Source: Clostridia bacterium
GTDB taxonomy: Bacteria > Bacillota > Clostridia > Christensenellales > Borkfalkiaceae
NCBI GenBank assembly: GCA_017558825.1
Contig: JAFYTO010000006.1
Coordinates: forward strand, 1 to 49,108
Direction: 5' to 3'
DNA length: 49,108 nt
Part shown: piece by piece, positions 1-49,108 of the stretch
How the letters are laid out: the number at the start of each line of letters is the position of its first letter
Position numbering within the stretch: position 1 is the stretch's first letter
Made by a program: the position numbers and the translations under genes
The notes under the pieces: generated by a model
What the model was told of the DNA's origin: nothing
Seen by the model: only the letters and a program-made list of their open reading frames with translations
Databases searched by the model: none

Positions 1-45
1 AAAGGCGCATATATTTGTACGGGACTGAATAGCCCCGTAAAAATG

Positions 46-121
46 TGGTGATCCACCGGAGATTCGAACTCCGGACAACTTGATTAAAAGTCAAGTGCTC
101 TACCGCCTGAGCTAGTGGATC
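46..121 (-). tRNA. tRNA-Lys (UUU)
   Basis: Read on the minus strand this folds as a 76-nt tRNA with encoded CCA. The anticodon stem CTTGA/TCAAG encloses a CTTTTAA loop, giving anticodon UUU. It is the last gene of a five-tRNA minus-strand cluster. Confidence 0.97.
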
Positions 122-131
122 ATATTAAATT

Positions 132-206
132 TGGCTGGGGTGGCAGGATTTGAACCTACGAATACCGGAATCAAAATCCGGTGCCTTACCGCTTGGCGAC
201 ACCCCA
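132..206 (-). tRNA. tRNA-Gln (UUG)
   Basis: 75-nt minus-strand cloverleaf with the acceptor 5' end TGGGGTG, an anticodon loop TTTTGAT between CCGGA and TCCGG, and encoded CCA. The anticodon is UUG. It lies 10 nt upstream of tRNA-Lys in the same transcript. Confidence 0.97.
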
Positions 207-235
207 ACGCTCATTTATTTTTTTATCAATATTTA

Positions 236-313
236 TGGGGCGAGAGATGGGAATCGAACCCACGACCTCCAGGACCACAATCTGGCGCTCTAACCAATTG
301 AGCTACTCTCGCC
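236..313 (-). tRNA. tRNA-His (GUG)
   Basis: Minus-strand tRNA with loop TTGTGGT (anticodon GUG). The extra 5' G (G-1) opposite discriminator C73, the histidine identity pair, is encoded. CCA is encoded. Third in the five-tRNA cluster. Confidence 0.97.
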
Positions 314-322
314 ATATAAATA

Positions 323-399
323 TGGCGCGCCAGAAGGGACTCGAACCCCTGACACCCGCCTTAGAAGGGCGGTGCTCTATCCAGCTGAGCTACTGGCGC
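323..399 (-). tRNA. tRNA-Arg (UCU)
   Basis: 77-nt minus-strand tRNA. Anticodon stem CCGCC/GGCGG with loop CTTCTAA gives UCU. Acceptor GCGCCAG pairs with CTGGCGC, and CCA is encoded. Confidence 0.97.
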
Positions 400-446
400 A
401 AATGTGTCTAGTATCGGACCAATGGCGACTCACTTTGAAAAGTGAT

Positions 447-520
447 TGGAGCGGGTGATGGGAATCGGACCCACGCAACCAGCTTGGAAGGCTGGTGTTC
501 TACCATTGAACTACACCCGC
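447..520 (-). tRNA. tRNA-Gly (UCC)
   Basis: 74-nt minus-strand tRNA, first of the cluster. Anticodon stem CCAGC/GCTGG with loop CTTCCAA gives UCC. Acceptor GCGGGTG, encoded CCA. It starts about 22 nt downstream of a consensus -10 box. Confidence 0.97.
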
Positions 521-542
521 ACTTCTGTCACAATGCCAAATG

Positions 543-571
543 ATTATAACAAAACCGCGAATTATTGTCAA
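543..571 (-). promoter_or_regulatory. Consensus sigma-A promoter of the tRNA cluster
   Basis: On the minus strand TTGACA (566-571) and TATAAT (543-548) are separated by exactly 17 bp, a perfect match to consensus, as expected for a strongly expressed stable-RNA operon. Confidence 0.9.
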
Positions 572-614
572 TCAATTTAAGCCGTGTTTTACAATTTTTT
601 TAAATTTGTTTTAT

Positions 615-673
615 TTAAAAAAGCATAAACGCTAAAAAATCAATTATTTACGCACTTTTTAAGCGTTTTGCTT
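615..673 (-). terminator. Probable terminator of the ywaF-rdgB-phosphoesterase operon
   Basis: Just past the phosphoesterase stop codon the minus strand can pair AAGCAAAACGCT with AGCGTTTATGCTT across a loop of about 27 nt, followed by a T-run. The loop is long, so confidence is moderate. Confidence 0.5.
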
Positions 674-681
674 TAAACTTT

Positions 682-1155
682 TTAATCAAGTTCTACTATT
701 TTTGCATCAAACTTACTTCCATCAATTTCAATAGAGCAATAAGTTTGGCGTTTTCCATAATTACTTAAAGTTCCAGGATTAACAAGGGTAACTCCGTGCA
801 AATGAGTAACAATAGGAATGTGAGTATGTCCAAATAAAACAACGTTACAGCCTTGTTCTTTTGCGTATAAAACTAAACTTTCCAAATTCTCTTTAACGTA
901 AAATCTATGACCATGCACTGCTAAAATTTTAAAGTTTTCAACGCTAAAAATAAGTTCAGGGCTAAATCCGTAACCGTCACAATTTCCGTCAACGTAAAAG
1001 ATTTTATAACCAAAGTCTAAATTTACGGTGTTAAGGTCGTATCTGCCATCACCCAAAAAAACTATTTTGTCACTACTTAAAAATTTGGGGCGCAATTTAT
1101 TTAACGCGTCAATATTTCCGTGGCTGTCTGAAAATACAGTTAAAACTTGCTTCAT
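682..1155 (-). CDS. YfcE/MJ0936-type metallophosphoesterase
   Basis: 157 aa, the usual length for small calcineurin-like phosphodiesterases of the YfcE/MJ0936 family. The full metal-binding set is visible: DSH at 10-12, GDGRYD at 35-40, GNCD at 57-60, HGH at 81-83 and GHTH at 109-112. Family members hydrolyse phosphodiester model substrates with Mn or Ni, and the physiological substrate is generally unknown. The start codon overlaps the stop of rdgB by 4 nt, so translation is probably coupled. Pairing with an XTP/dITP pyrophosphatase is a common Firmicutes arrangement. Predicted cytosolic. Confidence 0.9.
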   Translation of the reverse strand: MKQVLTVFSDSHGNIDALNKLRPKFLSSDKIVFLGDGRYDLNTVNLDFGYKIFYVDGNCDGYGFSPELIFSVENFKILAVHGHRFYVKENLESLVLYAKEQGCNVVLFGHTHIPIVTHLHGVTLVNPGTLSNYGKRQTYCSIEIDGSKFDAKIVELD

Positions 1156-1730
1156 TTTTCTATCTTATTATAAAGGTCAATAAGCGCGCGGTATCTATGG
1201 CTAACCGCATTTTTTTCTTCGCTACTTGCAACGCCAAAACTCTTGTTAAGGTCTGTGCTAAAAAACAAACTGTCATAGCCAAATCCGTTTTCGCCGTCTT
1301 CCTTATATAAGATGGTGCCGTGAGTTTCGCCATAGCCTTCTATAAAACTATCGTCCGTTTTATAAAGCACTACGGAAGAAGCAAATTTTGCCTTTCTATT
1401 TTCCACACCGTCTAAATTTTTAAGCAAAAATTCACGGTTTAATTTATCGTTGCCGTGCTCGCCCGCGTACCTTGCGCTATAAATGCCAGGAGCGCCGTTT
1501 AAAGCGTCAACTAAAAGTCCGCTATCGTCGGCAAGCGCGTCTTTATTAAGCGCTTTACACACCGTTTTTGCCTTAATTAAGGCGTTTTCAAAAAAGGTTG
1601 TGCCGTCTTCTTCAATTTCACTATTAAAGCCAAGTGAAGACATAGGAACAATTTTATAAAACTTGCCAAAAATTTGTTCAATTTCTTTAATTTTACCTTT
1701 GTTATTTGATGCTACAATAAGTTCTTTCAT
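1152..1730 (-). CDS. rdgB: XTP/dITP pyrophosphatase (RdgB/HAM1 family)
   Basis: 192 aa, normal length. It hydrolyses non-canonical purine nucleoside triphosphates (dITP, XTP) to monophosphates so that they are not built into DNA or RNA. Motifs seen: ASNNKGK near residues 7-13, LADDSGL near 65-71, PGIYSARYAG in the substrate pocket, FGYDSLFF, and a C-terminal SHRYRAL. It starts 2 nt after the stop of the upstream membrane-protein gene, with AAAGG as ribosome binding site, and overlaps the next gene by 4 nt. This makes a tight three-gene operon. Confidence 0.95.
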   Translation of the reverse strand: MKELIVASNNKGKIKEIEQIFGKFYKIVPMSSLGFNSEIEEDGTTFFENALIKAKTVCKALNKDALADDSGLLVDALNGAPGIYSARYAGEHGNDKLNREFLLKNLDGVENRKAKFASSVVLYKTDDSFIEGYGETHGTILYKEDGENGFGYDSLFFSTDLNKSFGVASSEEKNAVSHRYRALIDLYNKIEK

Positions 1731-1732
1731 TT

Positions 1733-2509
1733 TTAACCTTTTTTATTTATTTTTTTACACTTGCTTTTAATTGCAAAGTACACTGTGTAAAATAAAACAA
1801 TGTAAACGAAGAAAAGTAAAACTACTATAATTGGGTATAAAATTTTGTTTCCGTTAACTAAATTATAAAAAATTTCGTAAGGCGTGTTGTCAGGCGTAAC
1901 TAAAAACATATAGTTATATGGAATAAGAGCGTTTGCAATAGAGGCAAGTATGCAAAATACGCCTAAAATAGCAAAGCACATAAAAACGTTTTGTTTTTTC
2001 ATACTTTCCATACCAGAAATTACTATATATAACGATGCAAAGCCAGAAATAGAGTGCGTTAATCCAGAAGCCACGTTATTTACGCTAATAACAGGATAGG
2101 CCGCGTAGTTTTGCCCTGCAAAATAAGTTCCCGCAATTGCGCCTAAAAGACCAAATACAAAAACAAAGTCAAGCGCGGCTTCCTTAATTTTTCCTTTAGA
2201 AAAAGCTGCAAGTGGAATGGTTATATATTGAATGCTACATAAGAATAATGGAAGATTATATAAAATTGAGTTATTATCACGAATGGAAAAGAATATAAGT
2301 TCAAAAACATACATAGCTTCAATTATAATAGTTGCCCAAATAAGCACTTTATTTTTTTGTTTTAATTCCTTATTTTTATTGCGTAAGCCAAAAAATATGG
2401 CAAGCGCCACCATTATAGACATAAGCGAAGTGACAAACGTTAAATGTTGCCAAGAAAAATATCCTTCAGGCTCGCGTTGATATCCGCCAAAACCCCAAAA
2501 GTCTTTCAT
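1733..2509 (-). CDS. YwaF/TMEM164-like integral membrane protein
   Basis: 258 aa with about seven hydrophobic segments. The N-terminal motif GYFSWQH and the overall layout match the bacterial YwaF family (TIGR02206), related to eukaryotic TMEM164, which has been linked to phospholipid acyl transfer. The bacterial function is not established. The gene has an AAGGAGAG ribosome binding site and heads an operon with rdgB and the phosphoesterase. A TTGACA/TATTAT promoter lies directly upstream. Assignment rests on family resemblance seen by eye. Confidence 0.8.
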   Translation of the reverse strand: MKDFWGFGGYQREPEGYFSWQHLTFVTSLMSIMVALAIFFGLRNKNKELKQKNKVLIWATIIIEAMYVFELIFFSIRDNNSILYNLPLFLCSIQYITIPLAAFSKGKIKEAALDFVFVFGLLGAIAGTYFAGQNYAAYPVISVNNVASGLTHSISGFASLYIVISGMESMKKQNVFMCFAILGVFCILASIANALIPYNYMFLVTPDNTPYEIFYNLVNGNKILYPIIVVLLFFVYIVLFYTVYFAIKSKCKKINKKG

Positions 2510-2554
2510 TTGTAACTCTCCTTGTTTTTATCTATTAAAAAAATAAACGAGGTT

Positions 2555-2583
2555 ATAATAACACTTTTAACTGATAATGTCAA
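2555..2583 (-). promoter_or_regulatory. Promoter of the ywaF-rdgB operon
   Basis: Minus-strand TTGACA (2578-2583), 17-bp spacer, TATTAT (2555-2560), about 45 nt upstream of the first start codon. The -35 box lies only about 30 nt beyond the 3' end of a CCA-ended tRNA-like element. Confidence 0.8.
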
Positions 2584-2614
2584 TATTTAACAAACTGAGA
2601 TTGAAAATTTTTTT

Positions 2615-2776
2615 TGGTGCCGCTGACCTCGTCGCAATAAACTACGCCCAAAGAAATTTGCAAGAAGCAAATTTCAAAATTGCTACGTTATTGCTCCTCT
2701 TCCCAAAATTCTTTTCTTACATAAAACAATTTTGGGAGCCCTTTTATTTTTTTTCGGCTCGCCTCCGTCTAGCGAC
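2615..2776 (-). ncRNA. CCA-ended tRNA-Leu-like element, copy 1
   Basis: A minus-strand stretch of about 162 nt that ends in GGTCAGCGGCACCA, the exact 3' end of the neighbouring tRNA-Leu. Its proposed 5' end, GTCGCTA, can pair with CAGCGGC in six of seven positions counting one G-U, so an acceptor-like stem is possible. The interior is not a cloverleaf; it has hairpins such as GAAATTTGC/GCAAATTTC. It shares ACGGAGG-N-GA-N-CCG near the 5' end, and GGGCGT near the 3' side, with copy 2. No clear terminator follows. Alternative: a decayed att-site duplication. Confidence 0.4.
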
Positions 2777-2781
2777 ATAAC

Positions 2782-2817
2782 AAAAAAGAGAGATAGCCAA
2801 AACTATCTCTCTTTTTT
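2782..2817 (-). terminator. Terminator after tRNA-Leu-like copy 2
   Basis: Ten-bp perfect stem AGAGAGATAG/CTATCTCTCT with a 6-nt loop, then a T-run on the minus strand. It begins directly after the CCA end of copy 2. Confidence 0.85.
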
Positions 2818-2904
2818 GGTGCCGCTGACCGGAGTTTGCCGAAACCCCTAAAGGGGAGCCTCTCGGCAAAAACCACGCCCCTCCGGTTCTCCTCCGTTCA
2901 ACAA
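2817..2904 (-). ncRNA. CCA-ended tRNA-Leu-like element, copy 2
   Basis: Minus-strand element of about 88 nt ending in ACTCCGGTCAGCGGCACCA, identical to the last 19 nt of tRNA-Leu(UAA). The interior folds strongly: ACCGGAG (2881-2887) pairs with CTCCGGT (2828-2834) around a nested hairpin TTTGCCGA/TCGGCAAA that contains CCCC-TTTA-GGGG. There is no anticodon arm. It lies between the tRNA-Leu terminator and its own terminator, so it would be made by read-through from tRNA-Leu or from an unseen promoter. The 5' boundary is a guess, and an acceptor-like 5' strand is not clear here. Confidence 0.45.
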
Positions 2905-2910
2905 GCAATC

Positions 2911-2941
2911 AAAAAAAGCAACCCTTAAAAAAAGGATTGCT
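2911..2941 (-). terminator. Terminator after tRNA-Leu
   Basis: On the minus strand AGCAATCC pairs with GGGTTGCT (one mismatch) and is followed by seven T. It lies immediately downstream of the tRNA-Leu CCA end. Confidence 0.75.
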
Positions 2942-2946
2942 TTTTT

Positions 2947-3033
2947 TGGTGCCGCTGACCGGAGTCGAACCGGTACGGTTGTTACACCGAGGGATTTTAA
3001 GTCCCTTGCGTCTGCCTATTCCGCCACAGCGGC
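2947..3033 (-). tRNA. tRNA-Leu (UAA)
   Basis: 87-nt class II tRNA on the minus strand: acceptor GCCGCTG/CAGCGGC, anticodon stem AGGGA/TCCCT with loop CTTAAAA (UAA), a long variable arm and encoded CCA. It has its own promoter upstream and a terminator downstream. It is the apparent parent of the two CCA-ended elements at 2615-2904. Confidence 0.97.
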
Positions 3034-3052
3034 AAAAATTATTTACACGCAT

Positions 3053-3081
3053 ATAATACTACTTAATTTTAATTTTGTCAA
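3053..3081 (-). promoter_or_regulatory. Promoter of tRNA-Leu
   Basis: Minus-strand TTGACA (3076-3081), 17-bp spacer, TATTAT (3053-3058), about 20 nt before the tRNA 5' end. Confidence 0.85.
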
Positions 3082-3128
3082 ACACTTTATAAAGGCTTTT
3101 TAACAAAAATTTAAAAATTAAAAAAGTA

Positions 3129-3157
3129 TTTACAAATTTACGTAAATATGATATTAT
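3129..3157 (+). promoter_or_regulatory. Promoter of the FAD-dependent dehydrogenase gene, with a palindrome in the spacer
   Basis: TTTACA (3129-3134), 17-bp spacer, TATTAT (3152-3157). The spacer and its edge hold the perfect 12-bp palindrome ATTTACGTAAAT (3136-3147), which could be an operator. No regulator is identified. Confidence 0.65.
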
Positions 3158-3223
3158 ATTTAAGGCTTAAATTGCACTAAATTTTGCAAAAACACGCTTA
3201 TACTAACAAAGGCAGGTATTTTT

Positions 3224-4597
3224 ATGAAATACGATATTATTATAATAGGCGCTGGTCCTGGCGGCATATATTCGGCATACGAACTTTTAAAGCTTAACCC
3301 AAACGTTAAAATGGCCATATTTGAAACGGGCAAAACTTTGGAAAAGCGCAAATGTCCAATAGACGGCGAAAAGGTTAAATCTTGTATAAACTGCAAAACT
3401 TGCGCTATTATGAACGGTTTTGGCGGTGCAGGCGCTTTCTCAGACGGTAAGTATAATATTACCAATATGTTTGGTGGAACGCTTTGCAATTACATAGGTA
3501 AAAACAAGGCTCTTTCACTTATGAAATACGTTGACGAAATTAACGTTAAAAACGGTGGTGAGGGAACTAAACTTTACTCTACTGAAAATACCAAAATTAA
3601 AACTATGTGCTTAGAGCATGACCTTCACTTGCTTGATGCGTCCGTTCGCCACTTGGGTACGGACATTAACTATATAGTTTTAGAAAATTTATACAACGTT
3701 TTAAAAGAAAAGGTTGATATCTTTTTTGAAACTCCCGTTAAGACTATTGAAAAGGACGGCGACGAGTATATAATAGTAACTAACAGCCAAAAATATTCGG
3801 CTAAAAACGTAATTGTTTCCGTTGGTAGAAGCGGTAGTAAGTGGATGGAAAAGGTTTGTAACGAACTTGACATTAAATCTACTTCGAACAGGGTTGACAT
3901 TGGCGTTAGAGTTGAACTTCCTGCCGAAATTTTTGCTCATTTGACTGATGAACTTTATGAAAGTAAAATTATGTACCGCACGCAAAAGTTCCAAGATATG
4001 GTTAGAACTTTCTGTATGAACCCGCACGGCGCGGTTGTTAATGAAAACACTAACGGCATTGTAACGGTAAACGGCCATAGTTACGAAGACCCTGAAAAAC
4101 ATACAGGCAACACTAATTTTGCGCTTTTAGTAAGCAAACATTTTTCAGAGCCGTTTAAAGATAGTAACGGCTATGGCGAAAGCATTGCAAGGCTTTCAAA
4201 TATGCTTGGCGGTGGCGTAATTGTTCAACGTTTTGGCGACCTTGTTAGAGGTAAGCGTAGCACGCAATCTCGCATAGATGAAAGTTTTGTTACTCCAACT
4301 TTAAACGCAACTCCGGGCGACCTTTCTCTTGTTATTCCTAAACGTATTTTAGACGGTATTATTGAAATGATTTACGCACTTGATAAAATTGCGCCTGGCA
4401 CTGCTAATGACGACACGCTTTTATACGGTGTAGAAGTTAAGTTCTATAATATGCAAGTTGAAATTGACAACAATTTAATGACTAAGCATAAAGGCTTATT
4501 CGTAATTGGTGACGGTAGCGGTGTAACGCACTCACTTTCACACGCTTCTGCAAGCGGTATTTACGTTGCAAGATATATAGCGGAAAATTTGCTTTAA
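3224..4597 (+). CDS. FAD-dependent dehydrogenase, COG2509-like
   Basis: 457 aa. The N-terminal Rossmann motif GAGPGG (about 9-14) binds FAD. A cysteine-rich block with CPIDG and a CxxC (about 44-60) and the following GFGGAGAFSDGKYN are typical of the uncharacterised COG2509 flavoprotein group. The C-terminal segment around GDGSGVTHSLSHASASG closes the FAD site. The reaction is unknown; a cytosolic oxidoreductase is likely. The ATG is chosen because AAAGGCAGG lies just upstream. It is monocistronic, with its own promoter and a strong terminator. Confidence 0.85.
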   Translation: MKYDIIIIGAGPGGIYSAYELLKLNPNVKMAIFETGKTLEKRKCPIDGEKVKSCINCKTCAIMNGFGGAGAFSDGKYNITNMFGGTLCNYIGKNKALSLMKYVDEINVKNGGEGTKLYSTENTKIKTMCLEHDLHLLDASVRHLGTDINYIVLENLYNVLKEKVDIFFETPVKTIEKDGDEYIIVTNSQKYSAKNVIVSVGRSGSKWMEKVCNELDIKSTSNRVDIGVRVELPAEIFAHLTDELYESKIMYRTQKFQDMVRTFCMNPHGAVVNENTNGIVTVNGHSYEDPEKHTGNTNFALLVSKHFSEPFKDSNGYGESIARLSNMLGGGVIVQRFGDLVRGKRSTQSRIDESFVTPTLNATPGDLSLVIPKRILDGIIEMIYALDKIAPGTANDDTLLYGVEVKFYNMQVEIDNNLMTKHKGLFVIGDGSGVTHSLSHASASGIYVARYIAENLL

Positions 4598-4602
4598 AAA
4601 CA

Positions 4603-4635
4603 AAAACCTTTCCACGTCTAAGGAAAGGTTTTTTA
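4603..4635 (+). terminator. Terminator of the FAD-dependent dehydrogenase gene
   Basis: Perfect stem AACCTTTCC/GGAAAGGTT with an 8-nt loop followed by T residues, 8-38 nt after the stop codon. The flanking A-run may let it work on the other strand too. Confidence 0.9.
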
Positions 4636-4657
4636 TTAAATAAAAAAGGCGGAAGTG

Positions 4658-5485
4658 TTATTCCGTCTTATTTTTTAATTTAGATACAGGGTAAGGCTTT
4701 CTTTTTTCAAAATAATAGTAGTCGTCAAAGCCACAGTCTTTAAGTAGTTTTTTGCCCTTTTCAATACCTACTGAAAGTCTATTAGCATAGTGAGCATCGC
4801 TACCAAGCGTTACGTATTTGCCGCCAACGTCTTTAAACATATTTAAGTAATATGCGTCAGGTAAAAATATGTTCATATCATCTGCATTTTTAGTGTTTAC
4901 TTCAATAGCCTTACCTTTTTTAGCAATTATAGTTAAAATTTCTTTAATTGCGCTATCGTGTAGGGTAGTATCGTAATCTTTTTTATAAATAGCGTTAGCG
5001 TAGCGAAGCGGATAGTCAAGGTGAGAGAGTACGTCAAAATCCGTTTCTTTAACGGTTGCTAACAAAATATCAAAATAATCAACTAAATAGCGGTTAATTT
5101 TTTGGTGTGACCACATAGGAACGTCAGCATAACAAACGTCATATTCATAGCCAAATGATTTAACAAAGTGGCAAGATGCTAAAAAGAAGTCAAACTCGCC
5201 AATATCGCGAATTTTTTGCGCTTTTTCAGGCTCAAAAATTTCTTCGCCCATTTCAGCACCCATTAAAATTTTAATTTTGTTACCATACTTTTCTTTAGCC
5301 TTTAAAAAGTCATTATAGCATTTTTTTGCATTTTCAAGGATATGCCTTTCTTCAAAAAGTAGCATATCAATATGGTCGCTTAAACCAACGCCTTTCATAT
5401 TTTGACTAATAGCGCTTTTAACAATTTCTTCAACGGTAGAGTTGCCGTCATGAGAATAGATTGTGTGATTGTGTAAACTTAACAT
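4658..5485 (-). CDS. PHP-domain phosphoesterase, histidinol-phosphatase (HisJ-like) family
   Basis: 275 aa, the normal size for HisJ/HisK-type PHP proteins. The opening LHNHTIYSHDG carries the metal-binding HxH. GLSDH, GAEMGEE, SCHFVKS, LSHLDYPLRY and LGSDAHYA supply the remaining metal ligands of the trinuclear site. Family members dephosphorylate L-histidinol phosphate, but no his gene is nearby, so the true substrate may differ. Its own promoter sits upstream, and the ribosome binding site is GAGG (from ACGAGGCA). Confidence 0.85.
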   Translation of the reverse strand: MLSLHNHTIYSHDGNSTVEEIVKSAISQNMKGVGLSDHIDMLLFEERHILENAKKCYNDFLKAKEKYGNKIKILMGAEMGEEIFEPEKAQKIRDIGEFDFFLASCHFVKSFGYEYDVCYADVPMWSHQKINRYLVDYFDILLATVKETDFDVLSHLDYPLRYANAIYKKDYDTTLHDSAIKEILTIIAKKGKAIEVNTKNADDMNIFLPDAYYLNMFKDVGGKYVTLGSDAHYANRLSVGIEKGKKLLKDCGFDDYYYFEKRKPYPVSKLKNKTE

Positions 5486-5502
5486 TTTTTTGCCTCGTAG
5501 TT

Positions 5503-5531
5503 ATCATAAAACAATATGAAAAAAAAGTCAA
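5503..5531 (-). promoter_or_regulatory. Promoter of the PHP phosphatase gene
   Basis: Minus-strand TTGACT (5526-5531), 17-bp spacer, TATGAT (5503-5508), ending 17 nt before the start codon. Confidence 0.75.
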
Positions 5532-5575
5532 CCACAATTAAGCGTAAAAAAATTATATTTTTTTATAAAAATGTG

Positions 5576-5604
5576 TTGAAAATTTATAGTTTTGCATTTA
5601 TAAT
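5576..5604 (+). promoter_or_regulatory. Promoter of the DUF896 operon
   Basis: TTGAAA (5576-5581), 17-bp spacer, TATAAT (5599-5604), 33 nt upstream of the ATG. Confidence 0.85.
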
Positions 5605-5637
5605 TATATATGTAATATAATTAAGGGGCTGTGCGCT

Positions 5638-5823
5638 ATGGTTGACGTAAAGAGAATAAACGAGCTTGCTAAAAAGGCGAAAGAACAAGGTTTAACTGAA
5701 GAAGAAAAGTTAGAGCAACAAAAATTAAGGCGCGCGTATTTAGACGCCATAAGGGCTAATATTGTTTCTCAGCTTGGTGACCCTGATGAATACAAAAAGA
5801 ACAAGGGCGGTGTTAAAAGTTGA
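5638..5823 (+). CDS. DUF896 (YnzC-like) small protein
   Basis: 61 aa, cytosolic. The layout RINELAKKAKEQGLTEEEK followed by a second helix with RRAYLDAIRANI matches the small two-helix DUF896/YnzC family common in Firmicutes; the B. subtilis member is SOS-linked, but the function is unclear. AAGGGG lies 10 nt upstream. The stop codon overlaps the TTG start of the next gene, so the two are translationally coupled. Confidence 0.85.
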   Translation: MVDVKRINELAKKAKEQGLTEEEKLEQQKLRRAYLDAIRANIVSQLGDPDEYKKNKGGVKS

Positions 5824-6404
5824 CGGACAGCAAAAAAAACTACGAATATGTAGAGCAAAAACTTCAAGAGTATAGGGAGCGCAAGTTTACCTTAAAGTCT
5901 AACCAAAATCGCCTTGAAAAATTAAAGGATGAGTGTGCTGAATTAAGAAAGTTAACAATTTCAAAATCTAACCTTGAAGCTTCTAATAAATTAAAACAAT
6001 TAAATGAAGAAAGGGTTTATTTAAAAGAACAAATTTCAATAGGAAAAAAAGTTGTTAAACAACTTTATAGTGACGCTGAATTGTTAATTTTATCTAACAT
6101 AACCGCTGAAAATTACGAAGTTTATCAAAACCAACTCTCTAGGCTTTACGGCAAAAAAATTGACATTTTAACGTTAGAGATTGGCGATAGTTTTGATTTT
6201 GAAACTTGTAATCCTATTGGAGTAATAATAACTCATAATAAAAGCCAGCACGGTAAAGTTTTAAAGATGTTAGACTTTGGCTTAAAAGATAGGGAATTAA
6301 ACGTTGTAGATAAAAAGATAGACGTTGAAATTTGCTGGTATAACCGCAAAATTCCTGCTGGAACAGTAATGCAATACGATAACTTAATGTTTAGAAAAAT
6401 TTAA
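5820..6404 (+). CDS. Coiled-coil protein with a possible GrpE-like C-terminal domain
   Basis: 194 aa, starting at a TTG inside the stop region of DUF896; no later Met is plausible and AAGGGCGG lies upstream. Residues about 5-95 are charged and heptad-like, predicted long coiled coil. The C-terminal part has GDSFDFET, then a G-V/KVLKMLDFGLKDRELN stretch and a final beta-rich VDVE-like strand. This order (GxxFD, hydrophobic strand, G-x-K/RxL, closing VxV strand) recalls the GrpE beta-domain that contacts DnaK. The resemblance is seen by eye only. The genuine grpE-dnaK locus is not in this window. Confidence 0.6.
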   Translation: MTDSKKNYEYVEQKLQEYRERKFTLKSNQNRLEKLKDECAELRKLTISKSNLEASNKLKQLNEERVYLKEQISIGKKVVKQLYSDAELLILSNITAENYEVYQNQLSRLYGKKIDILTLEIGDSFDFETCNPIGVIITHNKSQHGKVLKMLDFGLKDRELNVVDKKIDVEICWYNRKIPAGTVMQYDNLMFRKI

Positions 6405-6437
6405 AAGATTGAGCACAAAATTGTGTTCAATCTTTTT
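6403..6437. terminator. Bidirectional terminator between convergent genes
   Basis: AAAAGATTGAGCACAA pairs with TTGTGTTCAATCTTTT across two central bases, with T-runs on both strands. The stop codon of the minus-strand gene lies inside the stem. Confidence 0.85.
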
Positions 6438-7314
6438 CTATTATATTAAAAATTGCGCCATTTTTAATTTCAAGTTCGTAAATGGAAAGCTTATTTTCAT
6501 ACAGCGCTACAACCTCATTTTCGTTAAAAGGGTTTAATAAAGTGTGCTTAACGTCACCTATAAAAGCCTTTATATCGCCTTGTTTTTCATTTAGGTTTTG
6601 GCATAAAATTTCGCTTGCGTTAGCCCCGTTTAATATGAGGTCAAAAAAGAAAAGCGGTATTAAATTTTTATTAATTTCAAACGCACTTTTATTCTTTTTT
6701 GCAATTCTATTTACAAGGGTAAAGTTAGAAGATAGTTCAAAAGTTTCTTCAATTTGTATTGTTGCTACGTTTTTGTAAAAAGTGGTGGTTGTAAATATTG
6801 TGTTTAATTCAAAATTTTCAACTAAATTTTTATAGCATAATGCGCCGTTTTCTAGGTTATAAGCATAAATTGCCGTTTTTTTACCGTAAAAAATAGCAAA
6901 AATATAGCCGTTTAAATATTTAAGAATGGAATTGTTGGGTATAAAAGGTAATTCATCGGTTACAAAAAAAATTCCGTCTATAAAAAATTTTATAGCGCCG
7001 TCTAAAAGGATTGTTAAATTATATTTAGCCCCATTTAAGTTAAAAGAATTTTGGCTTAAAATTTTATACGGAAAACCTCTCTTTTTTTCATAATTAACGT
7101 AAAAAAACGTTCCGTTGTAAAATGGGTACGCTTTAACTAAATTAGAGCCTTTAATACTAGAATAAGTAGGGGCAAAAATTTGGTTTATTGGTAAAAATTC
7201 AAAAAGACAGTTTTGGCATATTTCACTGCTTTTTAAATTCGTATTTATTTCGCCTAAAAACTCCCCGTTACATTTTAAAAAGGCTTCTTTTTCGCTAAAG
7301 AAAAATGCTTTCAT
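6427..7314 (-). CDS. Hypothetical protein, beta-rich, Phe/Asn-rich
   Basis: 295 aa, no family recognised. No signal peptide or membrane segment is evident. It is rich in Phe, Asn, Ile and Lys and reads as alternating short beta-strands with repeated aromatic-x-aromatic patterns, as in beta-propeller-like proteins, but no repeat unit is certain. Monocistronic, convergent with the coiled-coil gene. Upstream there is no strong Shine-Dalgarno sequence on the minus strand. Confidence 0.6.
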   Translation of the reverse strand: MKAFFFSEKEAFLKCNGEFLGEINTNLKSSEICQNCLFEFLPINQIFAPTYSSIKGSNLVKAYPFYNGTFFYVNYEKKRGFPYKILSQNSFNLNGAKYNLTILLDGAIKFFIDGIFFVTDELPFIPNNSILKYLNGYIFAIFYGKKTAIYAYNLENGALCYKNLVENFELNTIFTTTTFYKNVATIQIEETFELSSNFTLVNRIAKKNKSAFEINKNLIPLFFFDLILNGANASEILCQNLNEKQGDIKAFIGDVKHTLLNPFNENEVVALYENKLSIYELEIKNGAIFNIIEKD

Positions 7315-7397
7315 ATCAAAATTATATTACAAATTTTTTTAGCGTATGTATTATAACTAAAAAATGCGTCAATAATTTTTGAAAAGGAGAACGGATT

Positions 7398-8069
7398 ATG
7401 AAAGGATTTAAAGAAAGTGAAACTATTGAATTAATAAATTATATTAAAGAGGCTAAAATTCAAGGCAAAAGTTTATTGTCCGCTTTTAACGACTATGCTA
7501 AAAAAACTGGCAGGTCTATGGGCACTATTAGGAACTACTATTATAAAACGGTAAAAAAATGTAAGGGTAGCGAGGGTTTGCGCCAAAAATTAGGCGTTGA
7601 CAAAGCATTGTTTCCTGCCTTTATTTTAGAGTTTAATTTGGAGCAAGAAAAAGAACTTTTATTAAACGTATTAACTAAAACAACGCAAGGCAAAAGCGTA
7701 AGAAGGGCAATTAGTGAAATTAGCAATGGAAACGAAAAACTTGCGCTTCGCAATCAAAACAAATATAGAAATTTATTAAAACAAAAGCCTTGGCTTGTAA
7801 ACGAGGTCATTTTAGAAGTTGAAAAAAAATTGGAAAGATGTAAAAATCCTTATCTTGAAATTAGTAACAGTTTAAGCGGAAAACTTGCCCTTGAAGAGAG
7901 TATCAATAACCTTTTATTAACATTAGAAAATGATGCTTTAAAGGAAAATAGCGTTTTAACACAAAAAGTGAAAGAGTTATCTATACAAAATGGAAAGATG
8001 AAAGAGCTGTTAAAAAAAGCTTTAAAAAAGAACGATATAACTAAAGAGTTTATTAAAAAAGTGACCTAA
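7398..8069 (+). CDS. DNA-binding-like protein with two Myb/SANT-type helical repeats
   Basis: 223 aa. Residues about 3-50 and about 78-130 each look like a three-helix Myb/SANT-like unit: a Glu-rich first helix (ESETIELINYI; EQEKELLLNVL), a middle helix, and a third helix with TIRNYYYK or KYRNLLKQ. A helical, probably coiled-coil tail follows (about 165-223). The layout recalls RsfA-type sporulation regulators and similar Clostridial proteins, but this is inference. Good ribosome binding site (AAAAGGAGA). Single gene between a non-coding gap and the ABC transporter promoter. Confidence 0.6.
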   Translation: MKGFKESETIELINYIKEAKIQGKSLLSAFNDYAKKTGRSMGTIRNYYYKTVKKCKGSEGLRQKLGVDKALFPAFILEFNLEQEKELLLNVLTKTTQGKSVRRAISEISNGNEKLALRNQNKYRNLLKQKPWLVNEVILEVEKKLERCKNPYLEISNSLSGKLALEESINNLLLTLENDALKENSVLTQKVKELSIQNGKMKELLKKALKKNDITKEFIKKVT

Positions 8070-8100
8070 AAAACGTTAATTTTGCCCTAAAAAGAGGGTG

Positions 8101-8127
8101 TTTCACAGTAATTTCACATAGATTTCA
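8101..8127 (+). promoter_or_regulatory. Three TTTCA direct repeats at 11-bp spacing (response-regulator-type site)
   Basis: TTTCACA at 8101, TTTCACA at 8112 and TTTCA at 8123 lie in exact 11-bp phase and end at the -35 box of the ABC transporter promoter. Helical-phase direct repeats next to -35 are the usual binding pattern of OmpR/PhoB-family response regulators, which often control FtsX-type peptide-resistance transporters. No such regulator is encoded in the window. Confidence 0.6.
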
Positions 8128-8157
8128 TTGTCAAAGCATATAAGCGTATGTTATACT
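8128..8157 (+). promoter_or_regulatory. Promoter of the ABC-FtsX transporter gene
   Basis: TTGTCA (8128-8133), 18-bp spacer, TATACT (8152-8157), 49 nt before the start codon. Confidence 0.75.
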
Positions 8158-8206
8158 TTTTGTGGTGTTTTCTTAAAAAATTGCACGTTAACACTAAAAA
8201 GGATAT

Positions 8207-11200
8207 ATGTTAGAATTAATAAACGTAAGAAAATTGTATACAACAAAAGCTGGCGATACCGCTGCTCTTAACGGAGTAAGCATAGTTTTCCCTAATACGG
8301 GAATGGTATTTATTACTGGTAAAAGTGGTAGTGGTAAAACCACTATGCTCAACGTTATTGGCGGTCTTGATGGCATTGACGAGGGCGATATTATTATAGA
8401 GGGTAAAAAATTCTCGGAATTTACTCGTGCGGATTACGATAGTTATAGAAACACTTTCGTGGGTTTTATTTTCCAAGAATATAACCTTTTACCTGAATAT
8501 ACCGTTGCTAAAAACATTAGTATGGCAAACGAGCTTCAAGGAAAAGTAACTGATTACGAAGAACTTGAAAATCTTCTTGAACTCGTTGATATTGGCGGTT
8601 ACGGCTCAAGAAAAATTTCTGAACTTTCCGGCGGTCAAAAGCAAAGGGTTGCAATAGCGCGTGCGCTTATTAAAAATCCACAAATAATTATGGCAGACGA
8701 GCCAACGGGCGCACTTGACAGCGCAACGGGCATTCAAGTTATGGAAACGCTTAAAAAGTTGTCTAAGGAAAAACTTATTATTGTCGTTTCGCACGACCTT
8801 GAACTTGCTGAAAAATACGCAGATAGAATTGTAAGGCTTGTAGACGGTCAAGTTGTTGAAGACGTTACTATTACTGACGTTGAATTCAGAGGCAGTTTTT
8901 ACGAAAATAAAAATGAAATTACAGTAAAGTCTGGCGGAGATTTATCTAAAGAGCAAACTGACAGTTTGATTAACGCCATCAAAAATAAAAAGAAAATAAC
9001 GGTTACGGATACTATTTCTATAAGAGAAAGAGAACAAACAAAACCTATAAAGGTTGAAAGGACTACTAAATCTGTTAAGCTTATAAATAGTAAAATGAAG
9101 TTAAAAAGTGCAATAGAGCTCGGCTTAAAATCACTTTTTGTTAAGCCGTTTAGGCTTATTATAACAATCTTTTTATCTGTTATAGCTTTTTCTGTGTTCG
9201 GTCTTTTTGATACGGTTGCTTCATTTACCGGAGCAAAAATAGTGGCCAATAACTTAAGAGAGGCTACTTATTCTGCTATTGCAGTTAATGCAACAATAAG
9301 CAATGATAATTATGCAGGTGAAGGATTAAAACTTTCTAAGCAATACGTAGATGACTTAAATAAAAAAACCGGCTATAATTTCCGTGGTATTTATGATATA
9401 GTTGATGCAGAAAACGTAGATGCTATGAATAGTCGTGCAAATTTGAATAGGGAATATCTTATAAACAAAATAGAAAGTAGAAGCATTGACCGTCCTCAAG
9501 GTGTTGGCGCTGATTACTACAATATGTATATTTCTGGTTATGTAGAGTTCAAAAACAGCGAAATTAATTTTGAAACCGGCGTTATAGACGAAAACGGCTT
9601 TAACTACAAAATTATGAATTATGAAAATAGTGCATATCCTGTATATCAAGGTCAAGAAGAAAATGCACTAGTTCAAGTTGCAATTTCAAACCTTACAGCC
9701 GAAGCTATTTGTTATTGGCATAATAAAATGGGCAGGGTTGAGGAAAATTTTGAACCAAAAGATTTAATAGGCAAACATATTTATCTTTCTGCAGTTCAAA
9801 ACAAGGCGTTTGTTATAACGGCTATTATAGACTGTGGCGAAATTCCTGAAAAATATAACACGTTTAAAACAACAATTTCTAATGAAGATACAATAATGCT
9901 TAAGCAAGATTTATTAGCGTATTTAAATAGTAGTTGCTATTTAAACTTCTTTGTTGGAGAAGGTTATGTTGAGGCTATGCAGAAAAAAAATAACAGAATA
10001 GTTACTTACGTTGACAATTATTTTGGAACAGAGTATACTGCAGATGTAAGCGGTAAAATTGGAAGTATTAAAACGCCTAACGTAACGTCATTCCGTTATT
10101 ATAGCGAAAAAGACTTTACAAAAGATAACGTTTTTCTATTTGACGTTAAAAAAGACGCTGACCCAATAGACCCACAACTCAATGCAGATGAAACGCTTGT
10201 TCATATAAATAACTTAGAGTTTTTGTTTAAGAACGAACTCTCAACAATTATTTACAATGAAAATGATGTAGCAGACGTTAAATATATAGAAGCTGTATTA
10301 AGGGCGAGAGAAGCAATTTCTCAAATGAGAAATGTTGAAAATACTTATGCTAAAAAGAGAGAAGCTTTTAACACGTTTAACGAATGTTTGGACGTTATAT
10401 TTGAGGGTTTAAATGATAATGAGAGGGATTTAGGTGTGGCATTAGACCAAAACAACGATGGTTTGCGTGACCTAAAAACTATTACTATAAAAAACAGAAA
10501 AGATGGCGATATTATTGATGAAGAAACTAAAATTCTTACGGTTAAAGGTATTTATTTTGGCGTTGATACAGACTACAGGGTAGTTTCTCATGAAAGGGCT
10601 AATTTAGGTGCACTAGTATTAAGCGAAAGCGGTTTAAAATCGTTTGGAATATCGCTTGAACAAGGCCACTACTCAAGAATTATATCACCTAACGTACAAT
10701 CTAGAACGGCTGCAAATGCTCTTGCTAAATATATGACTAACGATAATGGCATTAAGCTTAATTGGCATGCTAATAACGTTCTTAACGCCGTAGAAGACGC
10801 TAAAGTAATTGTAAAACAATTCTCTAACTTAGTCTTATACATTTCGTTAGCACTTGCATTATTTGCAGTATTTATGTTATTTAACTATATTTCTACAAGT
10901 ATAGTTTCTAAACGTCAATCAATAGGCGTTTTAAGGGCACTTGGTGCCGATGGTAAGAATATATTTGAAATGTTTATAACTGAAAGTTTAATTATTTCAA
11001 TTATTAATGGTATTCTTTCTTGTATAGTTGCAAATTTTGCTTGTTATTTTGTAAATACTTACGTTATAGAAGTAATGAATATTACTATTAGTTTTGCGCT
11101 CTTTGGAATAAGGCAAGTATTGGTTATTTTATGCGCAAGCATAGTTACAGGCATACTTTCTTCAATTATTCCTATTATAAGAATTGCTAAAGAAAAGCCT

Positions 11201-11224
11201 GTTGAACTTATTAGAAAAGTTTAA
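8207..11224 (+). CDS. ABC transporter, ATPase fused to FtsX-type permease (MacB-like)
   Basis: 1005 aa. Residues 1-220 are a complete MacB/LolD-type ATPase: Walker A GKSGSGKT at 38-45, Q-loop Gln90, signature LSGGQ at 140-144, Walker B ending MADEP near 162-166, and an HDLELA switch. After a linker, one membrane helix (about 313-335) leads to a very long extracytoplasmic domain (about 340-870) and three C-terminal helices of the FtsX fold. This mechanotransmission type of exporter typically handles antimicrobial peptides or envelope components. The extracellular part is far larger than in classical MacB. AAAGGA lies upstream. The next gene starts 12 nt after its stop but is unrelated in function. 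Confidence 0.9.
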   Translation: MLELINVRKLYTTKAGDTAALNGVSIVFPNTGMVFITGKSGSGKTTMLNVIGGLDGIDEGDIIIEGKKFSEFTRADYDSYRNTFVGFIFQEYNLLPEYTVAKNISMANELQGKVTDYEELENLLELVDIGGYGSRKISELSGGQKQRVAIARALIKNPQIIMADEPTGALDSATGIQVMETLKKLSKEKLIIVVSHDLELAEKYADRIVRLVDGQVVEDVTITDVEFRGSFYENKNEITVKSGGDLSKEQTDSLINAIKNKKKITVTDTISIREREQTKPIKVERTTKSVKLINSKMKLKSAIELGLKSLFVKPFRLIITIFLSVIAFSVFGLFDTVASFTGAKIVANNLREATYSAIAVNATISNDNYAGEGLKLSKQYVDDLNKKTGYNFRGIYDIVDAENVDAMNSRANLNREYLINKIESRSIDRPQGVGADYYNMYISGYVEFKNSEINFETGVIDENGFNYKIMNYENSAYPVYQGQEENALVQVAISNLTAEAICYWHNKMGRVEENFEPKDLIGKHIYLSAVQNKAFVITAIIDCGEIPEKYNTFKTTISNEDTIMLKQDLLAYLNSSCYLNFFVGEGYVEAMQKKNNRIVTYVDNYFGTEYTADVSGKIGSIKTPNVTSFRYYSEKDFTKDNVFLFDVKKDADPIDPQLNADETLVHINNLEFLFKNELSTIIYNENDVADVKYIEAVLRAREAISQMRNVENTYAKKREAFNTFNECLDVIFEGLNDNERDLGVALDQNNDGLRDLKTITIKNRKDGDIIDEETKILTVKGIYFGVDTDYRVVSHERANLGALVLSESGLKSFGISLEQGHYSRIISPNVQSRTAANALAKYMTNDNGIKLNWHANNVLNAVEDAKVIVKQFSNLVLYISLALALFAVFMLFNYISTSIVSKRQSIGVLRALGADGKNIFEMFITESLIISIINGILSCIVANFACYFVNTYVIEVMNITISFALFGIRQVLVILCASIVTGILSSIIPIIRIAKEKPVELIRKV

Positions 11225-11236
11225 GGGAGAATTATA

Positions 11237-12370
11237 TTGAACCGCCTTTATTTTGACCATGCCTCTACAACTAAATTAGATGCAAGAGTTTTAAAACAAA
11301 TGATGCCGTATTTAGAAAATAATTACGGTAACGCTAACTCTACGCATTTTTTTGGTAGGCAAGCAGTAAAGGGGCTTGATGAAGCAAGGGAATTAGTAGC
11401 CTCATTAATTGGCGCAAAGTTTGGCGAAGTATATTTTACGTCAGGGGGAACCGAGTGCGATAATTGGGCGCTTTGTGGGCTTTTAAAAGGCGAAAATAAA
11501 GGAAGGTTAGTTATTTCTTCAATAGAGCATTCAGCAATGCTTAACACGGCAAAAAGCCTTGAAAACAACGGTACGCAAGTTTTCTACGTTAAGCCGGACA
11601 AAAACGGATTTATTAACGCCTTTGATTTTAATGAAAAGGTTGATAAAAACACCGTGTGTGCGCTAATGCTTGCAAATAATGAAATAGGTACTATTCAGCC
11701 TGTTAGAGAAGTTGCTTTATTAGCAAAGCAAAAAGGCGCAATTATTTATAGTGATGCCGTTCAAGCAATGCCTGCATTAAACGTTAACGCTTACGATTTA
11801 GGAGTTGATATGCTTGGTTTTTCCGCGCATAAATTCAATGGTCCTAAAGGCGTAGGTTGTGCATTTATAAAAAACGGAGTAAAAATAGCGCCATACATAA
11901 GCGGTGGACATCAAGAAAGGTCTCTTAGAGGCGGAACTTCAAACGTGGCAGGCGCAATAGGCCTTGCTTACGCGCTTAAATACACGCGTGAAAGTTTAGA
12001 AAAAGACGCTAATTACGTTGCCGATTTAAGAAATGATTTTATAGACAAAGTATTAAGTCAAATTCCTAACGCTCGCTTAAATGGAAGTAAAGATAATAGG
12101 CTTCCTAACAACGCTAATATTATGTTTGAAGGTATAAATGGCGATGCTCTTTTATATCAACTTGATATAAACGGCGTTTCAGCATCATTAGGCGCGGCGT
12201 GTTCGGCAGGTTCAATAGAGCCTTCACACGTGCTTAAAGAAATTGGTTTAACTGATAGTCAAGCATTTTCTTCCTTAAGGTTTACCTTTGGTAAAGATAA
12301 TACTCAAAGTGAAATTGACTTTGCAGTTACCATTTTAAAAGATTGCGTTTTAAAATTACGAAATAAATAA
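11237..12370 (+). CDS. Cysteine desulfurase (NifS/IscS family)
   Basis: 377 aa, a PLP enzyme that takes sulfur from L-cysteine for Fe-S clusters or tRNA thiolation. Seen: EH98 and the PLP lysine Lys199 in SAHKFNGPKG, and the active-site cysteine Cys322 in AACSAGS. The short cysteine loop is that of group I (IscS/NifS) enzymes rather than SufS. TTG start chosen because AAGGGAGA lies 8 nt before it and the N-terminal LYFDHASTT is complete. No IscU or ThiI neighbour is present, so the acceptor is unknown. Confidence 0.93.
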   Translation: MNRLYFDHASTTKLDARVLKQMMPYLENNYGNANSTHFFGRQAVKGLDEARELVASLIGAKFGEVYFTSGGTECDNWALCGLLKGENKGRLVISSIEHSAMLNTAKSLENNGTQVFYVKPDKNGFINAFDFNEKVDKNTVCALMLANNEIGTIQPVREVALLAKQKGAIIYSDAVQAMPALNVNAYDLGVDMLGFSAHKFNGPKGVGCAFIKNGVKIAPYISGGHQERSLRGGTSNVAGAIGLAYALKYTRESLEKDANYVADLRNDFIDKVLSQIPNARLNGSKDNRLPNNANIMFEGINGDALLYQLDINGVSASLGAACSAGSIEPSHVLKEIGLTDSQAFSSLRFTFGKDNTQSEIDFAVTILKDCVLKLRNK

Positions 12371-12374
12371 GGGC

Positions 12375-12417
12375 AAAAAATTAAGAACGCTTCGCATATA
12401 TAGCAAAGCGTTCTTAA
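12375..12417 (-). terminator. Terminator, mainly for the minus-strand YtxH-like gene
   Basis: Perfect 12-bp stem TTAAGAACGCTT/AAGCGTTCTTAA with a 13-nt loop. The T-run follows on the minus strand. It lies between the convergent desulfurase and YtxH-like genes. Confidence 0.8.
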
Positions 12418-12419
12418 AA

Positions 12420-12605
12420 TTAGTCTTTTTTTTCGGACTTAGATTGTTTATTGTCTAGCTGTTCTTTACACATTTGTTCAGCTTTACGCATAACCTCATC
12501 TTGTCCATTTTTAATCATTGTTCTAACCTTGTTTGAGTTAATGGCTAGCAATGCGCCACCCATAGCACCTAAAGCAAGGCCAATGATAAACATTTTTCCT
12601 TCCAT
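12420..12605 (-). CDS. YtxH-like small membrane-anchored protein
   Basis: 61 aa from the start MEGKMF, which has AGGGG a few bases upstream; a longer upstream reading lacks support. A glycine-rich single membrane helix (FIIGLALGAMGGALLAI) is followed by a charged amphipathic tail with many Lys and Glu, the layout of YtxH/DUF-type general stress proteins. Function unknown. The 5' leader contains the hairpin AGCCTttttAGGCT just before the ribosome binding site, which could affect translation. Confidence 0.7.
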   Translation of the reverse strand: MEGKMFIIGLALGAMGGALLAINSNKVRTMIKNGQDEVMRKAEQMCKEQLDNKQSKSEKKD

Positions 12606-12688
12606 ATTAACCCCTAGCCTAAAAAGGCTAATATAAGTATAAAGCATTTTGTAGAATTTATACACAAAAAGGCGAAAAAAGGTGAATT

Positions 12689-13117
12689 ATGAAATTTATT
12701 GCTTTTGATATTGGCGATAAGCGTATTGGCGTTGCCGTTAGTGACCCGTTTGGCACAATGGCACTTCCGCTTGAAACGTATTACCGCAAAAACTTTGAAA
12801 AAGACGTTAAGTATTTAGCAGACCTTGCAAAATCAAGGTATGCGGACGTGATTGTTTGCGGGCTTCCCCTTAACTTTGACGGTAGCGAGAGCGAGCAAAC
12901 TTTAAAAACGAAATCTTTCGTTGAAAAATTAAAGACGGTTACGGACATTAAAATTATGTTTGAAGACGAGCGTTTTACAACGCTTGAAGCACGTAGAGTT
13001 TTACTTCAAGGCGACGTTAGCCGTGCGGATAGAAAGACGGTTATAGATAAAATTGCCGCGTCATACATATTAGAAACTTTTATGCAAAAAATAAAAAACG
13101 GCACGGTAAAAATTTAA
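12689..13117 (+). CDS. ruvX: RuvX/YqgF family RNase H-fold nuclease
   Basis: 142 aa, standard length. The opening FDIGDKRIGVAVSD carries the first catalytic Asp of the RNase H-like fold. GLPLNFDGSE, EDERFTTLEA and the Asp in the C-terminal DKIAASYILE complete the family pattern. YqgF proteins take part in pre-16S rRNA 5'-end maturation and have been proposed to resolve Holliday junctions. AAAGGTG ribosome binding site. Divergent from the YtxH-like gene, with its own terminator. Confidence 0.93.
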   Translation: MKFIAFDIGDKRIGVAVSDPFGTMALPLETYYRKNFEKDVKYLADLAKSRYADVIVCGLPLNFDGSESEQTLKTKSFVEKLKTVTDIKIMFEDERFTTLEARRVLLQGDVSRADRKTVIDKIAASYILETFMQKIKNGTVKI

Positions 13118-13122
13118 AAGCA

Positions 13123-13150
13123 AAACGGCAAGTTAAACTTGCCGTTTTTT
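13123..13150 (+). terminator. Terminator of ruvX
   Basis: AACGGCAAG/CTTGCCGTT stem with a short loop and a T-run. The T-run overlaps the stop codon of the convergent AraC-type gene. Confidence 0.9.
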
Positions 13151-13961
13151 ATTTGTTTAAAGTTGATTTTTTAGTTGTTGACGGGGACGCGCCAAAACGC
13201 TTTTTATACGCGCGGTAAAAAGTTGAGTAGTTGGCAAAATTGTATTTATAGGCAAGTTGCTCAGGCTTTTCGCCATTTTTTAAATCACTATTTATTTGCG
13301 CCGTTAGTTTTTGTTGAATAAACTGTTTAATACTTATGCCAAAATTCTTTTTAAAAGTGTGAGATATAAGTGAAACGGAAAAATTAAATTCTTTTGAAAG
13401 TGTTTTTAAAGAGCAATCTTCCGCGTAGTGTTTTGAAATGTATTCCATAAGTTTTAATGCAAGCGGAGAAAGGCTTTTTTTCTTTACTTGCTCGCTTTTG
13501 GGAAGATATTTAACTAAAAATATAACGTCCGTTGCAATAGATTGTAATACGGTGGCAAAATCTTTATCTGAAATGTTATCAAGTAGCGAATTTAAGTGAA
13601 AAAAGTTTTTTACAATTCTATTTTCTTTATCTAAAAGTAAAATTTCTTTACCGCAAACGGCACTACCAATAGTGCCTTTTTCTAAAAGGTTAGAATCAAC
13701 GGTAAGTACAAACCTTTCATAATTTGCAACGTCGTCAAGCACAATAAATTGGTGGTATTCGTTGGGCGGAATAATTACAAGCGTATAAGGCGAAATTTGC
13801 GTGCGCAAATGCTCGTTTAAAAAATCTACTTTGCCGTTTAGCAAAAGGTAAAATTCGTAATAATCGTGAAACTGTTTTTCATTAAACACGTCAATTTTGC
13901 CTTTTGTTTTGGTAAACGAAGCAAATTTAGAAATTCCTTGCTTTTTTATGTATTCGCTCAT
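13149..13961 (-). CDS. AraC-family transcriptional regulator
   Basis: 270 aa. The N-terminal half is a cupin sensor domain (HDYYEFYLLLNG, IPPNEYHQF). The last 100 residues hold the two AraC helix-turn-helix motifs (TLSKEFNFSVSLISHTFKK and QLAYKYNFANYSTFYRAYKK). The start MSEYIKK is chosen over one 42 nt further upstream because that upstream codon lies inside the -35/-10 spacer of the gene's own promoter. Divergent from the sugar operon 14108-18265, which it very probably controls. Confidence 0.88.
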   Translation of the reverse strand: MSEYIKKQGISKFASFTKTKGKIDVFNEKQFHDYYEFYLLLNGKVDFLNEHLRTQISPYTLVIIPPNEYHQFIVLDDVANYERFVLTVDSNLLEKGTIGSAVCGKEILLLDKENRIVKNFFHLNSLLDNISDKDFATVLQSIATDVIFLVKYLPKSEQVKKKSLSPLALKLMEYISKHYAEDCSLKTLSKEFNFSVSLISHTFKKNFGISIKQFIQQKLTAQINSDLKNGEKPEQLAYKYNFANYSTFYRAYKKRFGASPSTTKKSTLNK

Positions 13962-13993
13962 AAATTTTAAACCTTTAATATTTTTATGCTTAA

Positions 13994-14022
13994 ATAATAG
14001 CATAGGTTAGCAAAAAATGCAA
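13994..14022 (-). promoter_or_regulatory. Promoter of the AraC-type regulator gene
   Basis: Minus-strand TTGCAT (14017-14022), 17-bp spacer, TATTAT (13994-13999). The intergenic region also holds a TATAAT (14067-14072) facing the sugar operon, but with no good -35 box, as is common for activator-dependent promoters. Confidence 0.7.
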
Positions 14023-14107
14023 TCTTTAAAGCAAAAAACGCTATTTTTATTTCAAAAATAATAATATATAATTAAAGTGTTAAAATATTTATTTTAAAGG
14101 TGAAAAT

Positions 14108-14884
14108 ATGTTATTAAAGCAAAAAATTAAAAATAAGCAAAAAATTATTGGTATGCACATAAATTTAAACGACGTTACTACCGCAAGAATAGCAGGCCTT
14201 GCAGGCTTTGACTTTGTGTGGATTGATTTAGAGCATAGTAACCTATCTCTTGAAAATTTACTCGGGCATATTTTGGCAGTTCAAGGCACGGGCACAGCTG
14301 TTATTGTTAGAGTTCCCGTAGATGATTTAACTTACACCAAAAAAGTTATTGAAATGGGACCGGACGGCATAATTTTCCCTATGGTAAAAAGCGTGGAACA
14401 AGCAAATAGGCAAATTGCCACAACACTTTATCCGCCTTACGGAACACGAGGTTTTGGGCCAATGAACGCTGTGGGCTACGGCTTTAATAGCGTTGAAGAA
14501 TACGTTAAAAACACTTGCGATAATTTATGCCGCTTTATTCAAATTGAGCATATTGACGCGGTTAATTCGCTTAATGAAATTACTGAAAACGAGTTTATTG
14601 ACGGCTACATTTTTGGCGCAAACGACCTTTCAGGCTCAATTAACGAACTTGGCAACGTGTTTGGTCAAAATACCACAAAACTTATTAAAGATAGCATTTC
14701 CGTTCTTAAACAAAAGGATAAATACATAGGCATTTCAACGGGCGATACGAGCGAAAAAACTCTTACTTATTGGCATAATTTTGGTATGGATATGATATCC
14801 GCCGGCGCGGATTTTGACTTTTTACAACAGTCCGCATTAAAAACGCGTATGACGCTTGAAAGCGTGCATAAAAACGCTAAATAA
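14108..14884 (+). CDS. HpcH/HpaI-family class II aldolase
   Basis: 258 aa, the length of 2-keto-3-deoxy-acid aldolases such as GarL, RhmA and HpaI. Motifs: IGMHINL, WIDLEHSNL with the metal-linked acids, IVRVP, PMVKSVEQA, and PPYGTRGFGPMNA, the substrate loop. The enzyme cleaves a 2-keto-3-deoxy acid (or condenses an aldehyde with pyruvate) using a divalent metal. First gene of an operon with an AraD-like epimerase/aldolase, an Asp-box protein and an FGGY kinase. The exact substrate cannot be read from sequence. AAAGG ribosome binding site. Confidence 0.88.
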   Translation: MLLKQKIKNKQKIIGMHINLNDVTTARIAGLAGFDFVWIDLEHSNLSLENLLGHILAVQGTGTAVIVRVPVDDLTYTKKVIEMGPDGIIFPMVKSVEQANRQIATTLYPPYGTRGFGPMNAVGYGFNSVEEYVKNTCDNLCRFIQIEHIDAVNSLNEITENEFIDGYIFGANDLSGSINELGNVFGQNTTKLIKDSISVLKQKDKYIGISTGDTSEKTLTYWHNFGMDMISAGADFDFLQQSALKTRMTLESVHKNAK

Positions 14885-14896
14885 GGGGGGCAAAAT

Positions 14897-15592
14897 ATGT
14901 TAGAACAACTTAAAGAAAGGGTTTTAAAGCAAAATTTAGAATTAAAAAATAGCGGGTTAGTAGTTCTTACTTGGGGCAACGCTTCCGCAATAGATAGGCA
15001 AAGCGGGCTTGTTGTAATTAAGCCAAGTGGCGTTCCTTACGAAAAGCTAACCGCAAACGATATGGTTGTAGTAGATATAGAAACGGGCAAGACTGTAGAA
15101 GGTAATTTAAGTCCGTCAAGCGACCTTGCAACTCACCTTTATTTATATCAAAATTTTAAAGATATTCAAGGTGTTGTTCACACTCACTCAGCCTACTCTG
15201 TTGCTTGGGCGCAAAGCGGTAAAGATATTCCCGTTTACGGCACTACCCACGCGGACGTGTTTTACGGTAGTGTGCCTTGCACGCGCGCGCTTACTAAAAG
15301 CGAAGTTGACGGCGAGTACGAACTAAATACGGGCAAGGTTATTGTTGAAACTTTTAACGACCTTGATTATAACGCTATTCCTGGTGTTATTGTTAAAAAT
15401 CACGGCCCGTTTACTTGGGGCGAAAGCATTGAAAAGGCGGTTGAGAACGCTATTACGCTTGAAGAAGTTGCAAAAATGGCGTATTTAACAAAGCAAATAA
15501 ACGCAAATATAGAACCCGCAAGCCAATACTTGCTTGACAAGCATTATTTTCGTAAACACGGCAAAAACGCCTATTACGGACAAAAGAAATAA
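14897..15592 (+). CDS. AraD-like L-ribulose-5-phosphate 4-epimerase / class II aldolase
   Basis: 231 aa, the size of AraD. The zinc site is visible as HTHSAYS plus the later His of KNHGPFTWG. The TWGNASA and KPSGVPY motifs bind the substrate phosphate, and TTHADVFYG is typical of AraD/UlaF. It would turn L-ribulose-5-phosphate into D-xylulose-5-phosphate, or cleave a related sugar phosphate. It starts 12 nt after the aldolase gene with GGGGGG as ribosome binding site. No AraA-type isomerase is present in the operon. Confidence 0.9.
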   Translation: MLEQLKERVLKQNLELKNSGLVVLTWGNASAIDRQSGLVVIKPSGVPYEKLTANDMVVVDIETGKTVEGNLSPSSDLATHLYLYQNFKDIQGVVHTHSAYSVAWAQSGKDIPVYGTTHADVFYGSVPCTRALTKSEVDGEYELNTGKVIVETFNDLDYNAIPGVIVKNHGPFTWGESIEKAVENAITLEEVAKMAYLTKQINANIEPASQYLLDKHYFRKHGKNAYYGQKK

Positions 15593-15601
15593 GGAGTAAA
15601 T

Positions 15602-16711
15602 ATGAAAACTTCAAATATTTTAAACTATTCGCATCAAATAAGTGACGGGTTAACGCAAACTTCTTCCGACGGAATTTGTATGGCGTTTGATAAAAAGTAC
15701 GGCATTATGTTTTGTGCGTATATGCCAGGGCCACAAGGTCGCTACGGCGAATCACGCGGGCGCATAGTTTTAACGTACTTTCCCGCAGCGCAACCATTTA
15801 ATTCAAAAACTATTGATATTAGCACGGATAAAGACGTTTTTGTGCCGAATATCATTTCACTTGGCGATGGTGCGGTTAGAGTTTTTTATGAAAAAGATAG
15901 CCGTGCAAGTGGCGACCATTTTATAGGCTATAAAGATTTTAATTTTTTAACTAATAACCTTACGGAAGAAAAGTACGTAATGCTTAAAAAGGAAGACGGC
16001 TCTATAGTGCCACTTACCGCAAGCGAGCAACTTAAATACCTTGAACAAAAAGGCTTTAACAATCACACCTTTTTAGCAACGGAGCAAATGACTTTTGGCG
16101 GTCATACTATTTTTAAAGGGGAAGACGGCTTACTTTACGGCTCTATAACAAGTTATTTGGCTGAGCCTATATTATATCGCTCAAGCGATAATTTAGAAAC
16201 TATTGAATTTTTTGCCGTATGTCCGCACCCAGCGCAATATGAAATGGACTACAAAATTTTAAATGGAAAAATCTATGCTATTTATAGAACGCCACCGCAA
16301 ATCAACTCAATTTTCTTAACTCAAAGTGAAGACGGCGGTAAAACTTGGAGTCAGCCTTACGTTATTGAGAATAGCGTTTCTTGCCGTCCAAGAATAATTT
16401 TATATAATGATAGCGTATTGTACGCGTATAATCATTACGTTAAAGATAGTGGAAATCGCCCACCCGTTATTGAGGGTAGAAGTTCAATAAGAATTTATTA
16501 CGGAACAAGTTTGGAAAACGATAAAAACAAACTTGTTGCCGACCTTTATAGTAAATACGGTATGGTAAACGTTTGTATGATAGATATTTTAGGTGACGTT
16601 TACTTGGGTTACAGCACTTCTGAACTTGCGTTAGAATATCAAAACGGTGCGCCTCAAGTTAGGGGTAAAGACGCTATAAGATACGTAAAATTAGGCGATA
16701 TGCTTGAATAA
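15602..16711 (+). CDS. Sialidase-fold (Asp-box/BNR) protein in the sugar operon
   Basis: 369 aa, no signal peptide, so cytosolic. One clear Asp box is present (SEDGGKTW, about residues 239-246), and the beta-rich sequence fits a six-bladed sialidase-type propeller, but the Arg triad typical of true sialidases is not evident. AAGGAG lies upstream, and only 9 nt separate it from the preceding gene. Placement between an epimerase and a kinase suggests a cytosolic glycosidase or sugar-processing enzyme; function unknown. A second protein of this fold lies at 37795. Confidence 0.75.
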   Translation: MKTSNILNYSHQISDGLTQTSSDGICMAFDKKYGIMFCAYMPGPQGRYGESRGRIVLTYFPAAQPFNSKTIDISTDKDVFVPNIISLGDGAVRVFYEKDSRASGDHFIGYKDFNFLTNNLTEEKYVMLKKEDGSIVPLTASEQLKYLEQKGFNNHTFLATEQMTFGGHTIFKGEDGLLYGSITSYLAEPILYRSSDNLETIEFFAVCPHPAQYEMDYKILNGKIYAIYRTPPQINSIFLTQSEDGGKTWSQPYVIENSVSCRPRIILYNDSVLYAYNHYVKDSGNRPPVIEGRSSIRIYYGTSLENDKNKLVADLYSKYGMVNVCMIDILGDVYLGYSTSELALEYQNGAPQVRGKDAIRYVKLGDMLE

Positions 16712-16720
16712 AAGGAAAGT

Positions 16721-18265
16721 ATGAAAAAAATATTAGGCATTGAACTTGGTTCAACAAGAATAAAAGCCGTTCTTATAAACGAGCAAAACAAAGTTTTAGC
16801 ACAAGGCTCTTACGAGTGGAAAAGCGAACTTGTTAACGGGCTTTGGTCGTATTCGCTTGAGGAAGTTGAAAGGGGTGTAAAGGCAAGTTATAAAGACCTT
16901 TTAGCAAATTATAAAAAAGAGTGTGGCGTCGCTTTAACTAAAATTGACGCAATAGGCGTTTCGGCAATGATGCACGGCTATTTAGCTTTTGATAAAAACG
17001 ATAATTTATTAACGCCGTTTAGAACTTGGCAAAACGTTAATACGCAAAAAGCGGCGGACGAGTTAACGGAACTTTTTAAGTATAATATTCCTATGCGTTG
17101 GAGCATAGCACATTATTATCAAGCAATATTAAACGGCGAAGAGCACGTTAAAAACGTTGCGTTTATTACCACGCTTGCAGGTTACGTTCACTATAAACTA
17201 ACGGGCAAAAAGGTGCTTGGCGTTGGCGACGCGTCAGGTATGTTTCCCCTTAAAAACGGTAATTATAACGCCAAAATGGTTAAACAGTTTGAAGCGCTTT
17301 TATCTAAAAACGGCATAAATACTCCGCTTCTCTCTATTTTGCCAACAGTTTTACTTGCGGGCGAAAATGCAGGCGCTTTAACAAAAGCGGGCGCTTGTTG
17401 GCTTGACGAAAGCGGTGAATTAAACGAGGGCGTTATTCTATGTCCGCCAGAAGGCGATGCGGGCACGGGTATGGTTGCAACAAACAGTGTTAAACCGCGT
17501 ACGGCAAACGTTTCTGCGGGAACTTCCGCATTTTTAATGGCGGTACTTGAAAAGGACCTTGACGGTTATTATAAGGAAATTGACGTTGTAACAACCCCAA
17601 GCGGTGCGCCTGTTGCTATGGTGCACGTTAATAACTTTACTTTGGAAATGACCGCGTGGACTAATTTGTTTAGCGAAGTTGTTTCGCTTGGTGGCGGTAA
17701 CGTTAGCCGTGATAAGTTGTTTGAATTGCTTTACAAAAAGTCGCTTGAAAGCGACCAAGATTTAGGCAATATTTTAGGCTTTAACTTCCTTTTAGGCGAG
17801 CCTATTGTGGGCGTTGAAAACGGCGTTCCTATCATTTTAAGAAACCCAAGTGGCAATTTAACGCTTGCAAATTTTATGAAAATGCAAATATATTCTTCAC
17901 TTGGCGCGCTTTCTATTGGTTGTGAAATCCTTTCTAATGAAAACGTTAAAATTGATAGCGTTTACGGTCACGGCGGATTTTTTAAGACGGAATTTGTGGG
18001 TCAAAGCGCAATGTCAGTTGCGGTGGGTGCACCTGTAACAGTTATGCAAAATGCAGGCGAAGGTGGTGCGTATGGTATGGCGCTACTTGCTTTATTTGCT
18101 TACTTAAAAGAAAGTGATTTGCCAAAGTTTTTAGACGGCGTGTTTAAAGACACTAAAAAAACAACTGTTACCGCAAATGAAAAGGAAATAACGGCTTTTA
18201 ATAACTTTATTAAAAAGTATAAAAACGCCTTACCACTTGCAAAAAATGCACATAAAGTTTTATAA
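16721..18265 (+). CDS. FGGY-family carbohydrate kinase
   Basis: 514 aa. The N-terminal phosphate-1 loop GIELGSTRIKAVLI and the second-half ATPase motifs (NVSAGTSAFLMA, VYGHGGFFKT, NAGEGGAYGMALLA) are those of xylulokinase, ribulokinase and fuculokinase relatives. It would phosphorylate a ketose for the AraD-like or HpcH-type enzymes of the same operon; the sugar is not identifiable. It begins 9 nt after the Asp-box gene (AAAGGAAAG ribosome binding site) and ends the operon at a strong terminator. Confidence 0.9.
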   Translation: MKKILGIELGSTRIKAVLINEQNKVLAQGSYEWKSELVNGLWSYSLEEVERGVKASYKDLLANYKKECGVALTKIDAIGVSAMMHGYLAFDKNDNLLTPFRTWQNVNTQKAADELTELFKYNIPMRWSIAHYYQAILNGEEHVKNVAFITTLAGYVHYKLTGKKVLGVGDASGMFPLKNGNYNAKMVKQFEALLSKNGINTPLLSILPTVLLAGENAGALTKAGACWLDESGELNEGVILCPPEGDAGTGMVATNSVKPRTANVSAGTSAFLMAVLEKDLDGYYKEIDVVTTPSGAPVAMVHVNNFTLEMTAWTNLFSEVVSLGGGNVSRDKLFELLYKKSLESDQDLGNILGFNFLLGEPIVGVENGVPIILRNPSGNLTLANFMKMQIYSSLGALSIGCEILSNENVKIDSVYGHGGFFKTEFVGQSAMSVAVGAPVTVMQNAGEGGAYGMALLALFAYLKESDLPKFLDGVFKDTKKTTVTANEKEITAFNNFIKKYKNALPLAKNAHKVL

Positions 18266-18273
18266 AACACATT

Positions 18274-18299
18274 AAACTCGGCTTATAGCCGAGTTTTTT
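18274..18299 (+). terminator. Terminator of the sugar operon
   Basis: AAACTCGGCT/AGCCGAGTTT perfect stem with a 3-nt loop and a T-run, 9 nt after the kinase stop codon. Confidence 0.95.
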
Positions 18300-18376
18300 A
18301 TTTTGCAAAAAAACATATAACTGTACCATTTTTAGTACAATAGTTATGTTATTATAAAAACAAAAAAGGGGTTTTT

Positions 18377-19054
18377 ATGGAAAGAATTTATACAGGGTTT
18401 AATCAATTAGATGAAAACGTAACAATTAAAACGGGTGAATTGGTAGTTATAGCAAGTCGCCCTGCAATAGGCAAAACAAGTTTTGTTTGTAACGTAGTTA
18501 AAAACACGTTAGACAAGCAAAAAATTTTGTTCTTTTCTATGCAATTAAAGGAGCATAAGGCGGTAAGTAATCTTATTGATTATGCTAAAAATAATGGCAA
18601 ACAAATATATTTAGAGCAAAGCATTTTAGAAATTGACGATATATTTTTAAAGGTTGCGGAACTTAAAATTAAACAAGGGTTAGATTTAGTTGTTATAGAT
18701 AATTTTGGCGACTTTATAAGTTGCTCTCATTATAGTGAAAATGCGCTTGTTTTAAAACTTAAACAAATGGCGTTAAAATTAGGCGTATGTGTTTTAATTA
18801 CAAGCGGTATGGCAAGGGGCGAGTATTTTTACGCTACTTATAGCGATATTCTACATAAAACGTTTTTAAAAAAGAGTGATAAAATATTCGTTATCTACCG
18901 CCCAGACTTAATTTATAGCGAAGAAGATTGCGAAATAGAGTGCATAAAAAAAGGTGTTGCCGTTGTTTCGCTTGAAAAGGACGTTAGTAGCAGTTGGTAT
19001 GGGGAAGCGAGTTTAAAGTTTGATAATACCAACCTAACTTTTACTGAAATTTAA
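18377..19054 (+). CDS. Orphan DnaB/RadA-like RecA-fold ATPase
   Basis: 225 aa, matching only the C-terminal helicase half of DnaB. Seen: the opening TGFNQLDE, a Walker A in SRPAIGKTSF (about 28-37), FFSMQL in place of FFSLEM, Walker B ending VVIDNF (about 110-115), and a sensor region VLITSGMARG where DnaB has an LSQLSR-type motif, so the usual Gln is lost. A final FVIYRPDLIY matches the DnaB YRDDYY segment. There is no N-terminal primase-binding domain. Function unknown; it could be a degenerate helicase or regulatory ATPase. Upstream is a dyad GTAC-N7-GTAC within ATAACT...AGTTAT. Confidence 0.75.
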   Translation: MERIYTGFNQLDENVTIKTGELVVIASRPAIGKTSFVCNVVKNTLDKQKILFFSMQLKEHKAVSNLIDYAKNNGKQIYLEQSILEIDDIFLKVAELKIKQGLDLVVIDNFGDFISCSHYSENALVLKLKQMALKLGVCVLITSGMARGEYFYATYSDILHKTFLKKSDKIFVIYRPDLIYSEEDCEIECIKKGVAVVSLEKDVSSSWYGEASLKFDNTNLTFTEI

Positions 19055-19061
19055 AAACGTA

Positions 19062-19090
19062 TTGCATTGTTGCACCAAATTTGGTATAAT
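19062..19090 (+). promoter_or_regulatory. Promoter of the WYL operon with an embedded operator palindrome
   Basis: TTGCAT (19062-19067), 17-bp spacer, TATAAT (19085-19090). The spacer ends in the perfect 12-bp palindrome ACCAAATTTGGT (19074-19085), which abuts the -10 box. Its position predicts steric repression, most simply autoregulation by the WYL protein. Confidence 0.75.
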
Positions 19091-19119
19091 AAAAATATCA
19101 AAATTAAGGGGCAATGTAA

Positions 19120-20103
19120 ATGGAAAGTTTTGAGCCAAAAAAATTAGCGCTTATAAGAATTTATCAAATACTTAAAAAGCATAGTGATAGTGAGCATCCT
19201 ATAAAGCACGAAAAAATCGTTGAACTTTTAGAAAAAGAATACGGTTTGGTTGTTGAAAGAAAGGCTATTGGTAGGAATATTTCGCTCTTAAACGAAGCGG
19301 GATATTATATTGAAACTACTAAAAAAGGCTCGTATTTAGCGGAGCGCACGTTTGAAAATAGCGAACTTAAACTTTTAATTGACGGTGTTTTATCAAGCAA
19401 GCACATTACGCCAAAACAGTCAAAAGAACTTATTGAAAAACTTTGTGGCGAAGCAAATAAATACTTTAAAAATAGCGTTAAAAACGTTTATTCGGTTGGC
19501 GATTGGAACAAAACGGAAAACGTTGCGGTTTTTTATAATATAGATATTATTAACGAAGCAATTGAGTGCGAAAAACAAATTGCCTTTGTATATAACAAGT
19601 ACGGTGCGGATAAAAAAATGCACACTTCCGCAACGCACACGGTAAGCCCTTATCAAATGATACTACATAATCAACGTTATTACTTAATGGGTTTTAATGA
19701 AAAGTGGCAACATATACAGTATTACCGTATGGACAGAATTACGGAAATTAAACTTTTAGACGCCGTAAGAACTCAATTAAAGACCATTAAAGGTTATGAA
19801 AGTGGAATTGACTATAAGCGCTTTTCTTCATCAATGCCGTATATGTTTTTTGACGAGCCGCAAGCCGTTGAATTTATTGCCGACGGTTGGGCGATGGACC
19901 AAATAATCGATTGGTTTGGTAAAGATATTAAAATTGAAGAGAGAAAAGACGGGCGTTATTTAGTAAAGGTTATTGCAAGCGTAAACGCAATGGAATATTG
20001 GGCAATGCAATATTTAAAAGCGGTTGAAATTATAGCGCCGCTTGACCTTCGCGAAAGAATAAAAAACAATATTAAAACAGCAAATGAAAAATATAGAGAT
20101 TAA
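19120..20103 (+). CDS. WYL-domain transcriptional regulator
   Basis: 327 aa. An N-terminal winged helix-turn-helix (about 10-65, with a VERKAIGRNISLLNEAGY recognition helix region) is followed by a WYL domain (about 150-235) with SPYQMILHNQRYYLMG and YYRMDRI, and a WCX-like C-terminal extension. WYL regulators bind nucleic-acid or nucleotide ligands and often control DNA-damage or phage-defence genes. AAGGGG ribosome binding site. It leads two small genes of unknown function with atypical base composition. Confidence 0.9.
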   Translation: MESFEPKKLALIRIYQILKKHSDSEHPIKHEKIVELLEKEYGLVVERKAIGRNISLLNEAGYYIETTKKGSYLAERTFENSELKLLIDGVLSSKHITPKQSKELIEKLCGEANKYFKNSVKNVYSVGDWNKTENVAVFYNIDIINEAIECEKQIAFVYNKYGADKKMHTSATHTVSPYQMILHNQRYYLMGFNEKWQHIQYYRMDRITEIKLLDAVRTQLKTIKGYESGIDYKRFSSSMPYMFFDEPQAVEFIADGWAMDQIIDWFGKDIKIEERKDGRYLVKVIASVNAMEYWAMQYLKAVEIIAPLDLRERIKNNIKTANEKYRD

Positions 20104-20117
20104 AAAAGGAGAAAGTT

Positions 20118-20462
20118 ATGATAATAGAAGATATTTACGACATGCAAATCTTGGCACTTTTAATTATAGGTATAGTGGCGATTGTAGCGTTTGTTATATT
20201 TTTAATTAGGCTATGGATAGGTATAGAAACTCGTTGTCCTCATTGCAAGAAAAAATTTGCATTAAAAGAGATAGATAGAAAACTAATAGATAAGAAAAGA
20301 ATAAGCAAAATGGAAAGACATAATATATATAATAAAAAAGGAAAGGTGACTGGAAGTAGAGACGTTAGGGTATATGGAACTCGTTTAACGTATGAATTAG
20401 AATGTGTTTGCAAGTATTGTTGTAAAAAAACTTTTAAAATGCAGGATGTTGATAAATATTAG
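20118..20462 (+). CDS. Small membrane protein with a zinc-ribbon-like tail
   Basis: 114 aa. One strong membrane helix (about 10-35) is followed by CPHC (about 40-43) and a distal CKYCC (about 97-101), which together could bind one zinc. The middle is Lys/Arg-rich. AAGGAG ribosome binding site 14 nt after the WYL gene. Codon use (many ATA and AGA codons) differs from the sugar operon upstream and points to acquisition. No family recognised. Confidence 0.65.
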   Translation: MIIEDIYDMQILALLIIGIVAIVAFVIFLIRLWIGIETRCPHCKKKFALKEIDRKLIDKKRISKMERHNIYNKKGKVTGSRDVRVYGTRLTYELECVCKYCCKKTFKMQDVDKY

Positions 20463-20486
20463 TAGTAAAAATTATATGGTGAAAAA

Positions 20487-21119
20487 ATGAAAACTAAAAA
20501 AGATATTAATATATTAGACATTATTATAGCATTTGTAAAAGGTATTAAAGAAAGTGGAGACGCATGTTTTTTATATGACGATAAAAATCGTTTATGGAAA
20601 GCAAATTATTTACTAGGTCAAATTTTAAGATTGTACGAAATTGAAGAAAGTAGTCATAAATTTTTATCTATTAAGGCAAAAAATGTTTGGGAACTATTAA
20701 CTGATGAAGATATAAAAAACTATTATTATAATAAAAAAGTAATTGTGAAAAAGGACGTTAATTTAACGTTAGGCACTTATAAAGGAGCATCTACAAAACC
20801 TACGGAAAAAGAATTTGTAAAAGGGTCAACCTTTAAATATAGAGAAATTTTTCACGATGAACACGTTATTCCTATTGGCAACATTATAGATAAACTGACT
20901 GGATTAAAAGAAGATGAATTAACGTATGAAAATGTGCAAAAAATTTTAGACAACATTTACGTGTGTAGAATTTTAAAAAGTGAAAATGCAGAGTTGAATA
21001 AAGTGGCAAAAACAAAAAGGCCATGGGAAGTAATAGAGACGATAGAAGAGATTTATATTAAAGGTGCCAAAATAGAAATAGACAACTGGCAAGAGAAAAA
21101 AGAAAATTTAAAAAAATAA
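20487..21119 (+). CDS. Hypothetical protein with an HNH-like HDEHVIPI segment
   Basis: 210 aa, cytosolic, Lys-rich and helical at both ends. Around residue 124-132 is HDEHVIPIG, and about 45 residues later NIYVCRILKSENAELNK. This resembles the beta-beta-alpha layout of HNH nucleases (H-hh-P, then N, then N/K). The match is partial and made by eye. It is the last gene behind the WYL regulator, AT-rich like its neighbour. An effector nuclease role is possible but not shown. Confidence 0.5.
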   Translation: MKTKKDINILDIIIAFVKGIKESGDACFLYDDKNRLWKANYLLGQILRLYEIEESSHKFLSIKAKNVWELLTDEDIKNYYYNKKVIVKKDVNLTLGTYKGASTKPTEKEFVKGSTFKYREIFHDEHVIPIGNIIDKLTGLKEDELTYENVQKILDNIYVCRILKSENAELNKVAKTKRPWEVIETIEEIYIKGAKIEIDNWQEKKENLKK

Positions 21120-21147
21120 AAGCGGGCTTTTTAGCCCGCTTTTTTAT
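21118..21147. terminator. Bidirectional terminator
   Basis: AAAGCGGGCT/AGCCCGCTTT stem with a short T loop and a T-run, placed between convergent genes that end at 21119 and 21153. Confidence 0.9.
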
Positions 21148-21152
21148 TGTTT

Positions 21153-22136
21153 TTATTCTTCTTCAACAACGTATGATTTAAAAACTTTATCGTTTTTAAC
21201 GTATTCAATAAGTTTTTCGCTATCCGTTTTTAAGCACTCTTCTATAAGTTTTTCAATGGTTATACCAAGTGAAGTGTAGCCTTCGTTATTTATATAAGAT
21301 ACTGCAACGTATTCTAAACGCTTTAATACTTTTACTTGTGCTTGCTCTTTTAAATTAAAGGTTGAATAATTATCGTAAAAATCTAATATAGCGTTAAACT
21401 GCTTTGTTATTGTTGATACTGAAAGGTGTATTGTTAAAACAACAAAAGTTATTGCAAATAAGCCTACGCAAGCAAGGTCTAAAACCAAGTTGTTTAAAAA
21501 TAGTGAAAGTATCATTAGTACAGCCGTTATAATTGCCGAAACGGGAAGTGCAATTTTAGTAAACTTATAGTGTTTTTCTCTTGTAAAATGTTTTGGAATA
21601 CCGTCTTTTAAAATTGTTTCAACCCTTTCTTTTATGCTGCTTGCTTCTTGGGCTGAATATTCTTCAATTTCTTCTTCTGGAATATGGCATTTTTTATAAT
21701 ACGGCTCGTATAACTTTCTAATTTGCTCTTTTTGCATAGTTGTAGCAAAGTCAATAGCCTTTTTTAAATATGGTAAATGAGTAGTATCTTTAAGGTCAGT
21801 AAAATTTTTAGTTCTTAAAACAACTGCGTTTAAGTAAATTCTAAAATCTGTGGTTGTAATAGTAAGCGCTTCGTCAATTAAAGTTTGAGCGGTTTCATAA
21901 TCTTCTTCGTCTAAATAAAACTCAATTTTATCAATTAAACCGTCAACTTTTTGGTACATTTCGCCAAGGGCAACCTTTTTATCTTCACTCTTTAATTTTT
22001 CAAGGCTCTTTAAATATCTAATTCCTTGCACGGTTAAAAACTGCTTGTTGCAAAATGGGCAAGTAGCAGTTTCTAAGCCTTTTTGAGTTGTAAATTGGTG
22101 GCCGCAAAGCGGACATTTTACGTTTACTGTTTCCAT
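21153..22136 (-). CDS. Zinc-ribbon, two-helix membrane protein of unknown function
   Basis: 327 aa. N-terminal zinc ribbon with CPLC (about 8-11) and CPFC (about 26-29), then a helical TPR-like region (about 40-150), then two adjacent membrane helices (about 197-240), then a cytosolic helical tail ending in an acidic VVEEE. No enzyme motif is seen. No Shine-Dalgarno sequence lies before the ATG, and a terminator hairpin ends only about 13 nt upstream, so its promoter and mode of initiation are unclear. Confidence 0.65.
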   Translation of the reverse strand: METVNVKCPLCGHQFTTQKGLETATCPFCNKQFLTVQGIRYLKSLEKLKSEDKKVALGEMYQKVDGLIDKIEFYLDEEDYETAQTLIDEALTITTTDFRIYLNAVVLRTKNFTDLKDTTHLPYLKKAIDFATTMQKEQIRKLYEPYYKKCHIPEEEIEEYSAQEASSIKERVETILKDGIPKHFTREKHYKFTKIALPVSAIITAVLMILSLFLNNLVLDLACVGLFAITFVVLTIHLSVSTITKQFNAILDFYDNYSTFNLKEQAQVKVLKRLEYVAVSYINNEGYTSLGITIEKLIEECLKTDSEKLIEYVKNDKVFKSYVVEEE

Positions 22137-22149
22137 ATTTTTAGTTATT

Positions 22150-22174
22150 AAAAAAGCCCTAAGGGCTTTTTTTT
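22150..22174. terminator. Terminator, probably once that of guaA
   Basis: AAAAAGCCCT/AGGGCTTTTT stem with T-runs on both strands. On the minus strand it follows directly after a relic ACT-ATT-AAG-TGG-GAA-TAA that matches the end of the GMP synthase gene 637 bp upstream. Confidence 0.8.
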
Positions 22175-22191
22175 ATTCCCACTTAATAGTA
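22175..22191 (-). repeat. Distal copy of the guaA 3'-end sequence (possible target-site duplication)
   Basis: 17 bp that differ at one position from 22812-22828, where they encode the last residues TIEWE of the GMP synthase subunit. Here the copy would read TIKWE and then TAA. The two copies bracket the four-helix-bundle cassette. Confidence 0.6.
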
Positions 22192-22269
22192 TATCTACAA
22201 TATGGGTTATTTGTAGTGGTTTTTAGTGTGTTTTATAGCAAATTTTGGTCTGCCTAAAAACTTGGTAAA

Positions 22270-22620
22270 TTATTTGCTCTTTAGTGTTGTAACTGAAGAA
22301 ACAAGCATACGGCGAAGTTCAATACATTTGCTTTGAAAAAGTTTGAAATCTGTTTCCGACAACGACATAGTTTCAAAAAGCAATTCAAGCCAATATTCGC
22401 TCTCGTTACATTCCTTAAGTGCAATTTCAAACTTTGAAATAAAATCTTTTGTGCCTTGAGCGTATTGTGCTTCGTGAACGTTTGCGCCGACAGATGTTCC
22501 GCAACGCAAAAGTTGATTTATCAAAGTACTTTCAACGCCGTTTTGTTTTAGAGTTCGGCATAGAAAGACGATATCTTTAGCAAATTCTTTAGATTTTGTT
22601 TTTAATATACTATCAGCCAT
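22270..22620 (-). CDS. Four-helix-bundle protein (S23/IVP, TIGR02436-like)
   Basis: 116 aa from ATG MADSILKTKS, preferred over a TTG 36 nt upstream because family members begin this way and AGAG lies just upstream. The pattern KSKEFAKDIVFLCRTL, LINQLLRCGTSVGANVHEAQ and FISKFEIALKECNESEYWLELL is diagnostic of the 23S rRNA intervening-sequence/Avd-like four-helix-bundle family. The biochemical role is unknown; related proteins occur in rRNA intervening sequences and as accessory proteins of diversity-generating retroelements. No reverse transcriptase is present here. It sits in a repeat-rich cassette between the two copies of the guaA 3' end. Confidence 0.88.
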   Translation of the reverse strand: MADSILKTKSKEFAKDIVFLCRTLKQNGVESTLINQLLRCGTSVGANVHEAQYAQGTKDFISKFEIALKECNESEYWLELLFETMSLSETDFKLFQSKCIELRRMLVSSVTTLKSK

Positions 22621-22656
22621 ATAAAATCTCTGTAATTTCAAACTTGGCAAAGCCAA

Positions 22657-22811
22657 TCATAACTACGCGAAGCGTATTATAACTCATAACTCGTTTCGCA
22701 AATGAGAACGGAAAAGTTATGAGTTTAAAGTTATGAATTTGTCTACGCCAAATGTTATGATATGACCGTTTCTGCGAAACGTTCATAGTTGAGTTTTGCT
22801 ACACAAAACTC
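22657..22811. repeat. Palindrome-rich leader of the four-helix-bundle cassette
   Basis: Holds the exact inverted repeat AACTCATAACT (22681-22691)/AGTTATGAGTT (22715-22725), the hairpin CGTTTC-tgc-GAAACG (near 22768), ACGC-gaa-GCGT (near 22664), GAGTTTTG/CAAAACTC (22792-22812), and several further GTTATGA words. No open reading frame of note. Such stacked small palindromes suggest a mobile or structured-RNA element. Confidence 0.6.
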
Positions 22812-23790
22812 ATTCCCACTCAATAGTAGCAGGTGGCTTTGGTGTCATATCATATAACACGCGGTTAATCATAGGAACTTCTTTAAGTATTCTGTCGGTA
22901 ATTTTTTGTAAAATTGCCCAATCAATTGTTTCAATAGTAGCGCTCATAGCGTCAACAGTGTTTACGGCACGAATAATTACAGGCCAATCAAAACTGCGTT
23001 TGCCATCTCTAACACCGGTGCTCTTAAAATCAGGAACAACGGTAAAGTATTGCCAAACTTTGCCGGCTAAACCGCTATTTTTAAATTCTTCACGAAGGAT
23101 AGCGTCACTTTCACGCAAAGCCTCAAGTCTATCACGCGTAATTGCGCCTAAGCACCTTACGCCAAGGCCTGGGCCTGGGAATGGTTGACGGAATACCATT
23201 TCGTCTGGAAGACCAAGTTCTTTACCAACAACCCTAACTTCGTCTTTATATAAAAGTCTAACAGGTTCAACAAGTTCAAATTGTAAATCTTCAGGAAGAC
23301 CGCCAACGTTGTGGTGTGCTTTAACGCCGTCACTTTCCAAAATGTCAGGATAAATTGTGCCTTGCGCTAAGAATTCAATGCCTTCAAGTTTTCTTGCTTC
23401 TTCTTCAAAAACTCTAATGAACTCGCCACCAATAATTTTTCTTTTTGTTTCGGGGTCGGTTACGCCGTTAAGTTTAGATAAAAATCTTTCACTAGCGTCA
23501 ACGTAAACAAGGTTAGCGTTAAGTTGTTTGCCAAAAACTTCAACAACTTGTTCAGGTTCGCCCTTTCTAAGTAAACCGTGGTTAACGTGCACGCACACAA
23601 GTTGCTTGCCAATAGCCTTAATTAAAAGCCCTGCCACTACTGATGAATCAACCCCGCCAGAAAGTGCAAGTAATACCTTTTTATCGCCTACTTGCTTGCG
23701 TACAAGTTCAACTTGCTCATCAATAAACTTCTTGGCTAAGTTAGAGTTAGTAATTCTTTCAAATGATTCTGGTCTTAAATTACATTCCAT
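22810..23790 (-). CDS. guaA: GMP synthase ATP-pyrophosphatase subunit (no glutaminase domain)
   Basis: 326 aa. It has the P-loop of N-type ATP pyrophosphatases, [10 protein letters not shown] (about 42-51), then the full synthetase and C-terminal dimerisation domains ([38 protein letters not shown]). It aminates XMP to GMP. The N-terminal glutamine amidotransferase domain of ordinary bacterial GuaA (about 200 residues) is absent and nothing upstream encodes it, so this is the two-subunit arrangement known from archaea, or an ammonia-using enzyme. AAAGGAA ribosome binding site. Co-directional with a membrane protein gene 39 bp upstream. Confidence 0.92.
22812..22828 (-). repeat. Proximal copy of the guaA 3'-end sequence
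   Basis: 17 bp covering the last codons of guaA, repeated with one mismatch at 22175-22191. Confidence 0.6.
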
Positions 23791-23829
23791 AAAATTAAAT
23801 TCCTTTGTTAATTTTAAAATAAAACAGAA

Positions 23830-24402
23830 TTAACTGTTTAAAAAACTTTGTAAAAGTGCAACGTCACTTTGAATAATTTGCTCATTGCTATCATTGCGGT
23901 TTTGTAGGTTAGTGCAAATAAGGGAAACAATATCTTTATTGTTTTCTTCTATTGCTAAACTTGCCACAACTCTTATAGGGTTAGTTTCACTATAAGTAGA
24001 AGTGTTTAAAAATGCTGTTTCAGCACTTTTTTGTTTTTCGCCACTTTCGTAAAGTGCTTTAACGTAGCTGCCTACTACGTAATATAAATAGCCTTCGTCT
24101 TTAAGGTTGCAATAAGTTGAAAAATTTTCACTATTTATAAGTATTGCGCCGTATTTAATAGTGTAAGCGTTGTTGCCTGCCCAAATGGAGCGTTCTACAA
24201 GAGTAGAAAGGTCATCTCTTTCAAGTGTTTTATTGTATTGCTTTTCACTATAATTAACGCATGTTTGTTTGTTGCCTAACTTAAAAGAAACGTCTGCCAC
24301 ATACTTAGGAAAAAACGCCGTAACAATAAATGTAAACGCTACCGAAAATAAAATTATTATTAAAACGGTAATTATTGTTGATTTTATTACTACTTTTTTC
24401 AT
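23830..24402 (-). CDS. Membrane-anchored hypothetical protein
   Basis: 190 aa. One N-terminal membrane helix (about 9-31) with a positive N-terminus (KKVVIKS) and a largely helical extracytoplasmic domain, possibly TPR-like (KALYESGEKQKSAETAFLNTS). No family recognised. It has its own strong promoter and AAAGGCG ribosome binding site. guaA follows after 39 bp, so the two are probably co-transcribed, though a functional link is not apparent. Confidence 0.65.
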   Translation of the reverse strand: MKKVVIKSTIITVLIIILFSVAFTFIVTAFFPKYVADVSFKLGNKQTCVNYSEKQYNKTLERDDLSTLVERSIWAGNNAYTIKYGAILINSENFSTYCNLKDEGYLYYVVGSYVKALYESGEKQKSAETAFLNTSTYSETNPIRVVASLAIEENNKDIVSLICTNLQNRNDSNEQIIQSDVALLQSFLNS

Positions 24403-24420
24403 ACTTTACGCCTTTAAAAT

Positions 24421-24449
24421 ATAATAGCAAAATGCTAAAAAAAAATCAA
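24421..24449 (-). promoter_or_regulatory. Promoter of the membrane protein-guaA operon
   Basis: Minus-strand TTGATT (24444-24449), 17-bp spacer, TATTAT (24421-24426), 18 nt before the start codon. No purine-riboswitch-like leader is seen. Confidence 0.75.
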
Positions 24450-24536
24450 CTAATTATATAATTTTACTAATAATTTTTAAAAAATATCATACTTTTTTAT
24501 TTTTTAAAATAAAATAGCGGTGTAATAGGTGAAATT

Positions 24537-25196
24537 ATGAAAAAAACTTTTTTAATGGTAGTTGTTTCAATAAGTATTGCTGTGCTTTCTTCGTGTGCTT
24601 CTGCTACGACTCTTTCTATGTACGTTTCTCAAAGGCGCACGGGCGTGTATAGCGGTAGTAAAGACGGTTACACCGTAACCGTTTATGCAGAAGAACGAGA
24701 AACTCCGTTTATTACGGACGGGTACGTTGGCGACATTAAAAGCTATTTAGTTATACGCCTTGAAAAGCAAGGCGAAGCAATTAACGATGCTGGAATTTTT
24801 ATAACGTATGATGACGTTTTAGTTGATGCTTCTTTTACGTTTAACCCTATAAACGGCAAATATACTATTGAACAGCAAGTTGATAGGCTTCCAATTTCAA
24901 AAACATTAAACGTTGAAATTAGCGATGAAGATAAGCGTGTTGAAATAGCGCTGGAAAGTGCTGTTTTAGATGATATTATAGACGTCAATAAAGCTTTAAA
25001 ATGCGTTCAAAATTACGACAAGCAAGTTGTTAATTCTCTTTTTAAAAACGGTCAAGCGGGAGCGGAAATTAGGGTTAGATTACTTTGTGGAGACGGTAGA
25101 AATTATTACTATGTAGGTTTTGCAAATAGTAAAAAAACTATAGCCTATTTAGTTGATGCTTTAAGTGGGGAAGTGCTCGCTAAAAAAGATATTTAA
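24537..25196 (+). CDS. Putative lipoprotein
   Basis: 219 aa. The signal peptide ends in the lipobox LSSC with Cys20 as lipidation site, so the mature protein should be tethered outside the membrane. The rest is beta-rich (GYTVTVYAEERETPF, YVGFANSKKTIAYLVDALSGEVLAKK) and ends with a motif similar to PepSY/YpeB-like C-termini. No family recognised with confidence. Monocistronic with a terminator downstream. Confidence 0.75.
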   Translation: MKKTFLMVVVSISIAVLSSCASATTLSMYVSQRRTGVYSGSKDGYTVTVYAEERETPFITDGYVGDIKSYLVIRLEKQGEAINDAGIFITYDDVLVDASFTFNPINGKYTIEQQVDRLPISKTLNVEISDEDKRVEIALESAVLDDIIDVNKALKCVQNYDKQVVNSLFKNGQAGAEIRVRLLCGDGRNYYYVGFANSKKTIAYLVDALSGEVLAKKDI

Positions 25197-25272
25197 ACTT
25201 TTAACATATATGTGCATACATATAAAAAAATAAACGTTTGCGCATTTGTAACAAGCGATAATATATAATTAA

Positions 25273-25305
25273 AGCCCTTTTGCTTTGCAAAAGGGCTAAT
25301 TTTTA
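25273..25305 (+). terminator. Terminator of the lipoprotein gene
   Basis: Perfect 11-bp stem AGCCCTTTTGC/GCAAAAGGGCT with a 3-nt loop, followed by AATTTTTATTTT. Confidence 0.85.
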
Positions 25306-25998
25306 TTTTCTTTCAGGCAAATTAGTTTTGTCGCCGTAAACTTTAACTCGTGTTAGCTTAAGTGAGAGAGAAGCAGATTTGCTTGGCAACGTCTTTGCGC
25401 GGTAATCAAACGCCATAGTAAAATCGTTTAATTGTTTAATTAGGTCGTTAGTTGAAGCAGTTTGTTTTTCGTGTAAAGTGGCTAAAAATTCGGCGCTGTA
25501 TTTTCCTGCCTTGTGAGCATAATTTATAAGATTTAAATAGTCACCGTAGCACAAGCCGTGAATGGTTTTAAACGTCACGTTTCTAAATTTTTCATCATCT
25601 TTATAAAGCCTTGCTATAGTTTCGTAATAGCGTTCCATATTAAAATTAAGAGTATTGCATATTACGCAAGTTTCAAGTCTTTTTTGTATGGCTTTTGCAT
25701 GTTTTTGTGCCTTTTTAACGTCAGTGTAATTTTTTATAAGCGCACCAATTGTTTTTACGCGCGTTTGCATTTGAAGGGCAAGACCTAATTTGTTAGTTCC
25801 CAAATACAAAAGGTCGTAATGGTCTTTGCAAAAGCCGTATTTGTTAACCTTTTTGCGCTCTTCATTTTCCATAACCGCTTCAGATAAATACATTTCTGAA
25901 ATGTCCGCATCCATTTTTTTGCGAATTTCGCAAACGGGGCAAACGCAATTTTCATTAAAAAACTTCCATATATACATTGTTGAAATATTGTAACTCAT
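25303..25998 (-). CDS. DUF6062 family protein
   Basis: 231 aa, cytosolic and helical. The N-terminal CPVCEIRKKM (about 19-28), GFCKDHYDLLY, a central CVICNTLNFNMERYYET, and HGLCYGDYLNL give the paired Cys/His motifs of the DUF6062 family from Clostridia, suggesting metal binding. Function unknown. A TATAAT with an upstream TG lies only 6 nt before the ATG, and no ribosome binding site is present, so the message may be leaderless. Confidence 0.75.
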   Translation of the reverse strand: MSYNISTMYIWKFFNENCVCPVCEIRKKMDADISEMYLSEAVMENEERKKVNKYGFCKDHYDLLYLGTNKLGLALQMQTRVKTIGALIKNYTDVKKAQKHAKAIQKRLETCVICNTLNFNMERYYETIARLYKDDEKFRNVTFKTIHGLCYGDYLNLINYAHKAGKYSAEFLATLHEKQTASTNDLIKQLNDFTMAFDYRAKTLPSKSASLSLKLTRVKVYGDKTNLPERK

Positions 25999-26067
25999 AC
26001 TTTAATTATACCATGTTTTTTTGTTAAAATAAAGGGATTTTTTGAATTTTACGCCAAAAAAATAGAC

Positions 26068-26096
26068 TTGACAATAGTATATAATTAAATTATAAT
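26068..26096 (+). promoter_or_regulatory. Consensus promoter of the ABC exporter gene
   Basis: TTGACA (26068-26073), 17-bp spacer, TATAAT (26091-26096): a perfect consensus, unusually strong for a transporter gene. Confidence 0.9.
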
Positions 26097-26133
26097 ATAA
26101 TTTAGTAAAATAGGCGTACTATTAGGTGTTTTA

Positions 26134-27777
26134 ATGAAAGATAAAAATTTTAACAACTTATTAAACAAGGTTGGCGGGCGTGAATTTTCGTTTTATTTAA
26201 TGACGGCGCTTGCTGTTTTGCAATGTATTTTTAGCGTTGTTTTTGCGCTCTTTATTAAATTGTTTATAAACTCGGTTGAGTATAAAAAAGATGCAAATAT
26301 CATTGTGCTTTATGCCGTATTGCTAATTCTTTGCGTTTTACTTTCTTTTGCTTTTGGCGTTGGGTATAGAATTTTACATGCTAAAAGTTCTACTAAGGTA
26401 GAGTTAAAACTCAAACAATTAGTTTTTTCATCGTATCTTAAAAGCAGTTACAAAAACTTAATTTCATTTAATAGTGGTGACGTTATTTCAAGGCTTGAAA
26501 GTGACTGTCAAAAGGTGGCAAACACTCACGTTGCTCTTATTCCTAACGCTCTTTCTACTATCGTTCACGTTTTAACAATTTTGGCTTTGCTGTTATTTAT
26601 GCAACCAATTTTTACTTTAATTTTATTGCTTTGCGTGGCGCTTGCTTTTATAGTTTCTTATTTTATAAGAAAAATTATTTTTAAGCTTAATTTAAACACT
26701 CGTAACAGCGAGGGTGAAACGGCTTCGTTTATTAATGAAGTGGGTAATAACGCGTTATTTATAAAATCAACTTCTATTGAAAATTCAATTATAAATTTGG
26801 GTAATACGAGATTTAACGGCGTATATAGAAACAAGTTAAAGCAACGCGTATTTTCAGCAAGTGCGCTTTCTTTAATTTCACTTGCGTTTACAGTGGCTTA
26901 CGCCATAACTATTATTTGGGCGGTTTTAAACGTAAACGGTGGTGCTGGGGTAGATTACGGCACGCTTATTGCCATTTTACAACTTGGCTATCAAATCAGA
27001 ACGCCTATAATGAGTTTAAGCGCCTACGTTCCCGCGTATTATGAAATGCAAAGTTCGCTTAGTAGATTAAATGATATTTGCTTAGAAGATACTGCTTGTA
27101 AAGTTGACGCTAGAAATTTAGAATTTGTAAAGGCAAAATTTAACAACGTTTCTTTTGGCTATGATAATAACGCGCTTATTTTAGACGGAGTTAATTTGGA
27201 AATATTAAAAAATGATGCAGTTTTAATTAAGGGGCAATCTGGCATAGGCAAGTCTACCTTACTAAAACTTTTAACGGGTGTTTATGCTCCATCAAAAGGA
27301 AATATAGTTTTAGAATTTGTTGATAAAAGTGGTAAAACGATAGAGTTAGAGCCTAAGAGCGTTAAAGGGTTATTCGGCTTTGTTCCGCAAGGAAATATGT
27401 TGTTTGGCGGCAGTTTATATTTTAATTTAACAATGCTTAACGAGTGCGCAAGCGATGAAGAAATTAAAAGCGCATTAAAATGCGCCTGCTTAGAAGATGT
27501 GGCGCAAAGTGGATTAGAAATGGAAATTGGCAGTGCTGGCAATCTACTTTCTGAAGGACAAGCCCAAAGAGTTGCGTTGGCACGCGCGTTAATTTCAAGT
27601 TGTAAGGTTATTATTTTTGACGAGGCTACTAGTGCGCTAGACCTTGAACTTGAAAGTCAAATTATAAAAAATATTGGAAGCTGTAAAGATATTACGCTCA
27701 TTGCGGTTTCACATAAAAACGAAATTTCAAAAATTTGCAATAAAAGTTACGAGATTAATAGTGGAAAACTTGCGTAA
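26134..27777 (+). CDS. ABC exporter, fused membrane and ATPase domains
   Basis: 547 aa half-transporter. Residues about 15-310 hold six membrane helices of the type I exporter fold. The ATPase domain has Walker A GQSGIGKST, Walker B ending IIFDEATSALD, and a signature reading LSEGQ instead of LSGGQ, a variation common in exporters of this group. The substrate is unknown. A very strong promoter precedes it; the ribosome binding site is weak (TTAGGTG). It probably acts as a homodimer, since no partner gene is adjacent. Confidence 0.9.
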   Translation: MKDKNFNNLLNKVGGREFSFYLMTALAVLQCIFSVVFALFIKLFINSVEYKKDANIIVLYAVLLILCVLLSFAFGVGYRILHAKSSTKVELKLKQLVFSSYLKSSYKNLISFNSGDVISRLESDCQKVANTHVALIPNALSTIVHVLTILALLLFMQPIFTLILLLCVALAFIVSYFIRKIIFKLNLNTRNSEGETASFINEVGNNALFIKSTSIENSIINLGNTRFNGVYRNKLKQRVFSASALSLISLAFTVAYAITIIWAVLNVNGGAGVDYGTLIAILQLGYQIRTPIMSLSAYVPAYYEMQSSLSRLNDICLEDTACKVDARNLEFVKAKFNNVSFGYDNNALILDGVNLEILKNDAVLIKGQSGIGKSTLLKLLTGVYAPSKGNIVLEFVDKSGKTIELEPKSVKGLFGFVPQGNMLFGGSLYFNLTMLNECASDEEIKSALKCACLEDVAQSGLEMEIGSAGNLLSEGQAQRVALARALISSCKVIIFDEATSALDLELESQIIKNIGSCKDITLIAVSHKNEISKICNKSYEINSGKLA

Positions 27778-27780
27778 TAT

Positions 27781-27876
27781 TTAACGTTTTCTATTTGCGG
27801 ATATAAAAGCGGTTATTATAACGCCTATGTTCGTACCTAAAAATAGCCCTATGGCTAAACCGATTAAAAGTTTCAT
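27781..27876 (-). CDS. DUF3789-like membrane micropeptide, 31 aa
   Basis: A 31-codon minus-strand frame reading MKLLIGLAIGLFLGTNIG followed by a second hydrophobic part and a basic NRKR tail. This is the single glycine-rich helix plus charged tail of DUF3789-type small proteins. It fills the gap between the exporter and rsmD. No ribosome binding site is obvious. The divergent region contains the inverted repeat ACAGT-tg-ACTGT. Confidence 0.55.
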   Translation of the reverse strand: MKLLIGLAIGLFLGTNIGVIITAFISANRKR

Positions 27877-27945
27877 AGTATAATTTTTGACAGTTGACTG
27901 TTATATTATACGCTAAACTTAAACGACTTGTTAAGAAGGATTAAA

Positions 27946-28482
27946 ATGAGAATTATAGGCGGAAAATTTAAAGGAAAAAAATTAAAAGAGTTTGATGGGC
28001 TTTCGGTGCGTCCTACGTCTGATAGGGCAAGGGAGGCACTTTTTAATATTTTGTCTTTTGAAATTGCTGGCAGTGCGTTTTTAGACCTTTTTACAGGTAC
28101 GGGCGCCGTTGGTTTAGAAGCGCTTTCACGCGGGGCGAAAACAGTTGAGTTTGTTGATAGTTCTAAACAAAGCGCTGAAATTGCAAAGATTAATATAAAA
28201 TCCGTTAGGCTTGATATAGAACCTAAAATTAAGGACGCTAAAAACTATCTTTTAACTACAAATTTAAAGTTTGACTATATATTTTTAGACCCGCCTTATG
28301 CGTTTAACGAAGAGTGCGAGTTGTTTTCCGTTATTAAAGAAAGGCAATTATTAAACGAGGGTGGATTAATTATATATGAGCATAAGAGCGATAAACAATC
28401 GCAAAATTATTTAGGCTTTACGCTTTGTGATACTAGAAAATACGGTATAGCAACGTTTGATTTTTATAAGGAGAGTTTATGA
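27946..28482 (+). CDS. rsmD: 16S rRNA (guanine966-N2)-methyltransferase
   Basis: 178 aa from ATG MRIIGGKFKGKKL, chosen because AAGGA lies 6 nt upstream. The opening RPTSDRAREALFNIL, the SAM-binding DLFTGTGAVGLEALSRGA, and the catalytic DPPY motif are all present. It methylates G966 of 16S rRNA during 30S assembly. It overlaps coaD by 4 nt (ATGA), the conserved Firmicutes pairing (ylbH-ylbI). Confidence 0.95.
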   Translation: MRIIGGKFKGKKLKEFDGLSVRPTSDRAREALFNILSFEIAGSAFLDLFTGTGAVGLEALSRGAKTVEFVDSSKQSAEIAKINIKSVRLDIEPKIKDAKNYLLTTNLKFDYIFLDPPYAFNEECELFSVIKERQLLNEGGLIIYEHKSDKQSQNYLGFTLCDTRKYGIATFDFYKESL

Positions 28483-28949
28483 AAAAGGCAGTTTTTGCAG
28501 GCACTTTTGACCCGTTAACTATAGGGCATGAAAAAATAATTGAAAAGTGTGCTAATTTATTTGATAGCTTAGTAGTGGCTCTTTGTATTAACGTAGAAAA
28601 AAAAGCTTTTTATAGTGTTGAAAAACGCCTTAAAATGCTAAAAGCTGTGTGTGAAAAATATAGTAACGTTGAAGTAGTTTATCACGAAGGTTATTTGGTA
28701 GACCTTATGAAACAAAAAGATATAACTTACACCGTAAGGGGCGTAAGGAACGAAAAAGACTACGAGTATGAAACAAAAATGCATCTTGTGAACAAGAGTT
28801 TGTATTCAAAAGTTGAAACTCTTTTTATTCCTTGTGAAAAGGGGCTTGAAGACGTAAGTTCAACTCTCGTTAAAGACGCTATTAAAAACGGCGAAAATTT
28901 AGACAAACTTTTGTCTAGCACAGTTATTAAAATTATAGCTGAAAATTAA
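28479..28949 (+). CDS. coaD: Phosphopantetheine adenylyltransferase
   Basis: 156 aa, standard length. The nucleotidyltransferase motif TFDPLTIGH (about 8-16) binds ATP; YTVRGVRNEKDYEYE and SSTLVKDAI are the other family blocks. It converts 4'-phosphopantetheine and ATP to dephospho-CoA, the penultimate CoA step. Translationally coupled to rsmD. Its last 4 bases overlap the convergent ylbJ gene. Confidence 0.96.
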   Translation: MKKAVFAGTFDPLTIGHEKIIEKCANLFDSLVVALCINVEKKAFYSVEKRLKMLKAVCEKYSNVEVVYHEGYLVDLMKQKDITYTVRGVRNEKDYEYETKMHLVNKSLYSKVETLFIPCEKGLEDVSSTLVKDAIKNGENLDKLLSSTVIKIIAEN

Positions 28950-29941
28950 TACAAAACTAGCATAAGTGCAAAGCAAATTAAAAAGGAAATTATCATTTGT
29001 AAAAACTTTTGCAATAAGAAAATTTTAATTTTTACTTTTGCTTTACTTAAAAAAACTATTGATTGCATTATTATAGAAATTCCGCCAAAAGAACAAAGAG
29101 CAGTTGCTAAAGAAACAGTCAAAGCGTTAGTTCCAAAACTAGAAAGGTTTTTAGCACCGCGCGTGCATTCTATTAGTCCGTAAGTAAAAGCTTTAGAAAT
29201 GCCATTGCCAAACTCAACTGAAGAAAGAGGAAAACTTAATAGTTTTTCTAAAAAAAACAGTAAATTAAAGTTTGTGGCTATTTCAGCAAAGACGTAAAAA
29301 ACGCTTATAAATCCGCCAACAATTAGGCAAGATACTACTGAGCTGTACATACTTTCATATAAAGCGTTATTTATTTGATTATTATAAATACGTAAATTTT
29401 GCTCGGGTTTTTTACCGTAATTTTTAAAAAATAGAGAAGTTATAAACGCGCCTAAAACGTGAGAAAGGTAAATTACAATTCCTGCAGTTTTGCTTCCAAA
29501 CATACTAATGCCAACAGCGCCTATAGTAAATAAAGGGCCTGACGTAGAACACAAAATTGCAAGACGAGAACTTTCGCCTTCGTTAACGTAGCCTTTTTCA
29601 TATAGTTCGCTTATAATTTTGCTTCCAACAGGATAACCTGAAAGTATGCTCATAGCAAAGCAATAAAAGGCAACCCCTTTTAAATTAAATAGGCTTTTTG
29701 AAATTTTGTTAAAAGGAGCGCACACTTTTAATAACACGCCTGTTGACGTAAGTAACGCCGTTAAAAAAAAGAACGGTAAAAGAGAGGGAAGAACAATTAT
29801 TGCCCAAAGGGATATTCCGTTATAGCAACTTTCCTGATATTCTTTTGGAAAACACACTAAAACGACCATTAAAAAGCATAAAATTAGTAAAATTATGCCT
29901 TTTTTAATATAATTAAACTTAAATTTTGCTTTTATAACCAT
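28946..29941 (-). CDS. ylbJ: Sporulation integral membrane protein YlbJ family
   Basis: 331 aa from the ATG MVIKAKF; an in-frame TTG 18 nt upstream is also possible and neither has a good ribosome binding site. About nine membrane helices. LPSLLPFFFLTALL, LSGYPVGSKIISELYEKG and CSTSGPLFTIGAVG are typical of the nucleoside-recognition/YlbJ group. In B. subtilis ylbJ lies next to coaD (ylbI) and rsmD (ylbH) and is sigma-E-dependent and needed for spore cortex formation. Here it is inverted relative to coaD, and the two genes overlap tail to tail. Confidence 0.85.
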   Translation of the reverse strand: MVIKAKFKFNYIKKGIILLILCFLMVVLVCFPKEYQESCYNGISLWAIIVLPSLLPFFFLTALLTSTGVLLKVCAPFNKISKSLFNLKGVAFYCFAMSILSGYPVGSKIISELYEKGYVNEGESSRLAILCSTSGPLFTIGAVGISMFGSKTAGIVIYLSHVLGAFITSLFFKNYGKKPEQNLRIYNNQINNALYESMYSSVVSCLIVGGFISVFYVFAEIATNFNLLFFLEKLLSFPLSSVEFGNGISKAFTYGLIECTRGAKNLSSFGTNALTVSLATALCSFGGISIIMQSIVFLSKAKVKIKIFLLQKFLQMIISFLICFALMLVLY

Positions 29942-29971
29942 AATAAAATATAATCGCAAAAAGGTAAAAAT

Positions 29972-31282
29972 ATGTACACTCTTTTTGATATTAACAACAG
30001 TGACAATTTAAAAAACGCGCCTCTTGCTGAAAGAATGCGCCCAGAAACCTTAAAAGAGTTTTTAGGCCAAGCTGAAATAGCAAGCGAAGGAAGTTTACTA
30101 CGTCGTGCCATAATGCTTGATAGATTGGGAAGTTGTATTTTTTACGGTCCTCCCGGCACAGGAAAAACTACTCTTGCCAAAATTATTGCCAACTCAACAA
30201 GCGGTAATTTTACTGAATTGAATGCTGTTACAAGCGGTGTGCAAGACGTTAAAAAAGCTGTTGAAAAAGCGCGTGACGACCTTAAAATGTACGGCAAAAA
30301 AACGTATCTACTTTTAGATGAATGCCACCGTTTTAACAAAACGCAACAAGACAGTTTGCTTCCATTTATAGAAGACGGAACTATTATTTTTATAGGTTCA
30401 ACAACGGAAAATCCGTATTCGGCAATGACGCCAGCAATAGTGTCAAGATGTAGAATATTCGAGTTTAAAAGGCTTTCAAACGAAGTTATTGAAAATGCGT
30501 TAAAAAAGGCTCTTACAAACGAAGAAAAAGGTCTTGGAAAAATGAAAGCAAACGTTAGCGAAGATGCTATCAAACATATTGCTAGTGTATGCGGGGGCGA
30601 TTTAAGAACGGCTTATAACGCATTAGAACTTGCGGTAATGACTACTCCCGTTTCACTTGATGGAACGTTAAACGTTACGTTAAACGATGCGGAAAACTCT
30701 ATTCAAAAAAAGGCACTTTCTATTGATGAGAATTCGTACTATCATTTATTGAGCGCATTTTGCAAAAGCTTGCGTGGTAGTGATAGTGATGCGGCACTTT
30801 ATTATAGCCAAAGGCTTATAAAGGGTGGATGTGACCCGCTTATTATTGCAAGAAGATTAATTGTTCACTCAAGTGAGGACGTTGGGATTGCTGACCCATA
30901 CGCATTAGTTATAGCAACTTCAGCGCTAACGGCTCTTAAAGAACTTGGCGTTCCAGAGGGGTTAATTCCGCTTTCGGAGGCTATAATTTATGTGTGTGAA
31001 GCTCATAAATCTAATGCGGTTATAGAAGCGTTAGAAGGGGCTTCTAGCGATGCTGAAATAGTTAGAGATGATGACGTTCCTGGTCATTTAATAAATCCGT
31101 CATATTTAAGTAAAGAGGGAAAAGAAGAAAGTGCAAAGTATAAATATCCGCATAGTTTTGGCGGTTACGTTAAGCAACAATATTTGCCAAATAAGCTAAA
31201 AAACAAAGTTTATTTTAAGCCAAAGGGAAACGGATACGAAAAAATTGTTTTGCAAACTAGGAAAGAAAAGGGTAAAGAATAA
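29972..31282 (+). CDS. rarA: Replication-associated recombination ATPase RarA (MgsA)
   Basis: 436 aa AAA+ protein. PLAERMRPETLKEFLGQ is the RarA signature. Walker A GPPGTGKTT, Walker B LLLDECHRF, sensor STTENPYSA, and the C-terminal tetramerisation domain (VPGHLINPSYLSK) are all present. It acts at stalled replication forks with SSB and RecA-pathway proteins. AAAAAGG ribosome binding site. Divergent from ylbJ. Confidence 0.95.
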   Translation: MYTLFDINNSDNLKNAPLAERMRPETLKEFLGQAEIASEGSLLRRAIMLDRLGSCIFYGPPGTGKTTLAKIIANSTSGNFTELNAVTSGVQDVKKAVEKARDDLKMYGKKTYLLLDECHRFNKTQQDSLLPFIEDGTIIFIGSTTENPYSAMTPAIVSRCRIFEFKRLSNEVIENALKKALTNEEKGLGKMKANVSEDAIKHIASVCGGDLRTAYNALELAVMTTPVSLDGTLNVTLNDAENSIQKKALSIDENSYYHLLSAFCKSLRGSDSDAALYYSQRLIKGGCDPLIIARRLIVHSSEDVGIADPYALVIATSALTALKELGVPEGLIPLSEAIIYVCEAHKSNAVIEALEGASSDAEIVRDDDVPGHLINPSYLSKEGKEESAKYKYPHSFGGYVKQQYLPNKLKNKVYFKPKGNGYEKIVLQTRKEKGKE

Positions 31283-31368
31283 TATGCGTTTTTTTACTAT
31301 TTTGCAAAAAAATAGCCGTTTTACGCGCAAAAAGCGCTTATATGTTTATATTATTTATTAAAAGACTA

Positions 31369-31397
31369 TTGCATTTTAGCTATGCTCATAGTATAAT
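31369..31397 (+). promoter_or_regulatory. Promoter of the exopolysaccharide-type operon
   Basis: TTGCAT (31369-31374), 17-bp spacer, TATAAT (31392-31397). The 5' leader before the sugar transferase is about 60 nt with no evident attenuator. Confidence 0.8.
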
Positions 31398-31462
31398 GAA
31401 AATTAATTATTGCTTTTTAATGTTGCTGTTTACTAAAAATAAAGGTATTAAAAAACAAAAAA

Positions 31463-32170
31463 ATGTCAAAGAAAAACAACGTATGGAAATTTGAAAATTA
31501 TGAGATAAAATATAGTGAGGCTTACGAAGATAGCTTTTATCAAGACTTTATAAATAATTTTCAAAAAAATACGAAAAAAAGGATTTTTTATAAGTTTATA
31601 AAACGCACTTTTGATATATTTGCATCTTTATTTGCGCTTATCATATTGTCGCCATTGCTTTTAGGAATTGCTATTGCTATAAAAATAGACTCCAAAGGGC
31701 CTGTGTTATTTAAACAAAGTAGAATAGGTCTTAATGGTAAAATTTTTACTATTTATAAGTTTAGAAGTATGCGCATAGATGCCCCGCACGATAAAATATT
31801 TGAAGATTTTGCTAATCCAGATAGTTTTTATACTAAGGTCGGGGGATTTTTAAGAAAAACGTCACTAGACGAATTTCCGCAATTTTTAAACGTTTTAAAA
31901 GGCGATATGAGTTTTGTTGGTTATAGGCCGGTTCTTGTAAGTGAAGAGGTTTCTAAGCAAATCAATGGAATTCGCAGTGCGTTAGGCGTGTTTGAAATGA
32001 GACCGGGAATTTCAGGATATGCTCAAGTTTTAGGTCGCAATGACGTTTTTTATAAAAACAAATCGTTAATGGATGCGTACTACGTTAAAAACGCAAGTGT
32101 GTTATTAGATTTAAAATTGATATTTGCTACCGTCAAAGTCGTTTTGTTTAGAGATGGTAACAATTCGTAA
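31463..32170 (+). CDS. Undecaprenyl-phosphate sugar phosphotransferase
   Basis: 235 aa, a small monotopic initiating transferase (WcaJ C-terminal/PglC-like). KRTFDIFASLFALIILSP is the reentrant membrane helix; KQSRIG, YKFRSM, the LDEFPQ acid motif and SFVGYRP complete the catalytic core. It moves a sugar-1-phosphate from a UDP-sugar to undecaprenyl phosphate, the first step of capsule or exopolysaccharide assembly. Weak ribosome binding site. First gene of an operon with Wzz-, CpsD- and CpsB-type proteins. Confidence 0.92.
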   Translation: MSKKNNVWKFENYEIKYSEAYEDSFYQDFINNFQKNTKKRIFYKFIKRTFDIFASLFALIILSPLLLGIAIAIKIDSKGPVLFKQSRIGLNGKIFTIYKFRSMRIDAPHDKIFEDFANPDSFYTKVGGFLRKTSLDEFPQFLNVLKGDMSFVGYRPVLVSEEVSKQINGIRSALGVFEMRPGISGYAQVLGRNDVFYKNKSLMDAYYVKNASVLLDLKLIFATVKVVLFRDGNNS

Positions 32171-32212
32171 TAAATAAAGATTACAATTAGAAAAAGTTTT
32201 CTAGGAGGAATT

Positions 32213-33040
32213 ATGGAAGAAGAGAAGGTTGGTAGGTCGTTATCATTATCCGAAATTTTACTTGTAATTCGCGCCAATATTATATGGATTTTGATATTTA
32301 TATTTGCATCTTTAGGTGTGGGTATCGCTTATGTAAAATTAGTTCAAAAAACTACTTACACTGCAACTGTAGGCTTTTACGTAAACGCTGATATTGCATA
32401 TAAGGAAGAAGGCATTAATATGGCAGAACATACTGCGTATCAATATTCTGCGCTTATTGCGCCTGAATATGAAAAGGTGTTAAAATCGCAAGAAATGAAA
32501 GCTTACTTAGATGAAAAATGTGATAAAGATGGGGTTTCAAAATTAAATTTTCAAAGCATTGACTTTGCGTATACTGAATCTTCAGCATTCTTTAACATTA
32601 CTTATTCATATAGCGTACATGGCGGAAATGCTGACGAAATAAAGAAAGAGCTTTCAGATGCGTTAAATTACTTTGTTAAAAACACTGTAGAAAAATTAGA
32701 TACGGAGCAAATAGATAGAGATAATGACGGTGTTTACGAAGGCTATAAATACGGTATTTTAAGAAATAAGTTAGTAGTAATAGCTAAGGCTACTGAAAAC
32801 ACTGTTTCAACATCTACAGAAACGGTTAAAACTGTATTCTTATCTCTTATAGTGGGCATAGTTCTTGCCGCAATATTTGTTCTTTTAGTTTACTTTATTG
32901 ATGATACCATTTCTTCACGTGAAGATATTGAACGTATTATGGGCGTTTCAACTATAGCGTTTATTGATATTAGCACTAACGCAACGCTTGCAAATGAAAA
33001 GGCTGAAGATGCTACAAAAACAATTGAGGAGGGTAAGTAA
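32213..33040 (+). CDS. Wzz/CpsC-type chain-length regulator
   Basis: 275 aa with two membrane helices (about 22-42 and about 205-230) that bracket an extracytoplasmic domain, the polysaccharide co-polymerase layout. The Pro-rich motif normally preceding the second helix is weak. Strong AGGAGG ribosome binding site. It should activate the CpsD-type kinase encoded just downstream. Confidence 0.88.
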   Translation: MEEEKVGRSLSLSEILLVIRANIIWILIFIFASLGVGIAYVKLVQKTTYTATVGFYVNADIAYKEEGINMAEHTAYQYSALIAPEYEKVLKSQEMKAYLDEKCDKDGVSKLNFQSIDFAYTESSAFFNITYSYSVHGGNADEIKKELSDALNYFVKNTVEKLDTEQIDRDNDGVYEGYKYGILRNKLVVIAKATENTVSTSTETVKTVFLSLIVGIVLAAIFVLLVYFIDDTISSREDIERIMGVSTIAFIDISTNATLANEKAEDATKTIEEGK

Positions 33041-33041
33041 A

Positions 33042-33785
33042 ATGTTATTTTTTAAGAAAAAAGAAAAAGATAATTTTGATACGGACGTTCCAAAAATTGT
33101 TATAGGTAGAAAAAACGGTAAAAGTGAAAGTTATAATAGGCTTAAAGACAATATTATTTACGGTAGTGATAACGGAAATAAAAAAGTATTCCAAATTGAG
33201 TCGTCCATATCTGGCGAGGGTAAATCTACTATTGCAGTAAACCTTGCAGTAGCGCTTGTAAAGAGTGGCAAAAAGGTTTGCGTATTAGACCTTGATTTTA
33301 GACGCCCTAAAATGCATAGAGCATTTTCTATTCCTAACTTTAACGGCTTAGCAGAATATATGCTTGGCGAAAGTAAAAGAGAAGACCTTATTAAAACTAC
33401 TGAATATGGTGTTGACGTTATTAACCGTGGTAAAGCGGCGCAAAACGCATCAATCATATTTACGTCTAATAAATTTAAAAATTTAATTGCCGAATTAAGA
33501 GAAATTTACGACATTATTTTATTCGACTGTCCACCTGTTTTACTTGTTTCTGACTATATGCATATTTCTAAACTTTCTGATGAAGTTATCTTCGTAGTTT
33601 CTGCCGGTGTTACACACCGTTCACAACTTAAAGAAGCAGTAGAACTTTTAAAGCGTAATGACGTTAAAATTTTCGGTGTTGTTATGACGTATCATAATAA
33701 TGGTAAGTTTGGCGTTAAATACGGCGGATATTACAACGGTAGATATTATAAGGGTGTAAAAAATCGTTATTTATCGGAGAAATAA
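33042..33785 (+). CDS. CpsD/CapB-type bacterial tyrosine kinase
   Basis: 247 aa from ATG MLFFKKKEK (start 1 nt after the Wzz stop codon, GAGG upstream). Walker A in SGEGKST, Walker A' VLDLDFRRPK, Walker B ILFDCPPV, and a C-terminal Tyr-rich tail with YGGYYNGRYY for autophosphorylation. It controls polysaccharide chain length and export in cycles of phosphorylation with the Wzz-like protein and the phosphatase next door. Confidence 0.93.
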   Translation: MLFFKKKEKDNFDTDVPKIVIGRKNGKSESYNRLKDNIIYGSDNGNKKVFQIESSISGEGKSTIAVNLAVALVKSGKKVCVLDLDFRRPKMHRAFSIPNFNGLAEYMLGESKREDLIKTTEYGVDVINRGKAAQNASIIFTSNKFKNLIAELREIYDIILFDCPPVLLVSDYMHISKLSDEVIFVVSAGVTHRSQLKEAVELLKRNDVKIFGVVMTYHNNGKFGVKYGGYYNGRYYKGVKNRYLSEK

Positions 33786-33788
33786 TTT

Positions 33789-34481
33789 ATGGTAGATATG
33801 CACTCTCACGTGTTGCCGTTTGTTGATGACGGTAGCACAACTTTTGAAGCATCGCTAAAAATGCTTGAATTAGAAGCGGCTAATGACGTAAGTAAAATTA
33901 TCTTAACTCCGCACTACAAGCAAAATATATACGATACGCCGTTTGACGAGGTTAAGAAAGTTTACGAAGATTTTAAAAAAACCGCAAGCGAAAGGGGAGT
34001 TAACCTCGACCTATATTTAGGCCAAGAAATTTATTGTACTAATAAAATTTACGACTTGCTTAAAGAGGGTAAAGTTTCAACTATAAACGGAACCAAGTGT
34101 TTATTAATAGAATTCAACTATTATGATGAGCAAGATATAGCCGATTACGTTTATAATCTTAAAACAATGGGCTATATTCCTATTATTGCGCATATTGAAA
34201 GATACATTTATCTGGACTGGAACAACCTTTTTGACTTAAAGCAATTAGGTGCGCTTTTGCAAGTAAATGCGTCAAGCATTATTGGTGAAGAAGGCAAAAC
34301 TATAAGGCGCAGAGTTTTAAAGGTAATTAAACAGGGCTTAGTAGACTTTGTTGGTAGTGACGTTCATTGTGACAGAGGTTTGCCAATAAAAAACGCATAT
34401 AAAGTAGTTCAAAAAACTGCAGGTACGGAAATAGCCAATGACGTGTTTAGAAACAATGCAATAAAATATTTTAACTTATAA
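33789..34481 (+). CDS. CpsB/YwqE-type tyrosine-protein phosphatase (PHP fold)
   Basis: 230 aa. DMHSHVLPFVDDG opens the metal site; LTPHY, GQEIY, IAHIERY and GSDVHCD provide the remaining ligands. It removes phosphate from the CpsD-type kinase encoded 3 bp upstream. It ends the operon at a strong terminator; no polymerase, flippase or further glycosyltransferase follows. Confidence 0.93.
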   Translation: MVDMHSHVLPFVDDGSTTFEASLKMLELEAANDVSKIILTPHYKQNIYDTPFDEVKKVYEDFKKTASERGVNLDLYLGQEIYCTNKIYDLLKEGKVSTINGTKCLLIEFNYYDEQDIADYVYNLKTMGYIPIIAHIERYIYLDWNNLFDLKQLGALLQVNASSIIGEEGKTIRRRVLKVIKQGLVDFVGSDVHCDRGLPIKNAYKVVQKTAGTEIANDVFRNNAIKYFNL

Positions 34482-34483
34482 TT

Positions 34484-34513
34484 AAAACGCCAACTTTTTG
34501 TTGGCGTTTTTTT
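34484..34513 (+). terminator. Terminator of the polysaccharide operon
   Basis: Perfect stem AAAACGCCAAC/GTTGGCGTTTT with a 5-T loop and a T-run. Confidence 0.93.
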
Positions 34514-34518
34514 AATAA

Positions 34519-34552
34519 TAAAAAAGCGCTAGCAATTTGCTAACGCTTTTAC
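34519..34552 (-). terminator. Terminator of groESL
   Basis: On the minus strand AAAAGCG-TTAGCA pairs with TGCTAG-CGCTTTT (one mismatch), then a T-run. 12 nt after the groEL stop codon. Confidence 0.85.
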
Positions 34553-34563
34553 TTTATTTAATT

Positions 34564-36488
<1,925 letters not shown>

Positions 36489-36518
36489 AATTCCACTCCT
36501 TTATATTCGTTTACACTT

Positions 36519-36545
36519 TTAGCACTCTTAGCGTTTGAGTGCTAA
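36519..36545 (-). promoter_or_regulatory. CIRCE operator (HrcA site)
   Basis: TTAGCACTC, 9-bp spacer, GAGTGCTAA: a perfect match to the CIRCE inverted repeat. It lies just downstream of the groESL -10 box, where HrcA repressor binds and releases on heat stress. HrcA itself is not in the window. Confidence 0.98.
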
Positions 36546-36550
36546 TTTAT

Positions 36551-36578
36551 ATTATAGCCATAATATTTATTTTGTCAA
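36551..36578 (-). promoter_or_regulatory. Promoter of groESL
   Basis: Minus-strand TTGACA (36573-36578), 16-bp spacer, TATAAT (36551-36556), both consensus hexamers, directly before the CIRCE element. Confidence 0.92.
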
Positions 36579-36702
36579 TAGAATAATGCAAATATTTTAA
36601 AAAAAATGTCAAATAATTTTTATAAACTTAATTAAAATATTGCAATAGCTTTAAAATTATGTTAAACTTTATAATATATATAAACAAACTAAGGAGTAAT
36701 TT

Positions 36703-37161
36703 ATGAACAAGTGGGATAAACGTTTTTCAGAAATGGCAGATTTTGTTGGCGAATGGTCAAGTTGTTTTCAAGACAATAGGCACGTTGGCGCAGTAATCGT
36801 AAAAGATAAAAGAATTCAAGCAACGGGCTACAACGGCGCACCTAGCGGTGTTCAAAGTTGTAAAGATAAGGGCGAGTGTTTAAGAAAAAAATTAAATATT
36901 CCATCAGGAACTCGTCAAGAAACTTGTTATGCTGTTCACGCAGAACAAAACGCAATTGCGCAAGCGGCAAAACTTGGTATTTCAGTAGAAGGTTCTACTA
37001 TTTACGTTACTCACCAACCTTGCACTATATGCACTAAAATGATTATAAATTCAGGCATTAAAAAAGTTATTTATAAGCATGGTTATCCTGATGATTTTTC
37101 TAAAACTTTACTTAATGAAGCTGGCGTTGAGCTTATAAAGGTTGATGAACTTGACAAATAA
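36703..37161 (+). CDS. dCMP/ComEB-type deoxycytidylate deaminase
   Basis: 152 aa. Zinc-site motifs HAEQNAIAQA and PCTICTKM, preceded by RHVGAVIVKD and TGYNGAPSG, are those of dCMP deaminase/ComEB. It makes dUMP from dCMP for dTMP synthesis. AAGGAG ribosome binding site; monocistronic with its own terminator. Confidence 0.93.
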   Translation: MNKWDKRFSEMADFVGEWSSCFQDNRHVGAVIVKDKRIQATGYNGAPSGVQSCKDKGECLRKKLNIPSGTRQETCYAVHAEQNAIAQAAKLGISVEGSTIYVTHQPCTICTKMIINSGIKKVIYKHGYPDDFSKTLLNEAGVELIKVDELDK

Positions 37162-37174
37162 ATTTAAACTATAG

Positions 37175-37208
37175 AAAAAGACGTAATAAAATAAATTATG
37201 TCTTTTTT
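37175..37208 (+). terminator. Terminator of the dCMP deaminase gene
   Basis: AAAAGAC-GTAAT pairs with ATTAT-GTCTTTT (one G-T position) around an AT-rich loop, followed by a T-run. Confidence 0.7.
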
Positions 37209-37255
37209 ATCTATTAAAAAAAATTAAAATATGAATTATAATAAAGGAAGTAAAT

Positions 37256-37783
37256 ATGAGCGAAATTCAAAATCCACAAGTAACAATTTTAATGAACAGT
37301 GGCGACCAAATTGTGGTTGAACTCTACCCACAAATTGCACCTAACACGGTAAATAACTTTATATCTCTTGTTAAAAAAGGCTTTTATAACGGAATATGTT
37401 TCCACCGCGTTATTGAAGGCTTTATGATACAAGGCGGTGACCCTAACGGTATAGGCACTGGCGGCCCAGGCTACTCAATTAAGGGCGAGTTTACGCAAAA
37501 CGGCTTTAAAAACACTTTAAGTCATACTCGCGGAGTAATTTCTATGGCACGTTCAATGATGCCAAATTCGGCAGGTTCACAATTCTTTATTATGCACGCA
37601 GATTCCCCTTATTTAGACGGTCAATATGCGTCATTTGGTAAAGTTGTTAGCGGTATAGAAGTAGTTGATAAAATTGCCACTACTAAAACCGACTGGCACG
37701 ACAAGCCTTATGAAGACCAAATTATGAAGCAAGTTACGGTTGAAACTTTTGGGGTTGAATATAGCGAGCCTATTAAAGTTTAA
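37256..37783 (+). CDS. Cyclophilin-type peptidyl-prolyl isomerase
   Basis: 175 aa, no signal peptide, so cytosolic. FHRVIEGFMIQGGDP with the catalytic Arg, GVISMAR, and NSAGSQFFIM are the cyclophilin core. Speeds proline isomerisation in folding. AAAGGAAG ribosome binding site. The Asp-box gene begins 11 bp after its stop codon, probably in the same transcript. Confidence 0.93.
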   Translation: MSEIQNPQVTILMNSGDQIVVELYPQIAPNTVNNFISLVKKGFYNGICFHRVIEGFMIQGGDPNGIGTGGPGYSIKGEFTQNGFKNTLSHTRGVISMARSMMPNSAGSQFFIMHADSPYLDGQYASFGKVVSGIEVVDKIATTKTDWHDKPYEDQIMKQVTVETFGVEYSEPIKV

Positions 37784-37794
37784 GGAGATTTAAA

Positions 37795-38874
37795 ATGAAA
37801 GTAGTTGGAAAGGACGTTGTTTTTATAAGAGCAAACGAAGTGCACGCAAGGCAGGGCGAGGGCGATTTTATACGCCTTAAAAACGGTGCTATAATGTATG
37901 CGTATAGCGAGTTTTCAAGCGGTGGCGGAGATTTTGACGAGAGTTTAATAACCGCCATATATTCGTATGACGAAGGCGAAACTTTTACCGACAAGCGCGT
38001 CCTTTTTAATTTAGAAGAAGGGGAAACGCAAAATTTGTGCGTTAGTTTTTTAAGGCTTAAAAACGGAGATATAGCCATTTTTTACGGCGTCAGGGGCGCA
38101 AGGCAAGACGTAATGATGCGCGTAAGTAGCGACGAAGGCTTAACGTTTTCAAAGCCAACGCCTATTATAAATAAAGAAGGCTATTACGTTTTTGAAAACG
38201 GCAGAGTTTTAAGAAGCAAAAGCGGTAGAATTTTATTGCCACTTAACAAGCATGAAGAAAAAGAAAACGGCGGAATAGGTCCAGGCCATTTTACTCTTTT
38301 TTATTCTGATGACGACGGTAAAACTTGGTTAGACAGTAATAACTTTATAAGCCATCCAGACGGCGAAATTTGGCAAGGCTTACAAGAAACGGGCTTAACT
38401 CAATTTGATGACGGAACTATTTTTGCTTTCTCACGCACGAATTGTATGACGCAATACGAGTGTTTTTCTAAAGACGACGGCATGACGTTTACAACTCCAC
38501 GCGCAAGCATAATATTCTCATCTCCACTTTCGCCAATGACTATTAAAAGGGTTGAAAATAAATTTTCGGTTGCGGTATATAATCCTGTGCCAAGTTATTC
38601 GGGTAGGCACATTATTCAGCCTTGCCACGAAAGTGATAGAACACCTTATATGATGACCGTTGTTGACGGCGACGGTTCTAACTTCTTTGAAACTTGCTAT
38701 CATAGAAACTTTTTACTTGAAGACGATTTGGAAAACGGCTACGCTTATGCAAGCGTGTTTACCGGCGAAGATTACCTTTTAGTTGCATATTATCATAGTG
38801 ACGGGTATAAAAAAGGCGTTTTAAAATCATTAAAAATAAAGAAAGTGGCTTTTAGCGAGTTAGAAAAAGCATAA
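37795..38874 (+). CDS. Sialidase-fold protein with four Asp boxes
   Basis: 359 aa, no signal peptide. Asp-box repeats at about 62-70 (YDEGETF), 111-118 (SDEGLTF), 169-176 (DDDGKTW) and 228-234 (KDDGMTF) mark a six-bladed sialidase-type propeller. KHEEKENGGIGPGH and QGLQETGLTQ resemble BNR hydrolases of unknown specificity. It lies between a cyclophilin and a serine hydrolase; AAGGAG ribosome binding site. Probably a cytosolic glycoside hydrolase or lyase. Confidence 0.8.
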   Translation: MKVVGKDVVFIRANEVHARQGEGDFIRLKNGAIMYAYSEFSSGGGDFDESLITAIYSYDEGETFTDKRVLFNLEEGETQNLCVSFLRLKNGDIAIFYGVRGARQDVMMRVSSDEGLTFSKPTPIINKEGYYVFENGRVLRSKSGRILLPLNKHEEKENGGIGPGHFTLFYSDDDGKTWLDSNNFISHPDGEIWQGLQETGLTQFDDGTIFAFSRTNCMTQYECFSKDDGMTFTTPRASIIFSSPLSPMTIKRVENKFSVAVYNPVPSYSGRHIIQPCHESDRTPYMMTVVDGDGSNFFETCYHRNFLLEDDLENGYAYASVFTGEDYLLVAYYHSDGYKKGVLKSLKIKKVAFSELEKA

Positions 38875-38892
38875 AAGGGTTATAATTATTTT

Positions 38893-39921
38893 ATGGATAC
38901 AGTTAAAGAGTTTGAAACTTGGCTTGAAAATTACGCAAAAGAAACAAGTTTTAACGGAATAGTTCAAATTTATAATAAAGGCTCACTTATTGTAAATAAG
39001 TGTCTTGGTTATCAAGATATAGAAACGGGCAAAAAAATAGACGAAAACACCGTTTTTAAATTTTACTCTATAACCAAAACTTTTTGCGCGCTTGCGGTAA
39101 TGAAACTTTATGAAGAAGGGCTTATTGACTTAAACGCACACCCTTCAAAATACTTGCCGTACTGCAAAAATTTAGATAGCCGTTTAACGCTTACAAATTT
39201 ACTTCAACACACAAGTGGTTTAAAAGATATTGCGGGCGTAGAGCAAATTGCAAGCAAAGATATCGTTTCCGTTGAAGACGCTATAAAAGGAGTTGAAAAC
39301 GAGCCGCTTGCATTTAAACCGGGCACGGTTGAAAATTACAATAACACAAACTTTATTTTGCTTGGCAAAATTGTTGAAGCCGTTTCAAAAATGACGCTTG
39401 AAGAATATTATGAAAAAATATTATTTAAAGCGCTTGATATAAAAACGGCAAAATGTATGTATGACGGTACTAAAATTGACAATTTAGCCAAAGGCTATTC
39501 GCTTGTTGACGGTAAACTTGTTGAGTGCGGCTATACTAATATGACAACTATTTATAGCGCTGGCAATTTAACAGGAACTATTAAAGATATTCAAAAATTA
39601 TACGAAGCCGAAAGGGAACTTAAGTTTTTAAAGAAAGAAACTTGGCAAAAAATGCTTACCCCTAATTCAATAGGTAGGTTTGCTTGCGGGCTTCAAGTTT
39701 ACGTGTGGAATAGCGAACTTTGCTATATGAGCACGGGCGGTCATTTAGGTTTTAGAGCACTTAACCGCTTTTTACCTAAACGCGACTTTAACATTATAAT
39801 TTTATCTAACTCCGGCTTTGGCGATGCTCGTGCAGACGTTAGTGATAAAGCGTACAATATGTTTGTTGACAAAACCGCCGTACACGCTTTTAAAGTTGAA
39901 ATGGATAAAGGCTTTGTTTAA
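38893..39921 (+). CDS. Beta-lactamase-family (class C fold) serine hydrolase
   Basis: 342 aa, no signal peptide. SITK (about 58-61) is the catalytic SxxK, YNN (about 154-156) the second motif, and GGHLGF near residue 280 replaces KTG. The fold covers esterases, D-aminopeptidases and penicillin-binding-like proteins; resistance is not implied. It starts 18 bp after the Asp-box gene with AAAGGG upstream and ends at a bidirectional terminator. Confidence 0.9.
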   Translation: MDTVKEFETWLENYAKETSFNGIVQIYNKGSLIVNKCLGYQDIETGKKIDENTVFKFYSITKTFCALAVMKLYEEGLIDLNAHPSKYLPYCKNLDSRLTLTNLLQHTSGLKDIAGVEQIASKDIVSVEDAIKGVENEPLAFKPGTVENYNNTNFILLGKIVEAVSKMTLEEYYEKILFKALDIKTAKCMYDGTKIDNLAKGYSLVDGKLVECGYTNMTTIYSAGNLTGTIKDIQKLYEAERELKFLKKETWQKMLTPNSIGRFACGLQVYVWNSELCYMSTGGHLGFRALNRFLPKRDFNIIILSNSGFGDARADVSDKAYNMFVDKTAVHAFKVEMDKGFV

Positions 39922-39929
39922 AAAATTAA

Positions 39930-39963
39930 AAAACCACGGAATTTTCCGTGGTTTTATTTTTTT
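39930..39963. terminator. Bidirectional terminator
   Basis: Perfect 11-bp stem AAAACCACGGA/TCCGTGGTTTT with a 4-nt loop and T-runs on both strands, between convergent genes. Confidence 0.9.
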
Positions 39964-40732
39964 ATTGTTTTAATTCAAAATCACTTTTTGGGTGCTTACA
40001 AAGTGGGCAAACCCAGTCGTTTGGCAAATCTTCAAACTTAACGCTTTCTTTAGACTCATCATATTCATAACCGCAAACTTTACATACGTAAACTTTTGCC
40101 GTTTCTTTTTTAGAAAATAACGCTTTTGAAGCATAACATAGTGGGCAACACCAATCATCGCCTAATTCGCTAAATTTAGTGCCTTCTTTTGCCTCAATAT
40201 ATTCATAGCCACAAAGACCGCAAACGTACACGTCACCTTTTTTAGATTGTGGCCTTGGCTTAATGTTGTTTAAGTAATATTCGTAAGTGGCGCTCTTTTT
40301 ATCGCTTAAAACCTTGCTTTCAGTAACTAAACCAACAATTAAACAATGCGTGCCAACGTCTAAAATTTCTTCAACTTGGCAACTAAAAAATGCGTTAGTG
40401 CCGTCAACTACGTATTTAACGCCGTTAGCCGCAATAGGTGCAGGGAAGTTTTCAAACTTATCAACGTCTCTTCCACTTTGAAAGCCAAAGCGTTTAAAAA
40501 GGTCAAACTTTGCGTTTTCGCTAATTACGGAAATATTAAATACTTTTGAATTTTTTATAAGTTCAAGGGTGTAGTTATTTTTGTTAATTGCTATGGAAAC
40601 TTTAAGTGGGTCGGAAGTAACTTGAATTGCAGTATTAATAATGCAACCGCTTTGCTTACCGTAATTAGTAGTTAAAACGAATAACCCGTATGAAAACTTG
40701 TAATTTGCTTTATTGTCAATTAAATTGCTCAT
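39962..40732 (-). CDS. Flavin reductase-domain protein with two rubredoxin domains
   Basis: 256 aa from [11 protein letters not shown], preceded by AGGAGAAT; an upstream start would lie inside the SDR gene's stop region. Residues about 1-155 are an FMN-binding split-barrel flavin reductase domain. Two rubredoxin-like domains follow, each with paired CxxC motifs: CGLC/CPLC and CKVC/CPLC. This is like high-molecular-weight rubredoxins of anaerobes, which pass electrons from NAD(P)H to oxygen or peroxide-reducing proteins, but with a second rubredoxin domain. 10 bp downstream of the SDR gene. Confidence 0.92.
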
Positions 40733-40742
40733 AAATATTCTC

Positions 40743-41549
40743 CTATATGTCTTTAAAAGTTTCAAATTTACTACTTTTTAAAAATTTTGTTATTATTTTT
40801 GGCGCAAGTGACGGAAAAAATCTATATAAGAAACTCATAAAATGCGCGTCTTTACCTATAATAATGCGCCCCTTGTTTTTACTTGCCTTTCTTAAAATTG
40901 CGCTTGCAACCTTTTTAGCATCGGCAGAAATAAAATCTATGATTTTACTTTCTTTTGCAGGAATTTGTTGTTTATTTAAAATGTCCGTTTTAGTAAAGCC
41001 AGGCATAACCGTTACTATACGGCAGTCTTTATTTTCACACCTTAAACTTTCGCTAAATCTTTGCGCCGCGCTCTTTGTTGCGGTGTATGTGCTAATGCCT
41101 GCAAAAGGGCAAAGGGCGGAAGAACTTGAAACGTTAATCATAAGCCCGTTTGTTTGCTTTACGTATGGCAAAAGAACTTTTGCGCTATACACTACTGATA
41201 AAAAGTTTGTGTTAATAACGCTTAAATAATCCGTTTTAGCGTTAAAACTTTCAAATTTAGGTAATATGCCGGCACAGTTTATAACAAGTTCAGGCACAAT
41301 GCTATTTTGCTTTAAAAATTCATCTAACTTAATAAACCCGTCAAGCGAGCCAACGTCAAAATTAAACGGAGTAAACAACTCGCTATTTTTAAGCGTTTGT
41401 TTAAAGGCGTTAAGCCTTTCTAAATTGCGCGCAACGCCTATAACTTTAACACCATATTTATCCGTTAAAATTTTAGTTAATTCCGCGCCTATTCCGCTTG
41501 ATGCGCCCGTTATGACGGCGGTTTTATTAGTATAGTCGAATTTTTTCAT
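40743..41549 (-). CDS. Short-chain dehydrogenase/reductase (SDR)
   Basis: 268 aa. TGASSGIG (about 14-21) is the NAD(P) motif, NCAG the structural motif, with catalytic Ser in NVSSSSA and YTATK as the Tyr-x-x-x-Lys pair. The C-terminal [21 protein letters not shown] is hydrophobic and may touch the membrane. The substrate is unknown. A TATACT lies only 6 nt before the ATG and no ribosome binding site is present, so the message may be leaderless. Co-transcribed with the rubredoxin protein. Confidence 0.9.
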
Positions 41550-41555
41550 AATAAA

Positions 41556-41583
41556 AGTATAACATAATTTATAAAAAAAGCAA
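41556..41583 (-). promoter_or_regulatory. Promoter of the SDR-rubredoxin operon, giving a near-leaderless transcript
   Basis: Minus-strand TTGCTT (41578-41583), 16-bp spacer, TATACT (41556-41561). Only 6 nt separate the -10 box from the ATG, so transcription should begin at or next to the start codon. Confidence 0.65.
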
Positions 41584-41603
41584 TTGCGTTTTAAAAAAAA
41601 TGC

Positions 41604-41632
41604 TTGATTATTTAGTTAAAATATTATATAAT
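41604..41632 (+). promoter_or_regulatory. Promoter of lon
   Basis: TTGATT (41604-41609), 17-bp spacer, TATAAT (41627-41632). No CtsR heptads or CIRCE element are seen near it. Confidence 0.8.
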
Positions 41633-41673
41633 TCCTATACTTATTGTAAATTACATACTTTTATGGAGTAAAA

Positions 41674-44025
41674 ATGATAGAAAACCAAGAACAAAACGCA
41701 ACAGTTCAAGTTATTGAAAATAATTTAGAGTGCGGAATTCCTACTATTGCCGTAAGGGGCAAGGTAATTTTCCCCAACGTTTTTACCACTCTTGACGTTG
41801 GCAGAATTAAAACTCTTAACGCAATTCAAAAAGCGCTTAAAGGTGACAAGCGCATTTTTGCCGTTTGTCAAAAAGACGTTAGAGTGGACGAGCCAACCGC
41901 GCAAGACCTTTACACCGTAGGCACGGTTTGTAGAATAGGAACGCTTAATAAACTTGGGCAAGACAATTTTAAGCTTACCATTGAAGGCTTATACCGCGCA
42001 GAAATGGTTAGTGCGGAAGAAAGTGAAAATCACTTTGTTGCAAACATTAAAAAGATTGAAAGCGTGAACGAAAACGAGCTTGAAACGGAAGCTATTTTAA
42101 GAGTTGCTAAGGACGCGTTTAAAAGTTTAACCGACAAGTTAGTTAAACCAAACCGCGAGGCAATAAACACAATTTTATCTATAGAAAGTGCGGAAGCGTT
42201 TTTAAATAGCGCAACTTTTAACTCTCCGCTTAAAGAAAATGATAAACAACGCGTTTTACAAACTTACTCGCTAAACGATAGGCTTTTAACACTTTCTTCA
42301 CTTCTCAATAACGAAATTGAAGTTTTAGGAATTGAAAAGGAAATTGCCGAAAGGGTTAAAAAGAGCATTGATAAAAACCAAAAAGAGTTCTATTTGCGCG
42401 AGCAAATTAAGGCTATTCACGAAGAGCTTGGCGATGACGTTAAGGAGAAAGACCTTTTAGAAGAAGCAATACGCAAAAAGGGTTTATCTAAAGAAGTTGA
42501 AGCAAAGGTTTTAGAAGAGTTAAAAAGAATGTCTAAAATGGCACCATCTTCGCCAGACTATACTGTTTTAAGGTCTTATTTAGATTGGATTTTAGATTTG
42601 CCTTTTACTGAAGAAAGTGAAGATACTAAAGAACTTTCCGTATGCAAAAAAACGCTTGAAGAAGACCATTTTGGGCTTGAAAAGGTTAAAGAACGCATAC
42701 TTGAATACCTTGCCGTGTTAAAGCTTACAAAATCGCTTAAAGGCCCTATTTTATGTTTAGTAGGCCCACCGGGCGTTGGTAAAACTTCGGTTGCCAAGTC
42801 CGTTGCACGCGCACTCAATAGAAAACTTGTTAGAATGAGTTTAGGTGGCGTAAAGGACGAAGCCGAAATTCGCGGTCATAGAAAAACCTATATTGGCGCA
42901 ATGCCGGGTAGAATTATTTACGGTATGAAAGAAGCGGGCACAATAAACCCCGTATTCTTACTTGACGAAATTGACAAACTTTCAAGCGATATGCGTGGCG
43001 ACCCTGCAAGCGCACTTTTAGAAGTTTTAGACCCAGAGCAAAACGAAACTTTCCGCGATAGGTATTTAGAAATTCCTTACGACCTTTCAAAAGTTATGTT
43101 TATAACTACGGCAAATAGTTTAGATACTATTCCTGCTCCGCTTTTAGACCGTATGGAAGTTATTGATATTGCAGGCTATACCGAAGAAGAAAAGGTTGAA
43201 ATTGCCAAGAGATATTTAGTTCCTAAAAACGCGGTTAAAAACGGCTTAAAGTTAAAAGATGTTAGTTTTGACGAGAACGCTATTAAGGAAATTATACGCG
43301 GTTACACCGGCGAAGCAGGCGTTAGAAAACTTGAACAACAAGTAAACGCTATTTGTAGAAAGGTAGCGGTAAAACACGCTGAAAACAACTTGACTAAAAA
43401 AGAAAAAATTACTAAAAAGACGGTTGCTAATTATTTAGGCGTAAGGCGTTATGGCGTTGATAATCAAATAGAAAAGAACGAAATAGGTTCTGCAACAGGC
43501 CTTGCGTGGACTGCTATTGGCGGCACAACCATAACTATAGAAGTTGCTTTAATGAAAGGTAAGGGCGCGCTTAATTTAACGGGTAAATTAGGTGACGTAA
43601 TGCAAGAAAGTGCAAAAACTGCCATTAGTTATATACGCGCTCACGCAAAAGATTACGGTATAGATAGCACCGTTTTTGAAACTACTGACGTGCACGTTCA
43701 CGTTCCCGAAGGTGCAACTCCAAAAGACGGCCCAAGCGCGGGCATAACTATTGCCACGGCTTTACTTTCCGCATTTACAAACAAGGTTGTAAGGCGCGAT
43801 ATTGCAATGACTGGCGAAGTTACTTTAAGGGGCAACGTTTTAGCAATAGGCGGTCTTAAAGAAAAATCACTTGCGGCGTATAGGCTTGGCATAAAAACGG
43901 TTATTATTCCAAAGCAAAACGTTAAAGATTTAGAAGAAATTCCAACAGCTATAAAAGAGCAAATTAAATTTATTGCCGTTTCAAACGTGCAAGAAGTGTT
44001 TGATGCGGTTATTGAGGGTTTATGA
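41674..44025 (+). CDS. lon: ATP-dependent protease Lon (LonA)
   Basis: 783 aa, full length. An N-terminal LON substrate domain (IPTIAVRGKVIFPNVF) and coiled-coil arm, then AAA+ with Walker A GPPGVGKTS and Walker B VFLLDEIDK, then the S16 peptidase domain with catalytic Ser in PKDGPSAG and the later Lys in GLKEKSLAA. Degrades damaged and regulatory proteins in the cytosol. GGAG ribosome binding site. Its stop overlaps engB by 4 nt, the same lon-engB order as in Bacillus. Confidence 0.98.
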   Translation: MIENQEQNATVQVIENNLECGIPTIAVRGKVIFPNVFTTLDVGRIKTLNAIQKALKGDKRIFAVCQKDVRVDEPTAQDLYTVGTVCRIGTLNKLGQDNFKLTIEGLYRAEMVSAEESENHFVANIKKIESVNENELETEAILRVAKDAFKSLTDKLVKPNREAINTILSIESAEAFLNSATFNSPLKENDKQRVLQTYSLNDRLLTLSSLLNNEIEVLGIEKEIAERVKKSIDKNQKEFYLREQIKAIHEELGDDVKEKDLLEEAIRKKGLSKEVEAKVLEELKRMSKMAPSSPDYTVLRSYLDWILDLPFTEESEDTKELSVCKKTLEEDHFGLEKVKERILEYLAVLKLTKSLKGPILCLVGPPGVGKTSVAKSVARALNRKLVRMSLGGVKDEAEIRGHRKTYIGAMPGRIIYGMKEAGTINPVFLLDEIDKLSSDMRGDPASALLEVLDPEQNETFRDRYLEIPYDLSKVMFITTANSLDTIPAPLLDRMEVIDIAGYTEEEKVEIAKRYLVPKNAVKNGLKLKDVSFDENAIKEIIRGYTGEAGVRKLEQQVNAICRKVAVKHAENNLTKKEKITKKTVANYLGVRRYGVDNQIEKNEIGSATGLAWTAIGGTTITIEVALMKGKGALNLTGKLGDVMQESAKTAISYIRAHAKDYGIDSTVFETTDVHVHVPEGATPKDGPSAGITIATALLSAFTNKVVRRDIAMTGEVTLRGNVLAIGGLKEKSLAAYRLGIKTVIIPKQNVKDLEEIPTAIKEQIKFIAVSNVQEVFDAVIEGL

Positions 44026-44660
44026 TTATTAAAAACGCCGAATTTATAACTTCGGTAGCAAACAAAAAGCAATTTATAGTGCCAAATAAACCGCTTATTG
44101 CAATATGCGGTAAGTCAAACGTTGGCAAAAGTTCGCTCATAAATGCGCTTGCAAACCGCAAAAAACTTGCTAAAACTTCCGTTACGCCGGGTAGAACAAG
44201 GCTTGTAAACTACTTTGATTTTGGCTCGTTTATTTTAGCGGACTTGCCAGGTTACGGCTTTGCAAAAGTTTCGCAAGCGGAAAAGGAAAAATGGGCGCAT
44301 TTACTTGAAGACTTTTTTGCGTATAGCAAGTTAATTACTCACGTATTTTCACTTGTTGATATTCGCCATAAGCCTACAAGTGATGATCTTCAAATGATAA
44401 ACTATCTTCACCACTATGCGTTGCCGTTTACAATTATTGCAACCAAGGCAGATAAAATTGGCAAAACGCGCATTAAAGATAGGCTTAAAGAAATTGGAAA
44501 CTATTTAGCCGTTGGCGAAAGTTCTATTTACCCTGTATCAAGTGAAACTGGCTATGGTAAGGACAAAATTTTACAAAAAATTGAAAGCGTTTTAGAAATT
44601 TACAACGACGAATTCTTTAATACTACTGACGAAGAAGACGACGAAGAAACGCAAGAATAA
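44022..44660 (+). CDS. engB: Ribosome biogenesis GTPase EngB (YsxC)
   Basis: 212 aa. G1 GKSNVGKSS, G3 DLPGYGFA and G4 TKAD motifs; TPGRTRLVNYF is the switch I hallmark of EngB. Needed for late 50S assembly. The C-terminus has an acidic extension (DEEDDEETQE) beyond the usual end. Overlaps lon by 4 nt and shares its promoter. Confidence 0.96.
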   Translation: MIIKNAEFITSVANKKQFIVPNKPLIAICGKSNVGKSSLINALANRKKLAKTSVTPGRTRLVNYFDFGSFILADLPGYGFAKVSQAEKEKWAHLLEDFFAYSKLITHVFSLVDIRHKPTSDDLQMINYLHHYALPFTIIATKADKIGKTRIKDRLKEIGNYLAVGESSIYPVSSETGYGKDKILQKIESVLEIYNDEFFNTTDEEDDEETQE

Positions 44661-44672
44661 TATTGCAAAACA

Positions 44673-44703
44673 AAAAAAGGACTTTTCTAAGTCCTTTTTC
44701 TTA
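44673..44703. terminator. Bidirectional terminator of lon-engB and of the Ser-like element
   Basis: Perfect stem AAAAAGGACTT/AAGTCCTTTTT, 4-nt loop, T-runs on both strands. On the minus strand it begins about 5 nt after the CCA end of the element at 44708-44802. Confidence 0.9.
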
Positions 44704-44707
44704 TTTA

Positions 44708-44802
44708 TGGCGGAAGCGTGTGAAACGTAAAACTACTTGGGTAGAATAAAGCTATTTAGCCCACCCAGAAGATTAAAATCTATATGTTTACGCAACCTTC
44801 CC
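44708..44802 (-). ncRNA. CCA-ended tRNA-Ser-like element behind the TetR gene
   Basis: 95 nt on the minus strand, starting 4 nt after the TetR stop codon. It begins GGGAAGG and ends CACGCTTCCGCCA, so GGAAG can pair with CTTCC, leaving discriminator G and CCA as in tRNA-Ser(CGA). Interior stems include GGGT/ACCC around an AT-rich core and GTAAAAC-like pairing (GCGTAAAC with GTTTTAC). There is no cloverleaf or anticodon arm. It would be the 3' end of the TetR operon transcript, closed by a strong terminator. Confidence 0.45.
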
Positions 44803-44806
44803 TAAG

Positions 44807-45379
44807 TTATTTTAAATAAAAGCCAACACAATTTTTTATAATCTTCACTAATTCTTCAATATCAGTTTCGCAATCTAACTCTATCCACTTGTATATTATA
44901 CCTTTTATACCTTGAGTAAAAAACTCAAGATTATATATTTTTTGTGTTTCATCACTTAAAAATTGTGATATAGCAGGATAAAAAATAGTTTCATACATTT
45001 TATTATAGGCTTTTTCGCCTTGAAACAAATTTGGCTTTTTGTGTACTAATTTTAATACACGCTTATTTTTTTTGCAAAAATTCAAATAAGGAATAAGTTG
45101 ATTATCAGTAATTAAAAAAGCAGACTCTTTTGAATTTATTTTAGGCGTTGCATTTATATTAAAAGAACTTATAAACTCTTTGTTTATACACGCTATTGTT
45201 TCTTCTAATAAGTCATCAACGTTATCGTAATGCAAATAAAAAGTAGTACGATTAACACCTGCCCTTTGGGTTATTTCAGTTATGGTTATAAATTCAATAT
45301 CCTTTTTTTCAAGCAATTCTAAAAGTGCTTGATTCATTAAGTTTGCAGTATAATAATATTTACTTTCGTTCTTATTCAT
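44807..45379 (-). CDS. TetR/AcrR-family regulator
   Basis: 190 aa. The N-terminal helix-turn-helix (about 25-55: ITITEITQRAGVNRTTFYLHYDN) is a clear TetR DNA-binding domain; the rest is an all-helical ligand domain of the kind seen with DUF-type C-termini in Lactobacillales and Clostridia. Last gene of an operon with two membrane proteins; its start overlaps the previous stop by 8 nt. It probably represses its own operon through the dyad at 46431-46455. Confidence 0.9.
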   Translation of the reverse strand: MNKNESKYYYTANLMNQALLELLEKKDIEFITITEITQRAGVNRTTFYLHYDNVDDLLEETIACINKEFISSFNINATPKINSKESAFLITDNQLIPYLNFCKKNKRVLKLVHKKPNLFQGEKAYNKMYETIFYPAISQFLSDETQKIYNLEFFTQGIKGIIYKWIELDCETDIEELVKIIKNCVGFYLK

Positions 45380-46034
45380 TTTTTAATAACCTTGATTCCT
45401 TGTTCGCTTTAATTATCATCATTATAGCACAAAATATAATAAAAATAGAAACACTTGCACATAAAATAGGCAGAATTATACTTCTTAAATTAGTATCACC
45501 ATTACCAAACGTTGTTAGCATAGTATTTGTTAGTGTTGCTATAGAAACGCTGGCTGAAATTAAGTTTATTACTTTTATTGAAGAAAAAACGTAATTATCA
45601 TATTTAAGATATTTAATAACGTCAATAATAGCAACTGTAAGCATTGCAAAAGTATACGTCGCTAATGTAATGACTGTAATTTCGTGGTGTTGAACATATA
45701 GAGTTGTATAAATCAATAAAAACATCATTATTGAAACAACCAAATTTAAGACAAATAAAAAACAACCTATGGTACGCATTATTAAAATTTCTTTATTTTT
45801 GGTTATATATTTTCGGTTTTTTAAGAATATAAAAACACGCACCATAGAGAGTAAGCCATAATATATAGCCATAACGAAAAACCATTTTGAAAAAAATATT
45901 TGACTTACAACAAACAAAAATATCGAATAAATAATATTAAATATAAAAGACAATAATAAAAAAAATTTTGTTCTATAATCGAAATCAAGTTTTATTTTTT
46001 TCAACAATGATAAATTTTCATAATTATTCTTCAT
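45372..46034 (-). CDS. Six-helix membrane protein of unknown function
   Basis: 220 aa with about six hydrophobic segments after a basic cytosolic start (KKIKLDFDYRTKFF). No transporter signature is recognised. It overlaps the gene upstream by 11 nt and the TetR gene by 8 nt, so the three are translationally coupled. Base composition is more AT-rich than lon-engB, which suggests later acquisition. Confidence 0.7.
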   Translation of the reverse strand: MKNNYENLSLLKKIKLDFDYRTKFFLLLSFIFNIIYSIFLFVVSQIFFSKWFFVMAIYYGLLSMVRVFIFLKNRKYITKNKEILIMRTIGCFLFVLNLVVSIMMFLLIYTTLYVQHHEITVITLATYTFAMLTVAIIDVIKYLKYDNYVFSSIKVINLISASVSIATLTNTMLTTFGNGDTNLRSIILPILCASVSIFIIFCAIMMIIKANKESRLLKNE

Positions 46035-46380
46035 TTGCTATTTCATTGGCAAGTTTGATAATATCTGAAGCGTACTTATTTTTAGATTTTGTAAGTATCT
46101 TTTTATATAATGGATAATTAACACTAACGCCTAAAATTCCAAGGCAACCAATTATAATGCCTAAGGCTATCATTAAAGGCGAGCCACCACCAATAACACC
46201 CATAGATAAGCACATACCTGTACCTAATACCAAAGATGATATAATACCAAAAGTAAAAGTAAAAATGTTTGCAGGATTTTTGGCTTTAGCATCTAATTTT
46301 TTTAACGCTTTAACTTTTGAGGTTTGTTTTGGAGCATATTCGTTAGCAATATGTTCCGCATAAATTTTATCAGTATTCAT
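46024..46380 (-). CDS. Two-helix small membrane protein
   Basis: 118 aa. Lys-rich N-terminus (about 1-35), two membrane helices (about 37-80, Gly-rich second one), then a charged tail ending NEIANEE. It resembles many uncharacterised Firmicutes proteins with DUF-like names but no family is certain. Strong AGGAGAAT ribosome binding site; first gene of the TetR operon. Confidence 0.7.
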   Translation of the reverse strand: MNTDKIYAEHIANEYAPKQTSKVKALKKLDAKAKNPANIFTFTFGIISSLVLGTGMCLSMGVIGGGSPLMIALGIIIGCLGILGVSVNYPLYKKILTKSKNKYASDIIKLANEIANEE

Positions 46381-46430
46381 AATAATTCTCCTAAAAATAA
46401 ATTTGATTTTTCACTCGAGCAAAGCCATTG

Positions 46431-46455
46431 TAACAAAATTAAATATTTATTGCTA
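46431..46455. promoter_or_regulatory. Candidate TetR operator dyad
   Basis: TAACAAAATT-AAATATTT-AT-TGCTA is an imperfect 25-bp dyad (TAACAA...TTGCTA, one mismatch in the outer arms) overlapping a TACAAT-like -10 box upstream of the membrane-TetR operon. The size and place fit a TetR operator. Confidence 0.35.
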
Positions 46456-46540
46456 CAACAAACAAAGGCAATAATGTCTATTTGAAGAAAATGAACTAAA
46501 ATTTAATATTTGGCACTATGGCGTGTGCTTGTCTTGATAT

Positions 46541-46583
46541 AAAAAAATAACCTAACCCAGAACTAGAGTTTGGATTAGGTTAC
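46541..46583 (-). terminator. Terminator after the 116-nt Ser-like element
   Basis: On the minus strand AACCTAA pairs with TTAGGTT and is followed by a T-run. It starts about 6 nt after the CCA end of the element at 46587-46702. Confidence 0.75.
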
Positions 46584-46586
46584 GAT

Positions 46587-46702
46587 TGGCGGAAGCGGTG
46601 GGATACAGCCACACCCTACTTTGTAGGGACACCCTGGCTGACCTTTGCCCGTCAAAGCGAGCCCGTCGTATGGCGGCCGAACCTATTATAAGGTTCACTT
46701 CC
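46587..46702 (-). ncRNA. CCA-ended tRNA-Ser-like element next to tRNA-Ser
   Basis: 116 nt on the minus strand. It begins GGAAGTG and ends CGCTTCC-G-CCA, the same acceptor strands, discriminator and CCA as tRNA-Ser(CGA) just upstream; the last 18 nt are identical to that tRNA. The interior is unrelated: a hairpin GAACC/GGTTC near the 5' end and a nested GCCA/TGGC with CCCTAC-aaa-GTAGGG. No anticodon arm of normal size. Flanked by terminators on both sides. Confidence 0.5.
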
Positions 46703-46717
46703 TTTACTTTTCGCACG

Positions 46718-46751
46718 AAAAAAAAAGGATGTCAAACCGACATCCTTTTTT
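46718..46751 (-). terminator. Terminator after tRNA-Ser
   Basis: GGATGTC/GACATCC stem extended by A/T pairs, followed by nine T on the minus strand, directly after the tRNA CCA. Confidence 0.9.
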
Positions 46752-46753
46752 CG

Positions 46754-46842
46754 TGGCGGAAGCGGTGGGATTCGAACCCACGATACGTTGCCGTATACCT
46801 GATTTCGAGTCAGGGCCGTTATGACCACTTCGATACACTTCC
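46754..46842 (-). tRNA. tRNA-Ser (CGA)
   Basis: 89-nt class II tRNA on the minus strand: acceptor GGAAGTG/CGCTTCC, anticodon stem CCTGA/TCAGG with loop CTCGAAA (CGA), a long variable arm, and encoded CCA. Confidence 0.97.
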
Positions 46843-46855
46843 ATTTAACGCTTAA

Positions 46856-46884
46856 ATATTAACACAAAATTTTAAATTTTACAA
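46856..46884 (-). promoter_or_regulatory. Promoter of tRNA-Ser
   Basis: Minus-strand TTGTAA (46879-46884), 17-bp spacer, TAATAT (46856-46861), about 13 nt before the tRNA 5' end. Confidence 0.65.
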
Positions 46885-46910
46885 CAACTTTAAATGTTTT
46901 ATTAAAAAAT

Positions 46911-46978
46911 AAAAAAAGAGAGCCAATTCCGGACTTTCTCCTATGCCCTATAATTTATAGGGTCAAAGCACTCTCTAT
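46911..46978 (-). ncRNA. Candidate small RNA with its own promoter and terminator
   Basis: About 67 nt on the minus strand. The 5' AGAGAG and 3' CTCTCT pair and close the whole molecule, and the 3' side runs straight into seven T, so the RNA is its own terminator. Inside is a perfect hairpin CCCTATAA/TTATAGGG-type dyad followed by a single-stranded GGAGAAAGTCCGGAATTGG. A TTGACA-N17-TAAAAT promoter ends about 7 nt before the 5' end. It does not match a family that I can name. It lies between tRNA-Ser and the rhamnosidase gene. Confidence 0.6.
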
Positions 46979-46984
46979 ATTAAT

Positions 46985-47013
46985 ATTTTAAAGCATTTTA
47001 GAAGTTTTGTCAA
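46985..47013 (-). promoter_or_regulatory. Promoter of the small RNA candidate
   Basis: Minus-strand TTGACA (47008-47013), 17-bp spacer, TAAAAT (46985-46990). No coding gene lies downstream before the next terminator, so it should serve the small RNA. Confidence 0.75.
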
Positions 47014-47110
47014 TTATTTAAAATATCACCATAGTATAACTAATTAGTCATTATAGAAGTAGAGTGGTAAAAAAATAAATGATATAATTTAAAAGTACAG
47101 CAAAAAGCCC

Positions 47111-47138
47111 TTGAAATTTTTTAACAAGGTGCTATAAT
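47111..47138 (+). promoter_or_regulatory. Promoter of the rhamnosidase gene with an inverted repeat
   Basis: TTGAAA (47111-47116), 16-bp spacer, TATAAT (47133-47138). CCTTG (47109-47113) and CAAGG (47125-47129) form a dyad across the -35 box and spacer that could bind a repressor. Confidence 0.7.
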
Positions 47139-47181
47139 AAAAGTATTCTTTTATTAAATTTGCTTTATGTTAGGAGCAGTT

Positions 47182-49108
47182 ATGGAATTTATTTGGGCGG
47201 GCGATAGAGAGCAAAAGAATTTAAGGCTCACTTTTGAATTGAGCGGAATAGAAAATTGCGATACTCTTATTGTAAACGCGGTAGATTTTTACCGCATTTT
47301 TGTTGACGGAGTATTTGTTGAATATGGCCCAGACCGTACTGCGGCAGGATATTCAAGGCAAAAAACAGTCAAGCTAAACGGCGCAAAAAACTTGCAAATT
47401 GAAGTTGCAAGTTATAACGTTGTTTGCTACACTTGTGATAGGCAACTTCCATTTTTTGGTGCGGAACTATACAGCAACGGCAAGTGCGTTTACAAAACTA
47501 CTGATTTTACCGCTAAAAAATACGGCTACGTTGTTAATGACGTGCAAAGGTTTAGCCCACAAAGGGGATTTGTTGAATACTATAACTTTTTTAATAATGA
47601 AGTTGAAGTTTTAACGCCTTATTTTGTTGACGCTCCAACAATCATTGGTGCGGTAGGCACAACTTATAACTATCCAAAATATTTGTTTACGGAAGTTAGT
47701 AGCGGTAAATTTTTAGGCTTTGATAGTGATGCTAACCCTGAATTTAACAGCCGCAACTCAAGTTATTTTACTATTAGTGAAAACGGCTTTAACGTTACGC
47801 GTGATTTTGTTGAAAAGACGAAAAACGGCGAATATAGCGAAATAAATTACGTTTTAGACGTTGAAAAAACGGGCTTTTTACAACTTTATATACAAGCGGA
47901 AGAAGACGTAGAAATTTTTTGCGCGTTTAATGAAATTTTAGTTGACGGCAAATGGATTTTTAGGCGTTTAAGGTGCAATGAAGTGTTTAGCCTAAAAATG
48001 CCAAAAGGCAACCGCTTAGTGCAAAGTTTTGAGCCGTACTCAATGCGCCACTTAAAAATTGTTTATAAAGGAAACTTAACAATAACTCCCGTTTTAATAG
48101 GTTTAGAAAACGGCGACGTTAACTTTGTTACCGTAGAAGGCAACGATAGGTTTGTAAAGGTGTTTAACGCGGCTAAAAACTCGTTTAGCCAAGCCGTTAC
48201 AGACATTTTTATGGACTGCCCAAGTAGAGAGCGCGCAGGTTGGCTTTGCGACGCGTACTTTATGGGCAAAGCCGAAGCACTTTTTACAGGCTCTAATAAA
48301 GTAGAGCGCGCGTATTTAGAAAACTTTTTAATTGGCGAATATCCTGAACTTCCAAAGGGTATGCTACCAAAATCGTTTCCGTCAGAGCACGAAGGTACGC
48401 CTTATATTCCTAACTGGGCTATGTGGTTTGTTATTGAACTTTATTCGTACTATACGCGCACAAACGACAATGAACTTGTAAAAAAGGCAAAGCAAAAAGT
48501 TTACGACTTGCTTGCATTTTTTAAAGACTACACCAACGAATACGGCTTGCTTGAAAACTTGCCAAGTTGGGTGTTTATTGAGTGGAGCGTTTGCAACTGG
48601 GAAGAATACGTTTGCGGTGTAAACTTTCCGTCAAATATGCTATACTTAAAAATGCTTGAAGTAATTGCCGAATTATATAGCGACGATGCTCTTAACAAAA
48701 CCGCGCAAGATTTACGCAAAACTATACTAGACCTTTCATTTAACGGCGAGTATTTTGTAGATAACGCTATACGCAAAAACGGCAAACTTGAAAAGTGTTT
48801 AAACCACACAAGTGAAACTTGCCAATATTACGCATTGTTTTTTGGCTTTAAGCCAAGCGACGATTTTGCAAATAATATGCGCCTTAATTTTGGCCCGTTA
48901 CGCCCACAAAACTATTTAGAACACATTGGGCGCAGTAATATGTTTGTTGGCAACTATTTAAGGTTTATTTGGCTTTGTGAAGAAGGGTATTACGATACCG
49001 TTATAAATGAAACTTTTGAATATTTTGCAAAAATGGTTGAACAAACGGGCACTTTGTGGGAGCACGATTCCCCAAAAGAAAGTTGCAACCACGGCTTTCC
49101 GTCAGTTG
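47182..49108 (+). CDS. GH78-type alpha-L-rhamnosidase, 3' end outside the window
   Basis: 642 codons are open to the window edge with no stop codon. The start ATG follows TTAGGAG. The N-terminal part (about 1-330) is beta-rich; then MDCPSRERAGWLCDA (about 346-360) gives the conserved acidic-site motif of GH78 enzymes, followed by an (alpha/alpha)6 barrel region. TLWEHDSPKESCNHG near the end is the late GH78 block with Trp-Glu and His. There is no signal peptide, so it should act on imported rhamnosides. It has its own promoter. Confidence 0.85.
   Translation, partial: MEFIWAGDREQKNLRLTFELSGIENCDTLIVNAVDFYRIFVDGVFVEYGPDRTAAGYSRQKTVKLNGAKNLQIEVASYNVVCYTCDRQLPFFGAELYSNGKCVYKTTDFTAKKYGYVVNDVQRFSPQRGFVEYYNFFNNEVEVLTPYFVDAPTIIGAVGTTYNYPKYLFTEVSSGKFLGFDSDANPEFNSRNSSYFTISENGFNVTRDFVEKTKNGEYSEINYVLDVEKTGFLQLYIQAEEDVEIFCAFNEILVDGKWIFRRLRCNEVFSLKMPKGNRLVQSFEPYSMRHLKIVYKGNLTITPVLIGLENGDVNFVTVEGNDRFVKVFNAAKNSFSQAVTDIFMDCPSRERAGWLCDAYFMGKAEALFTGSNKVERAYLENFLIGEYPELPKGMLPKSFPSEHEGTPYIPNWAMWFVIELYSYYTRTNDNELVKKAKQKVYDLLAFFKDYTNEYGLLENLPSWVFIEWSVCNWEEYVCGVNFPSNMLYLKMLEVIAELYSDDALNKTAQDLRKTILDLSFNGEYFVDNAIRKNGKLEKCLNHTSETCQYYALFFGFKPSDDFANNMRLNFGPLRPQNYLEHIGRSNMFVGNYLRFIWLCEEGYYDTVINETFEYFAKMVEQTGTLWEHDSPKESCNHGFPSV

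Follow-up and report, generated by a model that had tools for sequence, protein, structure and literature searches.

Many transfer RNA genes in a genus of Borkfalkiaceae are trailed by short hairpin units that end in a copy of the 3' end of the very tRNA they follow. We hold it somewhat probable (roughly 0.58) that these units are tiny, gene-less mobile elements that insert in the T-loop of a tRNA gene, or for some in the anticodon loop, and bring with them a copy of the tRNA's 3' end. Typically the tRNA is followed by a terminator (T1), an inverted copy of its 3' end (Y'), the core, a direct copy of the 3' end (Y) and often a second terminator (T2); Y' is weak in some units. Most units measure about 100-350 bp, and nearly all are without genes.

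Units in the window and across the genus

The window, the whole 49,108-nt stretch of DNA that was analysed, holds three units on its minus strand. Two lie one behind the other downstream of tRNA-Leu(UAA), and the third (46753-46587) lies behind tRNA-Ser(CGA) and has a core unlike those of the Leu units. Their features are as follows.

2947..3033, minus strand: intact tRNA-Leu(UAA) (ARAGORN; Rfam RF00005, 57.9 bits)
2910..2946, minus strand: terminator-like hairpin T1 of the proximal Leu unit (inverted repeat I2)
2883..2898, minus strand: Y' of the proximal Leu unit, an imperfect inverted copy of the tRNA T-arm (AACGGAGGAGAACCGG)
2836..2873, minus strand: core type B (GTTTTTGCCGAGAGGCTCCCCTTTAGGGGTTTCGGCAA) of the proximal Leu unit (recurrence in relatives, and fold)
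2817..2835, minus strand: direct copy of the tRNA-Leu 3' end, 19 nt, CCA-ended, proximal unit
2781..2816, minus strand: terminator-like hairpin after the first displaced Leu copy (inverted repeat I1)
2755..2780, minus strand: Y' of the distal Leu unit, an imperfect inverted copy of the tRNA acceptor side and T-arm (TTATGTCGCTAGACGGAGGCGAGCCG)
2629..2754, minus strand: core type A (GGGCTCCC...GTTTATTGCGACGA) of the distal Leu unit (recurrence in relatives)
2615..2628, minus strand: direct copy of the tRNA-Leu 3' end, 14 nt, CCA-ended, distal unit
46754..46842, minus strand: intact tRNA-Ser(CGA), bearing the third unit (ARAGORN)
46716..46753, minus strand: terminator-like hairpin T1 of the tRNA-Ser unit (by eye)
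46678..46715, minus strand: imperfect inverted T-arm copy, then direct AGGTTCG, tRNA-Ser unit
46605..46677, minus strand: core type C (GCCGCC...GACGGGC...AGCCAGGGTGTCCCTAC..GTAGGGTGTGGCTGT) of the tRNA-Ser unit (similar cores in relatives)
46587..46604, minus strand: direct copy of the tRNA-Ser 3' end, 18 nt, CCA-ended

An earlier note, made from the letters of this stretch alone, had described two elements ending in the 3' sequence of tRNA-Leu, and both are there, CCA included (2835-2817, 19 nt, and 2628-2615, 14 nt); at the DNA level the proximal unit matches the tRNA end over 24 nt, an A-run included. The internal pairing and terminators it described are likewise present as predicted folds and inverted repeats. 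The terminator-like hairpins of the locus span 2948-2910 and 2818-2781, predicted folding energies are -40.0 kcal/mol for the proximal unit (94 nt) and -52.5 kcal/mol for the distal unit (167 nt), and in both folds the outer stem is formed by CCA-side sequence. The ACGGAGG-type blocks shared by the two elements, which were thought to be lacking in the tRNA, proved to be in part its own T-arm in inverted, imperfect copy: because the unit interiors open with such a copy (ACGGAGGAGAACCGG against CCGGAGTCGAACCGG, the reverse complement of the tRNA T-arm), the shared blocks are antisense tRNA. The Leu units overlap ORFs of 67 and 54 aa, and the window's units are too short for an integrase gene.

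Rfam 15 at gathering score detected nothing but tRNAs in the window, and over 12 unit-bearing loci the only matches above threshold were tRNA and 5S rRNA, the remainder being sub-threshold; relaxing the search to E<=5 matched no core. The suggestion that the elements mimic substrates of the CCA enzyme, LeuRS or RNase P is not supported. No unit yields a cloverleaf in ARAGORN, about 9 of 13 folds (judged by eye) pair the CCA side with its own inverted copy, and the same cores stand behind tRNAs of many amino acids and behind tmRNA.

We surveyed the tRNAs of five genus genomes, located by Rfam search (37, 41, 40, 34 and 31 matches, the 37 being those of G000, the genome of the window and a 90% complete draft). 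A tRNA was scored as positive if its own last 12 nt recurred within 600 nt; 187 distinct tRNA loci were compared, including a few, none of them positive, from four other genomes fetched by similarity, and the mean flank covered was 538 nt downstream and 479 nt upstream. A copy of the tRNA's own 3' end was found downstream in 30 of the 187 and upstream in none, and exchanging flanks between loci in 200 control runs yielded 1.9 on average and never more than 6, which excludes chance. The positives are distributed over G000 (7), G002 (7), G003 (8), G005 (4) and G006 (4) and serve Ser, Leu, Glu, Pro, Arg, Tyr, Asn, Gln, Gly and Met. The true count exceeds 30, since the 12-nt rule misses units whose ends are worn, such as those at L152, L135, L102 and L041; L033, L052 and L281 likewise score as empty by this rule yet hold units with degenerate ends. 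The expectation that class II tRNAs would be the hosts was too narrow, since units also follow Glu, Gln, Pro, Arg, Asn, Gly, Thr and Met tRNAs. Whether a given tRNA bears a unit varies between species, and one tRNA may bear different cores. The T-arm and CCA end of tmRNA are also trailed by units, at L240 (G000:C10:2487-2641) and L237 (in G005).

Core types, join positions and spread

At least six core types, A to F, recur behind different tRNAs, and types C and F may be relatives of B. Core A is found behind tRNA-Leu, Pro and Arg and at dispersed sites in relatives, while core B was seen only behind Leu isoacceptors (tRNA-Leu(TAG) of G000 and tRNA-Leu(CAA) of G001 and G002). Cores similar to type C follow tRNA-Asn, Tyr and Arg of relatives. 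Within the genus core D follows Ser, Leu, Pro, Gln and Gly tRNAs, and across the family also Thr, Arg, Glu and other tRNAs; core E stands behind Ser, Glu, Gln, Leu, Arg, Pro, Gly and Thr tRNAs and tmRNA. The earlier view that the elements form a family and are not random decay is borne out by this recurrence of cores behind many tRNAs and genomes and by the co-variation of their stems described below.

Cores C to F each join the tRNA copy at a fixed place of their own, given here as the distance from the tRNA end and as a position counted back from A76 in the usual numbering. Core D joins 16 nt before the end (position 61) in 16 of 17 units, and so do all three further core-D units that the join survey left unclassified; cores C and F join at 18 nt (position 59; 5/5). 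For core E the join lies at 21 nt (position 56) in 5/5 units of the genus survey and in 43/46 of a wider survey whose search pattern fixes part of the join. Core A differs: at Arg and Pro tRNAs the copied 3' half starts from the anticodon loop, and at Leu 14 nt alone are repeated. By inference, the insertion point at tRNA-Leu(UAA) would be its T-loop. The arms are fitted to the host. For 75 of 82 units (p = 4e-14), the stretch before the direct copy resembles the antisense of its own tRNA more than that of other tRNAs. Some displaced fragments hold core C or D directly in their T-loop, with no Y' (L037, L033 and L207), so core and unit may move separately.

In the family, core D occurs in 20 of 61 genomes and 8 of 18 genera. 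Core E occurs in 6 of the 9 genus genomes and in 72 stretches of a species-level collection, which places it across the Clostridia and in Paenibacillus, with taxa that include Desulfosporosinus, Lutispora, Dichloromethanomonas, Christensenella, Peptococcaceae and two Paenibacillus; named isolates that carry it are Paenibacillus pasadenensis DSM 19293, Lutispora saccharofermentans m25 and Desulfosporosinus sp. HMP52. Less than 450 nt behind a same-strand tRNA or tmRNA lie 61 of 86 core-E matches, a count favoured by a search pattern that ends in T-loop letters; 16 more are at the edge of a sequence piece and 9 are farther from any tRNA or tmRNA, some of these in tandem arrays or behind an apparent island-displaced fragment. 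Viral contigs contained no match to the core-E pattern, and one core-E unit searched against phage and plasmid records matched nothing; these results give no sign of transfer between cells.

Copies of core A are scattered through intergenic DNA away from tRNAs as well, often as arrays of imperfect palindromes of about 120 bp (L039-L050, L053 and L057 in G002; L051, L055 and L056 in G005; L029, L036 and L054 in G008). The arms of these palindromes resemble TTTAAGACGTTAG...ATAACGGATTAAA, and neighbours have common arms and different inner parts. A separate dispersed palindromic repeat family (AAATCCGCC...GATGAAATC...GATTTCATC) follows tRNA terminators in L002, L072, L031 and L313. Two stretches of L002, 1286-1351 and 1378-1449, match Gut-1 (RF01706) at 40.7 and 34.6 bits, under the cut-off of 50; they lie some 60-220 nt past the tRNA-Leu(TAG) unit of G000.

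One unit may carry cargo. In G061 (L313 / L258), tRNA-Ser(GCT) and its own terminator are followed by about 2.2 kb and then by a terminator, Y', core D and the displaced copy. The intervening stretch holds two ORFs of 171 and 304 aa, neither with a Pfam match at E<=0.001. This is possibly a cargo-bearing unit, although it is a single case, and a later insertion between the parts might also have produced it.

Polarity of insertion and alternative explanations

Three species comparisons in which the distal copy carries the ancestral terminator argue for insertion of a segment composed of 3' end, terminator, Y' and core that restores the tRNA. At tRNA-Leu(TAG), G003 has no unit and its tRNA is followed by terminator GACTGTAATTTTGATACAAAATTGCAGTC; G000 has a core-B unit, and a near-identical hairpin follows its distal copy (score 66 over 70-nt segments), this hairpin being found at that tRNA only among the loci compared. 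At tRNA-Ser(GGA), G003 has a core-D unit behind terminator T, and G000 has a core-E unit beside the tRNA, with G003's terminator and the start of the core-D unit following the distal copy; in this one readable stack the newest unit adjoins the tRNA. At tRNA-Arg(ACG), the terminator that G002 has after its distal copy stands proximally in G005 and G004, and the sequence beyond differs. The Asn and Gln loci agree on the polarity, weakly because their matches run into dispersed repeats, and no clear case of the opposite polarity was found among the loci compared. By the same polarity the proximal Leu unit of the window (core B) would be the younger of its two. A comparison at tRNA-Ser(GCT) in Lutispora (L253 empty, L265 filled, T1 alike) was set aside as uninformative, the two terminators of L265 being nearly identical. 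Terminator transfer between tRNAs was considered and found weak: for different isoacceptors, 8 of 3113 filled-filled, 9 of 19550 empty-empty and 9 of 16106 mixed pairs reached the similarity threshold, and several of the 8 were Ser-Ser pairs.

These comparisons bear on the first alternative, that replication errors on site make the units: a polymerase snaps back at the terminator hairpin, copies the 3' end backwards, then snaps back a second time and copies it forwards. Such errors need no enzyme, make arms that are local, as observed, and would yield a Y-T-Y' palindrome centred on the terminator, which is very clear in L276. Over 81 units, the proximal and distal terminators are nearly the same in 19, which local duplication explains equally well, though part of the 19 is accounted for by tandem units (e.g. 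L253, L260 and L298). In 59 of the 81 the two terminators differ, with 3 more intermediate; in the three clear cases above it is the proximal one that is new; and cores common to many tRNAs and genera, with fixed joins, are left unexplained. We regard replication errors as an unlikely source of the units.

It is also rather unlikely that the units are functional trailer RNAs, CCA-ended hairpins that are transcribed and act on tRNA processing, termination or tRNA sensing, although the co-variation of the cores is strong. Co-varying stems, for which the earlier note had proposed a search, were found in cores E and D. Across an alignment of 89 distinct core-E rows, standard pairs fill 92.4% of pair cells. 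Both sides are changed in 492 cells, where shuffles average 153; sliding the structure lowers the paired fraction to 26-48%. The alignment was fitted to the model and its helix 1 is Y'/Y, which follows the tRNA, but helices 2-4, the core proper, show double changes in 25 of 25 pairs. Core D has two small co-varying hairpins with double changes in 6 of 10 pairs. Other features that would suit an RNA are the conserved core-E stretches read as unpaired (GGCGTGATAG and GGAGC) and the preference for G.A over C.T mismatches in the last core-E hairpin (42 against 6). In addition, for the Desulfosporosinus and Lutispora units shown, inspection by eye reveals no terminator hairpin separating unit from tRNA, and the two could be co-transcribed there.

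Against a trailer RNA, many units lie behind a terminator-like hairpin, their presence at the same tRNA varies by species and the same tRNA bears different cores. G.U pairs are few in the aligned core-E helices 2-4 (24 of 1283, a hand sum, against 4-12% in tRNA stems), though a looser longest-hairpin count gives 6.9%. The sense strand of core E folds more stably in 63 of 78 cases, but so do 61 of 78 shuffled cores, and folding energy therefore gives no decision between RNA and DNA; cores D and A go in opposite directions, the shuffled control being for core E alone.

Decay of integrase islands, in which an island has lost its inside and its two ends survive as the proximal 3' end and displaced fragment, is very unlikely as a general explanation: a restored tRNA with a displaced fragment fits the definition of tRNA islands used by Islander (PMC4383910), and G061 possibly bears cargo, but one core serves many amino acids, the units are short and sometimes tandem, and island-type fragments look different. 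Island-type displaced fragments are seen at tRNA-Ser in G014 and at tRNA-Arg(CCT) in G003:C8, a contig with an integrase match; they have neither Y' nor core, and a hairpin unit follows each, which argues that the units are not simply island ends. The earlier idea that the elements are relics of tRNA-targeted integration is thereby divided. Its integration part stands, on the ancestral terminator borne by the displaced copy in the clear cases and on the fixed T-loop join of cores C-F, and its extension to ordinary integrase-island relics appears not to, on these family and genus fragments that lack inverted copy and core.

A candidate mechanism and its place among mobile elements

In the reading we prefer, insertion of a mobile unit, the tRNA gene would be broken and yet kept whole by the 3' end brought along. 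Y'-core-Y may fold as a single-strand hairpin and serve as an attachment site, and a recombinase acting on this folded site and on a T-loop would insert the segment Y-T-Y'-core, much as an integron cassette or a tRNA island is inserted. The nested palindromes Y-T-Y' and Y'-core-Y might then let replication copy the 3' end from the displaced copy to Y' and on to the proximal Y. Through such palindrome-templated copying of the arms, one core could hypothetically serve tRNAs of many amino acids. Two observations are left over by this arm-copying model: cores C and D alone in T-loops, and core A in the dispersed arrays of G002.

The units would be moved by an enzyme, possibly a resident recombinase, or by host replication; the searches for tyrosine recombinases, Y1 transposases and reverse transcriptases revealed no dedicated enzyme, and neither circles nor excised forms of the units were observed. 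Phage_integrase matches occur in 8 of the 9 genus genomes, with one each in G000, G001, G002 and G008. The sole tyrosine recombinase match in G000 is a 349-aa XerS-like protein (L325, 1447-2496) on a contig other than the window's; its best model is XerS at 194.5 bits, under the cut-off of 267, and its G003 counterpart is also below cut-off. Against the integron integrase model TIGR02249 it scores 59 bits (cut-off 265), and no integron integrase was found in G000, an absence that is uncertain because the genome is a 90% complete draft. Y1 transposase (PF01797) was found in 0 of the 9 genus genomes and reverse transcriptase (PF00078) in 1 of 9, with none in G000. The XerS-like counterpart in G003 (L330) adjoins a gene resembling hflX, as read from the ORF. 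At tRNA-Leu(TAA) of G005 (L318, 13475-14682) the tRNA is followed by an integrase-like sequence split over two overlapping frames and by small genes. This is probably an island, and it stands at the tRNA that bears the Leu units in the window. A link between this integrase and the units was rejected, as no second tRNA-end copy lies in the 20.9 kb of contig searched.

Islands and phages classically integrate at transfer RNA genes, a given integrase typically being tied to particular tRNAs, and the T-loop and anticodon loop are known insertion positions of islands. The units resemble tRNA islands in their insertion inside a tRNA gene and in the restored target beside a displaced 3' fragment, but at their usual size nearly all are without an integrase or other gene, one core spans many amino acids and an inverted copy of the target lies beside the core. 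Integron cassettes have an imperfect palindrome, attC, at one end, enter with the newest next to the receiving site and form arrays. The units do likewise, although their receiving site is a tRNA T-loop, their arms are tRNA copies and nearly all are gene-less. REP and MITE sequences, such as the Rickettsia palindromic elements, are small, gene-less, palindromic, dispersed and tolerated beside genes, as the units are; the units differ in that their arms are taken from the target, insertion is site-specific, the gene is restored and no Y1 transposase was found in the 9 genomes. Tandem inversion duplications have the same direct-inverted-direct order with palindromes at both joints, but one joint of the units holds a core common to many tRNAs and genera.

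Islands, integron cassettes, IS200-type MITEs and retroelements each have a defining feature that was looked for in the units or in G000 and not found there; by analogy, the units would work most like tRNA islands or cassettes. Among the matches listed in openly accessible literature, PMC8040213 included, we saw no description of tRNA-trailing hairpin units. Tentatively, and with more doubt than confidence, we propose that they may represent a new class of mobile DNA: cassette-like, with an attachment hairpin that would be half travelling core and half host tRNA, and with nested palindromes that would copy the 3' end of the victim, so that one core could invade almost any tRNA or tmRNA harmlessly by means of a resident recombinase or replication, some units carrying genes.

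The named isolates that carry core E make the model testable. For annotation, the units matter because they can be mistaken for tRNA pseudogenes or island ends. For the biology of these bacteria, the finding is that short units occupy tRNAs of many amino acids and tmRNA, with arms fitted to each host. If the proposed mechanism is true, they would show how a mobile element can change its target freely and stay harmless, and would offer a small natural system for palindrome-templated copying and single-strand recombination.
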